Part shown: positions 1 through 64,000 of the stretch, piece by piece
How the letters are laid out: the number at the start of each line of letters is the position of its first letter
Position numbering within the stretch: the first letter of the stretch is position 1
From: Lampris incognitus
Taxonomy: Eukaryota; Chordata; Actinopteri; Lampriformes; Lampridae
Direction: 5' to 3'
DNA length: 64,000 nt
Assembly (NCBI RefSeq): GCF_029633865.1
Contig: NC_079211.1
Span: 8,110,415 to 8,174,414 of the forward strand
Notes under the pieces: generated by a model
The model's database searches: none
The model's input: the letters and a program-made list of their open reading frames with translations, nothing else
What the model was told of the DNA's origin: nothing
Program-made: the position numbers and the translations under genes

Positions 1-125
1 TTTCTTTCCACTCTTCTTCTCGTCTCTCCTCCCTGCTCGTCTCATCTCCTCTGCCCTTCTCCTTTCTTATCTTCTCCTCGCTTCTCTCCTCTCCTCTCAT
101 CTCCTCCCAAAGGTTTTCCCTGCTG
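1..125. repeat. Pyrimidine-rich low-complexity tract
   Basis: The first 125 bases on the plus strand are almost purely C and T (ctcctct-type runs). This is simple polypyrimidine sequence with no reading frame of interest. Confidence 0.8.
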
Positions 126-301
126 CTTTTCCTTTCTCCCTCTCAGATGCATCCATTAGGAAAACGTACCTCTGTGCTGCTCCGATCGAACACAGCCTGC
201 AACGCCACTACTGCTGTTCTTCTATTATTTCAAATAGTGTAGGTTTGTGCGATCGAAACGACAGATTAGTGTAGTGTACCGGAGTGTAATGAGAGACACT
301 A

Positions 302-507
302 TCCCCCCCCCCTCCCTTTTCTCCCCAACTGTACTTGGCCAATTACCCCACTCTTCCTGGTCGCTGCTCCACCCCCTCTGCCGATCCGGGGAGGGCCGCA
401 GACTACCACATGCCTCCTCCCATACATGTGGAGTCGCCAGCCGCTTCCTTTCACCTGACAGTGAGGAGTTTCACCAGGGGGACGTAGCGTGTAGGAGGAT
501 CACGCTA
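302..507 (-). mobile_element. SINE family A, 3' part of a split copy
   Basis: This is the distal, non-tRNA half of a roughly 430-bp SINE that recurs at 14933, 18993, 23007, 29752, 36548 and 51646. It contains the family body landmarks (read on plus: TGGCCAATTACCCCACTC, GTGGAGTCGCCAGCCGC, GGAGTTTCACCAGGGGGACG). The copy continues at 1459, beyond an inserted element. A flanking duplication GAGACAC at 293-299 matches 1681-1687, so both halves belong to one insertion. Confidence 0.9.
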
Positions 508-1456
508 CCCAGCAAACAAAAAACGTCCCCAGCACGTCCCCTAAAGGTCCTCTCCGAAGGGTCGGTAAATGTCATTGTGTAGGGTTTTCATTACGTCACG
601 GGGACGAGGACATTACAGGGACATTAGGGGGAAGTTCTCTAGACGTCCCCATGACGTTCGGGGACATTATCGCGGGACGTCACTGGAATGTCCATTAGGG
701 GAAAGTCCTCTAGACGTCCCTATGGCAACTCGGGGACGCTATTGCGGAATGTCCCTGTAACGTCCCGAGGACATTACAGGGACATTAGGGGAAAGTCCTC
801 TAGACGTCCCCATGACGTCCCGGGGACATGATCGCGGGACGTCACTGGAATGTCCATTAGGGGAAAGTCCTCTAGACGTCCCTATGGCAACTCGGGGACG
901 CTATTGCGGAATGTCCCTGTAACGTCCCGAGGACATTACAGGGACATTAGGGGAAAGTCCTCTAGACGTCCCCATGACGTCCCGGGGACATGATCGCGGG
1001 ACGTCACTGGAATGTCCATTAGGGGAAAGTCCTCTAGACGTCCCTATGGCAACTCGGGGACGCTATTGCGGAATGTCCCTGTAACGTCCCGAGGACATTA
1101 CAGGGACGTTAGGTGGAAGTCCTCTAGACGTCACTGTGACGTTATTAGGGGAAAGTCCTCTAGACGTCCCCATGGCGTCCCAGGGATGCAATTGCGGAAC
1201 GTCCCTGTGACGTCCCAAGGAGAGTACGGAGACGTTAGGGGAAAGTCCTCTAGACGTCACTGTGACATATTACAGGGACGTTAGGGGAAAGTGTTCTAGA
1301 CGTCCCCAGGACGTCACGGGGATGTCGTGGGACGTTCTTTGAAAGTCTCGCAATAACGTCCCCGTGATGTAATGAAAACCCTACACAATGACATTTACAG
1401 GACGTTGGGAGAGGACCTTTAGGGGACGTGCTGGGGACGTTTTTCTGTCGGCTGGG
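508..1456. mobile_element. Non-autonomous TA-duplicating DNA element inserted in a SINE
   Basis: The 949-bp insertion interrupts SINE family A exactly. The SINE reads ...CACGCTA before it and TATTCCCCCC after it, where uninterrupted copies have CACGCTATTCCCCCC, so TA (506-507 and 1457-1458) was duplicated. The ends are inverted repeats of about 95 bp, beginning CCCAGC at one end and ending GCTGGG at the other, and holding the shared string ACGTCCCCAGCACGTCCCC. The interior is tandem repeats without coding capacity. TA duplication fits Tc1/mariner-like or some other cut-and-paste superfamilies; I cannot name the family. Confidence 0.85.
638..1306. repeat. 162-bp higher-order tandem repeat inside the TA element
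   Basis: The marker TCTAGACGTC starts at 638, 709, 799, 871, 961, 1033 and 1123, giving alternating spacings of about 72 and 90 bp, then continues less regularly to about 1300. The unit is thus a 162-bp dimer. It is very rich in GACGTC and GGGAC words on both strands and so can fold on itself. Confidence 0.85.
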
Positions 1457-1458
1457 TA

Positions 1459-1680
1459 TTCCCCCCTGTTCCCCCTCCCCCCCGAAAAGGCGTCCCGACC
1501 GACCTGAGGAGGCGCTAGTGCAGCGACCAGGACACATACCCACATCTGCCTTGCGACCCGCAGACACGGCCAATTGTGTCTGTAGGGACGCCCGACCAAG
1601 CCGGAGGTGACACGGGGACTCGAACCGGCGATCCCCGTGTTGACGGGCAGAGGAATAGACCGCTGCACTACCGGGACGCC
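1459..1680 (-). mobile_element. SINE family A, tRNA-derived 5' part of the split copy
   Basis: On the minus strand this part begins GGCGTCCCGG and carries a tRNA-like head with a B-box-like word (plus strand GGGGACTCGAACCGG). It joins the 3' part at 302-507 once the 949-bp insert is ignored. The A-box region lies near 1655-1675. Confidence 0.88.
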
Positions 1681-1687
1681 GAGACAC

Positions 1688-1985
1688 AATTTCTTAAATG
1701 ATACAGCAAAAAATACAAACTGACCGTATGTATCTTCTATAAATGTACAGCATCCAAGGCCTTCGCACACCAAGTCTGGATTCTAATCTGCAAAGTTTGA
1801 CCGTTAAAAAATAAAAACACCAAACACCAAAAACGTGGACTTGGTACACACGGGCCTTTAATCCCGTTTATCCATCCTGTACGTCTCCGGCTTGTTCAAA
1901 CTTGCAGAGGTGACGTTTTGTGATAATTACTTTTGGAAACAGAGCCCCCCTTTTACACCTAAGTACCAATTAAATATTAATTAAT
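1688..1985. other. Unique AT-rich sequence, nothing recognised
   Basis: No open frame, repeat or RNA gene is seen between the split SINE and the next SINE fragment. Confidence 0.5.
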
Positions 1986-2216
1986 TAGCGTGATCCTTCC
2001 TCGTGCTACGTCCCCCTGGTGAAACTCCTCGCTGTCAGGTGAAAAGAAGCGGCTGGCGACTCCACATGTATGGGAGGAGACGTGTGGTAGTCTGCAGCCC
2101 TCCCCGGATCAGCAGAGGGGGTGGAGCAGCGACCAGGACCACTCGGAAGAGTGGGGTAATTGGCCAAGTAAAATTGAGGAGAAAAAGGGGGAAAAATCCC
2201 CCCCCCCAAAAAAAAT
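1986..2216 (+). mobile_element. SINE family A, 3' fragment
   Basis: The fragment starts at the AGCGTGATCC position of the family and runs through the body to GGGGTAATTGGCCAAG and an A-rich end. The tRNA head is missing, so this is a 5'-truncated copy. Confidence 0.85.
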
Positions 2217-2232
2217 TAGTATTATAAATTTA

Positions 2233-2552
2233 GGGAGCTCGGACTAGAGCCGTTGCTCCTTCATGTCGAAAGGAGCCAGTTGAGGTGGTTCGAGCATCTG
2301 ATCGGGACGCCTCCTGGGCGCCTTCCTTTGGAGGTTTACTGGGCACGGCCAACTGGGGGGAGACCCCGGGGTGGACCCAGAACTCGCTGGAGGGACTACA
2401 TGTCCAATCTGGCCTGGGAACGTCTTGAGATCCTCCAGGAGGAGCTGGAGGGCGTTGCTGGGGAGAGGGACGTCTGGAGTGCCCTACTTAGCTTGCTGCC
2501 ACCGCGACCCCGACCCCGGAGAAGCAGCTGAAAATGAATGAATGAATGAATA
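2233..2552 (+). mobile_element. LINE 3' end, RTE/Rex3-like
   Basis: The segment encodes the C-terminal tail of a non-LTR retrotransposon polyprotein on the plus strand (2253-2531; landmarks QLRWFEHL, GRPRGGPRTRWRDY, NLAWERL, LLPPRPRP) and ends in a short GAATGAATGAAT tail. The C-terminal basic GRPR-type block and terminal short tandem repeat are typical of the fish Rex3/RTE group. A second copy of the same segment lies at 34275. It is 5'-truncated and inactive. Assignment to Rex3 in particular is from memory of the family. Confidence 0.7.
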
Positions 2553-2610
2553 AATTTAGGGGCTAAGGTAATGAATGTAGCCAATGAGGGGCCCTCACAA
2601 GTACAAAAAT

Positions 2611-2640
2611 ATGTGTGTGTGTGTGTGTGTGTGTATATAC
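2611..2640. repeat. (TG)n microsatellite
   Basis: About eleven TG units are followed by TATATAC. Confidence 0.95.
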
Positions 2641-2699
2641 AGTACGTATGCATGTATGGCTTCAGGACAACGACCAGGTCAGGTTTTTGGCCTGCAGGG

Positions 2700-3040
2700 T
2701 GAATAAATCATCAGGTTCTGGATAACAGAGCCCCCCCGGTAGTTCATTAGTGTGAGTTTCATTAGGCGGGGGTCATGTCTAGTTGGCCCAAATTGCGATA
2801 CGAGCTCTCTGTAATCTGGTAGGATGAGAAAACCTCCGGCTCTGCCGTCTCACAGGGAGGATAGCTTCGTTTGGACTCGAGGAGCCTCATTAAGTCTCAG
2901 TTTCTTTTCCAACCATCTGCCCTTCATTATCCTCCCTCTGTAATGAGGCAGCAGCAGACGTTCAACAGGAATGAGCCTTCGCCAAGATATCTGTTGATGT
3001 CGCGCTGATTATTTCATTGTATTTTCACCTGTGAGTGAGT
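2700..3040. promoter_or_regulatory. Candidate conserved non-coding block
   Basis: This is unique, non-repetitive sequence of even composition with homeobox-type cores (CATTAG, CATTATCC, TAATGAGG) and no open frame. It resembles vertebrate conserved non-coding elements in texture only; alignment to another fish would be needed. Confidence 0.25.
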
Positions 3041-3127
3041 GGGTAGGGGGTCCAGTGGCGGCTGGCCAGTACAGGGGGCTGGGGCATCGCCCCCCTCAAA
3101 TATCAAGAGATTAAAATCTACCTATAA

Positions 3128-3260
3128 CATCCATCCATCCATCCATTATCCAAACCGCTTATCCCGCTGTCAGGGTCGCGGGGATGCTGGAGCCTATCCC
3201 AGCAGTCATTGGGCGGCAGGCGGGGAGACACCCTGGACAGGCTGCCAGGCCATCACAGGG
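3128..3260 (-). mobile_element. SINE family B, L2-like tail fragment
   Basis: The segment starts with CATCCATCCATCC and continues CCGCTTATCC, GGGATGCTGGAGCC and GGGAGACACCCTGGAC, which is the reverse complement of the tail of the full SINE at 30177-30509. Only the tail is present. Confidence 0.85.
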
Positions 3261-3390
3261 TGCTACTTAAACATGTTAAATATAATTTTGTTGTATAATG
3301 CAAATAATTATGAAATAAAAGTGTTTTTCAGTCTGTGAGCGCCTGTCAGCAGCATTAAATATTGGTTCCAAATGGCGTTTGGTTGGTTCC

Positions 3391-3495
3391 TGTCTGAATA
3401 CATATACTTCCTGTCTGAATACATATACTTCCTGTCTGAATACATATACTTCCTGTCTGAATACATATACTTCCTGCCTGAATAGATATACTTCC
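3391..3495. repeat. 21-bp minisatellite inside the hAT-like element
   Basis: Five units of a 21-bp motif with core CTGAATACATATACTTCC stand in tandem. The unit length is a multiple of three, so it reads as a 7-residue repeat in several frames. The homologous element at 60751 has about four units at the same internal place. Confidence 0.9.
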
Positions 3496-3910
3496 TGGGT
3501 GAGGGGCGCCGGCCAAACCATACCTTATGTAAGCCCTCAAACTTGTGGCGAGCAGGTGACCTGAGGCTGCTGTCTGATTGGTTTCTTCAGGTTTTCCAGG
3601 GGGCGCCGTTCTGTGCCGCCCCGGACACTCCCACTGTTATTGGCAGCAAATTGGTATTGTTTTAATGTTTTTTGATCTAATGTGATTGGTCAATTCTCGT
3701 GGCTGTCAATCATGTTCACACCCACCGCGACGCCTCGTCTCGCCTGTCAATCATCCACCGTCTACGAACCCTGATAAAATCTATAGGCTACGTTGTCCTT
3801 CTTAATAACTCTGTGACTGTGTGAATATTAAAGCAGTTGTCAGGTGTGCTGCGCCAAGGTAAATTGCGGCCCCCCCCCCCCTCAAAATTTTTTAGCACCA
3901 GCCGCCACTG

Positions 3911-4460
3911 GACTAGGGAGCATGCCCACCCGTGACAGTCCCTTTCCCCTGGTGGCTCGGCCGTCTTTCCCACCGCGGGTCCTGTTCGCAAAAGAACTGA
4001 AAAGCAGGAAAAAAATACAAACAAACTCAAGTGGAGGGGCACCGCGCCACGACTGCGAAGCAAAAGCCATTCTTAGAGAGGGAGGGGGGGGGGGCAACAA
4101 AGAGTCCTCTGTCTACGGAGGGAGAAATACTATCTGCTGTCAACAACCGCCCTCCTCATACCCCCCCCCCCCGTCCCCACTCTCAGGCTGATTATGACGC
4201 TTTCAAACATCCCTCGGCTCTGCGGACGACAACTGGTGCGGGTGTCTTCCTACATGTGCGTCACACGAGGCCGGAGGAATCGGACAGACGGTCACAGCAG
4301 GACGAAGAGCTGGGGGGCAGTTGTGTAAAATGTGTGCCTTATAACGTTCAGTTTGAATTGGTGGTCAACGGTGTGTTGGCGCTGGTGTAGTTTGAGAACT
4401 TTTGGGGGTGGGGGGGGAGTGGGGGGGATGGGGTACTCCGCGCCCATGAAAAGCACAATA
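3911..4460. other. Unique sequence with G and C homopolymer runs
   Basis: Poly-C and poly-G runs lie near 4083, 4160 and 4405. No gene or named repeat is recognised. Confidence 0.5.
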
Positions 4461-4780
4461 TATGTCACCGGCTCCATTTAATCCAATTATTAATCCTCAA
4501 CCTCCTTTTCAAATGCAACATGTGAGGAAGGGAGAAGAGAAGGTGCTCCTAATCGCCGTGGAAGCCGAGATCCATAAAAACATGTCCTCTCTCACTCTCT
4601 CCCCCTCCCTCCCTCGCTCCCTCCCTCTCCCCCCCTCCCTCTCCCCTTTCTCTCTCACAAAACTTGCAGATGGCAACAGCTGTCTGCCGAGCAGCTTGAG
4701 AAATCGCAGCAACTGGAAAGGAATCTTAATTTATTAATGTGGTTAATTGATTTATTTCGATATAAGGTGAAGTGTGATGG
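4460..4780. promoter_or_regulatory. Candidate conserved non-coding block
   Basis: The block has TTTAATCCAATTATTAATCC and TTAATTTATTAATGTGG (homeodomain-like cores) and an E-box context CAACAGCTGTCTG, around a CT-rich tract at 4590-4650. No coding potential is seen. Low confidence without comparison. Confidence 0.25.
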
Positions 4781-4929
4781 CTAACAGAGACGGGACGGTC
4801 TGTGTCTCGTCCTGAACACTCAGCCACGTCTCACAGGGCCAAGTCACTGCGCCGAAACCTCGGGCTGTAAATCACGAGTTCCGTCACGATATGACATTAT
4901 GTCGACTATCCGGACTACGACAGGATCTT

Positions 4930-5450
4930 TTACTGATACCATGAGGCCTGCCACGATACGATCCCCGTTCGATTCGATTCGGGGTCGATTTCACATGCCT
5001 GTTTAACGCAACCGGTTACAGCGATGCCAACTCATAAAAATCAACTAAAATGTGATTTGACAATTTTATTACGGAGCTCTTCCAGACATCTAAATGAAAA
5101 ACAATCCGTTCTTTTTCATCGAAAGAACAGAAACAGACGTCCTGTTGTTCACTATAAGGTGCCACATTTCTCGTGTTTACGCGCAAATGTTCTCGTCAGT
5201 TAACTGATCGAGCCCTTGATGACCTACCAAATATGAACATGAACATGTACATCCCTGCCTCATCCCCGCGGCTTTACAAGGTTCCGTCAGCGGTTCAGAC
5301 ATACTGAGCTTTACAATTTTCACATCCTAGGCATCTCTTAAAGGTGATGATATGGACCAGTGTTTTCACTTTGCGTCGATGATACTGCACCATTAATCAC
5401 TGAATCGATCCATTGATCCAGATCAATGGATCATAACACCCCTACTGACC
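4930..5450. repeat. Possible decayed DNA transposon
   Basis: Words such as CACGATACGATCC and TTCGATTCGATTCGG at the left and GAATCGATCCATTGATCC at the right resemble the CGATAC-rich ends of hAT-type relics. No clean inverted repeat or flanking duplication is found, so the call is weak. Confidence 0.3.
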
Positions 5451-6655
5451 CCCACACAACATCAACATTATAATTTTACTTGAGGCCGCGTTATTATTGT
5501 TGACTTGAAAATAAAACCACTTATCATCATAGAAGTACTTTGTAGAAATGTTTTCAGCACTTTATAATATGAAATAAATTGTTTATAAAAGAAAGCAGTG
5601 GGATGGGTTTGGGTTTGTTGTCAATGCCTCTGACTACATTTCCCACAAAGCATCACATTTAGTCTACATCGGCCCGAACAGGAGGGAAAAGGCATTTTGG
5701 GAGTTGAAGGAATTTTAGGAGGATAATCAATTACCTTAATTGACATTGAACCGACATGAACAGAGGAAAGGAAAACCCAGTGCTCTCTGTGAATTTACAT
5801 TTTCATTCACCACAACTGAACTTTTTAGGGCCTTTGCACACCGAGTCTGAATTTTTTGTACTTATTTTTTTGATAAGAGCGTCATTGTGGTCTGAAAATC
5901 TCTCTGAAAGGCTCCTGATGGATATGAAAAAAACACACAGAAAAAATAAAGTGCTCCAGAAACATCCACGATGAATGCTTTTTTTGGAGCTGGCGTATAA
6001 ATTTAATGGACAGGTCCAGGTCAGCTGAGGTCGTATTTATTTTTCAATGTGTGAAATCTCCATGCAAAAAAAACCAAAAAACACATTTGGTGTGCAATGG
6101 ACCTTATTTCCTGCAGATTTGGGCTTTTTAAAAGCCAGATGAGGCGCTGCATACGTTTCTTGAGTATTTGTAAAATCAAAACAGGATCTGCAGCCACAAA
6201 ATAGATTTTCATTGACCTCTGGGAGCAGGTTGGAGCTTGCCTCTGGATGCAGTGTGCATGGCAAACCATCATCTGTGAACGCTTTTGCAGCTCTCCAACA
6301 CCACAACGCAGTTTGTGGTTAAGTTTCAGTGTTTCAGGTTGAGGTTATTTTTAGAATCATGACTCCCAGAAGTGCTAACGCTGTCTGGCTCAAAAATGAA
6401 GAAGTTAGCGTGTGGTTTGTTTTTAATTTTCTCTGCACCACCCAAAACAAGCCATGGGACAGCTGAGAAGAGGGAGAGGTTTGAGCTTTTCTGCAATAAC
6501 AAATTATACATTTCAACAAAATAAGAGAGAGTAAGCACAGTTTGTGCAGGTGAGATAAAAGCGTGTCCTACGAGAGACACTTTAAAAGCAGAATGATCTG
6601 CAACCGTTTCTCTGCAAACAAACCACAAGATCATCTGCAAACACTCCAAATATAT
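5450..6655. other. Unique sequence, nothing recognised
   Basis: Only short shadow frames are present. There is no splice-flanked exon, RNA gene or repeat that I can identify. Confidence 0.45.
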
Positions 6656-6800
6656 CTATCTATATCTATATATCTATATATACATATATATATAGATATA
6701 TAGATATAGATCTATCTATATCTATATATCTATATCTATCTGTATCTATATCTACATAGATATAGATACATACATATCTATTTATATATATATATATAGT
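6655..6800. repeat. (TATC/TATA)n microsatellite
   Basis: Interleaved TATCTA, TATA and TAGATA units run for about 145 bp. Confidence 0.95.
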
Positions 6801-6802
6801 TA

Positions 6803-6895
6803 AAGCGCTGGTATCGGATCGGTATTTGGTATCGGCAGATATGCAAGTTCAGGTATCGGAATCGGTATCGGGACGGAAAAACATGGTATGGGAAC
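6803..6895. mobile_element. hAT-like terminal fragment
   Basis: GGTATCGGATCGGTATTTGG and further GGTATCGG repeats lead to CATGGTATGGGAACATCTC, which on the minus strand begins GAGATGTTCCCATACC, a pattern typical of hAT ends in vertebrates. The other end is not seen. Confidence 0.4.
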
Positions 6896-7199
6896 ATCTC
6901 TAGTTAAAATCCCCAAGGATAATGAAACCGGCTGGAAGAAGAAGAAGAAGAAGAGGCTGTATGAGGAGAGGGTAACTGTGTTCAGCATGTACAGCACGCT
7001 CAAGGTTTGATTCCCCACTGTGAGCTGCCATGCTGAAAAGCACTCCTCTGTGTTGTTCATGAAACTGTCCATCAAATGACAAATGGAAAAAAAAAAAGAG
7101 GTGTTGCGCCCGCTCGAGGATGAAGTGTAGAGGGAGTCACAGGTGGTTATGAGCAGAATTATGAACATGCATGGCTGCATACATGGCGCATATTCCTCA

Positions 7200-7385
7200 A
7201 TCAATCACTAAATGAATTAGTGAAAATAATAAGTAAAAATTAAAAATAATAAAGAGACGGATATAATAGAAGTAAATAAACATAATATCAATAAAGAAAC
7301 AAGCCAATCAATGCATAAATTTGTTAGTAAATGAATATGCTAATAAAAAATAAATACAGACAAATAAATAAATAAATAGATTGAT
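7200..7385. repeat. AT-rich low-complexity sequence
   Basis: AATAAT, AAATAAAT and TTAGTAAATGAAT words predominate. Confidence 0.7.
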
Positions 7386-7425
7386 TGTCCAGCGGGGCAT
7401 GGTCAACAATCAGCAGCTTTGAGAC

Positions 7426-7669
7426 CAGTGTTTCTCAACCCAGTCCTCAAGGAACCCCTATCCTGCAGATTTTCATCGTAACCCTGCATAGGTAGCCCTG
7501 CTTGTACTTACTCGACCAATCATCTCGCAGCACTTAATTATGCAAGGTGTGCAACATCTGACAAAATTCCTTGCTGATTGGTTGAATAACTACAAACAGG
7601 TACCTATTCAGGGTTGCAAAGAAAATATGCAGGATAGGGGGTCCTTCAGGACTGGGTTGAGAAACACTG
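7426..7669. mobile_element. hAT-like MITE with 8-bp target duplication
   Basis: The ends are long inverted repeats: CAGTGTTTCTCAACCCAGTC at the left and the complement of the same at the right (GACTGGGTTGAGAAACACTG, one base different in context), extending to the CCCTATCCTGCA word. The flanks TTTGAGAC (7418-7425) and TTTTAGAC (7670-7677) match at seven of eight positions. The 244-bp element has no coding capacity. Confidence 0.9.
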
Positions 7670-7829
7670 TTTTAGACTTTCTAAATCTTCAGTTTAATGC
7701 CGTTTTTTTTTTTTTTGCCGGGAAAATGTTTAACGGAAAAGAAAAAAGACCCACTGTGTATGACTACCAGATGAAACGTCCATTTAAATGAACTCAAGAC
7801 GGCACATCTTCTCAGCATAATTTATCTTC

Positions 7830-8460
7830 ATCAAATATGCAGAAATATATTGAGTGTAATGATGCTCCTCCCTCTGAGTGTCTGGGAAAGTTCTCCTCGG
7901 TCACGCCTGCAGGAGCGAAAAAAAGAAAAAAGAAAAGCGAAGACGAGAAAACGACAGGAAGGGGTCACGCGGGAGCAGAGGACAGAAGAAGAAGAGGAGA
8001 GAGCGAGCGAGAGAGAAACGGAAGGAGCCAACGAGCTTCAACACAATCAGTCACCCCAACATATACCCCCCACCCCCCCCAATCTGAACCGCGTCCAAGA
8101 TCGTATACGTTCACAGGCTGGGGCCGGCCAACTTTCACAGCTGTCACACATTTTCAACAGATTCCACCGGCCCTCGATGAGCTCGGGGGAGAAGGCATTC
8201 CTGCACCATTACACATCGGCTAAAAGGAATTACCGTTAACATCTGATATTGTGGAAGTGGGAAATTTGCCACCCCGACCTTGCCCAGAGCACTCCGGAAC
8301 TCAGGGTCACAGATTTATTATCTCAGATGGCCCTCCGAGGTCACCGGGGGCCGTCTTCTCCCTCCTCACCGCTCCGACAAAAAAAAGAAGAAGAAGAAGA
8401 AGAAAAAAAAAACAAAGCCTGGAGCCCCAAGTGTGCTGTTCATTAGGTACACTGCTCAGC
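7830..8460. promoter_or_regulatory. Candidate conserved non-coding block with simple repeats
   Basis: Unique sequence around 8090-8340 (TTTCACAGCTGTCACACATT, GGCTAAAAGGAATTACCG) has the texture of conserved non-coding DNA. A GAA/AAG-rich stretch at 7917-8015 and (GAA)n at 8385-8412 flank it. Confidence 0.22.
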
Positions 8461-8463
8461 TTT

Positions 8464-8556
8464 GTGTGTGTGTGTGTGTGTATTGGGGTGTCTGTTTGGG
8501 ATAGGGCTGGAGGTGGTGGGCGGTGGTGGTGGTGGTGGTGGTGGGGGGGGGGGGAG
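8464..8556. repeat. (TG)n, (GGT)n and poly-G microsatellites
   Basis: TG units lie at 8464-8481, followed by GGT units at 8519-8541 and a G run. Confidence 0.9.
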
Positions 8557-9286
8557 ACACATGTTACTGTTGCTCTGTGGGTATTTGTCATAGGAACGGC
8601 ATGTCTCGTCAGAGCCGGAGGCCATTCCCAGCTGTTGGGTCGTAGTCCGCCTTTACGCGGCCCTGAGCCGATCCCCAGAGCGATCACGGCCACATAAACA
8701 GGATGCCTCCGGTGTGGGAGACAACCCCCCCACCCCACCCCAACCCCCGACATGTTCAACACCATCTTTTCTTTTTTTTGGTTAGAATTAGGTTACGTGT
8801 CGAAAAGCAGCTCGTCCTGTCATTTTTAATGGGGGGGGGGGACGATCTCGCGCCTGCACCGACAGGCTATCAATAAACCATCAAGCTTTACTTAAACAGC
8901 ACGTTTACGACCTAAAAGTGCCGTGCAAAACGCCTCGCATGAAGTGAAAAGAATACAAGGTGATGACAAAAGAAGAAAAGACAGAATAGATCAACATAAC
9001 CTTAAAATATAAATATTAAAATGTTAGCATGGTGCTAACTTCAACGCTTAGAGATGCCAGAGGGGAATAACAGCTCAAAATCTATGGAAGAAAGATGACC
9101 CCCCCCCCCAAAAAAAGAAGTCATTATCCAAAGAGGGCTTTAGTCATCACTTAGCAACAATACCAGCAATAAGGAGTGTTCACCTAGCACGTTGTTGCCA
9201 CTAGCTAGCGGATGCAGCGACTAACTCGTTAGCGTGAAGCCATTTCCTTTGAATAAGAACGAAATCTGGACCGCTTTGTCATTTCC
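8557..9286. other. Unique sequence, nothing recognised
   Basis: No gene is recognised. G and C homopolymer runs are present at 8830 and 9100. Confidence 0.45.
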
Positions 9287-9690
9287 TTTCACACACTTTT
9301 GCACATGAAATGAAATGAAACATCGTTTCCCCCCAGCCCACAGCCGTGCAACACAGACAAAAACACATCCAAAAACTACAAGAACACATATATCCATCCA
9401 GCCATCCATTGTCCAAGCTGTGATCCCAACCGGAAAACACATATCCAAACACATATATCTACACTAACCAAAACAAAACATCACTGTCCATGACTGCCGG
9501 AACAGCCGGTCTGCATAGGCTAGCAGTTAGCTTAGCCTGCCCCTGCTTCCACGTGCTGTCAGACCGCCCTCGGTGTTTCCTCTTCGGGCGCAGCTCCAGT
9601 CAGGGCCGTGGTCCTTGGGCCCACAGGACGCAACAGACCAAACCCCCTAGGCCGATCCAATGCCAGCTCTCCCAGCCGCACACCTTAACA
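9287..9690 (-). mobile_element. Dispersed retroposon-like repeat C, 3' part
   Basis: Read on the minus strand this matches the repeat body at 27433 and 31600. Shared words are GGGCCCAGGGACCACGG-type sequence (here CCGTGGTCCTTGGGCCCA on plus), CAGACCGGC, AGCTAACTGCTAGC-type sequence, TCCAAAAACTACAAGAACAC and GTTGCA with CTGTGGGCTGGGG. It lacks the 54-bp units that head the other two copies. The conserved 3' end near a polyadenylation-like signal suggests a non-LTR retroposon. Confidence 0.7.
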
Positions 9691-9702
9691 GACACCTCTG
9701 CG

Positions 9703-9789
9703 ATGGTTGACCAGCGTGTCGAGTTTGCCGTGGAGAATCTAGCAGGCCGTCGTATGCAAAGTCGTCAAATCAAGTTGGAGTTCGTTTAA
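9703..9789 (+). other. Short open frame of unknown status
   Basis: An ATG-initiated 28-codon frame (MVDQRVEFAVENL...IKLEFV) follows the repeat C body and ends at TAA. It is flagged because the composition looks protein-like, but it is short and has no recognised homologue; chance is the likeliest explanation. Confidence 0.1.
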
Positions 9790-9790
9790 A

Positions 9791-10835
9791 GTGCGTTATC
9801 ACACCGAGGTGTCCCAACACACTTTGCAACAAAGGCTTCTGTTTTTACAAAATGTAGGCAGGCCATTTTAGAGGCAGTACAGGAGCGGGGTGTTCACGGG
9901 ACCTTATATACACATTGACTACTGAAGTATTAAAGACATGGAAATAAATCTAGCCCAAATGACTCAAGCCGGCACAACAAAATAGATGTTGTCAGTACAC
10001 AGTTCTGCACAGCAGTGATTTCAGTAATGTCCTCCTATATGTTTCCAGCCGCTGTAAAAATAGGCCTTTTCCCCACCTAAACCCAACGGCCTTTGGTGGC
10101 CTGTCATTAATGATCCCCAAAACCTAAGTGTAAGTTTGAAAGCACCTGCAACTTTGGCACTCACAGAAATCCCCTTCACTCGTAAAACGTCTTATTCTGA
10201 ATGTTCATGAGCTAAATATTTATAGAAAGTCGGGGTGCCAAAGTAACTCACCGCAAATTTCTAAATAAGCCTATTTGAAAATAAGCTCCAGATGTTTCAC
10301 GTTTTGGATGTGCGGTGCACACGTCTGTGCGAGGAGTCTGAGCGTGTTTTCACTGTTTCCATGACTGGGAGTAGGATGATGGTCTCTTTTAGTAATTTCA
10401 AGGCAACCCCGGGTGCTGACTTCCAGGAAGTAAGTCAAAGTATGCGGCGGCCTGCGTCATCCAGTGAGTCAACTAAACAGTCTGGAGGGATATCTGTGAG
10501 GGAGTCCAGACACAGTCATTCCTGCTTCCTCTCGCTTCCATGACTGTTCAGTTTCCTCGGCAGCGGCAAACCGTGTCCGAAGGTATTTCCACTGCGTAGG
10601 AGATTCGTGTTCAGCCATTTGTTTTTGGATTTGTCAGACAAACAGAATGTCCAACCTCTTCTTACTCAGCTGCTCTACAGTAACTCGTCATAACACCACC
10701 TCCGAAGGACATTTCAGATCGTGATAGAGAACATTATACATCCAGGTTCAATCAAGGGCTTCTTTGATAACAGAGGGTCGCCACGTCACAGTAGTACAAT
10801 ATGACGTCGCATACTAGAAGAGAAGAAGAAGAAAG
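9791..10835. other. Unique sequence, nothing recognised
   Basis: No repeat family or exon is identified. Confidence 0.45.
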
Positions 10836-11186
10836 CCGCTTTAATTTGTGATTGTCGCTTACAACGAATTATATTCTTAGAATGAATGCGCTGTCTGCAT
10901 TTAACCCATCCTATTGTACAGGAGCACCGGGCAGCTGCAGTACATGGGACCAACTCCAGTTCTTCTTTGCTACTGCCTTGCTCAGGGGCGCAGACAGGAG
11001 TATTAACCCTCACATGTATGTCTTTTGGATGGCGGGAGGAACCCAGAACTCCTGGAGGAAACCCACGCAGACACGGGGAGAACATGCAAACTCCACACAG
11101 AAAGGACCTGGGCCAGCATGGGGTTCGAACCCAGGATCTTCTTGCCGTGAGGCGACAGTGCTGCCCACTGGGCCGCCGTGCTGCCC
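10836..11186 (-). mobile_element. SINE family B-prime (tRNA head, non-L2 tail)
   Basis: On the minus strand the copy begins GGGCAGCACGGCGGCCCAG, has a B box (GGGTTCGAACCC) and the words GAGTTTGCATGTTCTCCCCG and TGCGTGGGTTTCCTCC. It then switches to a tail with GGGTTAAATGCAGACAGC. The head is the same as SINE B at 30177 but the tail differs. A second copy of this form is at 44538. Confidence 0.82.
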
Positions 11187-11189
11187 GAC

Positions 11190-12900
11190 TAAACCCAAAT
11201 GAAAATATTTCACGATAAAGCAGGCCGAGTAGATGGACGATGCACTGACATGCGACAGCTCATGTCCAAGACTCACCGAGTCCCAAGCACACACGAGATG
11301 AGCTTTACACAACCATCATAAGCAGGATTTAATGTTCGCGAGCTTGGAAAGTCCCAACAATGTCTGTACGAACTGTATGCCTGTCCCAAACAGCCAACAT
11401 TTTCCTGATACAAAGAAATCCACAACCACAAGCGTATTATTCCTCGGTCGAATATAGACATTCCTCATCGGGATTGGATGTGGAAAATCTTCGAGGTATG
11501 TACAAGAGCGGCTTTGAACACGGACTCATTGATATCGATATCATCGCAGCACCTAATATTAAAAGAATCCCTGCCAGATGACTAAAAAAAAATAAAAAAG
11601 AGAGGGGGGGGGAGAAAGAAAGAGAAAACTTGTCAGGTTGCCTTCGTATTCATGTAGCCTCGAGGCTGGGTTCTTAGCTTTCCTTTTGTCTGAGCTGGTA
11701 TATGGACAAGTCGGTCATTTGACCGTCTCCCCGCGCTGTGTACACTTCAGATCTAGCCTTGACAGACTATGAATCATCTGTTAGGAAACTAGGTTAGAGG
11801 ACAATAGACTCTTCATAAAGTAAAGGGGGTATATCGCACAAGTGGGTAGGAACACAGCCGCCATCTTGGAATTTTCAGGCTAAAGTCGGTCTGTTTTACT
11901 TTTTTTTTTCTCCTCCTCTTTTCCAAGTAGCTTACAACGGGAGCTTTGTTGTTTTTTGTTTTTTTAAAGTCAGGAACTAGCAGGTGAAAGTGTGGAAACA
12001 CCATAAAGCCGGTCAGGGAGGCTGCTTAATAAGAGCCGCCGCATAACAAACGTCCGAGTTTTCTCAACAGTGGCGTTATCATGCGGTATTTATGTGAATC
12101 ACCATATAAGTTCTGTTCTGCATAGTCTTGTCTGACTTGCACGGACCCTCCTCTCACCATGCATTATTAAAAATGCCATCAATATTGACACTGTTGGAAT
12201 AAAGTCCAGAGAGACTGGGAATTCTGCCTAAATATTTTAACAACCTCCCTTCAATATATATCTCCTTCCCCCCGTGCGAGTTCCTCACCTATTTCAGGGC
12301 CTGCCTCGGCCTTCTATATGGAGTTTCTGGCTGTGCTCTGTGTCCGGTCTACCTTACAGTGAGGAAATTAAATGTTAAATATTTACCATTCCCCTGGTAT
12401 GTGACCCCACAGATTCCAGCTGTGATGGGTAGCAGCCACAGTCCTCCCACAGGAAGTTTAGACTTGTTTTTTTTTCTTCCTTTCTTTCTTTTTTTTCCCA
12501 CCCATCTCTCCCCGACGGTGCTTTTGAACATGGCCAGCGGCGAGGGGGGCATCAGGCTAAATCTCAGTCACAGAGTACACCAACACATCACGCATGTCAC
12601 CGCCGCACGCCGTGACGCTGTCCAGCACCCGCCAAGGGTATTTTCAACTGTCACTGATGAAACTTGCTTCCTGGCTTAAGTATGATAGTGTTCGCTGAAA
12701 GGGGTCAGGCTCATTCAGTTACTTCTGTATCTTTAGCGTGGCTTCGGAGAATCAGCAGAGCACATCTTGGAGCGAAAATAAAGGAATGTGACGGAACCTG
12801 AACCGTCCGTATCGGAACACTTTTTCATTTCCTATAGCCAGCATCCATATACGGCAGCAACTATGCACCTAAAATGTGTCTACTGTATAGATCTCAGTGT
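11190..12900. other. Unique sequence, nothing recognised
   Basis: Poly-A/G (11581-11612) and poly-T (11895) runs are present. No gene or named repeat is seen. Confidence 0.4.
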
Positions 12901-12903
12901 ACA

Positions 12904-13055
12904 CTTAACGACCACGGATGCCTAGATTCGCTAGCCGGTTGGCTAACGGGTCGGACCCTTTAGTCGACTGGTTAGCGCAGTCGCCCGTGGTGCGGTAGAC
13001 CCGGGTTCGTGTCCCGGCTGCGGCGGTTCCCGGTTGGCCCCTGAATTTTTCTGCA
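12904..13055 (+). mobile_element. TRIM-like LTR, type I, 5' copy
   Basis: This LTR of the miniature retroelement reads (C)TTAACGACCACGGATGCC to CTGCA; the other two type I LTRs start TGTAACGACCACGG. It contains a tRNA-like core with an A-box-like word (TAGTCGACTGGTTAGCGC, near 12961) and a B box (GGGTTCGTGTCC). It is followed directly by a primer-binding-site-like sequence. Confidence 0.75.
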
Positions 13056-13074
13056 TTGGTGTCAGAAGTGGGAT
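13056..13074 (+). other. Primer-binding site, tRNA-Leu type
   Basis: TTGGTGTCAGAAGTGGGAT stands directly after the LTR. From its second base it is the complement of ...ATCCCACTTCTGACA-CCA, which I recall as the 3' end of a vertebrate tRNA-Leu (CAA type). Confidence 0.7.
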
Positions 13075-13149
13075 GGTGAGGCCATCAGAAGTGCGTGCAT
13101 CCAGAGGCGTGAGGCAGCTGGTATGCTGAAGCGCAGGGGCGCGCTTCCC

Positions 13150-13164
13150 AAAGGAGGGGGGTAG
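13150..13164 (+). other. Polypurine tract before 3' LTR, type I
   Basis: AAAGGAGGGGGGTAG ends directly at the TGTAAC start of the next LTR, the place and composition expected for plus-strand priming. Confidence 0.65.
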
Positions 13165-13292
13165 TGTAACGACCACGGATGCCTAGACTCGCTAGCCCTC
13201 GGCTAACTGGTCGGACCCTTCAGTTGACTGGTTAGCGCAGTCACTCGTGTTGTGGGCAACCCGGGTTCCCTTCCCGGCTGCCCCCTGAATTT
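13165..13292 (+). mobile_element. TRIM-like LTR, type I, 3' copy
   Basis: It starts TGTAACGACCACGG and is homologous to the LTR at 12904 throughout. A small deletion removes the LTR end and the first half of the following primer-binding-site word, leaving AAGTGGGATGGTGAG. That leftover internal sequence shows that a further unit once followed. Confidence 0.75.
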
Positions 13293-13334
13293 GCAAGTGG
13301 GATGGTGAGACCATGAGGCCACTTCTGACGCCAA

Positions 13335-13472
13335 TGTAGCGAATTCCGGGGGCAGCCGGGAATCGAGCCCGGGTATATCCCCGCACCACAGGCGACTGCA
13401 CTAACCAGTCAACTAAAGGGTCCGACCCGTTAGCCAACGGGCTAGCGAGTCTAGGCATCCGTGGTCGTTACA
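13335..13472 (-). mobile_element. TRIM-like LTR, type I, inverted copy
   Basis: A complete LTR of 138 bp lies in opposite orientation (plus strand ends CGTGGTCGTTACA). Its primer-binding site is at 13319-13334 (CCACTTCTGACGCCAA on plus). The B box reads GGGCTCGATTCC on the minus strand. The arrangement with 13165 is tail to tail. Confidence 0.78.
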
Positions 13473-13541
13473 TATACATAGTACTTCAACACAAAGGCTC
13501 CTGAATGACCTCTTCTGGGACAGCGTCACTGCAAACCTCGG

Positions 13542-13900
13542 TAAGATAAGATCAGATCAGATCAGATCAGATAAGATAACATTATTTTCTGTGTGGGAAC
13601 TGAAGTGTGCACCACCAAGCAGATTAAACCACAGAAAAGACAAGGAAAATAAATGCAGTCCAGAAAAACTAGCACATATGCCGTGCAGGCTTTGCACAGC
13701 ACCAAGTACAGAACACGAACGGATAACAAACAGGACGACACAAGTGGATTTGAGGTAGAGGTAAGAGGGCAAGAAACAGAAATGTAAAAAGAAACACGAA
13801 AGAACAAATTTGCATGGCACAACTGAGGTCTACTATGCTTTATCAATAACAAATAAAACCCGAGAACAAACACAACAGAAATGCTAGCATCCTTCACTCT
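13542..13900. repeat. GATCA microsatellite and possible LINE 3' UTR
   Basis: GATAAG and GATCA units fill 13542-13580. The following sequence, read on the minus strand, would run into this repeat as a 3' tail, as in several fish LINEs. The LINE call is weak. Confidence 0.4.
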
Positions 13901-14279
13901 GCAGCGCCATCCACATGGGCTGCACGTGTTACATCTGAGGGACCTCCTTTCCTGCTGGTAATCAACCAGGCCGTTGAAATTGCACTTTTTAACTAATCCT
14001 TCAATAGGAAAACCACACTTCTGTCATGGTGCGAGAACACGACCGAAATTTTCGAACATAACTCGGGTGAAAAGGAAATGGTAGTCATCCCATTTCACAA
14101 TAACCTCGGCACAAAAGCGTCTCTTTACCCCTAAGACCCCGGGCACCCCCACCCCCTCAGATGTCGCCTTTTGTCTGGCTGCATGTGACTGTAGAAACGG
14201 CTCGGTAGGAAATACCAGACACCCACAGCAGAAGAAAGAGAGGAATGGTGGTGGGAGCCGGCCCCTCCGCATCAATTCA

Positions 14280-14860
14280 GCCGCGACGAGGAGCGTTTTA
14301 CAGCTGGTTTATTGTTATTCCTCCGCTGTTTAAGCTGTCTTTCATGTCAGAAGTCCTTTCCTGCTTACAAATCACCGGGAAGCCCTAAGCCTCCCCCTAC
14401 GCCGGGCTCGGACCTTTGATCACCTGTAACGTGGGCCATCAAGTTAGAAAATAAGAGTTTCTCCGCCGCTGCTGGGATAAGCTGGTGTTCAGTCCCCCCC
14501 ACTACTACCCCCCCCCACACACACACTACCCCCCCCCCCACACACACACACACCATCCTTTCAACAATCCCTTTGTTCTTGTCTCCGCTCTCTCGATGGG
14601 CCTGGGAACGAACCGCCGGCGAGGCGTCGGGGGCCGTGTGAATTGTTTGGTAAATGATTACGCCTGGCTGCATTAACAAGAATCCGACTCAATAAACAAA
14701 TTGATTAACTAATTAGCCCGTCAGCCGAGACCGTGTCTCCCGGGAGAGCCTCGGCAGCAAGCGCCGCCCTCTAAACTTTGACCTTGCCAGGGCCCTTCAA
14801 AACACAACGGCCCGTGAAGAAGGATGTTTAGGATGAGGTGAAATTAAAAGCGAATTTCAC
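14280..14860. promoter_or_regulatory. Candidate conserved non-coding block
   Basis: Unique sequence has AATTGTTTGGTAAATGATTA and ATTGATTAACTAATTAG (forkhead- and homeodomain-like cores). It is broken by C-rich and CA-rich simple sequence at 14495-14552. Confidence 0.28.
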
Positions 14861-14932
14861 CTCTTTAACTCATTTCCCCGGTCAGATTGTGCACCAATAT
14901 TCAACAAATTGTGCCCAAAAATAAAAAATCAA

Positions 14933-15360
14933 GGGCGTCCGGGTAGCGTGGCAGTCTGTTCTGTTGCCTACCAACATGGGGATCGCTGGTTCGAATCCCC
15001 ATGTTGCCTCCGGCTTGGTGGGGCGTCCCTACAGACACCATTGGCCGTGTCTGCCGTTGGGAAGCCGGATGTGGGTATGTGTCCTGGTCGCTGCACTAGC
15101 GCCTCCTCTGGTCAGTTGGGGCGCCTGTTCAGGGGGGAGGGGGAACTGGGGGGAATAGCGTGATCCTCCCACGCGCTACGTCCCCCTGGTGAAACTCCTC
15201 ACTGTCAGGTGAGAAGAAGCGGCTGGCGACTCCACATGTATTGGAGGAGGCACGTGGTAGTCTGCAGCCTAGAGGGGCAGGGGGGGTGGAGCAGCGACCG
15301 GCTCGGGAAGAGTGGGGTAATTGGACGGATACAATTGGGGAGAAAAAGGGGGGACATTTT
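14933..15360 (+). mobile_element. SINE family A, full-length copy
   Basis: This is the best reference copy. It begins GGGCGTCCGGGTAGCGTGG (A-box region) and has the B box GGTTCGAATCCCC near 14988. The body has CTGGTCGCTGCACTAGCGCC, GAAACTCCTCACTGTCAGG and GTGGGGTAATTGG, and it ends in AGAAAAAGGGGGG. It is flanked by AAAAATCA (14924-14931 and 15361-15368), a target duplication. The tRNA-like head shows that it is transcribed by RNA polymerase III and mobilised by a LINE; the partner LINE is not identified. Confidence 0.93.
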
Positions 15361-15659
15361 AAAAATCACAAAATCCCTTTTTTACTCATTTTATAGCAAT
15401 AGCCAAGCTTTTGTGATTGCGTCACCAAGTCCGAGTGGGCAGGCGAGGAACAATCCCGCCAATGTCATCCAACGCTTTGCACCATCCCATCAAACCCCAT
15501 TTGCCCTGTCCTAAAACCCCGTTTCACTTGGAAATATGTCCCATTACAGAAACAAGATAAGCTCCGAGTGTCGTTTCCCGATGTCTTTAAAACACAAGTA
15601 CATGACACAGACATGGTGCGATGCCAAATTCAAACCAAATGTGCGGAATAACATATATA

Positions 15660-16450
15660 ATTTATTAGCTATATTTTGTTTTAACCCCAGTCATAATTTC
15701 AATGCATAATTGCAGATTCTGGGTTGCCCTTGCTGCAGCTTGCTGGCAGTAAACACGGCTGTCACACAGGCTAGTCCTCAGCCAGACCAGTTGTCACTGC
15801 TCCCCAGTTTTAAGACGCTCTTAATTGGCTTCCCCCGAGCGCCCCGAGGACGGGAAAGAGAGGGAGAGCTAGCTTGTTACGAGCCCCTCTGTTACACAAG
15901 AGGAGGGAGGAGGAGGAGGAGGGTCGGGGGTCCCTTATCAGCCATCGTTGGACACCTCCGGTGGCTATTAATCAGAGCCAGAGCCCGACTGGAGCCAGCA
16001 GTGCATCCGTGGGGAGGAGGGAGGAGGAGGAGGGGAGCCGAGGCTGGAGTCTTTCCTGAGCCTCCCTGGCACCCTGGTGTAGGAAGCCTCCACGGACAGA
16101 CACAAACACCTCCCTCCCTACTCAAGTCCGAGGGGTGCACACTCTTAACAGACCGGACCCCCTCCTCCTCCTCCTCCTCCACCACCAACCCCAATGACCC
16201 CCTCCCTCCTCTCCGCTCCGCCAGTCTCTCTCACCGGTCCGGCCTCCTTTCTCAAATTGATTTAGGTCCAGCTCAGCCCCCCCTCTGGCCACGGCCCATC
16301 CATTTCAGGTGCCGTGACAGTTTTATGTCACCCCCTAACCGCGTTATTATATCGGTACTGTGCTGCCAGTAACTATTGTGCTAATGAAAATTTAGCACCA
16401 GACATAATATTCCCTTTCACAGGATGTGCACTCAGCATGCAAAAGATCCT
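15660..16450. promoter_or_regulatory. Candidate conserved non-coding block with GGA/CCT repeats
   Basis: AT-rich unique ends (TTTATTAGCTATATTTTG; AATGAAAATTTAGCACC) flank GGA/GAG-rich (15898-16045) and CCT-rich (16158-16185) simple repeats. The 220-codon frame across it is low complexity and is not considered a gene. Confidence 0.25.
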
Positions 16451-17560
16451 GAGTGCATTTATAGCATTGAAAGCATTCATTATTCTCCGGCGGTGGCGAG
16501 GGTCCAGGCTGAAGACCGCTGCACGGACAGGCTGTTGTGAGATACGAGGTGTTGTTGCAGGGCTCTGGCGAACGAAACCGATCTACGGCGTTATCCGTGT
16601 TTTCTTTTCGGCGTTTCGCCCTTTTGAGTTTTCGAGTAAGGGATATACGTTTTACAGAAAAAATAACTCGTTACTGCACCGCCGCCGCCACGGAAACGGA
16701 CCTTACGCACGCTCCAAAACAGAAGATGTGTTTGTGCACCCTAAATTTCCGACGCAGACAAAAACCCCTCATCGCACGGCCTTCTTCGCCCCCCGGTTCC
16801 TCACTGATTTGCGCGAACGTTGCGTATCCTCGCACCTAAACACTACGTCAGGCGAAAAGGCGTTTTTGTTTCGCAGGCCTTGAAACGTGTTAATAACCGA
16901 TAACGGCTCCGTACCGCCCGGAGTTTCAAAAGAAACTACCGATCACTAAGAAAAAGAAAAGCCATAAGCAATAGTGGGAGATTCATTATTCCCCCAAGAT
17001 GAGAGGCGCGCGGGGAGGGAGGAGGGGGTGAGGGAGGAGGGGGGGGGGCTTTCTGATGGATTTCAAGTTTTAAATGGAAAGCTTCTGTGGAGTGCACTAC
17101 AAAGCGCCATGTGTAAATATTGAATAATGAGCCGCTTTCAAGTCCCCCCCGCTTTGTATCAGCCACGAAAAAGCGCCATTAATGACAGCTTTTGGTGTGG
17201 TTTACATCACACGGACACATGAAACGCCATCGCCACAGATAAATTTGTTATTATTAGTCTCTGAAGGCGCGAGATTTACAAGCCGGCGTGCATTTGCGCT
17301 CAAGATGTGCATCCCGCTGACGCAATTTATGAGCGACGCATGCGACTAATATTAACAAGGCGCTCGGGACAGTCACTTCTGTTGCATAAACAAATTCCTC
17401 AGAAGAAACAAAACCCGTCATCGCCATAGTTACTGCTGCAGCTTCCAGACTGACAAATATTTTGTTATACATTTTCGGGCCACTAACAGCGAGGACAGAT
17501 GTGCAACAGCCTCCCAATTCTTGGATTACCGACACAGCAAGCAGCTAGTAGGACAGCGGG
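16450..17560. promoter_or_regulatory. Candidate conserved non-coding blocks
   Basis: Balanced unique sequence at about 16960-17400 includes GCGCCATTAATGACAGC, GATAAATTTGTTATTATTAG and GACTAATATTAACAAGG. No exon is supported. The preceding 16540-16870 part is CpG-rich. Confidence 0.27.
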
Positions 17561-17814
17561 TCAAAGGTCACCCGACTTAGCAGAGCACCGTTCCTGTGAC
17601 CCAGGAACGGACTCATAAAGTATCAGGAGAGGGTTCCTAGAGGGAGATCGGCGCGTAAGATTATTCTTTCTTTACGTTTGCGGCCCTTCTTAACATAAAC
17701 CCCTTTCACACGTGCAGCCCGACCTGTAAATCTTCCAGGTATTTTCCGTGTCGGGGGGCAAGTGTGAACACGTGTCGGACTCGAAGGGGATCTCCCCTCT
17801 TCGGCACATTGGGA

Positions 17815-18500
17815 GGTTCTTCGCAGGACTGCCCATTGTTCCAATGGCCCATTATTCCAAAACCCCAATAATCTGGAAAATGTCCCATTGCACCGGAAGC
17901 CAATTTGTCTGACAGCCCGTTAGCCCTTAATATCTTGGTGCATTTTGACGTGCAAATGTGAAGACACCGTTAACTGCTAATTCTCATGAACGGAAAGTTA
18001 TAAGCACTTGTGAGACTGTCATCTCGACTTCACCAGAAATATCAGCTTGCATTTATCTCTGGCCAGTTCAGAACAATGATTCACAACGAGACTGGAAGCA
18101 ACTCCGAACTTGCTGGTGTTGTATCGAACTTTGTTTCCCCGTCAAGATCTGTTTCCCCCTATGGAAACTAGCTTAGCTATTGATTATGTTAAGGTTAAGG
18201 TAAGCATTAGGTTAAGGTTAGGGTTAGGTTGAAGCTGAGGTTGGGTTAAGATTAGGTTAAGGTTAATCAAGCATCCCGGTGTTGTACTGAACTCTGGCTA
18301 GGGGGAAACAGATCTTGAAGGGGAAACAGAATTCGGTACAACACCGGCAGTCACTGAACTCAAAACTGCAGCAAGAGTGAGCATTTTTGGAGCAGTGGGC
18401 ATTTTTTTTTGGATAATTGGCTGTCCCACAAATGGGCTTTCAGTCCAATGGAACATTTTTCGGACATTTGGGGTTTTGGAATAATGGGCCGTTCGCCTCT
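17815..18500. mobile_element. Fold-back element with concentric inverted repeats
   Basis: The outer arms of roughly 90 bp (17815-17910 and 18405-18495) share, in opposite sense, GGCCCATTATTCCAAAACCC. The inner arms (18112-18175 and 18297-18349) share AGATCTGTTTCCCCCTA. The loop between the inner arms has degenerate GGTTAAGGTTAGGG units. No open frame is present. It may be one element inserted in another of the same fold-back type. Confidence 0.7.
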
Positions 18501-18799
18501 GTGTTGGTCATTATTTTTCAACAGACGACCACCTCTTCATGAATTATCCCACTTATTACATATCTTTACCTCACAAAAGAAGTCAATAAATTGATCGAAA
18601 AAATAATTTAAAATTGTTTTCCTGGCCCACAAGCTGTATATTTAGCTGGCTAACATTAGCCTACAAAGGCTTTGCGAAGCGCATTAGTTTGGATCAGAAC
18701 AGGGACGGTGGTAAGGCCGCAGCTTGAAAACGGTCTGCAACTCAGAAATAACCAACCCCAGAATGCTTCAGCTGACCAACCAGAATCCAGTATTCAACA

Positions 18800-18836
18800 T
18801 AGAGCTGTATAATAAAATAAAATAAAATAAAATAAA
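18800..18836. repeat. (AATAA)n microsatellite
   Basis: AAAATA/AATAA units are repeated near 18810-18835. Confidence 0.8.
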
Positions 18837-18992
18837 AGACATCTTACACAAGTGAGGTGTAATGAGACAGATAGCGCTGTCGTGCCTGTTAGCTGTAGCT
18901 GAACCAAAATCCAGACTAGGGACAAAAGTTGTGAAATAGCAGTCTACAAACTTTTTGTGCAACACATCAGCCACATTTTAGTTGATGAATTG

Positions 18993-19431
18993 TAGTCAAC
19001 CCCCCCCCCCCCCCCCATTTTGTACTTGGCCAATTACCCCACTTTTCTGAGCCGTCCTGGTCGCTGCTCCACCCCCTCTGCTGATCCGGGGAGGGCTGCA
19101 GACTACCCCACGCCTCCTCTGATACATGTGGAGTCGCCAGCCGCTTCTTTTCACCTGACAGTGAGGAGTTTCACCAGGGGGACGTAGCGCGTGGGCGGAT
19201 CACGCTATTCCCCCCAGTTCCCCCTCCCCCCTGAACAGGCGCTCTGACCGACCAGAGGAGGCGCTAGTGCAGTGACCAGGACACATACCCACATCCGGCT
19301 TCCCACCCGCAGACTTTGAATTGTGTCTTTTTAGGGACGCCCGACCCAAGCCGGAGGTAACACGGGGATTCAACCCGCCGATCCCCATGTTGGTAGGCAA
19401 CGGAATAGACCGCTACGCCACCTGGATGCCC
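18993..19431 (-). mobile_element. SINE family A, near full-length copy
   Basis: The family landmarks are in minus orientation, with the tRNA head toward 19431. The flanks GAATTGTA (18987-18994) and GAATTGAA (19432-19439) are a likely target duplication. The head has GGTTGAATCCCC in place of the B-box consensus. Confidence 0.9.
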
Positions 19432-19439
19432 GAATTGAA

Positions 19440-19669
19440 ATGAACTTTACCATTCCTATCAATAAACTACTACTCCTACAACTATTACTACTACTAGTAC
19501 TGCTACTACTACTAGTAATAATAATAATAAGTGTACTATTGCGTGACTAAACACTGTCTGGAAATCTCACAGAGAAGCGGCGTGAACAAGGAAAACCACC
19601 AGCGGTTCCAGAATTCCAGAAAAGTCCTTTTGGCAATGTTATGGAAGGAATACGGGAAAGGGGGAAGAG

Positions 19670-19672
<3 letters not shown>
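19440..19672. other. Unique sequence with short ACT/AAT repeats
   Basis: ACT and AAT triplets are present at 19466-19530. No gene is seen. Confidence 0.5.

Positions 19673-19712
<40 letters not shown>
19673..19712. repeat. (GA)n microsatellite
   Basis: About 19 GA units follow a GGAAGAGACG lead-in. Confidence 0.95.
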
Positions 19713-19717
<5 letters not shown>

Positions 19718-19747
19718 GCACACTTTGTACAATTAGCCACGAAACCA

Positions 19748-19864
19748 GGACTCATGAGGATTCCTCACGAGTCCTGGGGTAAACCGGGACTCATGAGGAT
19801 TCCTCACGAGTCCTGGGGTAAACCAGGACTCATGAGGATTCCTCACGAGTCCTGGGGTAAACCG
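19748..19864. repeat. 39-bp tandem repeat, each unit a palindrome
   Basis: Three units start at 19748, 19787 and 19826. Within each, GGACTCATGAGG is followed by the near-complement CCTCACGAGTCC, so each unit can form a 12-bp stem with one G-T pair and a tiny loop. The spacer is TGGGGTAAACC. Confidence 0.9.
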
Positions 19865-19944
19865 GGACGGGGCCGTTTCCCACGTGCACTTGTTGCCGAG
19901 GATGTTGACTCAGACCATCACGACTCGTGGAAATAAAAGTTTGT

Positions 19945-19985
19945 ACAGCGTTTTTTTTTCTTCTTCTTCTTCTTTTTTTTTTGTA
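19945..19985. repeat. Polypyrimidine (CTT/T)n tract
   Basis: Poly-T with CTT units. Confidence 0.9.
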
Positions 19986-20702
19986 CAAAGTGTTTGAAAC
20001 GATTATTTTCCTCATCCGAGGGTCAAACGAATTCAGATGACTCACGAACTCCCTACTACCAGCGGCGCAACCCAGTTTGGATGTGTGACTTACGCAAACA
20101 CACCCTTCGCCAGCTCGCTTTGCCTAAATGGCGGTAGACAAGATCTAAGATATGAGGCAAAAGGTCTGCCAAATAAAACACAAATGTGAGTATGGATGAT
20201 GTTACTGTTTATCCAACTCATGGCTTTCTACGTATGCCAGGTTGAAGGGAATTTGGCACAATGCAGAACCCATCCATCTTCACTCCTCGTATAATTTTGT
20301 ATTCGGTTTCAGAATCTCTCTTTTTTTTTTGGTACTTAAAGAGGTGGAAAAAAATGCAGCCACGGAATGGGATCGTTTAACTTTATTAAATATAAGTAAT
20401 TTAGTTTGGAGGATGTTTCTGAGCGGAGCGGCATTGTGTCGAAACAAGAGGAGCGAGGGGCCCTCTGGGAAGGCCGAGCCCCCCCCCCCCGGCTCGCAGG
20501 GGAACCTTTCACAACGAGAGAAAGTCTCACCTACACAGCTTTTGGCTTTCCACCGGTTCAAGAACTTTACAATAAATCGGTTGTCAAGTCAACGGCTATT
20601 CTAGACCGGAGATGTCATGGGAATCAAAGTTCGTCAACCTGCAAGAAAGGCAGTGACCCGCGATCAGCTCTACTCACAAACCTGCAGCGGGGCAGCATCC
20701 CC

Positions 20703-20832
20703 GAGCCATTCCCGAGCGGAAGTATTCCCAGCTCTTCCCGAGCGGAAGTATTCCCAGCCCTTCCCGAGCGGAAGTATTCCCAGCCCTTCCCGAGCGGAAG
20801 TATTCCCAGCTCTTCCCGAGCGGAAGCGGAAG
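20703..20832. repeat. 26-bp minisatellite with ETS-like cores
   Basis: Five units of CCCGAGCGGAAGTATTCCCA plus a CT-rich spacer stand in tandem. Each unit contains GCGGAAGT, close to the ETS-family core CCGGAAGT. Unlike the 39-bp array nearby, the units are not palindromic. Confidence 0.85.
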
Positions 20833-21107
20833 CTTCGCTGCAAACGGAAGTCAGACACCGGATGCAATGGACGACATTGGAGGCAGTTCGTTGTAATTTT
20901 CCTCATTTTTTTTTTTTTTGCCGTAATTTAATATTATCGGATATACGGCAGCCTATACGTGAGTGGGTGTTGTAATCACCAGCCATGCTGTACCGTCTGA
21001 CGTGCCCCGCGTGTCCGAGTTCCTGTGACGCGTCCACGGCTGGACTCGTAGATCCGCTGTACCTTCTAGAAGTCAAGCTTACCTCAGAACAGAATAATTA
21101 GGAGACC

Positions 21108-21213
21108 GATTACCTGGGGGGAAAAGCACGTGAATGAAGTTAATCGTGTGACGTTATTTCACATAACTTGACGTAATCAAGTTCATTTACGTACTTTCCC
21201 CCCCAAGGTAATC
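21108..21213. mobile_element. 106-bp palindromic (fold-back) element
   Basis: The two halves are near-complementary: GATTACCTGGGGGGAAAA at the left and the reverse complement of GATTACCTTGGGGGGGAAAG at the right, continuing through ACGT-AATGAA to a centre near 21160. It resembles a minimal MITE. No clear flanking duplication is seen. Confidence 0.7.
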
Positions 21214-21299
21214 TACTTTTTTTCAAACTTAACTTGTCATAATGTGCAGTGTGGTCAGCTCTCGGTATTTTTAACTCTTGGATTTTCCTCTCAAGAATT

Positions 21300-21735
21300 T
21301 TTTTGTGTGTGTGTGTGTGTGTGTGTGTTGTGTAGGTGGATATTGGTTACTGGAAATGCAAACTAACACACTTTATGGGCTCTGAGGTCATTGAGCCATA
21401 AACATAAATATGTGTGCGTGCAAGCATGCACGCACACAAGCTCCAAAAACACACACGCATACGTGCATGCATGCACGCATGCATGCATGTGTGCGCACAT
21501 GCATGTGAAAGGCCACAACACGCATGACATCATCGCCTTTTCATCCCTCAGCATTTTACACACAGGGCGTTGTGATTATTTATACACATATAAGAAGACT
21601 GTACTGTGAGAAGTCGCCGGAGATGACACACACTAGCGCCAAATCTGCACTAAATGGGCACTGGGGGGTGGGGGGTGGGGGTGTAAGAACATGAAATCTC
21701 ACACACACACACACAGACACACACACACACACCTG
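21300..21735. repeat. TG/CA and GCATGC alternating purine-pyrimidine tracts
   Basis: (TG)n lies at 21302-21329, mixed GCATGCACGC-type sequence at 21415-21505 and (CA)n at 21700-21732. The middle tract is a potential left-handed-DNA sequence. The open frames across it are artefacts. Confidence 0.85.
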
Positions 21736-21829
21736 CACTGACATTAATCACAGAGAAGTGACACAGGTGAATGGCTGCTCATGAGTGCGTTTCATGTATG
21801 ATTAACGCGACTAAATGACCGACACAAAA

Positions 21830-22620
21830 GGTGTGGCTGTTTGCTTTGATATCCTCCCGGGCTCGGCTGCGGTGTGTGCTGCAGCAACACAATGGACCTG
21901 TCTTCAGCACCTCAAAGGCCTCGCTCCAGCAGAAGGCCACTAAAACAGGTATTTCCCGTCGGGTCAAGCGAGCCACGCCGCGGTAACTCACACTTTTCGG
22001 GATTTCTCTAGGGCGCGTTTGCCCCGAGCGTCCCGCGAGCGGGTTCCCTTGTCCCGCGCGGCGAGCTAGCGTTAGCGTGCAGCCCGCTCGGCTGGCGCTC
22101 GTGCCCAAACAAGTCGCCGGGAGTCGCTTCATTCTGCAGAAGCCGAGGCCGTGTTTGCCTTCGCAGAGGTCTACCCCGCTGCTTTGAATCGGTATCTCCT
22201 TTCACAAACCGGTCGCCGGTTCCAATGCATCTGACGGATGCCCCGAGGCAAGTGCCAATTCCAGGGGGGGGGGGGGGGGGAGAAAGAAAGAAGTGAAACA
22301 GCTATTAACATTGGCCATGGTACAGCGATAACTGGAGGGCAACGGTTACACAATCAGCTCTGCTGCGAGATAAGGGCATTGTGCGAGCTCGGTTTCGGAA
22401 GTAAACCCGAAAGCCCTGTACGACGAGCAAACAACAGGAAGGAAATAATCAATTTGGCGCTTTTAATGAACAACTCCCTATCTCCCCTCGCTCCCTCTCC
22501 CCGGGTAATATTGTCACACGCTCGTTAAACATTATTTGCGCGATAGTACAGTTTTAAGGTAGTCGGCGAGCAGCCAGGCGAGTCAGCACACATGAACCTG
22601 ATGCCGGCTGCAGGAACTGT
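21830..22620. promoter_or_regulatory. CpG-rich segment and candidate conserved non-coding block
   Basis: 21990-22170 is dense in CG dinucleotides. 22290-22560 is unique and balanced (AACATTGGCCATGG, GATAAGGGCATTG, AATCAATTTGGCGC). No exon is supported. Confidence 0.25.
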
Positions 22621-23006
22621 TTGTGCTCTGGGCTCATGTTGAATTACGGGTTCAGTCAGAACGGAGCGGGGCCTACTGTGACCCAGCCAAGATAACGAGC
22701 TCCATGATAATAAGAATAATTAATATCAACACTACCAGAGCCAACTTCAGCTGTCACCCTGGTTTCGTATCCCGTCCCCAACACCTTCAACCATAAGCAA
22801 AACATACAAGCGTTCATACGGACACCTGTCCCTTAAGGCTGCTTCACGTGACGAGCGGCTAACTGGCACTGTGCTAGCGGGGCGTTGTTTAGCCATTAGG
22901 TGAGCGTTGTTTAGCCATGAGGGGAGCGTTGGCGCTCGGCTCGCTGTGATGCTGGGCCTTGGCGGCACGCAGCACCCAGACCTGCCATTACAGTGCTGCA
23001 CCAAAA

Positions 23007-23431
23007 GCCCCCCCCCCCTCCCCCTTTTTTTCTCCCCAATTGTACCCGGCCAATAACCTCGCTCTTCCGAGCCGTCCCGGTCGCTGCGCCACCCCCCCTC
23101 TGCCGATCCGGGGAGGGCTGCAGACTACCACATGCCTCCTCCCATACAAGAAGACTCGCCAGCCACTTCTTTTCACCTGACAGTGAGGCGTTTCACCAGG
23201 GGGACGTAGAGTGTGGGAGGATCACGCTATCCCCCAGTTCTCCCTCCCCCCTGAACAGGCGCCCTGACCGACCAGAGGAGACCAGGACACGTACCCACAT
23301 CCGGCTTCCCACCCGCAGACATGGCCAACTGTGTCTGCAGGGGTGCCCGACCAAGCCAGAGGTAATACAGGGAATCGAACCGGCGAGCCCCATGTTGGTA
23401 GGCAACAGAATAGACCGCTATGCTACCCGGT
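23007..23431 (-). mobile_element. SINE family A, near full-length copy
   Basis: The family body runs in minus orientation, with the B-box equivalent GAATCGAACCGG on plus at about 23370. The flanks TGCACCAAAA (22997-23006) and TGCTCCAAAA (23432-23441) form a nearly perfect 10-bp duplication. Part of the body near 23280 is deleted. Confidence 0.9.
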
Positions 23432-23534
23432 TGCTCCAAAAAAATGTAATTTTTGACTGCATTTGTTTGGTGTTTGGGTGATATTTGGTTTTGGTTCATA
23501 TCTGCTCATCTTCAGGTCCCTCTTTTAGGATGGA

Positions 23535-23625
23535 GCAATCAATCAATCAATCAATCAAACTTTCCGCAATTAAAATGCAACGCACTTTACGTTAAGTAAA
23601 AGTGCAAAGCTAAAAGGTAATATAA
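23535..23625. repeat. (AATC)n and retroposon tail fragment
   Basis: AATCAATCAATCAATC is followed by a 'TTTCCGCAATTAAAATGCAA' stretch like the 3' ends of several fish retroposons. Confidence 0.5.
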
Positions 23626-23639
23626 AACGATAAATAAAA

Positions 23640-24170
23640 AAAATAAAACAGAATGAATAAATAAAACACAAGCTAAACATGCTAGCCTTTATAAAGCAGT
23701 GGTGGAAATGTGAAAGAGGACAGTCTTCCCTACTCCTTACACCCATATATAGAAGCGCTGTCCCTCAACGGTAATCTGTTTGCAAGGAAAACTGACAGAT
23801 AAAGAAATTGCCTCTCGGTTAACTTTCCTCCATGACGGTTTCTCTTGCCGTGGAGCAACAGCAGTGAACAAACCCACTGAACCCGACCAGTAAAGATCCC
23901 CCATCTCCCTTTGGTTCCTCCTCTGGTCGGCTTTGATGGTCTGTAGCCTTGTGAGACGTGAACGGGGTCTGTATGGGGGTATGTGGGAGATGGGAGGGGG
24001 GGGTCCTGCAGGTGGTGGCAGGAGAGAGGAGACGGCGGCGAATGAAGGGCGTTCTCGTTGACATTTAGCGGGACACTGCCAGGGGTCAAAAATCACAAAT
24101 CCTCCCAGTTTTCAAAGTGATGAGGTGACGAGGCGAGAGGAGGAGCTGCAGACTGGCTGTCTGATGTGAG
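23640..24170. other. Unique sequence, nothing recognised
   Basis: Two short minus-strand open frames cover 23730-24096 but show no recognisable domain. Confidence 0.4.
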
Positions 24171-24513
24171 ATGAAACACAGAGAGAGTGAGAGAGAGAGG
24201 GAGGGGGAGAGCGAGAGAGAGGCCTTCAGACACTAAGACAGGGGGAGGTTGAGAGACTATGAGAGAGGAAGTGAGACAGAGAGAGAGAGAGAGAGAGAGA
24301 CCTTCAGATACTAAGACAGGGAGCTTGAGAGACAGAGTGAGAGACAGAGAGAGAAAGAGAGTGAGTGAGACCGAGAAAGAGAGACCTTCAGACACTAAGA
24401 CGGGGAGCTTAAGAGACTATGAGAGAGAGAGACAGTGAGCGACAGAGAGAGAGAGAGAGAGAGAGTCAGTGAGACAGACCTTCAGACACTAAGACAGGGG
24501 GAGCTTGAGACTA

Positions 24514-24604
<91 letters not shown>

Positions 24605-24649
24605 TGAGAGAGAGAGACCTTAAGACGGGGAGAGCTTAAGAGACTATGA

Positions 24650-24695
<46 letters not shown>

Positions 24696-24739
24696 CAGTG
24701 AGACAGACCTTCAGACACTAAGACAGGGGGAGCTTGAGA

Positions 24740-24791
<52 letters not shown>

Positions 24792-24907
24792 CAGTGAGAC
24801 AGACCTTCAGACACTAAGACAGGGGGAGCTTGAGACTATGAGAGAGAGAGAGAGAGAGAGAGGCAGTGAGACAGACCTTCAGACACTAAGACAGGGGGAG
24901 CTTGAGA

Positions 24908-24968
<61 letters not shown>

Positions 24969-25067
24969 TAAGAAAGTGAGCACTTAAGAGACTATCAGAG
25001 AGGGAGAGAGAGAGAGAGAGAGAGAGACCTTAAGACAGTGAGCACTTAAGAGACTATGAGAGAGGGA

Positions 25068-25120
<53 letters not shown>

Positions 25121-25295
25121 TAAGACAGTGAGCACTTAAGAGACTATGAGAGAGGGAGAGAGAGAGAGAGAGAGGCAGTGTGAAAGAGTAAAGAGGAAAA
25201 GCAACTACAAAGAGAAAGTGAATGGAAGGAGGAGGAGAAAGAAAGAGAAAAGGGAGACAGAGAGCTTAAGAGACTATGAAAGACAGCTAGAAAGT
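24170..25295. repeat. GA-rich array with interspersed 35-40-bp spacer unit
   Basis: Long (GA)n stretches are broken about every 60-150 bp by a recurrent spacer (ACCTTCAGACACTAAGACAG then GGGGAGCTTGAGACTATGAG, or the shorter ACCTTAAGACAGTGAGCAC form). About a dozen spacer copies are visible from 24221 to 25290. It is thus a higher-order minisatellite rather than a plain dinucleotide repeat. Confidence 0.9.
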
Positions 25296-25324
25296 GTGGA
25301 AAGTGTGTGCGCATGTAAACGAGA

Positions 25325-25350
25325 AAGAGCGAGCGAGCGAGCGAGCGAGC

Positions 25351-25407
<57 letters not shown>

Positions 25408-25594
25408 AGCGAGAGCGAGAGCGAGCGAGAGAGAGCGAGAGAGAGAGAGAGAGAGAGAGCGAGAGCGAGCGAGAGAGAGAGAGCGAGAGAGAGAGAGAGC
25501 GAGCGAGAGCGAGCGAGAGAGAGAGCGAGCGAGAGAGAGAGAGCGAGAGAGAGAGAGAGCGAGAGCGAGCGAGAGAGAGCGAGAGAGAGCGAGC

Positions 25595-25627
<33 letters not shown>

Positions 25628-25687
25628 CGAGCGAGAGAGAGAGAGCGAGAGCGAGCGAGAGAGAGCGAGAGAGAGAGAGCGAGAGCG

Positions 25688-25745
<58 letters not shown>
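25325..25745. repeat. (GAGC/GA)n purine-rich array
   Basis: GAGAGA and GCGAGC units are mixed for 420 bp. Nearly all purine except for C in GAGC, so one strand is strongly purine-rich and triplex-prone. Confidence 0.95.
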
Positions 25746-26300
25746 AGCGAGCTCCTCACAGTGTGCGCAGCAGTACAGTTCATTCTCAGGTGTGGACGGG
25801 GTGTGTTGATGATTAGCCCGTGTTTGAGTAACTGCTTTGTAATTACATTTTCCACATCACAGGATGAGCCTCGTACTCGCTCTTGGCTCGCCACCGCTCT
25901 TCGCCAGTATGCCAACATAGCAGGCTGCTGCTGCTGCCATGTAACGATTAGGGCCGGGGAACTGGGCGTTAACCTCCTTTAAAGCTCCGTTTTGCTACAC
26001 ACTTTAAACGAGTTTCGCCTCAGAATATATTAATGTTTTAATTATTTGGCACTCTGCAGAGAACAGCACACTATCTAATAACACTGCTGGTGTTGGTTCC
26101 TACGACTGTCCTCACGTAAAACGCCACTATTGTCTGTGTCTACTACCGCATCCTCCTTTTATCTGCACTTCACACTTCGTGTTCTTACGACGACAGCCTG
26201 TCCGTCATACTGATATGCATCAATGGGAATCTATTTTGTACAATGATTCTGCTATTCGCCACTTCTTTACGATTCAAGACACTTACACAAAATACACTCG
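25746..26300. other. Unique sequence between two tandem arrays
   Basis: No repeat or exon is recognised. It contains a short CTG run at 25924-25938. Confidence 0.45.
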
Positions 26301-26307
26301 GGTTGAC

Positions 26308-27431
26308 ATGGCAGCGCAAATTCACGTTTGCGGTGGCCTCACCCAGTACCAGTGTGGGAAGATGGCGGCGCGAATTCACGTTTGCGGCGGCCTCACCCAG
26401 TACCAGTGTGGGAAGATGGCGGCGCGAATTCACGTTTGCGGCGGCCTCACCCAGTACCAGTGTGGGAAGATGGCAGCGCAAATTCACGTTTGCGGCGGCC
26501 TCACCCAGTACCAGTGTGGGAAGATGGCGGCGCGAATTCACGTTTGCGGCGGCCTCACCCAGTACCGGTGTGGGAAGATGGCAGCGCAAATTCACGTTTG
26601 CGGCGGCCTCACCCAGTGCCGGTGTGGGAAGATGGCGGCGCGAATTCACGTTTGCGGCGGCCTCACCCAGTACCGGTGTGGGAAGATGGCAGCGCAAATT
26701 CACGTTTGCGGCGGCCTCACCCAGTACCGGTGTGGGAAGATGGCGGCGCGAATTCACGTTTGCGGCGGCCTCACCCAGTACCGGTGTGGGAAGATGGCAG
26801 CGCAAATTCACGTTTGCGGCGGCCTCACCCAGTACCGGTGTGGGAAGATGGCGGCGCGAATTCACGTTTGCGGCGGCCTCACCCAGTACCGGTGTGGGAA
26901 GATGGCAGCGCAAATTCACGTTTGCGGCGGCCTCACCCAGTGCCGGTGTGGGAAGATGGCGGCGCGAATTCACGTTTGCGGCGGCCTCACCCAGTACCGG
27001 TGTGGGAAGATGGCAGCGCAAATTCACGTTTGCGGCGGCCTCACCCAGTGCCGGTGTGGGAAGATGGCGGCGCGAATTCACGTTTGCGGCGGCCTCACCC
27101 AGTACCGGTGTGGGAAGATGGCAGCGCAAATTCACGTTTGCGGCGGCCTCACCCAGTACCGGTGTGGGAAGATGGCGGCGCGAATTCACGTTTGCGGCGG
27201 CCTCACCCAGTACCGGTGTGGGAAGATGGCAGCGCAAATTCACGTTTGCGGCGGCCTCACCCAGTACCGGTGTGGGAAGATGGCGGCGCGAATTCACGTT
27301 TGCGGCGGCCTCACCCAGTACCGGTGTGGGAAGATGGCGGCGCAAATTCACGTTTGCGGCGGCCTCACCCAGTACCGGTGTGGGAAGATGGCGGCGCAAA
27401 TTCACGTTTGCGGCGGCCTCACCCAGTACCG
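26308..27431 (+). repeat. 54-bp tandem array (about 21 units) with YY1-type motif
   Basis: The unit is 54 bp and starts at each ATGGC (26308, then every 54 bp, with the last at 27388 incomplete). Core words are AAGATGGCGGCGCGAATTCA, GTTTGCGGCGGCCTCACCC and AGTACCGGTGTGGG. Two variants largely alternate: GGCGGCGCGAATT and GGCAGCGCAAATT. This makes a 108-bp dimer over much of the array. Because 54 is divisible by three and the unit has no stop codons, several long frames are open on both strands; I do not regard them as genes. AAGATGGCGGC matches the known YY1 binding pattern. The same unit occurs about twice at 31484-31590, also directly upstream of repeat C. Confidence 0.92.
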
Positions 27432-27835
27432 TCCATGCAGTGTTTTTGTCCACGTCTAAGTTGGCCTTCGTTTGATGGCTGGGGGAGCTGGCGCTGGATC
27501 GGATGGGAGAGCTTGGTCTGCTGCGTCCTGTGGGCCCAGGGACCACGGCCCTGCCCAGAGCTTTGCCCCAGGAGGCAACACCGAGGGCGGTCTGACAGCA
27601 CCCGGAAGCGGGGCAGGCTAAGCTAACTGCTAGCCCATGCAGACCGGCAGTTCCGACAGTCACCATGGCTGGCGTTGGTTCTCCTGGACAGTGATTTTTT
27701 TTTGTTTAGTTTATAGATATATGTGTTAGTTTGGATATGTGTGTTCTTGTAGTTTTTGGATATGTGTTTTTGTCCTTGTGTTGCACTGCTGTGGGCTGGG
27801 GGAAACGACAAATAAAGTGTTTCTGATTCTGATGT
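27432..27835 (+). mobile_element. Dispersed repeat C body, copy headed by the 54-bp array
   Basis: It begins GTCCATGCAGTGTTTTTG directly after the last 54-bp unit and continues GGCTGGGGGAGCTGGCGC, GGGCCCAGGGACCACGGCC, TGCAGACCGGCAGTTCCG and GCACTGCTGTGGGCTGGG. It ends at ACAAATAAAGTGTTTCTG-ATTCTGATG. The terminal polyadenylation-like signal and ATTCTGA tail fit a retroposon mobilised by a CR1/L2-type LINE. Homologous bodies are at 9287 (minus) and 31591 (plus). There is no convincing reading frame. Confidence 0.75.
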
Positions 27836-28530
27836 CCTCTTGACTGCGATATGACTACTTTTTAGCAAGTTGCCTCTGCTACTATTACTACTACATATTG
27901 CATTACTATAAGATTATTATATAGCAAATGTTCTACCACTGCTTCAAATAGTTGTACTATGACATGATAGCAAATGTATGAGTAACAATACTTCACATAG
28001 TACTTCAATGACATTACCACGTAGTGCTGTAGAACGCCATTTGGGACCACATCTTTTTAATCTGCCAATTGCTGACTTTCTTGGAAGTCACTTCGTATAA
28101 AAGCGTCTGTCAAATAAGTAAACGTGAATGAAAATGTGCATTGTGTGTCCCAACTATAGCCCTAAAAACTGTAGAAATGGTAAACACAACGGATAGAAAA
28201 AATGATACAAAACAATGCCTCACAACATTTCAACATTTCGCAGCTGCTGAAATTGCAAACGCCTCAATTTCCTCCGAAATGAGTCTCGATTTCCTCGAAC
28301 CCGGGCTTCTGCGAGTCGTGGACTCGTGACATTTGGCTTTCTTGTAGGGTGACAGCCCCTGTCATGATTCAGCAGACAGTCAGTGTATCTGAGGCGTAAT
28401 TGGTCCGTCCCCACGTGACATAATTACAAATACGCTGTGAAAGTGTGGAGCTTTGCTTCTGGGTAGAAAAGAGCCAGCCAGGAAGTGTGTTAGAACTTTT
28501 CCAAAGGAGCACGCTCCGACACCCCGGACC
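27836..28530. other. Unique sequence, nothing recognised
   Basis: Mostly AT-rich. No named element is seen. Confidence 0.4.
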
Positions 28531-29150
28531 ATTTGAAGTGGTGGGGAAGGAGCCTCATTAAGTCCAAGGCCGGTACAGGGGGTTTTACTCCCAGACGCAG
28601 TTTAATGGCAGTAAAAGGGGAAAGGCTTCAAGGTTACGAGACGCTAAATAGCTTTGGAGGAGACGACCGGCTCTCCCCTGGCCCCGTATCCCACGTCACT
28701 GGAGCCAGCGGAGTCATAAATGGCTGCTAACACTAACAGTAAACGTATATAAAAAGACTCCCAGTTTCCTTCATAAGACTAGTTCCCGGTTGCTGTGAGG
28801 GGGGAGGTTTTTCCCACTCTTTTTTTTTTTCCTTCTGCGGGTCCTCCGACTGGGAATAATGGAGATGAGCAGCGGAGGGGAAAGAGCAGCCGGCGAACCG
28901 GGCCTTGGGGCTGGAGGCCGGTGGTGTGAAAGTCGGGCAATGATTAGATGCCATCGTGAGGATCACATACGAAAGAAAAGACCGGCAAATAAAAGAGGAC
29001 CTGAATATGGGATAATTTTACAGCTCAGCCGACTTGCGCGGCCCTCTCTGCCAGTTGCAGCTCGCTTGGCACACTGCAAAAAAAATGACTGTTCCAACAA
29101 GTCATTTAATCTTATATTAACTCTTATTTAGCTGTTTTTTCCCCCGCCCC
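28530..29150. promoter_or_regulatory. Candidate conserved non-coding blocks
   Basis: 28540-28740 and 28855-29135 are unique and balanced (GGAGCCTCATTAAGTCC; GCGGAGTCATAAATGGCTGC). They are separated by a poly-T run at 28819. No exon signals are seen. Confidence 0.25.
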
Positions 29151-29395
29151 GCTCAGAAAGGTGGCCAAAATACTTTGGACATGAAATCATTTCATTGTTT
29201 CACACTGGTTATACTCTCTTCTTTAAAGAAAGACAAATTTACGATACGTTCTTAAAAAAAAGTGGGGTGACTTGCCCTCTATGGCTGGTAATGCCAACAT
29301 AGGGAAAAATAACTTTAAGTTGGACTGAAATGGTAGCAGGAATATTCTCAAACACCAGTTGTTAATATTATTAATCACCACTGCCCCTTGAGGCA

Positions 29396-29455
29396 AATCT
29401 GTAACTTGTGATATTGTGCTTTTCAAATAAAACTGACCTGACTTGACTGACCATG
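29396..29455 (+). mobile_element. LINE 3' tail fragment
   Basis: TTGTGATATTGTGC followed by AAATAAAACTGACCTGACTT resembles the tails at 43190 and 60270, which share AATAAAACTGACTTGACT. Only the tail is present. Confidence 0.5.
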
Positions 29456-29751
29456 CCTTTTGTACCGTCTCCTTCTTACTGAAAAAACAAAAGGTAGAAT
29501 TCAAATTTTAAAATGTTCTTTTTAAAAGCTCCTTCCGGTTCAGCTTCTAACCCAATCTTTTTCCTGACACTCATGATGTCATCAGAGACACTCATTTACA
29601 TACAGCCAATCAGATCAAATCGTCAAAATATGAAACTCCGCCCACCCTTGCTTGTACCCTTCAAAGGTCAGCTCATGAATATTAATTAAGATTAGACCAC
29701 TCCCTCATGGATCTTGAGACAGTTATGGATAAAGGAAGAAACAATATGGCC

Positions 29752-30081
29752 GGGCATTCGGGTAGCGTAGCGGTCTATTCCGTTGCCAACACAGGGATCG
29801 CTGGTTTGAATCCCCATGTTACCTCTGGCTTGGCTGGGCGTCGCTACAGACACAATTGGCCGTGTCGGCAGGTAGGAAGCTGGATGTGGGTATGTGTTGT
29901 GGTTGCTGCACTAGCGCCTCCTCTGGTCGGTCAGGGCGCCTGTTCGGGGGGGGGGCTGGGGGGGGATAGCGCGATCCTCCCACGCACTCCGTCCTCCTGG
30001 TGAAACTCCTCACTGTCAGGTGAAAAGAAGCGGCTGGCGACTCCACATGTATCGGAGGAGGCGTGCGGTCGTCTGCAGCCT
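29752..30081 (+). mobile_element. SINE family A, 3'-truncated copy
   Basis: The head GGGCATTCGGGTAGCGTAGC is present with B box GGTTTGAATCCCC. The copy runs to GTCGTCTGCAGCC and then departs from the family into a CAAATAAAGTC sequence. Confidence 0.88.
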
Positions 30082-30176
30082 ACAGCCTGTAGCTGTAAGA
30101 CAAATAAAGTCTCTCGTGTCCTCTTCTCTTCTTCTAGAAGATCGAATGACTGGTTGTTTAAGATGGTCCTGCAGTA

Positions 30177-30509
30177 GGGCGGCACGGTGGCGCAGCGGTT
30201 AGCGTGGTCGCCTCACAGCAAGAAGGTACTGGCTTCGAGGCCCGGGACAGTCCAACCTTGGGGGTCGTCCCGGGGTCGTCCTCTGTGTGGAGTTTGCATG
30301 TTCTCCCCGTGTCTGCGTGGGTTTCCTCCCACAGTCCAAAGACATGTAGGTCAGCTGAATTGACATTACTAAATTGTTCCTAGGTATTAATGTGTGTGTG
30401 CGGCCTGTCCAGGGTGTCTCCCCGCCTGTCACCCAATGACTGCTGGGATAGGCTCCAGCATCCCCGCGACCCTGAGAGCAGGATAAGCGGTTCGGATAAT
30501 GGATGGATG
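30177..30509 (+). mobile_element. SINE family B, full-length with L2-like tail
   Basis: The head GGGCGGCACGGTGGCGCAGC contains the A box, and the B-box region is TGGCTTCGAGGCC, somewhat decayed. The body has GAGTTTGCATGTTCTCCCCG, and the tail runs through GGATAGGCTCCAGCATCC to GGATGGATG. The flanks TCCTGCAGTA (30167-30176) and TCCTGCAGCA (30510-30519) are a 10-bp duplication with one mismatch. The (GGAT)n tail suggests mobilisation by an L2-group LINE. Confidence 0.92.
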
Positions 30510-30557
30510 TCCTGCAGCATGGCGGTAGAGAGAGAGAGAGAGATATGCTTTGGGATA

Positions 30558-30775
30558 GCAGAGGCTCAGGAGGTAGAGCAGATCGTCTGGTAACTTGAGG
30601 GTTGCCGGTTTGATTCTCGGCTCGTCCCGGCAAAAATGCCGAGGTGCCCCTGAGCAAGACACCTAACCCCTACTTGCTGCCGATGAGCTGGTTGTTACCT
30701 TGCCTGGCTGACACGGCCATCGGTGTGTGAGTGCTTTCGAAGAAAGCACAATATAAATGCGGTCTATTTACCATA
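30558..30775 (+). mobile_element. SINE family D
   Basis: The tRNA-like head AGGCTCAGGAGGTAGAGCAG (A box) has B box GCCGGTTTGATTCTC. The body has GCCCCTGAGCAAGACACC and the end is AATATAAATGCGGTCTATTT. It inserted just after SINE B and a short GA tract. A tail of the same family is at 40925. Confidence 0.85.
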
Positions 30776-31480
30776 TAGATGGTTAGGATGTCTTGGACCA
30801 TCAGGTAGAATCAACCGCCAAGGGCTGGTGCCAATTATGAACTCAAAGAGACGGAGGTGATGCTCATAGTTAACCTGAAAGCGTGCTGTGAGAAGTCAAC
30901 GCCGAGAAGCTGTAAACCTGATTTACACAAATATCCAGCGAGACTCGGCCTCCTAATGAGAGCTGGACCGAACTCAAGAGCTTAACATCATCACAGGAAG
31001 AGTTTGGCGGTAAACGTTGAGTTGTTGGCGGGGGGGGGGGTTACTGGTGAGTTCATCCAGTCGAATGAAGATTAAGGTGTGAGGTGCCAAAAACCCAAAA
31101 TGAAGAACAAAGACGACGTCCACTCTGGAAACATGATCTCAGAAAGCAGGGCTGTTGTTTTTTTAGAATAAATACAAAATAAGAGATAAATCCTGACAAC
31201 CCCAATGGGAAGTACGTGTGAACTGTTAAAACCGTATGATAGCACAGCTACAGGCTTTACGTAATGTAGTTTAACTTTATCTTTCAAAAGTATTATTCAT
31301 CTTTATCTAGTAATGAGGAGACAAATTTACGATACCCAACACTTGAAACAGACTGTCTTCAAGTTTCAATACAATATCTTCAGTAATTATAGAACTATGT
31401 TATGATTCATTATATTATTACAATATAATATAATTACAAGTTATAATTATATATCATTATAATTATATATTCAGTAATCA
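30776..31480. other. Unique sequence, nothing recognised
   Basis: AT-rich at the right end (TATAATTATAT). No named element. Confidence 0.4.
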
Positions 31481-31483
31481 TAG

Positions 31484-31590
31484 AACTAGATGGCGGCACG
31501 AATTCACGCTTGTAGCAGCTTCACCCAGTACCGGTGCGGGAAGATGGCGGCACGAACTTAAGTTTGCGGCGGCCTCACCCAGTACCGTCC
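31484..31590 (+). repeat. Two 54-bp units, head of repeat C
   Basis: Two diverged copies of the 54-bp unit (TAGATGGCGGCACGAATTCA, then AAGATGGCGGCACGAACTTA) stand directly upstream of the repeat C body, as at 26308. Confidence 0.85.
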
Positions 31591-32235
31591 ATGCAGTATC
31601 TTTGCCCACATCTGCGTCTAAAGTTTGCGTTTAGATTTGATGGCTGGGAGAGCTGGGTCTGCTACGTCCTGTGGGCCCAGGGACCACGGCCCTGCCCGGC
31701 GCTGCGCCCACTGAGGGCGGACTGACAGGACGCGGAAGCTGGGCAGGATAAGCTAACTGTTAGCATGCGCAGACCGGCTATTCCGATAAAACCAAGGGCG
31801 GTCTGGCGGCGGCTGGGCGGTCTGGCGGCGGCCTCGCCAGGCGTTGACTGTGTTTTTGGTGTTGTTGTGTGGAGGACCCAGGAGGTGTGTCGAGGATGTC
31901 TGGCTTGGAGGGCTGGTGTTGGATCGGCTGGGGGAGCCTTGTCTGCTGCATTCGGTGGGCCCAGTCCAGTGGGCCCATGCAGACTGGCAGTTCCGACAGT
32001 CATCCTGGCATTCGCCCTCTTGGACAATGGAAAACTTTTTTTTTTCTTTTGATATGTTGGATATATGTTTTTGTAGTTTTTTGAAGTTTTCATATATGTG
32101 TTCATGTAATTTTTGGATATTTTTGTATTTAGGGAGGTTTGTCTTTGTGTTGCACTGCTGTGGGCTGGGGGAAACGATATTTTGTTTCATTTAACGTGCG
32201 CAGGTGTATAGAATGAAATGACAAATAAGTGTTCC
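31591..32235 (+). mobile_element. Dispersed repeat C body with internal duplication
   Basis: The body words appear twice: GGGCCCAGGGACCACGG near 31674 and a second, shorter GGTGGGCCCAGTCCAGTGGG form near 31957. The first part is thus partly duplicated. The 3' end (GCACTGCTGTGGGCTGGGG and CAAATAAGTG) matches the copy at 27835. Confidence 0.75.
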
Positions 32236-32628
32236 CGAGTCGTGAACTATAAAACCAGCATCAAACAAGAATAAACTGTACGACAAATTATATTTAAAAA
32301 TTGGGGTTCAACGCTGATTACAAGTTAAGAGTAATGTAAAAAACACGAGAAAGAAGAACATAACAGGGTAAAGAGCATAAAGAGCACGACTTCAAGTGTT
32401 GTGATATTACGCTTTAAGCTGATATTATCATGTTTGGGTGATACGTGTCATGATAATTACATACACCGGCATGAAAAGAGGAAGTCTCGAGGAAGTTTGT
32501 CATTCAAAGCGGTAAATAAAACATTAGGCCCACGATCCTGGACGTTACAGAAGAGGTGAACTCACTAAGTCATCATAACTTCCACATGGACTCCTGTTGT
32601 TTGCTTTATCCACTGGAGAAGATATGTA
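32236..32628. other. Unique sequence, nothing recognised
   Basis: No element is identified. It ends at the TA into which the Tc1-like element inserted. Confidence 0.45.
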
Positions 32629-34257
32629 CTGTGGCTTGCAAAAGTATTCATACCCCTTGAACTTTTCCACATTCTCTCACGTTTCGACCACAAACATAAA
32701 AATATTTTATTGGAATTTTATGTGAAAGACCAACACAAAGGGGCACACAATTGTGAAGTACAAAGAAAATTATACATGATTTAAAATTCTTTTTACAAAT
32801 AAAAAACTGAAAAGTGCGGCGTGCAAAAGTATTCAGCCCCCCTGAGTCAATACTTTGTGGAACCGCCTTTTGCTGCAACTACAGCTGCAAGTCTTTTGGG
32901 GTATGTCTCTACCAGCTCTGCACATCTAGAGACTGAAATTTTGCCCATTCTTCTTTGCAAAACAGCTCAAGCTCAGTCAGATTAGATGGAGAGCGTTTGT
33001 GAACGGCAGTTTTCAGATCTTGCCACAGATTCTCAGTTGGATATAGGTCTGGACTTTGACTGGGCCATTCTAACACATGAATATGTTTTGTTTTAAACCA
33101 GTCCATTGTAGCTTGGGCTTCATGTTTAGGGTCGTTGTCCTGCTGGAAGGTGAACCTCCACCCCAGTCTCAAGTCTTTTGCAGACTCCAACAGGTTTCCT
33201 TCCAAGATTGCCCTGTATTTGGCTCCATCCATCTTCCCATCAACTCTGACCATCTTCCCTGTCCCTGCTGAAGAGAAGCACCCCCAGAGCATGACGCTGC
33301 CACCACCATGTTTGACAGTGGGGATGATGGTGTGTTCAGAGTGATGTGCAGTGTTAGTTTTCCGCCACACATAGCGTTTTGCATTTACGCCAAAAAGTTC
33401 AATTTTGGTCTCATCTGACCAGAGCACCTTCTTCCACATGTTTGCTGTGTCCCCCACATGGCTTCTGGCAAATTGCAAACGGGACTTCTTATGGTTTTCT
33501 TTTAACAATGGCTTTCTTCTTGCCACTCTTCCATAGAGGCCAGATTTGTGCAGTGCACGACCAATAGTTATCCTGTGGACAGATTCTCCCACCTGAGCTG
33601 TGGATCTCTGCAGTTCATCCAGAGTCACCATGGGCCTCTTGGCTATCTCTGATCAGTGCTCTCCTTGTTCGGCCTGTAAGTTTAGGTGGACGGCCGTGTC
33701 TTGGTAGGTTTGCAGTTGTGCCATACTCTCTCCATTTCCGGATGATGGATTGAACAGTGCTCCGCGAGATGTTCAAAGTTTGGGAAATCTTTTTATAGCC
33801 TAACCCTGCTTTAAACTTCTCCACAACTTTATCCCTGACCTGTCTGGTGTGTTCCTTGGACTTCATGATGCTGTTTGCGCCCCGATATTCTCTTAACAAA
33901 CCTCTGAGGCCGTCACAGAACAGCTGCATTTGTACTGAGATTAGATTACACACAGGTTGACTCTATTTAGTCAGTAGGTCAACATTCGATCATTCAGCGA
34001 TCATCAGGCAACTTCTGAAGGCAATTGGTTGCACTCAGAGAAAAGGGGGCTGAATACTTTTGCACACCGCACTTTTCCGTTTTTTATTTGTAAAAAATTT
34101 TTGAAATCATGAATAATTTTCTTTGTACTTCCCAATTGTGTGCCACTTTGTGTTGGTCTTTCACATAATATTCCAATAAAATGTATTTATGTTTGTGGTC
34201 GTAACATGACAAAATGTGGACAAGTTCAAGGGGTACGAATACTTTTGCAAGCCACTG
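32629..34257 (-). mobile_element. Complete Tc1-like transposon
   Basis: The 1,629-bp element has terminal inverted repeats of about 210 bp and duplicated TA at 32627-32628 and 34258-34259. The ends read CTGTGGCTTGCAAAAGTATTC-like at the left and the complement of CAGTGGCTTGCAAAAGTATTC at the right. Each inverted repeat has two direct copies of GCAAAAGTATTC (outer at 32638, inner at 32824, with mirror positions at 34057 and 34237). This is the IR/DR layout of many fish Tc1-like elements. One transposase gene lies inside on the minus strand. Confidence 0.95.
32846..33866 (-). pseudogene. Tc1-like transposase, frameshifted
   Basis: The DDE transposase cuts and pastes the element at TA. The reading frame begins at 33866 (MKSKEHTRQ) and shows the paired-type helix-turn-helix DNA-binding region (KKISQTLNISRSTVQSIIRK) and a basic GRPPKL hook. 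The catalytic core has all three acids: D in LWSDETK, D in QQDNDPKH and E in PTENLW, with 34 residues between the last two. Two lesions break it. Near 33643 one base is missing before AAKRP-type sequence, and near 32935 another is missing, after which the C-terminal end to a TGA at 32846-32848 is in a different frame. The span of 1,021 bp, plus two bases, equals 340 codons and a stop, the family's usual size. Both losses look recent and simple. Inactive as it stands. Confidence 0.92.
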
Positions 34258-34274
34258 TATGTATGTATAGGTAG

Positions 34275-34600
34275 AGGAGCTCGGACATCTGGAGGGAGCT
34301 CAGAGTAGAGCCGATGCTCCTTCGCATCAAAAGGAGCCAGTTGAGATGGTTCGGGCATCTGATTAGGATGCCCCCTGGGAGCCTTCCTTTGGAGGTTTTC
34401 CGGGCACATCCAACTGGGGGGAGACCCCGGGGTAGACCCAGAACTCACTGGAGGGACTACATGTCCAATCTGGCCTGGGAACGTCTTGGGATCCCCTAGG
34501 AGGAGCTGGTGGGCGTTGCTGGGGAGAGGGATGTCTGGAGTGCCCTACTTAGCTTGCTGCCACTGCGAGCCGACCCCGGAGAAGCAGCTGAAGGTGAATG
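34275..34600 (+). mobile_element. LINE 3' end, RTE/Rex3-like, second copy
   Basis: It is homologous to 2233-2552. The translated tail at 34314-34499 has QLRWFGHLIRMPPG and GRPRGRPRTHWRDYMSNLAWERLG; a stop interrupts what follows. It ends in GAATGAATGA. It is 5'-truncated and starts 16 bp after the Tc1-like element. Confidence 0.7.
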
Positions 34601-34741
34601 AATGAAAAAAGTGAACTATTTTAGATTTTTCCCACGTCAACTCCATTTCCTTTCATGATACGAAGTCAAACACAAGTCTATTCAGCCTTTCCCGGAGAAA
34701 CAAGCACTCTGGTGGGCAGCAGAGTTTTCATCCATTGTCCC

Positions 34742-34965
34742 CTAGAACGATCCAGGTCGTCATTTTGACGGTTTTGGATTTTCAAAGTTTAATAACTTTG
34801 TGAAAAAAAGGAATGCAGACTTGCCGCTCCCTGAATGCTCCCAAAATTGCATATATTTGCAATGAAATGAGTTTTAGATCAATTGCACAAAAAAAATCAA
34901 GTTACGACATGATCTTCGACCATGGGCGGTCAAAATGACCGCTGGGTTTTAAACTCTATATTCTG
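34742..34965. repeat. Dispersed repeat E, copy 1
   Basis: CTAGAACGA at its left and words GTCATTTTGACGGTTTTGG, AAAATTGCATATATTTGCA and GGGCGGTCAAAATGACCGC near its right recur in the same order at 35962. The terminal palindrome GCGGTCAAAATGACCGC suggests a transposon end. Not further identified. Confidence 0.6.
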
Positions 34966-35144
34966 AGTTCAAGATAAATACACAATTGAGATATTAAAGC
35001 ATTGCATATGGTAGTATGTCTGTTAGAAAACGACTGACAGAAAAATTAACATTTTAACAACTATAATAATATTTTTAAACAATTTAAACTTCATAGAGAC
35101 AAAGCAGTAAACACATATTGCTAATCTAACAAACGCAACAAGGC

Positions 35145-35920
35145 CTATAAAACTACTACTACCACTACTACCACTACTACTACTACTAGTTTTGGCTGCT
35201 CCCGTTAGGGGGCGCCACAGCAGCTCATCCGTTTCCATCTCTTCCTGTCCTCTGCATCTTCCTCTGTCACACCAGCCACCTGCATGTCCTCCCTCACCAC
35301 ATCCATAAACCTCCTCTTTGGCCTTCCTCTTCTCCTCTTCCCTGGCAGCTCCATATTCAGCATCCTTCTCCCAATATACCCAGCATCTCTCCTCCACACA
35401 TGTCCAAACCATCTCAATCTTGCCTCTCTTGCTTTGTCTCCAAACCGTCAAACCTGAGCTGTCCCTCTAAAATACTCGTTCCTAATCCTGTCCTTCTTCA
35501 TCACTCCCAATGGAAATCTTAGCATCTTCATCTCTGCCACCTCCAGCTCCTCCTCCTTTTCGTCGGCGGCGCCACCGTCTCCAAACCATACAACATAGCT
35601 GGTCTCACAACCATCTTGTAAACCTTCCCTTTAACTCTTGCTGGTACCCTTCTGTCACAAATCACTCCTGACACTCTTCTCCACCCACTCCACCCTGCCT
35701 GCACTCTCTTCTTCTCCTCTCTTCTGCGCCCCCCAACTGTCCACGACCTCCCCGTGGACAGTTGACCCCAAGTATTTAAACTCATACGCCTTCGTCATCT
35801 CTACTCCTTGCATCCTCACCATTCCACTGTCCTCCCTCTCATTCACGCATATGTATTCCATCCTGCTCCTACTGACTTTCACTCCTCTTCTCTCCAGTGC
35901 ATACCTCCACCTCTCCAACC
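35145..35920 (-). mobile_element. RTE-like LINE, 5'-truncated 3' part
   Basis: On the minus strand the frames contain reverse-transcriptase thumb and C-terminal landmarks: LERWRYALERRG, KAYEFKYLGSTV, VRPAMLYGLETV, RRDAGYIGRRMLNMELPG and GRPKRRFMDVVRED. Frames are broken by several shifts. The 3' end is a (TAG)n tail seen as TACTAC at 35151-35190. The same family forms 47717-49625. Confidence 0.82.
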
Positions 35921-35961
35921 ACTGAAACAGTCCCAAACAAGGACCGAAACTTTAAAAACTA

Positions 35962-36222
35962 CTAGAACGACTACGGCGGTCATTTTGACAGTTTCGGATT
36001 GTCAAAGTTGAATTTTTAAAGCTTGTGAAAAAAAGAAAAAGATACAGACCCAAATGCTCCTAAAATTGCATATATTTGCATTAAAATGAGTTTTGGATCA
36101 ATGGCACGCAAAGAGAGTTATTATAAGATCTACCTAAAACGACCATTGAGCGGTCAGAATGACAGAATACAGAGTTTAAAAACTGGCCGTCATTTTGACC
36201 GCTCATGGTGGTTTTAGCTAGG
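35962..36222. repeat. Dispersed repeat E, copy 2
   Basis: This is a direct-orientation homologue of 34742-34965 with extra sequence at the right (GGTCAGAATGACAGAATAC, then GGCCGTCATTTTGACCGC). The two copies bracket the RTE fragment. Confidence 0.6.
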
Positions 36223-36229
36223 AGTGAAA

Positions 36230-36545
36230 CCCCGGTCGCCCCAGTGATAAAAGGGGTGATTCTGTTTAAATCAGAGCTGAAAAGTTATCTCCTTTCTTGC
36301 CACTACGACCTTTTTAAATCATTTCTGCTGGTAGAAGAATCATCACAACACAGGAACTTCAGCATCCTTCTTGTATTGTAACATGCTGTATAGAGTCAGT
36401 GTAGTACCTTTTAGTGTCTTTCCTTTTTGTGTATGTAGTACAGTATATGCTCTATGTATGTTATGTATTTATTTTCACTTTTGTTTGGTATCTTTTATGT
36501 ATTTCTTTATGTTTGTTTATCTTAACTTGGAAATAACTACTACTT
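36230..36545 (+). mobile_element. LINE C-terminal and 3' UTR fragment
   Basis: At 36269 a frame reads FKSELKSYLLSCHYDLFK, the typical 'FKSxLKSYL' tail of many L2/CR1-type fish LINE proteins. It is followed by T-rich 3' UTR-like sequence. Weak beyond that. Confidence 0.5.
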
Positions 36546-36547
36546 TT

Positions 36548-36877
36548 GGGGGGGGGGTTCCCCCGTTTTTCTCCCCAGTTGTACCTGGCCAATTACCCCA
36601 CTCTTCCCTGCTCCCCCCCCCCTTCTTTTCACCTGACAGTAAGGAGTTTCACCAGGGGGACGTAGTGCGTCGCCAGTTCCCCCTCCCCCCCGAACAGGCA
36701 CCCCGACTGACCAGAGGTGGCGCTAGTTCAGCGACCAGGACACACAACCCTATCCGGCTTACCACCCGCCGACACGGCTGATTGTGGCCCGACCAAGCCA
36801 GAGGTAACATGGGGATTCGAACCAGAGAGCCCCGTGCTGGTAGGCAACAGAATAGACGGCTACGCTACCCGGACACC
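36548..36877 (-). mobile_element. SINE family A, internally deleted copy
   Basis: The body and head are present, but about 90 bp between the TACCCCACTC and CCTGACAGTAAGG words are missing. The flanks CTACTACTTTT (36537-36547) and CTATTACCTTTT (36879-36890) are a probable duplication. B-box equivalent GGGGATTCGAACC on plus near 36810. Confidence 0.85.
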
Positions 36878-36890
36878 CTCTATTACCTTT

Positions 36891-38880
36891 TAATGTGGTG
36901 TGTGTTGAGACCTTGTCGGCGATAATGTCCTTGGAATAAAAACTTGACTTAACTTGAAAAGTCGACATAAAGAATTATTTGACCAAACTGCATCCGATGT
37001 TGGACCAGATGCAGAACACTCCTCGGAGGGATGTATGGTACACAGAATCCACATTAATCCATCACTGCCGCTGCTGCGTACGGTGGAAACTTTTGACCTG
37101 CCGAATGAATGTGTCACGTGACTTAAGAGCAGAGCGCCTCGCTCCTTATCTGCAAAAGTGACCACACCCAGGACCCAAAGCCAACGTTCAGTCTCCCAGC
37201 TCCACACACTCGCCTGCCTTTAGGTGCTACTTAGCCAAGTCCTGAAAATTGATATGCAGCAGCTCTATAATTTAAAGGTAGTTTTCAAAAGCGGGGGGGG
37301 GGTGGCTCTTGCTCCTCTTTGCAGTAATGACCATAATGCCTTGTTAACCCCTTCACCAGGGGTTACATACCCCTATGACGTTGCCCTGAAGTCATCTAAG
37401 TGGTTGTGTACCATGGAGGGAAAGCTTTCAAGCTAACTAACTCCCCCCCCCCCAGCGTTCATTCTGTCCAGTGTCACATGTGAGAAAACGCACCGTCTAG
37501 CTACAAAACAAGATATCTACTGTTTCAACGTTTCAGCAGGCGACACCTAATCCCCTCGTAAAAGACCTGCACTATGGAATGGAAACAGGTTACGATACCC
37601 TTCAAAATAGTGCTAGGCAATATGGAAGAGTGTTATGATAATTATAGGAAATGTTATACAGTAATTATATATATATATAATGCTATCTGCTTACATATAC
37701 AAAAATTAATAATAATAAAAATAACCAAAAATAGGTTTCGAATAATACACCCTCAAATATTTCAGACCTCGTTTTGTTACACGTTTTAGGTCATAGATTC
37801 TCATTACCATTCATTTAGACAGCAAAATTGTGCAGCACGATAGGACAATATCCAGATTTCCTCCTGACACAATACCACCAGTAACAGATAAATGACAATA
37901 ATGAATTATTGCTCAACCCTCCTTCAAAAAATAGATATAGCAAGTACTCTTTGCAGTACTTAGGGTCCTAACGTTCGGCCAGCAATTTCATAGAATGCAC
38001 ACTCTATATTTTAAAAACGTTTTCTTAACCCTAAAAGTCAAACGCTGGTAACCGAAAGAGCAGACAGGAGTCCGCTATGTCCACTAAAACATGCGGGATG
38101 CAACCATTTTAAGCCAGTGAGCAGTTTTGGAGCGTAACATTTTTTGCAATATACTTCCTCTGTGACCTACCCGTGCACCGCAGGCAACGTCTGTCCTCCC
38201 CTCGCCTCTCCAAAAGCCAGCTCATTTCAGAGGCCCTGGGCCCTGCCACGTGACCTATGACCCTTGAACTGGAAAGGGAGAGGCTTAGTCTTAGCCAGCC
38301 CGGCCCGGGGTAAAACCAAACAACCATGAGTCCACGTCCCCTCCCTTAAACCCCCTCCACAAACCTTCCAGCACGCTCGCCCGCAGTTGAGAGGCCAGAT
38401 GGGAGTCGGGGAACTCCTCTCTCGTCTGGATGACAGGAGATATATTCTGCTAAGGAGGTAAATGGGATGAAATGTTACTTCTGCAGTCAAACACATAGTA
38501 TTTCATGTCTTTCACAGCCCCTATACAGAATTTATTTACATTTTAGGTTTATCCATGATTAATATAGTAGAAGTTTTTTTTTTCCCTCAATGTGGAAAAA
38601 AAACAGCCTTTTTCTGACTTTTTTTATAACCCTATAACCCACACGGGGCTGTTTTAATGCTATGTGTACACCAAGAGGACGACAACAGATAATTAGTGCT
38701 TCAAAATTCACATACAACCCATTCCTTTTGAACTGGAAGCACACAAAATGATTCAAAGGCAAATTAGTATAACTTAATATGGCTGTGACGACTGATTCTC
38801 GAGATGGTGGACAGTCATGCACAAAATAGGCCAGGTCGCTATGAATAGTTGTCACGCCTTATCTGGTAATATGGAGCGAT
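36891..38880. other. Unique sequence, no gene recognised
   Basis: About 2 kb without a named repeat. (TA)n is present near 37666 and G/C runs at 37297 and 37443. 38160-38480 is balanced and may hold a conserved non-coding block (CACGTGACCTATGACCC, GGAGATATATTCTGC); low confidence. Confidence 0.35.
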
Positions 38881-38886
38881 CTTAAT

Positions 38887-39219
38887 CAGTGGCGCCCCCA
38901 AGGGGTGGCCACGGCCACCCTGATACTATCCCGGGCCCCCCCCAGCCACGAGTCGCATATGCAGAATATGCTTCTGACTATGCATAATATGCTTCTATCT
39001 GATATTTTACATTAGGTGCTGTTCATTTAAATCAATAATGTATATTTTTCTTAACTCTCATATTGACAGTTGTCAACTAGCCTATACAGTATACTACAAC
39101 AGTATCATAGAATTCCCGAAATTCAGTCATGGCTTTTGGTTTTGGAGTGCCACCCCAAGTTTTTCAGTGGCCCCATTTGGCCCCCCCCCCCCTATGAAAC
39201 ATTTCTGGGGGCGCCACTG
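38887..39219. mobile_element. hAT-like MITE, second family, copy 1
   Basis: The 333-bp element has ends CAGTGGCGCCCCCA and TGGGGGCGCCACTG, with a perfect 8-bp duplication ATCTTAAT at 38879-38886 and 39220-39227. The interior has GCATATGCAGAATATGC repeats and no coding capacity. Copy 2 is at 57464. Confidence 0.95.
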
Positions 39220-39312
39220 ATCTTAATATTCAAATCGCTTGCCTCCCGATCAAGCCTTCACCCAGTCAACAGTATCAAACGTGTTTAGTTTTTAGGACTG
39301 GAATCCAGACCA

Positions 39313-39611
39313 TAGGCGTTTCTAGCCCATTTTGGGGGATGCTGCAGCACCCCTAAATGGAACCCCAGCACCCCTAAAATTGAAGAGATTTTTTATTTTT
39401 TTACTGTATGTCCATGTTTAATAAGCTGAAGAAACGTCAAAACCATATCCAGTATATGGTTTAAACGTAATATTTTAACAACAAAAATACAGCATCCCCC
39501 CATGCTTCGAAAATGGTTTGATCCACCCCCCCCCCAAATTTATCTTGCCTGGCCGGCCAGCACTCTGGCTGCTCAGCACCCCTAAAGCTCTGATCCTAGA
39601 ATCGCCCCTGC
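39313..39611. mobile_element. hAT-like MITE, third family
   Basis: The left end CATAGGCGTTTCTAGCCC pairs with the complement of CTAGAATCGCCCCTG at the right. The words CAGCACCCCTAAA occur near both ends. Flanking duplication is uncertain. Confidence 0.7.
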
Positions 39612-39634
39612 AGATTCCGGACAAATGTGAGAGT

Positions 39635-39959
39635 ACGTCCACACTAACGCCGGTAAATCTTAAAACACTCTTTTCATGGTGGAAAAGGGGATAAAGTTCA
39701 GAGTCCACATCGGGACGCCTGAACAACAGAAACCGGTGAGGTCTCGCCTACTGAGCATGCGCAGGCCACGTCAGCCAACATGGTTACCTGTCATTGCGAC
39801 AACCACGTCAGGAATCTTCGAAAAGCTGCTCTTCATCGTCCACTCAACGCCATTCTGTTCCCAGTGCTCAGAAACACCGGCTTGGGGTAGACTAAAGATC
39901 AAAACACAGGAGAAAAAAAAGAGAGGCGTTTTTGAATTTAGCCGAGTTAGCGTGGACGT
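39635..39959. mobile_element. Short inverted-repeat element (MITE)
   Basis: ACGTCCACACTAACGCCGG at the left matches, in opposite sense, GAGTTAGCGTGGACGT at the right, with AAATC/AATTT continuing the arm to about 25 bp. The interior is non-coding. Confidence 0.7.
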
Positions 39960-40001
39960 CCTCTTAGCTCATCGGCAAGCGTGGGAACCTCGTCATCGCC
40001 C

Positions 40002-40413
40002 GATCGTTGCGGAAACCCGAATTTGTTCAACGCATGCGCGAAAACGCGTCTACTTCCTGTCACCGCTATCGATTCACGGCGTTGTTGAAAAGCGTCTTCT
40101 CCGCCTTGAGATCACGGATTCTTTTGCCTTATAAGAAAAACGCGTGATTTTTTTTTCCGTACCCGTTTTCGAGCGTTATTATTTGTCCCACCTGGATTCC
40201 GGGAAGACCCGCCCCTACTCTATCTCTCTGATTGGCTAACCCTAAACCTAACCTTAACCAACGGAGGCAACGAGAACTAGCCAATCAGAGGCAGAGTTCC
40301 CGTAAGAAAAACGCGTGTCTGACAGTTCCGTATATTGCTTCGACGTACTGCCGACCGGAAGTGGGCGCATTTTCGCGCATGCGTTGAACAAATCGGGGTT
40401 TCCGTAACGGATC
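40002..40413. mobile_element. Inverted-repeat element with nested fold-back insert
   Basis: Arms of about 57 bp (40005-40061 and 40353-40409) share TTGTTCAACGCATGCGCGAA in opposite sense, and GGAAACCC words at the outer ends. Inside, 40147-40302 is bracketed by a perfect 15-bp direct repeat, so a second element has entered the first. Confidence 0.75.
40147..40302. mobile_element. Fold-back element bracketed by 15-bp direct repeats
   Basis: TAAGAAAAACGCGTG stands at 40132-40146 and again at 40303-40317. Between them, TCTATCTCTCTGATTGGCTA and the partly complementary TAGCCAATCAGAGGCAGAG form arms around a CCTAAACCTAACC loop. The same fold-back occurs at 57397, there split by a hAT-like MITE and without the 15-bp repeats. 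Confidence 0.7.
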
Positions 40414-40924
40414 AGGGAATGACACGCCGTAAGCAGCGAGTCCTCGGCTTGTAATCAACGGAAATCCGTCATTACATTTGTGATACTGAGTCCATTCTGA
40501 GTCGGTTAGGACTTTAAAAGTCTTAAAACGTGTTCCGGGCTTTAGGCGACCACCCGCTCCTGGAAAAAAAAAAGAAAAAAAAGAAAAGAGCAGGGGCATC
40601 CTAATCTCTCCTTGAAAAGGGGACCTCCGCCGCTGTTAGGCACAAATAACGACTTGGAGCAAATTCATTTGCGGGCCTCTTTGAGGAGGAGCACTTAAGT
40701 TTGTTAAGTCTTGTTGACTTTAAGCCAATTGTTCCAGGTCACTTCCCAAAGGCACGAAACAAAGGAAAGTTAAGGTGCGGAACAATGTCAAGTATGTCTG
40801 GATCCCGAAGACACAACAGAGATGTAAACGTCACTTAATGTATTTCATCCATCACAGAAAGTGCTGACTCAACAAGGAGAATTCCTGGGTTAGGCGTCCA
40901 AGGAGAATTCCTGGGTTAGGCGTC

Positions 40925-41045
40925 CTTGAGCTGGTTGTTACCTTGCTCGGTTGTCTGAGTGTGTGCGTAGGTGAAAGTGAGGCATGGCATTATCGTAAAG
41001 TGCTTTGAGTGGCTGCTGAGGCTAGAAAAGTGCTGTAGGAAATGC
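40925..41045 (+). mobile_element. SINE family D, tail fragment
   Basis: GAGCTGGTTGTTACCTTGC and AAAGTGCTTTGAGTGGCTGC match the body of SINE D at 30558. The tRNA head is absent. Confidence 0.7.
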
Positions 41046-41086
41046 ACGAGAATTTACCCAGGAGGCCATTGAGCAAGAGATGTACA

Positions 41087-41388
41087 CAGGGGCGGATCTA
41101 CAGGGTGGCAACAGGGGTGGCAGCTGCCACCTCTGGGACACAGTCTTACCACCCCTGTTGCCACCCCGTTTATAAATCAGATAATATGTTTTTAAAGTAT
41201 ATTTTATGTACATGCATGGTGAAGGTCAATGAGACCCGCACCAAACTCATCTCAAACAGAAGTCGCCGATTTTAGAATCCCCCTCCCCCCTCACAGGGGC
41301 GGATCTACGGGGTGGCAAAAGGGTGGCAGCTGCCACCTCTGGGACACAGTCTTGCCACCCCAGGAAAAATTCTCTAGATCCGCTGCTG
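41087..41388. mobile_element. hAT-like element, fourth family, with duplicated end
   Basis: It begins CAGGGGCGGATCTACAGG and ends TCTAGATCCGCTGCTG. The flanks GATGTACA (41079-41086) and GATATAGA (41389-41396) agree at six of eight positions. A second copy of the left end (GGGGCGGATCTACGGGG) starts at 41296, so the terminal part is duplicated inside. A 105-bp relative is at 62347. Confidence 0.7.
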
Positions 41389-41399
41389 GATATAGACAA

Positions 41400-42120
41400 C
41401 AAACATAGAACCACAGCACCTCAAAAAAAACTAACATAATTCCGCAGTACATACTTACACACATGGTACACGGACACACAGGACCTCTAACAGCATAGGA
41501 GGGCAGTGGATCACACACTACATAGTAGAATAAACACCACCGTATAACTATACATTCAGTATTCAGCCGCTGTGCACGTCTTGGCAATAGTTTAGCTCTG
41601 TTGCAGGAGTCCACTGAATGGCTGCACCATAAGTGACTTACACAGATAACAGTAAAATGAGTAAAAACAAGAAAAAAGTTATTAACTTTCCACAGCATGG
41701 ACATAGCCACGGGGCTGAAAATGAAGATTAACATGCATACTATTCCTTATATGGCGTCAAATCAGAAGGGGAGAAGAAATGGGGACAAGGGCTAGATGGC
41801 TAAAAATATTATGCGGTTATTTATTTCTTTATTTATTGGACGCAATGTAGCTTTCAGTCCCGAGAGGAAATAGGTCAAAAGAGATTTCAGGTCATCCTTG
41901 GAAGAAATTCCCCCGAGCCTCAGATCTATAAAGTACAGACAGCGTCTTAAAAAAAGCATTTTGAAGTGGTAATTTTTCTCATAGCAGATGAGAAAATCAT
42001 TCCTCCTTCTGGGAGGAATTTTACCCCAAGAGATTCCTGTCATCTGCTCCCTAGTAATTACAGAGGGAAGGGGGAAATCCAAAGGGTGAAAAGCTGGAAC
42101 AATGATCCTGACTTCCAAAT
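41400..42120. other. Unique sequence, nothing recognised
   Basis: Several short shadow frames only. Confidence 0.4.
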
Positions 42121-42156
42121 TTTGTCCGTAATGATCCTACAGCCCACAGATTACAA

Positions 42157-42191
<35 letters not shown>
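42157..42191. repeat. (ACT)n microsatellite
   Basis: About eleven ACT units. Confidence 0.95.
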
Positions 42192-42224
42192 TATTCCATC
42201 TCGAGCTCTCTGCTCTCAAAATAC

Positions 42225-43235
42225 AGGGCTCAAAATTAAGAAGTCAGCAGGCCCTTTTTCTAATGGGCCCTCTTCTTGTGGAATAACCTGTCGGCTGTCG
42301 TCAGACAATCAAGAGTCAGTTGAATCTTTTAAATCCAAACTTAAAACTCATATTTTCGCCTTAATCTACAATTAGTTGCCTTTAAATCGAGTGCTTCACA
42401 ACCTGTACCGCATGGCGGGTCGATTTCTGTCTCTGAATTTACCGAGCGCTGTTCTGCCGATGAGATTACAGAGATTTCTGATTACTGCAAATTGTTCCCT
42501 TCTGTTTCTCTCTCCCTCTGAATGATGTCTTCTCCTTTCTCTTCTGTGTATGTGAATGGTGTGATGTGAGTCTCCCCAATGTCCACGTGTAGTCTGTCCT
42601 CCTCCCAGGTCTCCATGGTGACGGTGGTCACCACCTGGACGCTGGTTGGCATCCTCCTCATCACATTTTTTATATATCTTATAAATCCGTATAATTGCGT
42701 TATCCTGTTTCAATGTTGTGTCCTTCTCTCAGTCCGATGTGTGACTAATGTATTTTCTTGTCTCTTCTCCCATGTATGTGAATGGTGTGATGTGAGTCTC
42801 CCCTGTGTCCATGTGTAGTCTGTCCTCCTGCCGGGTCTACATGGTGACGGTATGGCTCGGGTCCTAGGCTGTTCTGGTTGCATCTGGACACTGCTTGGCA
42901 TCCTCCTCATCATACTCTTCATATATCTTATACTTTTATTATAATTCTGTTATCCTCTTTCAATATTGTATTCTCTAAAGTGTGTTTTATTCTGTACACA
43001 CAACATCCACTGCACGTTGTCCGTCTTGGGAGAGAGATCCTTCCTCTGTTGCTCTTCCTGAAGTGTCTTCCTATTTTTTCTCCCTGTTAAGGATTTTTTT
43101 TTTAATTTTTAGGGAATTGTTCCGTATCCGATGCGAGGGTCTAAGGACAGGATGTCTTATTGTTGTAGAGCCCCCTCAGGCAAATTTTTAATTTGTGATA
43201 TCGGGCTTTACAAATAAAACTGAATTGACTTGCTT
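42225..43235 (+). mobile_element. LINE C-terminal fragment and 3' UTR with tail
   Basis: At 42263-42375, across one frame shift, FLWNNLSAVVRQS and ESVESFKSKLKTHIF are the usual last residues of fish L2/CR1-group reverse transcriptase proteins. What follows is a long non-coding 3' region with a tandem duplication of about 226 bp (TGTGAATGGTGTGATGTGAG at 42551 and 42777). It ends with GGGCTTTACAAATAAAACTG and a TTGACTTG-type tail. Inactive. Confidence 0.65.
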
Positions 43236-44537
43236 GACTACATACATACATTTACCACCAATCTACCTTTGACGAATACACAAACTTGCAGCATACCAAC
43301 AAATCCTCAATATATATTTATACTTAACATCATGCTTTTATGTGTCCTCTCATCCTAAAATACAGATGCCTGGGTTTATCACTTTTCTTTTTAACATTAT
43401 TCACAAATTCCACAATATTTGGGCATGCCCGGAAAGCATGGAAATATGTAGCTTTGCCAATATTAATTTTGGACTGATTATAGTACGATCAGGATCATAC
43501 TGGGACTCTTATAAACCACGTAACATGCAGTTTATGAATGACTTTAAATTTCTTTTCATGAGACATTCTTTAGCAACTTGTCTTTTTTGCATTTAATAAA
43601 ATTGTTTCCCATTGGTCCTGACTTATTGTGGTCCCAAAATCCAATTCCCAGGAACACCTACTGATGTTGGTATTAATCTTCTCTGAGTTTACAATTTCCC
43701 CATATAAATAACTAAATGTCTTTTTATGCATAGACAGATTTGACCAGCAATTTTTCAGAAAAACTAATCTCAACCTTCCTTTTATAGTGGGGAACAGAAT
43801 GACCGTAACTCCTCATTTGCAAGTATCTAAAAAGTTGCATTTGTTCTAATCCATACTCTGTCCTCAACTGCAAGAATGATGTCATTACCAATCCATCAAA
43901 CAGATCCTTTATATGAATTATGCCTACTTCCCGCCATCTCTTAAATCCAGTGTCTATGCAAGAGGGAGGGACGTGAGGGTTATTTATCACAGGTGCAGGA
44001 CAGAATAAGAATTCCATCATCACATAATATCTACATATTCTTTACCGAGTGCCTAAAATGTTTTTAACCACAAAATTGTCTTGTATCATAGGATGTAAGC
44101 TGGTTCTCTCTATAAATATTAAATCAGATGGTAATAGTGATTCACACCCTATCATTCTAAACCGGTGAATATTGTTTTACAATCTTCTTCCATCCAGTGT
44201 AACATATATGTCTCATTTGAGAAGCCCAGTAATATAACCTAAAGTTAGGTAAAGAGAAACCTCCTTTAGATATGGGAAGCTGCAGTTTTACTCATTTAAA
44301 TCTTGGTCTTTTATTTTCCTATATGAATTCACATAAATATTTATGCAGCTTTCTAACATTATTTTAATGGAGTATCTGCTGGCAACATTTGGATGGATAC
44401 AATAACCTCAGTAATACGTTCATTTTAATTAATGCAATCCATCTGATCATTGAGACGAAGAACAGACCATCTCTAAATTATTTTTGATCTTTGCTATGAC
44501 TGGTGCTATATTAGAAGCCACTTCATTTTTTTCATTG

Positions 44538-44873
44538 TACAAGTTACAATGAAATTTGTTCTCTGCATTTAACCCCTCCTATTGCATAGGAGGGGTTAAA
44601 TGCATGCCCATAGTGGGCAGCAGCAGTACCTGGGGACCAACTCCAGTTCTTCTTTCCATTGCCTTGGTCAGGGGCACAAACAGGAGGATTAACCCTAACA
44701 TTAATCTCTTTCTGATGGTGGGAGGAAACCGGAGCACAAAGAGGAAACCCACACAGACATGGGGAGAACATGTAAACTCGACATAGAAAGGACCTGGGAT
44801 GGCCTGGGGTTCGAAACCAGGACCTTCTTGCTGTGAGGCAACAGTGCTAACTACTGGGCCATCGTGTCACCCT
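44538..44873 (-). mobile_element. SINE family B-prime inside the L1-Tx1 fragment
   Basis: The minus strand begins AGGGTGACACGATGGCCCAG, with B box TGGTTTCGAACCCC. The body has GTTTCCTCC and the tail GGGTTAAATGCAGAGAAC, as in the copy at 10836. Within the tail, a short inverted repeat (CCCCTCCTATTGCATAGGAGGGG) is present. Confidence 0.82.
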
Positions 44874-44875
44874 AA

Positions 44876-44993
44876 GCTTACAGTACCTGGTATTCCCAGG
44901 CGGTCTCGCATCCAAGTACTAACCAAGCCTGACCCTGCTTAGCTTCCAAGAGAAGCTGACATCGGGCGCTATCAGGATGGTATGGCCGTAAGC
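44876..44993 (-). pseudogene. 5S rRNA-like sequence
   Basis: The 118-nt sequence on the minus strand begins GCTTACGGCCATACCA and ends GGTACTGTAAGC, the start and end of vertebrate 5S rRNA, with the internal control region near AAGCAGGGTCAGGCTTGG. Several changes are in the body (for example GATGTCAGCTTCTCTTGGAA, where functional 5S has GATCTCGTCTGATCTCGGAA). It sits two bases from the head of SINE B-prime and in the same orientation, within the LINE. It is either a 5S-derived SINE head joined to a tRNA-type SINE or a separate 5S pseudogene. No terminal T run follows. Confidence 0.88.
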
Positions 44994-45718
44994 ATATGAC
45001 AGTACACTTTGTTAATTGCTTCAGCTCATATGAGATAAAAATACCAAGGTATTTGAAACCATCTTTGTTGATCTGAAATAGATTTTTTTTTACTACCCTC
45101 TCTTAGCCTACCCATTGATAGGGCCACTGACTTCCCAAAATTAATCGTATAGCCTGAAAACTATTAAATATTTTGATTACCTTAAGTTCTGGCAGAGAAG
45201 TGCTTGGGCTGGCTAAAAAAGCAAAACATCATCAGCATACAAGACAATTTTGTGCATACTTCTCTCTGTATACCAATTATTTTCTCATTACATTTGATGG
45301 CTTCGGTCAAGGATTCATAATAAGAGCAAAACACAGTGGTGACAGGGGGCATCCTTATCATGTACCTCTATATAAAGAGAAAGAAGATGAAAGTGTACCA
45401 TTCACTAAAATTGCTGATTTTTGGTCTGTATAAATTAACTTGCTCAAACGAATAAATATTTCAGGAAAAGAACATCTGTGTATGACCTTGAAAACATATA
45501 TCGATTCAATTCTATCGAAAGCGTTTTCCACATCTAAGCTCATGCAGCTTTTTTTTTTTTTGTGTTCAAAACATATACAGTAGGATTTTTCACATTAATA
45601 AGGATACTGTGCGACTAAATGGATTTCTACTGATACTCTTGACACAAAACTTATGTTGAACTTTTGTTGTTCCTGGTCATTATGCCAACGGGAGTGCAGG
45701 TATTGCTTACTTCTGGGA

Positions 45719-45790
45719 CCAGGGTCGGCTCTAGCCATTTTGGTGCGCTAAGCGAAATTAGGATTTGGCCCCCTCCTATCCACCTCACAC
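45719..45790. mobile_element. hAT-like end fragment
   Basis: CAGGGTCGGCTCTAGCCATT and TTAGGATTTGGCCCCC resemble the 5' end of a common fish hAT-type MITE. The opposite end is not seen. Confidence 0.4.
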
Positions 45791-46046
45791 ACACATCACC
45801 ACCACCACATTACCCCACCAGTACTGCCTCATCATCACTACAAGAGCTCTTCCATAAGTCCGGACCTCAGTCCGCATCCAGACCAAATGGCTATTCAATC
45901 CGGACCCAGCCCATTCCTTGTATTATGAATACAATACATTATAAAGTACAATATTTTTGTGTGTTGTTGCTGTCAAGTTCACACATTAATGATACACTGG
46001 AGAATTTGCTTTGGGGGTGGTGCGATGCTTTTATTTCACTTACAGT

Positions 46047-46078
46047 AATGTAACGAGTTGTCGACAACTTGTTACATT
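46047..46078. repeat. 32-bp near-perfect palindrome
   Basis: Both halves of AATGTAACGAGTTGTC and GACAACTTGTTACATT pair, with one mismatch, around GTCGAC. Confidence 0.85.
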
Positions 46079-46124
46079 AGTAACGCTATCTCCACTTCAC
46101 CTGCTTCACTGTTTCTCCCCTTCT

Positions 46125-46168
46125 CCGCTGTGTGTGTGTGTGTGTGTGTGTGGGGGGGGGGGGGGGTC
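46125..46168. repeat. (TG)n followed by poly-G
   Basis: TG units end in a run of about 14 G. Confidence 0.95.
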
Positions 46169-46169
46169 C

Positions 46170-47690
46170 CTTTGAAACACAGAGAGCAGAGGAAAGAAAC
46201 TAGCGCAACCATAAATGACAGTAATGCATAGCCTATCGATACAAAAGTTTTTGTTGGGGTTAGAGCCAATAAGAGGCAGAGTAGGGTGGGTCTTTGCAGA
46301 ACAGTGTCAGTGTCACTGGCTGGCAATCACACCTTTTGTAACTAGGTTCAACAAACTGATTGCAGGCTAACAATGCCATTTTTCCCACTAGGCTCGAATG
46401 TATTTTGACTATCTTGACTCTCTTGAATTGAATGCATGTTGCTTAAAAGTTATGTGAGTTGATTTTTTTTTTATCGCCAATCGTTTCAGACTGCTGACCT
46501 TGAATAAAAATCAGTCGCGGACCTTTGAGTAATAAGTTTGAGAACACCTGTTCTACAGTAAAAATAAGAACAACAAATATCACACACCACAATGGTTTCA
46601 AGACAGAAATATATATATTTATTTTTATAAATGAAATCATAGAATACATACATTGTTAAACGTTACCAACTGCCTTCAACTGTTAGTAAAATCCAAGACA
46701 GACAGATAGGCTAGCTAGACAGACAGATAGACAGATATTTACTTTACAGTGTCTTCGTCTAACACAGAGCATTCATTGATTAAAAAGCACTGTGACAGTA
46801 AGAAGAGCAGAGCTTGTAAAAACCTATGTTAAAATAAATTCTGCTGAATTTCCGTGAAACAGCTGTTAGACAGTGAGAGATGAGTATGAGAGAGATGGGT
46901 AGGGAGACAGACAGAGAAAATAAAGAGACAGACACAGAGGGATATAGTATAGGAGAGAGACAGGTAGGGAGACAGACAGATGGGTCTGTGACTCATCTAT
47001 CAACTCCACAAACAGCCGGGGGAATTTTCACATTTCAGCGCATGAGCCCTGAGTAACTTGACCACACTGACTTTGATTTAATAGAAACTGATTTAGTAGG
47101 AACTTTCTATTAAATTCTGTTTCTATTAGACATTTTGATTTAATAGAAACACCATTCAGCAGATTAGTCTGGATAGCAGACCTCAGCCCCTCAACTTTTT
47201 TTTGGACATTCAAACATATATTTCTTTATTGAAACAAACAGCGATGAAATCTTTGACAGAGTTATTTAAATAAGGCCCATTGCAACAGCTTTCCTTTCAA
47301 GAGCCTAAAGTCAGCACATCCGACCGAAGAAATTCAGTCTGTTTCTTCACAACTGGTGTTACAAACTAAATTCTTCACCTCTTTTTTTTTAAAAACAGAC
47401 ATTATAACACTTTCTTAAATATGGTGTTATAAAACAAAAGAAGAACACCTCAAGGCAAAATAAAAATTAAAACTCAAACTTGATAGCACTGAAACAGGGC
47501 TATGCGGTATTGCCTACAGACCACCCACCAAATCAAAGAAATCAAACAAAAAATACTCATATACCATCTCCATTACATCTTACCCCACACACTACACTAT
47601 TTAACCAAAATCCAACATCACCTTCCCTCCTTCCCCAATCACAATTAAAATGCTCCCCTCCAAAAAACCCCAATAAACTCTTCTTCTCTA
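46170..47690. other. Unique AT-rich sequence with short GACA/GATA repeats
   Basis: GACAGACAGATAG-type repeats lie at 46695-46738 and 46867-46985. No gene is recognised. Confidence 0.4.
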
Positions 47691-47716
47691 CGACTACTAC
47701 TACAAGTACTTTGGGC

Positions 47717-49625
47717 TGCTCCCGTTAGGGGTCGCCACAGTGGATCATCCATTTCCATTTCTTCCTGTCCTCTGCATCTTTCTTTGTCACACCTGCCACC
47801 TGTATGTCCTCCTTCACCACATCCATAAACCTCCTCTTTGGCCTTCCTATTTTTGCTCTTCCCTGGTAGCTCCATATTCAGCATCCTTCTCCCAATATAC
47901 CCATCATCTCTCCTCCAACCTTGTCCAAGCCATCTCAATCTAGCCTCTCTTGCTTTGTCTCCAAACCGTCCAACCTGAGCTGTCCCTCTAATATAATCAT
48001 TCCTAATCCTGTCCTTCTTCATCACTCCCCATGAAAATCTTAGCACCTTCAACTCTGCCACCTCCAGCTCCACCTCCTGTCTTTTCATCAGTGCCACTGT
48101 CTCCAAACCATATAACATAGCTGGTCTCACAACCATCCTGTAAACCTTCTATTTAACTGTTCTAACGCAAATCACTCCTGACACTCTTCTCCACCCACTC
48201 CACCCTGCCTGCACTCTCTTCTTCACCTCTCTTCTGCACTCCCCATTACTTTAAACAGTTGACCCCAAGTATTTAAACACATATGCCTTCGTCACCTCTA
48301 CTCCTTGCATCCTCACCATTCCACTGTCCTCCCTCTCATTCACGAATATGTACTCCATCCTGATCCTACTGACTTTCATTCCTCTTCTCTCCAGTGCATA
48401 CCTCCACCTCTCCAGGCTCTCCTCAACCTGTACCCTACTCTCGCTACAGATCACAATGTCATCCGCAAACATCATAGCCCACGGAGACTCCTGCCTGATC
48501 TCGTCTGTCAACCTGTCCATCAACACTGCAAACAAGAAAGGGCCACCTCCACCTTGAACCCAACCGTCATTCCAACCGCACACCTCACCATTGTCACACT
48601 TCTCTCATACTTATCCTGCACCGCTCCTACATACTTCTCTGCAACCCCAAACTTCCTCATACAATACCACACCTCCTCTCTCAGCACCCTGTCATATGCT
48701 TTGTCTAAATTGTGTGTGTGATGTCCTCTGCATCTTCCTCTGTTACCCCAGCCACCTGTATGTCCTCCCTCAACACATCCATAAACCTCCTCTTTGGCTT
48801 TCCTCTTTTCCTCTTCCCTGGCAGCTCCATATTTAGCATCCTTCTCCCAATATACCCAGCATCTCTCCTCTGAAAATGTCCAAACCATCTCAATCTCGCC
48901 TCTACTGCTTTGTCTCCAATGCATCTAACTTGTGGTCAACTTTATACCTCTCGAGTTACTACAGCTCTGCATATCACCTTTATTCTTGAAAATTAGTACC
49001 AGTATGCTTCTTCTCCACTCCTCAGGCATCCTCTCACTTTCCAAGATTGTGTTAAACAATCTAGTTAAAAACTCCACTGCCATCTCTCCTAAACACTTCC
49101 ATACCTCCACAGGTATTTCGTCTGAACCAACTGCCTTTCCACTCTTCATCCTCTTCATAGCTGCTCTCACTTCCTCTTTGCTAATCCATCACATTTCCAG
49201 GTTCACTATCCCCACATCATCCAACCTTCTCTCTTTTTCTTCATTCATCAGCCCCTCAAAGCACTCATTCCACCTTCTCAACACACTCTCCTCACTTGTC
49301 AGCACATTTCCATCTCTATCCTTGGTTGCCCTAACCTAGTACACCTCCTTCCCAGTTTAGTCCCTCTGTCTAGCCAACATGTACAGTCCTTTTCTTCTTC
49401 CTTAGTGTTAAACCTCTCATAGAACTTTGCCTTTGCCTTTGCTACCCCTCTGTTTGCATTTCGTTGCATCTCCTTGTACTTCTGTCTACTTTCTTCATCT
49501 CTCTGACTATCCCACTTCTTCTTTGCCAACCTTTTCCTCTGTATACTTTGCTTTACTTCCTCATTCCATCACCAAGTCTCATTGTCTTCCTTCTTCTGTT
49601 CAGATGACACACCAAGTACCTTCCT
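47717..49625 (-). mobile_element. RTE-like LINE, rearranged
   Basis: On the minus strand: MAKKKWDSQRDEESRQKYKE (linker after the endonuclease, 49529 onward), then SGKAVGSDEIPVEVWK and MPEEWRRSILVLIFKNKGD (early reverse transcriptase), then an out-of-place C-terminal block (48893-48720; RRDAGYIGRRMLNMELPG). Next are LDKAYDRVLREEVWYCMRK, SPWAMMFADDIVICSESR (catalytic ADD box), FKYLGSTV, and finally the proper C-terminus (VRPAMLYGLETVAL, YIGRRMLNMELPG). The 3' tail is (TAG)n-like at 47692-47715. The misplaced block replaces about 100 residues of the fingers/palm region. Dead by frame shifts. Confidence 0.85.
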
Positions 49626-49639
49626 AGCTGTCTCCCTCA

Positions 49640-50345
49640 CTATTTCTTACACTTTATTTGGGTAGCAACACGCTTTACCCAAGTAAAGTGTGTTGCTACA
49701 ATCAAGTCAAGAACAGATAAAATCATGTACAACTTTTTGCAGATCAGCAATTGATAAAAATGACCTAATTTAGAGATTAGCTTGAGCTGAAGAAAGCACG
49801 ACTGAACAACATATTTGATTTCATTATCAAAACTGAGGTTAGCCTTGAATATTACCCCAAGATTCCTAGCAGTCTGCTTAAGACTACCTGACAGACCACC
49901 AAGATTGGTACCAAAAGGGCTGATGGACTTTGGGGGACTGAATAGAATGACCGCAGACTTATCATCATTAAATTTAAGAAAAATTTTGGACATCTGGGAT
50001 TTAATGTCAGAGAGGCAAGTTGTGAGATTTGCTAGGGCACTAGGATGTGTGGGTTTTAGTGGCATGGATAACTGAGTGTCGTCAGCATAAAAATGGTGAA
50101 ACACATCATGATTTTGAATGACCTGGCCAAGGGGCAGCACGTGTATAGAAAACAGAAGGGGGCCAAGGACTGAGCCTTGAGAGACACCACAACTCAACTG
50201 AGTCATCAAGGAAGTTGAGTTACCCAGAACAACAGAACAAGTTCTGTTGGAGAGGTAAGACCTAATAAACTAAGAGCCGAGCCCTTGATGCCAACCCAAG
50301 TCTCTAAGCGATGTAAGAGGATACTAAACAACCTACTGGCCAGAC
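49640..50345 (-). mobile_element. L2/CR1-group LINE reverse-transcriptase fragment
   Basis: A 189-codon minus-strand frame (50209-49640) has SCGVSQGSVLGPLLFSIHVLPLG, HHFYADDTQLSMPL (catalytic YADD), LKFNDDKSAVILFSPP and ARNLGVIFKANLSFDNEI, the usual RT blocks 4 to 7 of this group. The upstream part to 50345 continues with stops. The catalytic motif is intact but both ends are lost. Confidence 0.82.
49662..49699. repeat. 38-bp hairpin at a LINE boundary
   Basis: GTAGCAACACGCTTTAC and GTAAAGTGTGTTGCTAC pair over 17 bp with one G-T, around a CCAA loop. It lies where the L2-like and RTE-like fragments meet. Confidence 0.85.
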
Positions 50346-50436
50346 AAAAGTGTCTTCAGTTGGAGGCTCCTTCAGATCCACTGCAATAAGGACCATTAAA
50401 GGAGGTCATTCTTGCCTACTGCAATAGCTATCTACA

Positions 50437-50701
50437 ATGACTCCGCTCTGTGCTGGGAGAGGAGCCGCCTCCTTTGAGCGGCAATGCATAATACATATTT
50501 TACATTTAATTTGTACATTAATGTTAATAGCAATATCTTGTCCTGAAATTAAAATTCCATTTTATTCTAGTGATCTTTATCTAGTACAGTACTTTTTGTA
50601 TGTCTATGTATATATAGTAATTCTGTGTTGTCTTTTCACCTATACAGACACGTGTGTGTGTATAACACTGGAATTTCTCTTTAGGGATAATTAAAGTAGT
50701 C

Positions 50702-50740
<39 letters not shown>

Positions 50741-50778
50741 GCTAGCTAGCTAGCTAGCTAGCTAGCTAGCTATCTATC
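50437..50778 (+). mobile_element. Retroposon 3' end with (TATC)n/(TAGC)n tail
   Basis: ACACTGGAATTTCTCTTTAG and GGATAATTAAAGTAGTCC lead directly into (TATC)n at 50703-50740 and (TAGC)n to about 50771. This is the layout of a fish LINE 3' end with a microsatellite tail. The LINE family is not identified. Confidence 0.65.
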
Positions 50779-50985
50779 AGCACTGCCACACCCTTACTCT
50801 TTCTATTGTAGGAGGCCGAGTAAACTTGGCCAACCAAATCCCTCTTGAATTTAATGTGTTCCGACTTATTAAGATGACTTTCTTGAAGTAATACAATAGA
50901 AAGTTTTTCTATTTTCAGAAATGACAAAATCTTTTTCCTCTTCATGGGATGATGGGATCCATTTATATTTCATTATTTTATTTAA
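50779..50985 (-). mobile_element. L1-Tx1-like endonuclease-domain fragment
   Basis: The minus strand reads PMKRKKILSFLKIEKLSIVL, LQESHLNKSEHIKFKRD and SASYNRKSKGVAVLI. This is the start of the L1/Tx1 endonuclease domain, with the catalytic E of the LQE(S/T)H motif. It is cut at the right side of the (TATC)n-tailed insert. Confidence 0.75.
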
Positions 50986-50989
50986 TGCA

Positions 50990-51452
50990 TTAGGGTATGT
51001 AACTATATTCTATAGTATTAGTACATAAATTATTACATTCTGAAAAATAACTATATAATATATATGTTCCCTTGAACTGCTTATCCTTTACAAACACACC
51101 AAACACAGAAGACACACACACACACACACACATCATTTCCCTCCAATCATTATAAATGCATTAACAATGATTCATGTTATAGTTTAGGCCATCTCAATGC
51201 AGGTACCCCCCTACCCCCCCTCGCTCCCTCATGGAAGTCATTCACACACAATTTCTTTCCTTTTTAAGGCACGCTTTCATGCTTTGCCACACTTGCACTG
51301 AGGTTTGACAGATTTTATGGGCCATATATTTCCAGTGAGATTTGGTTTTAAGTGTGAAGGCGACGTGGCAGTTACGTTTGGAGGGCGAAAGCTTCATAAA
51401 ATGTTCTCCTTCTGTTCTGAACCAATATGGTATGACACCCAATGACCCCCCC

Positions 51453-51512
<60 letters not shown>

Positions 51513-51645
51513 CCAGATATAGAACTACCTCCCTTTTATCCCCACAGTTACAATTACAATCATCACCACTGAAATCTCCATATTCAGGCCGTTTGCTCAT
51601 ATCCACGTATAAAGAAGCTAAAGTACAGTTAGTAGAACAACACTT
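50990..51645. other. Unique sequence with (CA)n tracts
   Basis: (CA)n lies at 51113-51131 and 51461-51510. Frames across the second tract are artefacts. No gene is recognised. Confidence 0.45.
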
Positions 51646-52077
51646 GGGGCGTCCAGGTGGCATGGTGGTCTATTCCATTGCCCACTGACACAGGGATCGG
51701 CGGTTCGAATCCCCGTGTTGCCTCCAGCTCGGTCGGGTGTCCCTACAGACACAATTGGCCGTGTCTGCGGGTGGGAAGCCGGATGTGGGTATGTGTCCTG
51801 GTCGCTGCACTAGCGCCTCCTCTTGTCGGTCAGGGCACCTGTTCGGGCGGGGGGATAGCATGATCCTCCCACGCGCTACGTCCCCCTGGCAAAACTCCTC
51901 ACTGTCAGGTGAAAAGAAGCGGCTGGCGACTCCACATGTATGGGAGGAGGCATGTGGTGGTCTGCAGCCTTCCCTGAATCAGCAGGGGTGGGTGGAACAG
52001 TGACGGCTCGGAAGAGCGCGGTAATTGGGCAAGTAGAATTGGGGAAAAAAAGGGGGAAAAATATCCAAAAAAAGAAA
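51646..52077 (+). mobile_element. SINE family A, near full-length copy
   Basis: The head GGGGCGTCCAGGTGGCATGG has B box GGTTCGAATCCCC. All body landmarks are present with a short deletion near 51850. The flanks AGTAGAAC at 51631-51638 and 52078-52085 are the duplication. Confidence 0.92.
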
Positions 52078-52085
52078 GTAGAACC

Positions 52086-52890
52086 CTTAATGACTCGTCA
52101 GTATTAGCAACAACTGACAGAACTGCACGGGGCTCAGTACTCACAACGCATGAGACGATTCATGAATGAGGCCATTAGAACATTTAGTCTGTCTTTAGTT
52201 TAACTTCATTTTTACACACAACTCGTTTGTGGGTGACTCTCCGGCTTTGCTTTCACCTTCAGGACTTGTTTAATACGCCACTGAACCGCAGGGTCAATGG
52301 AGATACTCGCATCATAATACTCGCTTTTATATCTGACTCTCCGTAAAGTCTTTTTCTTTCTTGTTTTGATCAACATGTTTGTTGTTTTGTCAAAGTAGGT
52401 TTGCTTCCACAGGTTCTACTTCCGGGATATAATTTCCTTTTAGACCGTCTGCTTTATGGACACTAATGTTTCCTTAACATTTCAGTCCCAGTAATACCGC
52501 ACTTCCCTCTAACCATTTACCCTTTCAGTTTTTAAATTAGTTACACAAAGACAAAAAAGTATGGAGTCTTTAGTCTGTTTCCGTACCGCCAACCCTCTCC
52601 GATGACCTCCGAATGCCTCTCAACCCCCTCCCAGTAAAACTGACATCAAGCAGGGCAGGTTCTCCTTCAGATCGGGAGGACTCTCCTATTGGAGTTTAAA
52701 ATAAAGCAGAGAATGATAAGTATGCCAGGAGGAGTGGGCAGGGATGAGGAGGCAATGGAGAGGAGAGGAGGGTTGGAATGTCAGGAGAGGAACCTTGGCT
52801 GTCAGCGTCAGGAAGTGGGAGGTTACAGAGGTCTGAGACAAGGAGGAAGAGGAGGAGGTGTGTGATGTGGTGTGTTGTGTGTTCAAAGGG
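52086..52890. other. Unique sequence, nothing recognised
   Basis: No element or exon is identified. GA-rich at 52715-52870. Confidence 0.4.
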
Positions 52891-52929
52891 AGATGGCACT
52901 AATTGCAGAGCTGCTCCCTGTGCTGCTCT

Positions 52930-53250
52930 GTCTGGAAGATAGAGACAATATTAAAGAGTGAAAGACGGAAAATATGAGAGTGAAGGACAAAACATGAAAG
53001 AGGGAAACAGCATCAATATGAAAGTGAAAGTTAGATGGACACAAGATGGGAGTGAAAGACAGACAATATGAAAGAGTGACATATACCATGAAAGAGTGAT
53101 AACATGAAAGGTACAGTATGACTGGATGAAAACTACAGACATTACGGGTGATAGAGACAGCATGAAAGACAAAGAAAGTTGGATACAATATGAAAGTGAG
53201 AGAGTATGAATGAATACCACATGAAAATGAAAGATGGAGACAGTAAGAAG
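52930..53250. repeat. Degenerate AATATGAAAG minisatellite, block 1
   Basis: Loose repeats of AATATGAAAGAGTGA and GACAGACAATATGAAAG with 20-50 bp spacing. The same words return at 59045-59221 and 59523-59565. Confidence 0.65.
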
Positions 53251-53436
53251 GGATTAAAGTATGGGCAGAAATGTGTCACTAGAAACTGAATTTGAATCAC
53301 ACACATTTGAATTTTAAAACAACTGAATTGGAAACAATTTGAATTTTCATTGTTTGACTTGAATAATTGCATTGAAAAACTGAATCTGAATAGCATAATT
53401 TGAAATAGAATTTATTGCTTTGGGTTTATTGGCAGG

Positions 53437-53883
53437 GCGCCGGGTGTGGATGAGATTCGCCCTGAGATGCTGAAGGCTCTGAACATTGTTGGGCTGTCTT
53501 GGCTGACACGCCTCTTCAGTGTCGCATGGAGGTCGGGGACAGTACCTGTGGAGTGGCAGACTGGGGTGGTGGTTCCTATATTTAACGAAGGGGACCGGAG
53601 GGTGTGCTCCAATTTGCGGGGCATCATACTGCTCAGCCTCCCTGGGAAAGTCTACTCTAGGGTGCTGGAAAGGAGGGTCTGACAGATTGTCGAACCTCGG
53701 ATCCAGGAGGAACAATGCGGATTCCGACCTGGCCGTGGAACAACGGACCAACTCTTTACCCTTGTGGAAGTGCTGAGGGAGGTATGGGAGTTTGACCAGC
53801 CAGTCTACATGTGTTTTGTGGACATGGAGAAGGCTTACGACTGTGTATCCCGGGGCACTCTGTGGGGGCTACTGCAGGACTTC
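53437..53883 (+). mobile_element. Rex3 (RTE-like) reverse-transcriptase fragment
   Basis: Plus-strand frames read PGVDEIRPEMLKAL, VEWQTGVVVPIFNEGDRR, GIILLSLPGKVYSRVLERRV, a stop, then EEQCGFRPGRGTTDQLFTLV and VYMCFVDMEKAYDCV (RT block with the first catalytic D). TGGCAGACTGGGGTGGTGGT at 53557 is the conserved stretch commonly used to recognise Rex3, as I remember it. It is cut at 53883, where a Rex1-like fragment begins in opposite orientation. Confidence 0.85.
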
Positions 53884-53884
53884 T

Positions 53885-54295
53885 AAAATCAATTATCATG
53901 TCTTTGGTTGTAGATAAGTTTAATTGAAGATAAGACTTCTCACACTGCTTGAAAGTCGTTGCTGACCGGGCAGTGGCTGGTCTCATTGTCCTGGAGCCGA
54001 CTAACAATAGCAGAGTCATCTGCATACTTTAAAATGGTCCTATCTTCACACCTGCTCTGACACATATTTGTGTAGAGAATAAATAATAGGGGTGAAAGCA
54101 CACATCCTTGTGGGGAGCCAGTGGAAGAGCAAACTTGGTCAGATAGAATTCCGTTCGCCCTCACTCTTTGTGTCGTAATAGTTAAAGAGTCAAGAATCCA
54201 GCCCACAAGATTGTTACTTTTGTGAAATTGTTCTAAAAACTTGCTGGTTTGGGGCTGAATTGTGTTAAAAGCATTCACCCCACTTTAATACATAC
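53885..54295 (-). mobile_element. Rex1 (CR1-group) reverse-transcriptase fragment
   Basis: On the minus strand: NAFNTIQPQTSKFLEQF, then STGSPQGCVLSPLLFILYTN, ILKYADDSAIVSRL (catalytic ADD) and LQLNLSTTKDMIIDF. This is the palm region of Rex1-type elements. Truncated on both sides and shifted near 54000. Confidence 0.82.
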
Positions 54296-54299
54296 ACTC

Positions 54300-55418
54300 C
54301 ATCTGCTGATTGGAAATGGAGGAATTAAGCTCCAACCACCCAGCCTGTCAACACCACCTCTGGCTCCTAGGGTGGTGAAAGCAGAGCTACTCTGAGAAGG
54401 ACACCCGTTTAGGCTTTCCCCGTCTGACAGTGGAGGCACTGGACTGTCTGTTTTGGACAGGACACCCACCCGCTTTCTGTCAGGTTAGAAATCTGGGTCA
54501 GAGTTTCTGTTTGGGCAGAGGAAGGGATGAGGGATGGGGTTGAGTTTTGAGTGGTGCTGGAGTCTTTATTTGGACTGGGGTAACCTCAAGCGGGCGCTCT
54601 TTGGGTTTGTATCCTCTCTTTTTGCCAGTTGTGGCGCCATTCCTCTCCTTGGCTTTGATCCGATTGTCCTCCATTGCTTTGCTCTTGTTGCTTGAGACTA
54701 CATGGCTGGCAGCTGCCCGGAACCAGTTCTGAGAGTGTGTCTTGCTGATGTGGTACTTGACGCCACTCTCTGAGCTGAACTCCTTCTGACAGATCAGACA
54801 GGTATATTTCCCCATCTCGCTGGCTGCAGTTCGCTAGGTGGGCTTTGAGTTCTGACACGTTGGAATAAACAACTTCACAATTTCTGTTGGTGCAGAAGAT
54901 AAAGCCATTCTCCTTGACTTCATTCTTCCACGTCTCCAACAGCTCAGGACTAAAGTTAGGAAAGCCTGGTTGGATGTAGTTTAACCTCTTGCTGTCAGGA
55001 ACCAGGTCATCCTTGATGCAGTGCTTGGTGCCTCAGTCCTTGGCCAACTCATCCTCAGCTACCTCCTGCAGGTGAAACACCACCACTGGGCCAACCAGCA
55101 CCTCACTCTGCCACTGGGGGTATGCTCAAAGTCCTTCTCCAGGCTATCATTCTGTGCTGCTCCCTTTCTGTCTTGTTCTCGCTCCCTCTGTCTCTCCCTC
55201 TGCCTGGCCTCCCTCTCCTTCTCCATGGGCTGGCCCGCTGATGCCTTCTCTTGCCACTCCTTCCTCTCAGGCTGGCTCTTCTGCTTCCTGCCTATTAATG
55301 GAGGTTCCCCAGAGATTACCTCGGTGCTGTGTTCAGCCATGGTGTGGGAGTTGACACCGGCCTTGGATCTGAACTGTTCGTGGCACTGCTGGCACTTCAG
55401 GACATCCTGGAGTTCCAT
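54300..55418 (-). pseudogene. ZNF512/ZNF512B-like zinc-finger gene fragment
   Basis: On the minus strand from 55418: [27 protein letters not shown] (C2H2 finger), GEPPLIGRKQKS, a long basic-acidic coiled segment (EKEREARQRERQ...), then [80 protein letters not shown] (C2H2 finger) with [12 protein letters not shown], and [14 protein letters not shown]. This order and wording match, from memory, the C-terminal half of vertebrate ZNF512/ZNF512B, a nuclear DNA-binding protein. Breaks: a shift near 55090, a TGA at about 55020 in 'AKD-stop-GTKHC', and a shift near 54820. No intron-like gaps separate the homologous blocks. It is joined directly to NAB1-like sequence upstream. Confidence 0.75.
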
Positions 55419-55962
55419 TTTGATCCTTTTAAGAGAAGTTTAATCCTGTTTCCACAGAGGGACATGCTTGTGTGGTAAGTGTATTTGAAGGTGACTTCTC
55501 CAGAGATCTGGTGGGTGAGTCCAAACAGCTCGTCACGCCGGGTCAAGAGAGCCATGTCCCTCATACACAGCTGGGCTGCCGCCTCGTTGACTGTTGGCTT
55601 GTGAAATGTCATGTGTTTGCCATCTCTCCTCTTGGAGTCGAAGCATCCATAGATGGCACTGTATTTAAGAATAGCCTTTTTGCTGCGTGGGTCATCGTTG
55701 GCTATCTCGAAGATGTGGCTGATCATCTTGGCCATCTTCTTGTTGTTCTTAAGCAGCTCCTTCACCTCAGCCGGGTTGATCTTGGGCAGGCCTGCCATCA
55801 TCCTGTCCACACACTCCAGAACCAACTGGACCGCTGCCACATCCAGCACCCCCAACCGTTCACGGGGCAAGCAGGGTGAGCCCAGGCCAAACGGCGACAG
55901 ACTCTGTTCAGTCATTGCTGTGACATGACCAAAAGTGCGCTTTGCTACTGCTCTGCAGGGGT
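55419..55962 (-). pseudogene. NAB1-like NCD2 domain fragment
   Basis: A minus-strand frame (55915-55397) reads [85 protein letters not shown] and [20 protein letters not shown]. These match, from memory, the NCD2 repression domain of NAB1, a co-repressor of EGR transcription factors. Upstream, across a one-base shift, [14 protein letters not shown] also looks homologous and follows CACCCCTGCAG, which could be a splice acceptor or simply coding sequence. The NAB1-like sequence stops near 55425 and ZNF512-like sequence follows without a gap. Gene capture or a fused retrocopy are both possible. Confidence 0.75.
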
Positions 55963-55964
55963 GA

Positions 55965-56580
55965 CACAGTCAACCCTTTGTCCCGTGCCACACTGGAGTT
56001 CTGTTAGGCCTCTCTTGACAATGATTAATGACAAAGAATTGTTTAAAGCTAATTATATCCCGCCTACATGAAAATGTGAATGCTACACATTTCAAATTTC
56101 AATAGACAGAGTGACAATTAGTCTATTAATTGTATGTATAATGAAACTGTCCATTTATCTTAAATCAAAATCAAACATTTGTGACAAGCCAAAATGACAG
56201 TATGTTAGATAAAAAGGCTAGCTTGTGGGATTTGAGTTACATCAGTGCAAATTGGCTTTAGTGGTAAAAGAGAGTTGGTCCATTCACATGATCCAAACAG
56301 TGACTTGAGGAAGCGAAGAAGCCATGTACATGTTCCATTCTGTGTTTCGAAGTCGGGGAGAGGCAAGCTAAAACAACCCAGAGTTCTTTAGGTGTTCCTT
56401 TGTTGGCCAACTTATGCTGTGGTCTGCACAAAGTTTAGCAAGGTGTGTACTGATGGCAGGAGGGTGACTGAATGTATATGCACCATACTAAGTGAGCCCA
56501 TACCAGTAAGCATGGTGCGCCAATGTGAAGGCGAAGACATTAATTTCTCTTGACACGATTGTCTGTGCTGTGCATTGACG
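55965..56580. other. Unique sequence, nothing recognised
   Basis: No homology to the neighbouring pseudogene or to a named repeat is seen. Confidence 0.4.
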
Positions 56581-57044
56581 AATACGTAGGGTTGGGCATC
56601 GTTTGGATTTTAACGATTCTGATTCTGCTTTTCGATTCCGGTTCTTAACGATTCTCGATTCCGGTTCTTTGAGAGGCGGGGTCAAAACAGGTCACATGCT
56701 TCTTTCACAGAAGAAAAAAATTATTAAAAAAAACACTTTATACAAGCCATTCTGTTTTAAGCACGGATCATTCATGTGAATGTCTCATTCTCGTATTTAC
56801 ATTTACAACAACTGTCTCTATAGATGGAGGTGAAGCAATAAAGACACAGTCACACCCTGGTCTGGACTACCAGGTATTAAACTCCTTAAATTAGAAACTT
56901 CTTGTTTAGAAAAATGAGCACATCTGCCTTCTCGGGCTGTAAAAAAAAACACATTTCAGTATTTGCATGCAGTTTATAGCAATTCGCTCACGTATAAGTT
57001 GTTTGCTGTCTCGATGTTGCGAATAAGACAAGCGTCATTAATTT

Positions 57045-57314
57045 TCACTTACCCAGTTGCGTCGAGGCGCTGCTTGCTGTTTGCTCAGGGTCGGCTGAAG
57101 AGGACGCCGAGGCTGCAGATGGAGACCGGCGCGACGTGTCCAACACGGTACACTGGTTAATTTGTTCACCGTGCAGGCGGAGGTGTTTGGCCATATTTGT
57201 GGTGCATCTTCCCTTGCACGAAATAATCTTGCCACAGGCGTTGCGCTGTACCAACCCTTCAACTTTCAAGGCAAAATGAAGCCACACTTTCGACCGCCGC
57301 TTGCTCTGGTCCAC
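57045..57314 (-). pseudogene. hAT transposase N-terminal BED zinc finger
   Basis: The frame reads RRSKVWLHFALKVEGL, VQRNACGKIISCKGRCTTN and MAKHLRLHGEQ. This is a BED-type zinc finger: SKVW aromatic start, a C-x2-C knuckle and H-x3-H. The first zinc-binding Cys is Arg here (RNAC), one transition from a Cys codon, so the finger is unlikely to bind zinc. The frame ends near STQLGK and then meets GTGAGT-like sequence on the minus strand, a plausible splice donor of the first coding exon. No RNase H-like catalytic domain follows within the element. Confidence 0.75.
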
Positions 57315-57396
57315 GGTGGCGCTGTGACGGGTCTAGTCGGCGTTTCTTGGTATAGGAGGAAGACCGAGTCAAAAACTCACAACCACGCGCGTTATT

Positions 57397-57890
57397 TTTC
57401 CCACCTGGATTCCGGGAAGACCCGCCCCTACTCTATCTCTGATTGGCTAACCCTATCCCTAACCAGTGGCGCCCCCAAGGGGTGACCAGGGGTGGCCACC
57501 CTGATACTATCCCTGCCCCCCCCCGCTGGCCCCCCCAGCCACGAGTCGCATATGCAGAATATGCTTCTGATTATGCATAATATGCTTCTATCTGATATCT
57601 TACATTAGGTGCTGTTAATTTAAAATCAATAATGTATATTTTCCTTAACTCTCATATTGACAGTTTTCAACTAGCCTATACAGTACACTACAACAGCATC
57701 ACAGAATTCCCGAAATTCAGTCATGGCTTTTGGTTTTGGCGTGCCACCCCAAGATTTTTAGTGGCCCCATTTGGCCCCCCCAACGAAAAATTTCTGGGGG
57801 CGCCACTGTCCCGAACCCCACCCTAACCCTAACCAACGGAGGCAACGAGTACTAGCCAATCAGAGGCAGAGTTCCCGGAATGCGGGTGGG
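57397..57890. mobile_element. Fold-back element split by a MITE
   Basis: CACCTGGATTCCGGGAAG with TCTGATTGGCTAACCC at the left matches, in opposite sense, TAGCCAATCAGAGGCAGAG with GTTCCCGGAATGCGGGTGGG at the right. Loop has CCCTAACCCTAACC. Homologue at 40147-40302 is uninterrupted. Confidence 0.75.
57464..57808. mobile_element. hAT-like MITE, second family, copy 2
   Basis: It has the same ends as 38887-39219 (CAGTGGCGCCCCCA and TGGGGGCGCCACTG), with flanks TCCCTAAC (57456-57463) and TCCCGAAC (57809-57816), seven of eight matching. The uninterrupted target is seen at 40147-40302. Confidence 0.93.
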
Positions 57891-58601
57891 GAAAAAAACA
57901 AGGCCAACCAGGCAGATACTGGGATACTGCTCGTCCATGGCTAATACTCACATCAACCTCACCAGGCTACTCTTGCAACATTCATGGACAACAGAGGCCA
58001 CACGTAGCCTAACGTTACTCCTGAGCTGAGAGGCAAACAAACAGGAGCTCGGCGACGTCCATCGGCTCATTAGCGTTGGCGCCGCTCAACTGATTCAAGG
58101 CAGAAACAAAGGCGCCGTCTAATGACGTCGCTCCGAGGCGACGCGGTACGCTCCGTCTTAAAGGTACATTTCACAATTTCGACCGTTACAGCGCACATTT
58201 AGCTTGCGGAGGCGGAAACTACGGAAGCTGCACGCCGCCACCACGGAAACCGAAACCAACTTTAGCGCGAGTGAAAGTGATTTAGGAACCGACAGGCAGA
58301 ATCGACATTTGAATTTCTTAACGATTCCTTTGGAATCGGGATTTTGGAACCGGTTCCTCTCGATGCTCAACCCTACCAACATGGGTCCCTGTCTTGTTAT
58401 TGTAACCGGGTATTTTCTTGCCCGGTGCGGGATTCGATACGGAAGTACTGCACCACAAGGCGACGTCACTAACCGCTCGGCTAAAGGGTCAGACCCGTTA
58501 GCTAGGGGGCTAACGTGTCTTATTAGTAGTTTACAGTCGTCACCCTCCCCGGAAGCGCGCCCTCGCTCCGAAGAGACTTCTGAGGATCCGCACACTTCCG
58601 G

Positions 58602-58620
58602 ATCCCACCGCTGCCACCAA
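58602..58620 (-). other. Primer-binding site, tRNA-Leu type
   Basis: TTGGTGGCAGCGGTGGGAT, from its second base, is the complement of ATCCCACCGCTGCCA-CCA, which I recall as the 3' end of a vertebrate tRNA-Leu (AAG/TAG type). It begins one base after the LTR. Confidence 0.75.
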
Positions 58621-58651
58621 TGTAACCGGTTATTTTCTTGCCCGGTGCGGG

Positions 58652-58725
58652 ATTCGATACGGGGTGTACTGCACCACAAGGCGACATCACTAACCGCTCG
58701 GCTAAAGGGTCAGACCCGTTAGCTA
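58652..58725 (-). promoter_or_regulatory. tRNA-like segment with A and B boxes inside the LTR
   Basis: On the minus strand: TTTAGCCGAGCGGTTAG fits the A-box consensus TRGCNNAGYNGG closely, and GTATCGAATCC fits the B box GGTTCGANTCC with two differences. They are spaced as in tRNA genes, with TTGTGGT as a possible anticodon loop between them. The same pair exists in every LTR of the family in this window. Confidence 0.7.
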
Positions 58726-59044
58726 GGGGCTAACGTGTCTTATTAGTAGTTTACATTATGAACCATCTACTTAAACTGTCACAACCCCCCCCTTGTGACG
58801 TAGACTTTATTAACAGTGTTAGTCATATGTTGCATATAATAAATGATGGAAAATTACTCCAATTCTGAATACCTTTATTTGTGTAACATAAAATGGATTA
58901 GTGCAATAATGAAGTATACTATGTGCAAAGTTCACAGTACCAATGTAGTGCAAATACAACAGGTAAAAGAAGTAAAGTGGCAGTGTAACTTTCAAGCACC
59001 GACGGTTCAAGTAAAAGGCTCTAGTAGTGACACATTTCTGCCCA

Positions 59045-59221
59045 TATGAACGACAATATAAACAAAGAAAGACAGAACATATGGAATAGTGACATATTCA
59101 TTGAGACACTATGAAAGCGTGAAGGATAGAGACCAAGATGGAGACAGTATGAATGGATGAAAGATAAACTGACAATATGAAAGAGCAAAGGAGACAATGA
59201 GAGTGAATTAATGATATGTAG
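59045..59221. repeat. Degenerate AATATGAAAG minisatellite, block 2
   Basis: ACACTATGAAAGCGTGAAGG, GACAGTATGAATGG and ACAATATGAAAGAGC repeat loosely. It continues at 59523-59565 after a SINE insertion. Confidence 0.6.
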
Positions 59222-59228
59222 AGATCAT

Positions 59229-59522
59229 TTCCATCCATCACATCCATGATCCAAACCGCTCATCCTGCTCTCAGGGTCACGGGGATGCTGGAGCCCATCC
59301 CAGCAGTCATTGGGCGGCAGGCGGGGAGACACCCTGGACAGGCCGCCAGGCCATCACAGCCCCCCCCCCCCACCCACACACACACACCTAGGTACGGCTG
59401 ATTCACCTGACCTGCAGGTCTTTGGGCTGTGGGAGGAAACCGGAGCACCCGCAGGAAACCCACGCAGACCGGGGGAGAACATGCAAACTCCACCCAGAGG
59501 ACGACCCGGGACCGACCTGGGT
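59229..59522 (-). mobile_element. SINE family B, 5'-truncated copy
   Basis: The L2-like tail starts at CATCCATCACATCC, and the body has GGGGAGACACCCTGGAC and GGAGAACATGCAAACTCC. The tRNA head is missing. It lies within the AATATGAAAG repeat block. Confidence 0.85.
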
Positions 59523-59565
59523 GGAGATAAATCGAAAGTGAAAAACAGACAATATGAAACAGTGA

Positions 59566-60010
59566 AATGCCTGCATAGCTAAGCTGAATAATGAGTTCAA
59601 CACCGACTCGGCGGGTTGCTGATGTGCAAAGAGATAATATCATATAAGATTGTGTCATCCGTCATGTAACTAGGTATCCATTTTGGGGAGGCAAAATAAG
59701 GAATATGAGAAACAACTTGCTCATCCATACAGAGCACAGACAGAAGCGGGAGGGAGAGACGGAGGTTCTGGGTTTTAACACAAACCATATGGTCCAATTC
59801 AGAGAGCGCCGGTTGTGCTTTTGTGTGTGCATAAAAGAGAGAGAGAGGAGAGAGAGAGGGAGAAAGAGGGAGAAAGCTCAATCACTGTCTTCATCTTCAG
59901 GAGGTGCCCCAGGTTCTTCTTCTGTCCTTAAGAAGAAGGCAGAGACCTGGAGAAATGTACAAAGAAATGCCTTCAAGAGAAGAGATGAAACAGAAACTTC
60001 TTAGGGCAGT
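59566..60010. other. Unique sequence, nothing recognised
   Basis: GA-rich at 59838-59875. No gene is recognised. Confidence 0.4.
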
Positions 60011-60012
60011 AC

Positions 60013-60013
<1 letters not shown>

Positions 60014-60045
<32 letters not shown>
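60014..60045. repeat. (TG)n microsatellite
   Basis: About 14 TG units. Confidence 0.95.
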
Positions 60046-60047
<2 letters not shown>

Positions 60048-60264
60048 TCTGAGTGACTAGTCAGGAAATATGGGAGCCCTTGAAAGACCCCCCCCCCCGT
60101 CAAGAGAAAAATGTTGCACTAATTTCTCTAATTGTCTTGAGTAAAAGTACAACAGCAGGAAATCAGCAACCAGCCAACAGCCTTAACACAACTTCATCAC
60201 AACATGTGCAAAGTGCACAAAAAATCCCCAGCAACACCAACACAGAACAAACGTGGACTTCCGA

Positions 60265-60320
60265 ACCGGAACTGGAGATGTTTTGAATATTGGGCTGCAC
60301 AAATAAAACTGACTTGACTC
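60265..60320 (+). mobile_element. LINE 3' tail fragment
   Basis: ATATTGGGCTGCACAAATAA followed by AACTGACTTGACT matches the tails at 29396 and 43190. Confidence 0.55.
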
Positions 60321-60534
60321 GAGTTTGAGTTCCAAGATGAGAGCAAAAGGAGACGCTCCAAAATAGCGGCAGACATGAGCAGGAAGTAGAAAACATTTTT
60401 TTGGGGGGGGGGAATGTAACATTTAAGTGATTCGTTATTTTACAACCTTTTCACGGAATAGATGGAATCGATTCTCGGTGGCTGATTGGTCAATTTTAAA
60501 TCTCGATACAATAATCACCATCATCGTTAGAATT

Positions 60535-60600
60535 ATACTATAGCGCTTTTCCAGACACCCAAAGCGCTTGATCCCTGAATCCTCTTGAAAATAAAACAAC
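60535..60600. mobile_element. Retroposon tail fragment
   Basis: TATAGCGCTTTTCCAGACAC and CCAAAGCGCTTG are typical of a common fish retroposon 3' region. A related piece is at 60838-60912. Confidence 0.45.
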
Positions 60601-60750
60601 CCCGCATATATAATGAGTTATGCATCTCCTCAATAATTGGCAGCATTTAAGATGAGAGGAAAATACAAACAGCTGATATAAATCAGGTTATTACACTAGG
60701 TTATTATGTCATGAGTTTGGGGAAAGCTTGAAAACTCAAACAGTTGACGG

Positions 60751-61514
60751 CAGTGGCGGCTCGCCAGTACAGGGCGCTGGGGGGGGGGGCCCGGGGGGGC
60801 GCCGCCCCCCTCAAACATCAAGAGATGAAAATCTACTTCAATCAATCGATCAAGTTGCATTTTATATAGCGCTTTTCCAGCTGCAACAGCCACTCAGAGT
60901 GTTTTACATGATACTTATAATTTAGTTGTATAATAAAAATGATGATGAAATAAAAGTGTGTTCAGTCTGTGAGCGCCTGTCAGCAGCCATTAAATATTGG
61001 TTCAAATGGTGTTTGGTTGGTTTCTGTCTGAATACATATACTTCCTGCCTGAATACATATACTTCCTGCCTGAATACATATACTTCCTGCCTGAATACAT
61101 ATACTGCCTGGGTGAGGGGCGCCGGCCAAACCACACCTTATGTAAGCCCTCAAACTTGTGGCGAGCAGGTGACCTGAGGCTGCTGTCTAACTGGTTTCTT
61201 CAGATTTTCCAGGGGGCGCAGTTCTGTGCTGCCCCAGACACCCCCACTTTTATTGGCGGCGAATTGGCATTGTTTTAACGTTTTTTGATCTAATGTGATT
61301 GGACAGTTCTCGTGGCTGTCAATCATGTTCACACCCACCACGACGCCTCGTCTCGACTGTCAATCATCCACCGTCTACCAACCCTGATCAAATCTATAGG
61401 CTACATTGTCCTTAATAACCCTGTGACTGTGTGGACATTAAAGCAGCTGTCAGGTGCGCTGCGCCAAGGTAAATTGCGCCCCCCCAAAAAATTTTTTAGC
61501 ACCAGCCGCCACTG
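60751..61514. mobile_element. Non-autonomous hAT-like element, copy 2
   Basis: The ends CAGTGGCGGCTCG and CCAGCCGCCACTG have flanks GTTGACGG (60743-60750) and GTTGATAG (61515-61522), six of eight bases. Homologous to 3053-3910 over most of its length, with four 21-bp minisatellite units at 61024-61107. A retroposon tail (60838-60912) sits at the place where copy 1 has a SINE tail. Confidence 0.88.
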
Positions 61515-61522
61515 GTTGATAG

Positions 61523-61683
61523 TAGAGATGACGCAATGTGAAACCTCAATCTGCTGAGAGAGAGAAGAAATCAGTGAAACATGCAGCAGCTGTACGACAA
61601 ACATCTCAACGTGTTTTTAGCAACATACGGTCTCTGAAACATCACTCTCATAAAAAAAGCACCCAACTTGAATTCCCTTGGAG

Positions 61684-61742
<59 letters not shown>

Positions 61743-62340
61743 ATGCACGCACAAAGGAATGCCTGTTTGCTGAAAATAACTTGCTTGGAAAACACAAGAG
61801 AGAAGACAGGTGCCTTTCCCAACCGAATCTGCCAGAACACATTTACGGCTGGGTCACGACTTTCTGGGGGTCAAAGCAATGTTTTTCAAATGTGCCTGTT
61901 TGGAGCGACGAGGGCCTCGGACCGGGCATTCTCAGTTGCCGGCCCCGTCTGCGGAGCAGCTGTTCAGGATCAGATGCGAGGCCAGCATGTATGTACGTGC
62001 GAGGCTCAGCAACCCCCTCGATTAGTCCCAGTAGAAGGCCGACCGCTGGTGCATTCCAGCAACTCGATCTCAGGCGATTTCATCACCAACGGTGCGGGTG
62101 GAGGGGGGGGTGAGAAGGGGAGGGGGTGGTTTGTTGGGGAAAACAATTGTTAGAAGGTTCTCATCCGGTCATTTTGTGAAAAAAAAACCTTGGAAATATA
62201 ATTGGTTTGTGACGTCAGAGGTCGATGTTCAACTCCCTCCCCGGTCCCCCCACCGGCACAAGTCGTGCTCAGAGCTGAACGTGCCCTGAAGCTGTCCAGC
62301 GTGGACGTGCTGTTTCCCAGGACGATAACCCACGGTGGAC
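61523..62340. other. Unique sequence with (GAAA)n
   Basis: (GAAA)n lies at 61681-61741. G-rich at 62100-62135. No gene is recognised. Confidence 0.45.
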
Positions 62341-62346
62341 TGTACT

Positions 62347-62451
62347 CAGGGGCGGATCTACAGGGTGGCAAGGGGTGGCAGCTGCCACCTCTGGGACACA
62401 GTCTTGCCACCCCTTTGCCACCCCAGGAAAAAATCTCTAGATCCACCACTG
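62347..62451. mobile_element. hAT-like mini-element, fourth family
   Basis: This 105-bp element begins CAGGGGCGGATCTACAGGG and ends TCTAGATCCACCACTG. The flanks ACTGTACT (62339-62346) and ATTGTACT (62452-62459) match at seven of eight. The interior has the palindrome GGTGGCAGCTGCCACC. Confidence 0.88.
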
Positions 62452-62837
62452 ATTGTACTGTCAAGCCAAATACACGACCCACGTCCAATGGTACAAAAAA
62501 AACCCCAAACATTCTTTTAAAGTGAGGATATGTAAGTTATGCCCTTGGTCGCCAGAATTAGATATACGGAATGATTCACCTCTAAAATGTAAATGTCACA
62601 AATGAGAAACTCGAGTCCCGAACTCGAGTGCCCCGGTTTCATTGTGTCCTGCCCTCTACGCTACACAGGGCGGACGATTAAAGCATTTAGCTGCTTACAC
62701 TATTCATTAACTCCGTCCCCGCTTCATATACACGGCACAACAAACACTAGCCAGCTGCTCTTCACAAGCGTGCTACTCTATAACAGTCCGTGTGGAAACA
62801 AGCGCCACATAACAACACTATTGTGACCTATAAAAAG

Positions 62838-62934
62838 ACTCCCTGACTTTAGTCGCGCTGTTAGCAATGTCGCCTTGTGGCGCAGAACACCTCGGATCGA
62901 ACCCCGCGCCGGGCGAGAAAATAGCTCGCTTACA
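62838..62934 (+). mobile_element. Diverged TRIM-like LTR remnant
   Basis: TTTAGTCGCGCTGTTAGC, ATGTCGCCTTGTGG and GGATCGAACCCCGCGCC, with a TCGCTTACA end, correspond to the LTR of the element at 58401. The left third is absent, and a decayed AAGGTGTTGCC follows where the primer-binding site would be. Confidence 0.65.
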
Positions 62935-63026
62935 AGGTGTTGCCTTGCTGAGGGACCACTCGAAGACACACGTCCGTTAGCATACCCTCTTTACTTGAAC
63001 CACCCACGTCGCACTCCTTCTCCCCT

Positions 63027-63385
63027 CTTACAGTCACGTTAGTACCTAGCTAACGGGTCCGACCCTTTAGCGGAGCGGTTAGTGATGTCGCCTTGTGGTG
63101 CAGTACACCTCGTATCGAATCCCGCACCGGGCAAGAAAATAACCGGTTACATTGGTGGCAGCGGTGGGATCCGGAAGTGTGCGGATCCTCAGAAGTCTCT
63201 TCGGAGCGCGGGAATAGCAAAGCGCGAGGGCGCGCTTCCGGGGAGGGTGACGACTGTAAACTACTAATAAGACACGTTAGTCCCTAGCTAACGGATCTGA
63301 CCCTTTAGCCGAGCGGTTAGTGATGTCGCCTTGTGGTGCAGTACACCCGGTATCGAATCCCGCACCGGGCAAGAAAATAACCGGT

Positions 63386-63389
<4 letters not shown>
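63027..63389 (+). mobile_element. TRIM-like miniature LTR retroelement, type II, second copy
   Basis: The 5' LTR (about 63027-63151) is eroded at its left end. The primer-binding site TTGGTGGCAGCGGTGGGAT is at 63152-63170. The interior is 103 bp, 18 bp longer than at 58536 (extra CGGGAATAGCAAAGCG-like sequence). The polypurine GGGGAGGGTGACGAC leads to a 135-bp 3' LTR at 63255-63389. Directly after it comes (AT)n. No TTAT-type duplication can be judged because both flanks are altered. Confidence 0.88.

Positions 63390-63430
<41 letters not shown>
63390..63430. repeat. (TA)n microsatellite
   Basis: About 19 TA units adjoin the 3' LTR. Confidence 0.95.
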
Positions 63431-63432
<2 letters not shown>

Positions 63433-63499
63433 AAGCAGGTGTTTTCAATGGAAATTGCCTCTGAGAATTGTTGTTTATCTAACTTAGCAACAGTAACCA

Positions 63500-64000
63500 A
63501 GGAGCTCTGAAGAAGGGCGTGGCTTGATAAAGGGCGACGGGTCCTTCGGACGTTGCTCCCTTTGTACGCACAAATTAATTACCTTCAATGGAAAACGCGC
63601 GACGAGCGCGTTCGAAACCGAACGTGACGCCGTCGTGGCGCGCATTCGCGACGACGCACTCGGTTGTTTTTTTCGCGCGTTCTCAGCCGCAACGCGTGAC
63701 TCGGAACTCACGCAGGATTTGCACGTGTGTCTCACGCCCACCTCCGCTAAATACAGTGCAGACAGCGGGGGTCTGGCGCCGTGCAGTGCCAAGATTCTGC
63801 CCGTTTTCCCTTCCAACTAACGAGCACGTTTCACCGATTAACACACCTCCAGCCAATGAGGATGGACTAATCCCCCCGGCGTTGTGATTGGCTGGCTGGA
63901 AAACCTGCACGCACTCCATGGCAGACGGCTGCCCATGTGTTCAATAGCGTTTTGGGGAACATTTTTTTGGGGGGGGGGACGGGGGGGGGGTTATATGAAC
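63500..64000. other. CpG-dense unique sequence
   Basis: 63590-63680 is very dense in CG (GCGCGACGAGCGCGTTCG, GGCGCGCATTCGCGACG). Two overlapping plus-strand frames of about 98 codons cover it, but neither shows a recognisable domain. It could be a CpG-island-like promoter or a transposon relic. Two poly-G runs close the window. Confidence 0.35.

Follow-up and report, generated by a model that had tools for sequence, protein, structure and literature searches.

A Helenus-type miniature LTR retroelement with a putative tRNA-like promoter in a fish genome

The segment 58401..58755 of the window, which is the whole stretch of 64,000 nucleotides analysed here, is a real, complete miniature LTR element (TRIM) on the minus strand. 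The family to which it belongs is quite probably a Helenus-type TRIM, that is, a noncoding element with a tRNA-like internal promoter in its LTR, whose RNA polymerase III (Pol III) transcript would be copied by a Gypsy helper.

The element (copy 1) measures 355 bp and consists of two direct LTRs of 135 bp, each with TG...CA ends, and an internal region. In element orientation, the 5′ LTR occupies 58621..58755 and the 3′ LTR 58401..58535, both on the minus strand, and the pair shows 95.6% identity in an alignment of 136 columns. The primer-binding site (PBS; 58602..58619, minus strand) starts one base past the 5′ LTR and is complementary at 18/18 nt to the 3′ end of tRNA-Leu-AAG. The purine tract GGGGAGGG (58543..58550, minus strand) lies seven bases before the 3′ LTR, and the terminal stretch of the internal region reads GGGGAGGGTGACGAC. 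The target duplication TTAT is present at both ends (left, 58397..58400; right, 58756..58759). The minus strand carries all the signals of copy 1, namely A box, B box, PBS, and purine tract, and no coding region belonging to the element was found. Thus, the features that characterize a TRIM are present together: paired LTRs, a short internal region, a total length below 1 kb, no coding capacity, and a PBS and a purine tract placed immediately internal to the 5′ and the 3′ LTR, respectively. The preliminary description had proposed the LTR pair with its terminal dinucleotides, the position of the PBS, the polypurine tract, the TTAT duplication, the lack of a coding region and the extent of 355 bp, and all of these were recovered here; it left the strand unstated, which is the minus strand.

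The PBS of copy 1 and of its close relatives, hereafter lineage A, is TGGTGGCAGCGGTGGGAT. All of its 18 nt agree with the tRF-Leu-AAG inhibitor printed in a table of PMC9161985; that inhibitor is the reverse complement of its target and hence antisense to the tRNA-Leu-AAG 3′ fragment. A second lineage (B) carries in its window copy the PBS TGGTGTCAGAAGTGGGAT, and the fragment complementary to it is credited, in a passage of the review PMC12025293, to a paper on tRNA-Leu-CAA. Lineage A therefore matches Leu-AAG and lineage B Leu-CAA, both within the set of primers (His, Leu or Lys) of vertebrate Helenus.

Further members of the family were found in the window. Copy 2 of lineage A (63032..63389, plus strand) has a 5′ LTR without its first bases, a PBS at 63153-63170 (plus strand), and a 3′ LTR at 63255-63389 (plus strand); it adjoins the relic of an old and diverged LTR whose A and B boxes are degenerate (62847..62934, plus strand). 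Lineage B extends over 12905-13473 in the order LTR-internal-LTR-scrap, followed by an inverted LTR. Its first LTR and internal region are at 12905..13164 (plus strand), with the PBS matching tRNA-Leu-CAA at 13057-13074 (plus strand); the second LTR continues into a remnant of the PBS and internal region (13163..13296, plus strand), and the inverted LTR (13334..13472, minus strand) gives a fold-back. Judged from their sequences, lineages A and B are sister lineages, with homologous LTRs and internal regions that align. A third LTR variant, lineage C, occurs in locus L050 of the assembly. The fold-back arrangement, in which an inverted LTR comes after LTR-internal(-LTR), was seen in the window copy of lineage B, in L109 and, for lineage A, in L052; such copies could be products of reverse-transcription snap-back, self-integration or nested insertion.

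Other features of the window were annotated as well. An exon of a NAB (NGFI-A-binding) family gene lies at 55397-55915 on the minus strand (Pfam NCD2, E 4e-46), and its best named match, which covers 61% of the query at 69% identity, is from perch. The minus strand also contains a Tc1-type transposase fragment (32909-33631) and a reverse-transcriptase fragment (RVT_1; 49640-50209). At 26185-27666, a tandemly repeated unit is covered by open frames on both strands; the array is likely a minisatellite.

The family is abundant in the 1.48-Gb assembly that contains the window. With the 355-bp element as query, the first look found 1,356 candidates, and scoring of 40 among them yielded 45 matches; 43 of the 45 were near full length, with 84-100% identity, in a sample that favours young, complete copies because the scored matches are the best ones. 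Exact patterns were counted over the whole genome: the PBS occurred 2,268 times, the 27-mers spanning the LTR-PBS-internal junction 1,556 times, and the 24-mers of the LTR end 4,503 times, while the reversed pattern gave 0 in each case. The copy number is well over a thousand. For lineage B, a 569-bp query gave 6,844 first-look candidates, of which 40 were scored. Eleven lineage-B loci besides that of the window all had a PBS with at most one mismatch (11/11); an exact duplication was present in 2/11, and the right end was not found in 4/11. The microbial and viral contig collections gave 0 matches to the LTR pattern, and the viral contigs 0 matches to the PBS pattern, as expected from collections that hold microbes and viruses. 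The distribution along contig C1 was uneven: no exact LTR-PBS junction occurred from 56.66 to 92.55 Mb (36 Mb), and 91 of the 100 listed junctions lay in the preceding 53 Mb. The junction-free 36 Mb is possibly a heterochromatic region.

The structure of the copies was examined at 41 loci (39 retrieved regions plus the two window copies), which comprise 45 LTR-internal-LTR units; since the units were picked by this structure, their LTR pairing is by construction. The internal regions measure 70-107 bp, and the divergence of the LTR pairs ranges from 0.018 to 0.118 (K2P), with a median of 0.054. The PBS begins one base past the LTR in 42/45 units and has 0 mismatches in 23 units, 1 in 16, 2 in 5, and 8 in the remaining one, so that 44/45 fall within 0-2. 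The purine tract is likewise kept across the 45 units, as judged from the 16-mer listed for each. Target duplications were counted at 31 loci, after exclusion of the 10/41 without an intact outer end. Exact duplications of 4 bp, the length described for animal Helenus, flank 20/31, and a further 7/31 match in three of four bases; exact 5-bp duplications were found in 0/31. In the control, which combined left and right flanks from different loci, 4-bp identity arose in 14/930 pairs.

Samples were also taken by position. For two of the exact patterns, the PBS and the LTR end, these were the first 30 places along contig C1; they include the window's own copies (in the PBS set), array neighbours and sometimes both LTRs of one element; with this composition, the PBS places had an internal region in 30/30 and both LTRs in 24/30, and the exact LTR ends comprised 18 within elements (nine in 5′ LTRs, eight in 3′ LTRs, and one mid-array) and 12 solo or other. 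Eleven of these 12 are complete, and 5/11 have an exact 4-bp duplication. The preliminary description called for such a count of full elements, solo LTRs, and duplications, and in these samples the copies do not mostly lack pairs or duplications. Paired LTRs, a tRNA-Leu PBS, 4-bp duplications and solo LTRs, found genome-wide, strongly support the replication of a noncoding TRIM by the LTR route, and with it this half of the hybrid suggested earlier. Retrotransposition would take place in trans, because the element encodes nothing.

It is scarcely credible that the element is instead a SINE, spread by a LINE and tandemly duplicated by chance. The arrays of the form LTR-internal-LTR-internal-LTR at 4/41 loci would agree with tandem duplication, but the 4-bp duplications, TG...CA ends, PBS, purine tract and solo LTRs argue against a SINE, whose duplications are longer and variable in length. 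Moreover, the tRNA-like segment of the LTR is not convincingly nearer to the SINE heads of the window than box-preserving shuffles are: four segments compared with 10 heads gave no convincing excess in 40 comparisons, and the best score was reached by 2/200 shuffles, in one of the 40. Regarding these SINEs, the heads at 1670, 14944, 19420, 23425, 29763, 36867 and 51658 apparently form one tRNA-derived family with good A and B boxes, and those at 11175, 30188 and 44858 belong to another family. On the minus strand at 44791-44993, a full-length 5S rRNA match (81.8 bits) is directly followed by a tRNA-like SINE head, an arrangement that looks like a two-headed 5S-tRNA SINE.

The candidate promoter lies in both LTRs of copy 1, on the minus strand. 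The 5′ LTR contains the A box TAGCCGAGCGG at 58694..58704 and the B box GTATCGAATCC at 58650..58660; in the 3′ LTR the A box is at 58473..58483 and the B box at 58430..58440. Against the consensus used for scoring, the A box has 0 mismatches and the B box 2, and the gap between them is 32-33 bases, which is tRNA spacing. A and B boxes at this spacing within the LTR are what is expected of a Helenus element. Pol III use of the LTR is likely, considering this anatomy and the precedents discussed below.

Could the boxes be chance matches in an LTR without tRNA ancestry? This seems very unlikely to us. No dinucleotide shuffle reached the real score for either LTR of copy 1 (0/500 each), and the same test on six other LTRs of the window gave 0, 0, 1, 2, 7 and 18 of 500. 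The likeness between the LTR segments of lineages A and B extends beyond the boxes, being equalled by 0/200 shuffles, and lineage B retains a T-arm-like stem around the B box, as read from the sequence. In favour of chance, 47/3,855 segments of 135 bp, drawn at random from the window with the TRIM copies excluded, score as well as copy 1, and so do nine other places in a full scan of the window, though these look like heads of the two SINE families; furthermore, a covariance model for tRNA finds no match. Boxes and spacing are present, yet ARAGORN detected no tRNA and the Rfam tRNA model gave no match at E up to 10. The weak Rfam matches within that limit belong to other families: in lineage B, a microRNA family gives the best one (E 0.033), located in the inverted LTRs, and VA RNA matches across a B box (E 3.8). 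Of the LTRs folded, two from lineage A were no more stable than their shuffles (z -1.2 and -1.4), and two from lineage B were more stable, with long hairpins (z -3.3 each).

A more serious alternative, although an unlikely one, is that RNA polymerase II transcribes the element as it would any ordinary TRIM, and that the tRNA-like stretch is a promoter-dead relic, e.g. of a SINE that inserted long ago into an ancestral LTR. In 88 lineage-A LTRs (90 LTRs minus two shorter than 120 bp), the A box is perfect in 79 and the B box has at most 2 mismatches in 82. In the positional sample of 30 LTR ends, selected through an exact match immediately downstream of the B box, the A box is intact in 28/30 and the B box has at most 2 mismatches in 29/30. 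This intactness speaks against a relic. On the other hand, the boxes are not clearly better conserved than the remaining LTR: in lineage A, 28/125 eleven-column windows are as well conserved as the A-box stretch and 14/125 as the B-box stretch. Between lineages, the A box agrees at 7/11 bases for A-B, 7/11 for A-C and 5/11 for B-C; the B box at 8/11, 10/11 and 9/11, respectively; and the inter-box segment at 27/33, 27/33 and 26/35. The poor A box of lineage C (locus L050), the two bases by which the lineage-A B box departs from the consensus, and the missing tRNA-model match also suit a relic. The promoter proposed in the preliminary description is upheld in part: the boxes occur in nearly all sampled lineage-A LTRs, but they show no clear extra conservation, and the Rfam tRNA model gives no match.

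Two further observations weigh against RNA polymerase II and a dead promoter. Neither AATAAA nor TATAAA was found in the two LTRs of copy 1. In addition, the sense strand is free of T4 runs in 44/45 units (a run in 1/45), and the antisense strand has T4 in 44/45. With almost no T4 on the sense strand, Pol III could read straight through the element, and the first downstream T4 is at a median distance of 129 bases in the 28/41 loci with one inside the retrieved flank. The rarity of T4 may merely reflect composition, as the LTR has AAAA on that strand. In one lineage-B LTR of the window there is a T5 near the end, where, by its sequence, the transcript might end early.

For the Helenus-type TRIM that we prefer, the following cycle is proposed. 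We infer that Pol III would bind the A and B boxes of the 5′ LTR and initiate some 10-20 bases upstream of the A box. Since T4 stop signals are almost absent from the sense strand, the polymerase would continue across the internal region and 3′ LTR and terminate in the flanking DNA. The reverse transcriptase and integrase that copy this RNA would come from an autonomous LTR element, probably of the Ty3/Gypsy type. A leucine tRNA would prime at the PBS, the first strand would jump to the 3′ LTR, the purine tract would prime the second strand, and integration would produce the 4-bp duplication.

The helper of the fish element is probably a Ty3/Gypsy element. Kojima 2024 (PMC10886601) infers Gypsy as the helper, and animal Helenus share the PBS with Gypsy elements. 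In the present genome, Gypsy-type RNase H domains gave 22,550 first-look candidates, of which 150 were scored. The 2.5-kb upstream piece of one Gypsy copy contained the PBS of neither lineage, with 6-7 mismatches at best, and around the five listed Gypsy places on C1 below 46.5 Mb no exact lineage-A PBS was present within 10 kb. As a working idea, held tentatively and with somewhat more doubt than confidence, we suggest that the hybrid depends on one unbroken Pol III transcript spanning both LTRs, with stops kept off the sense strand, and that the switch between Leu-AAG and Leu-CAA follows two Gypsy helpers. If this is true, the choice of helper could be read directly from the PBS.

These results make this vertebrate genome a good place to test the Pol III drive expected of Helenus, since it combines well over a thousand copies, LTR pairs down to 1.8% diverged and a uniform promoter. 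The same genome is also suited to finding the autonomous element that serves Helenus. In practical terms, such TRIM copies can mislead the annotation of tRNAs and SINEs.

The hybrid of a tRNA-type promoter and an LTR, which the preliminary description put forward without judging its novelty, is already in print. Helenus was described by Kojima 2024 (PMC10886601) as TRIMs whose LTR contains a tRNA-like A box and B box, found in fungi, animals and one plant, and was grouped with Cassandra as TRIMp3. In that paper, animal Helenus have 4-bp duplications, the primers of vertebrate families are tRNA-His, -Leu or -Lys, a functional tRNA is predicted for few Helenus, and Pol III transcription is stated as unvalidated (PMC10886601). 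Among fish, relatives of LTR-11_DR are reported from Cypriniformes, one catfish and milkfish; zebrafish has 5,575 LTRs, 2,618 internal regions and tandem arrays, and other families are reported from sturgeon, paddlefish and coelacanth (PMC10886601). The fish family studied here agrees with the testable features of Helenus, tRNA homology and the Gypsy helper aside, and is most appropriately placed in that group, as a TRIMp3.

The closest known system is Helenus, above all its LTR-11_DR group of ostariophysan fish, compared here by its published description. Both are noncoding TRIMs with tRNA-like boxes in the LTR, a PBS for a tRNA 3′ end (Leu being among the vertebrate ones), a purine tract, 4-bp duplications, tandem arrays and solo LTRs, and the group reaches thousands of copies in zebrafish. 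Compared with the group as so described, the genome studied here differs in that it contains two linked lineages, each with a PBS for its own Leu isoacceptor. Cassandra, a plant TRIM, is also a noncoding LTR element with a Pol III promoter, putative in the fish element, inside the LTR; its promoter is derived from 5S rRNA and its transcription validated (PMC10886601), whereas that of the fish element is tRNA-like and predicted. Ajax, a nemertean TRIM and proposed TRIMp3, shares a small-RNA sequence in the LTR and a tRNA-Leu PBS but has a 5S-derived sequence and 5-bp duplications, as given in the same source (PMC10886601). With tRNA-derived SINEs the fish element has in common the split A/B-box Pol III promoter, predicted here, but SINEs are without LTRs or PBS and spread through LINE target-primed reverse transcription. 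To this known kind of element our analysis makes modest additions, namely two homologous lineages with Leu-AAG and Leu-CAA primers, counts of solo LTRs and duplications, and a sense strand nearly free of T4.
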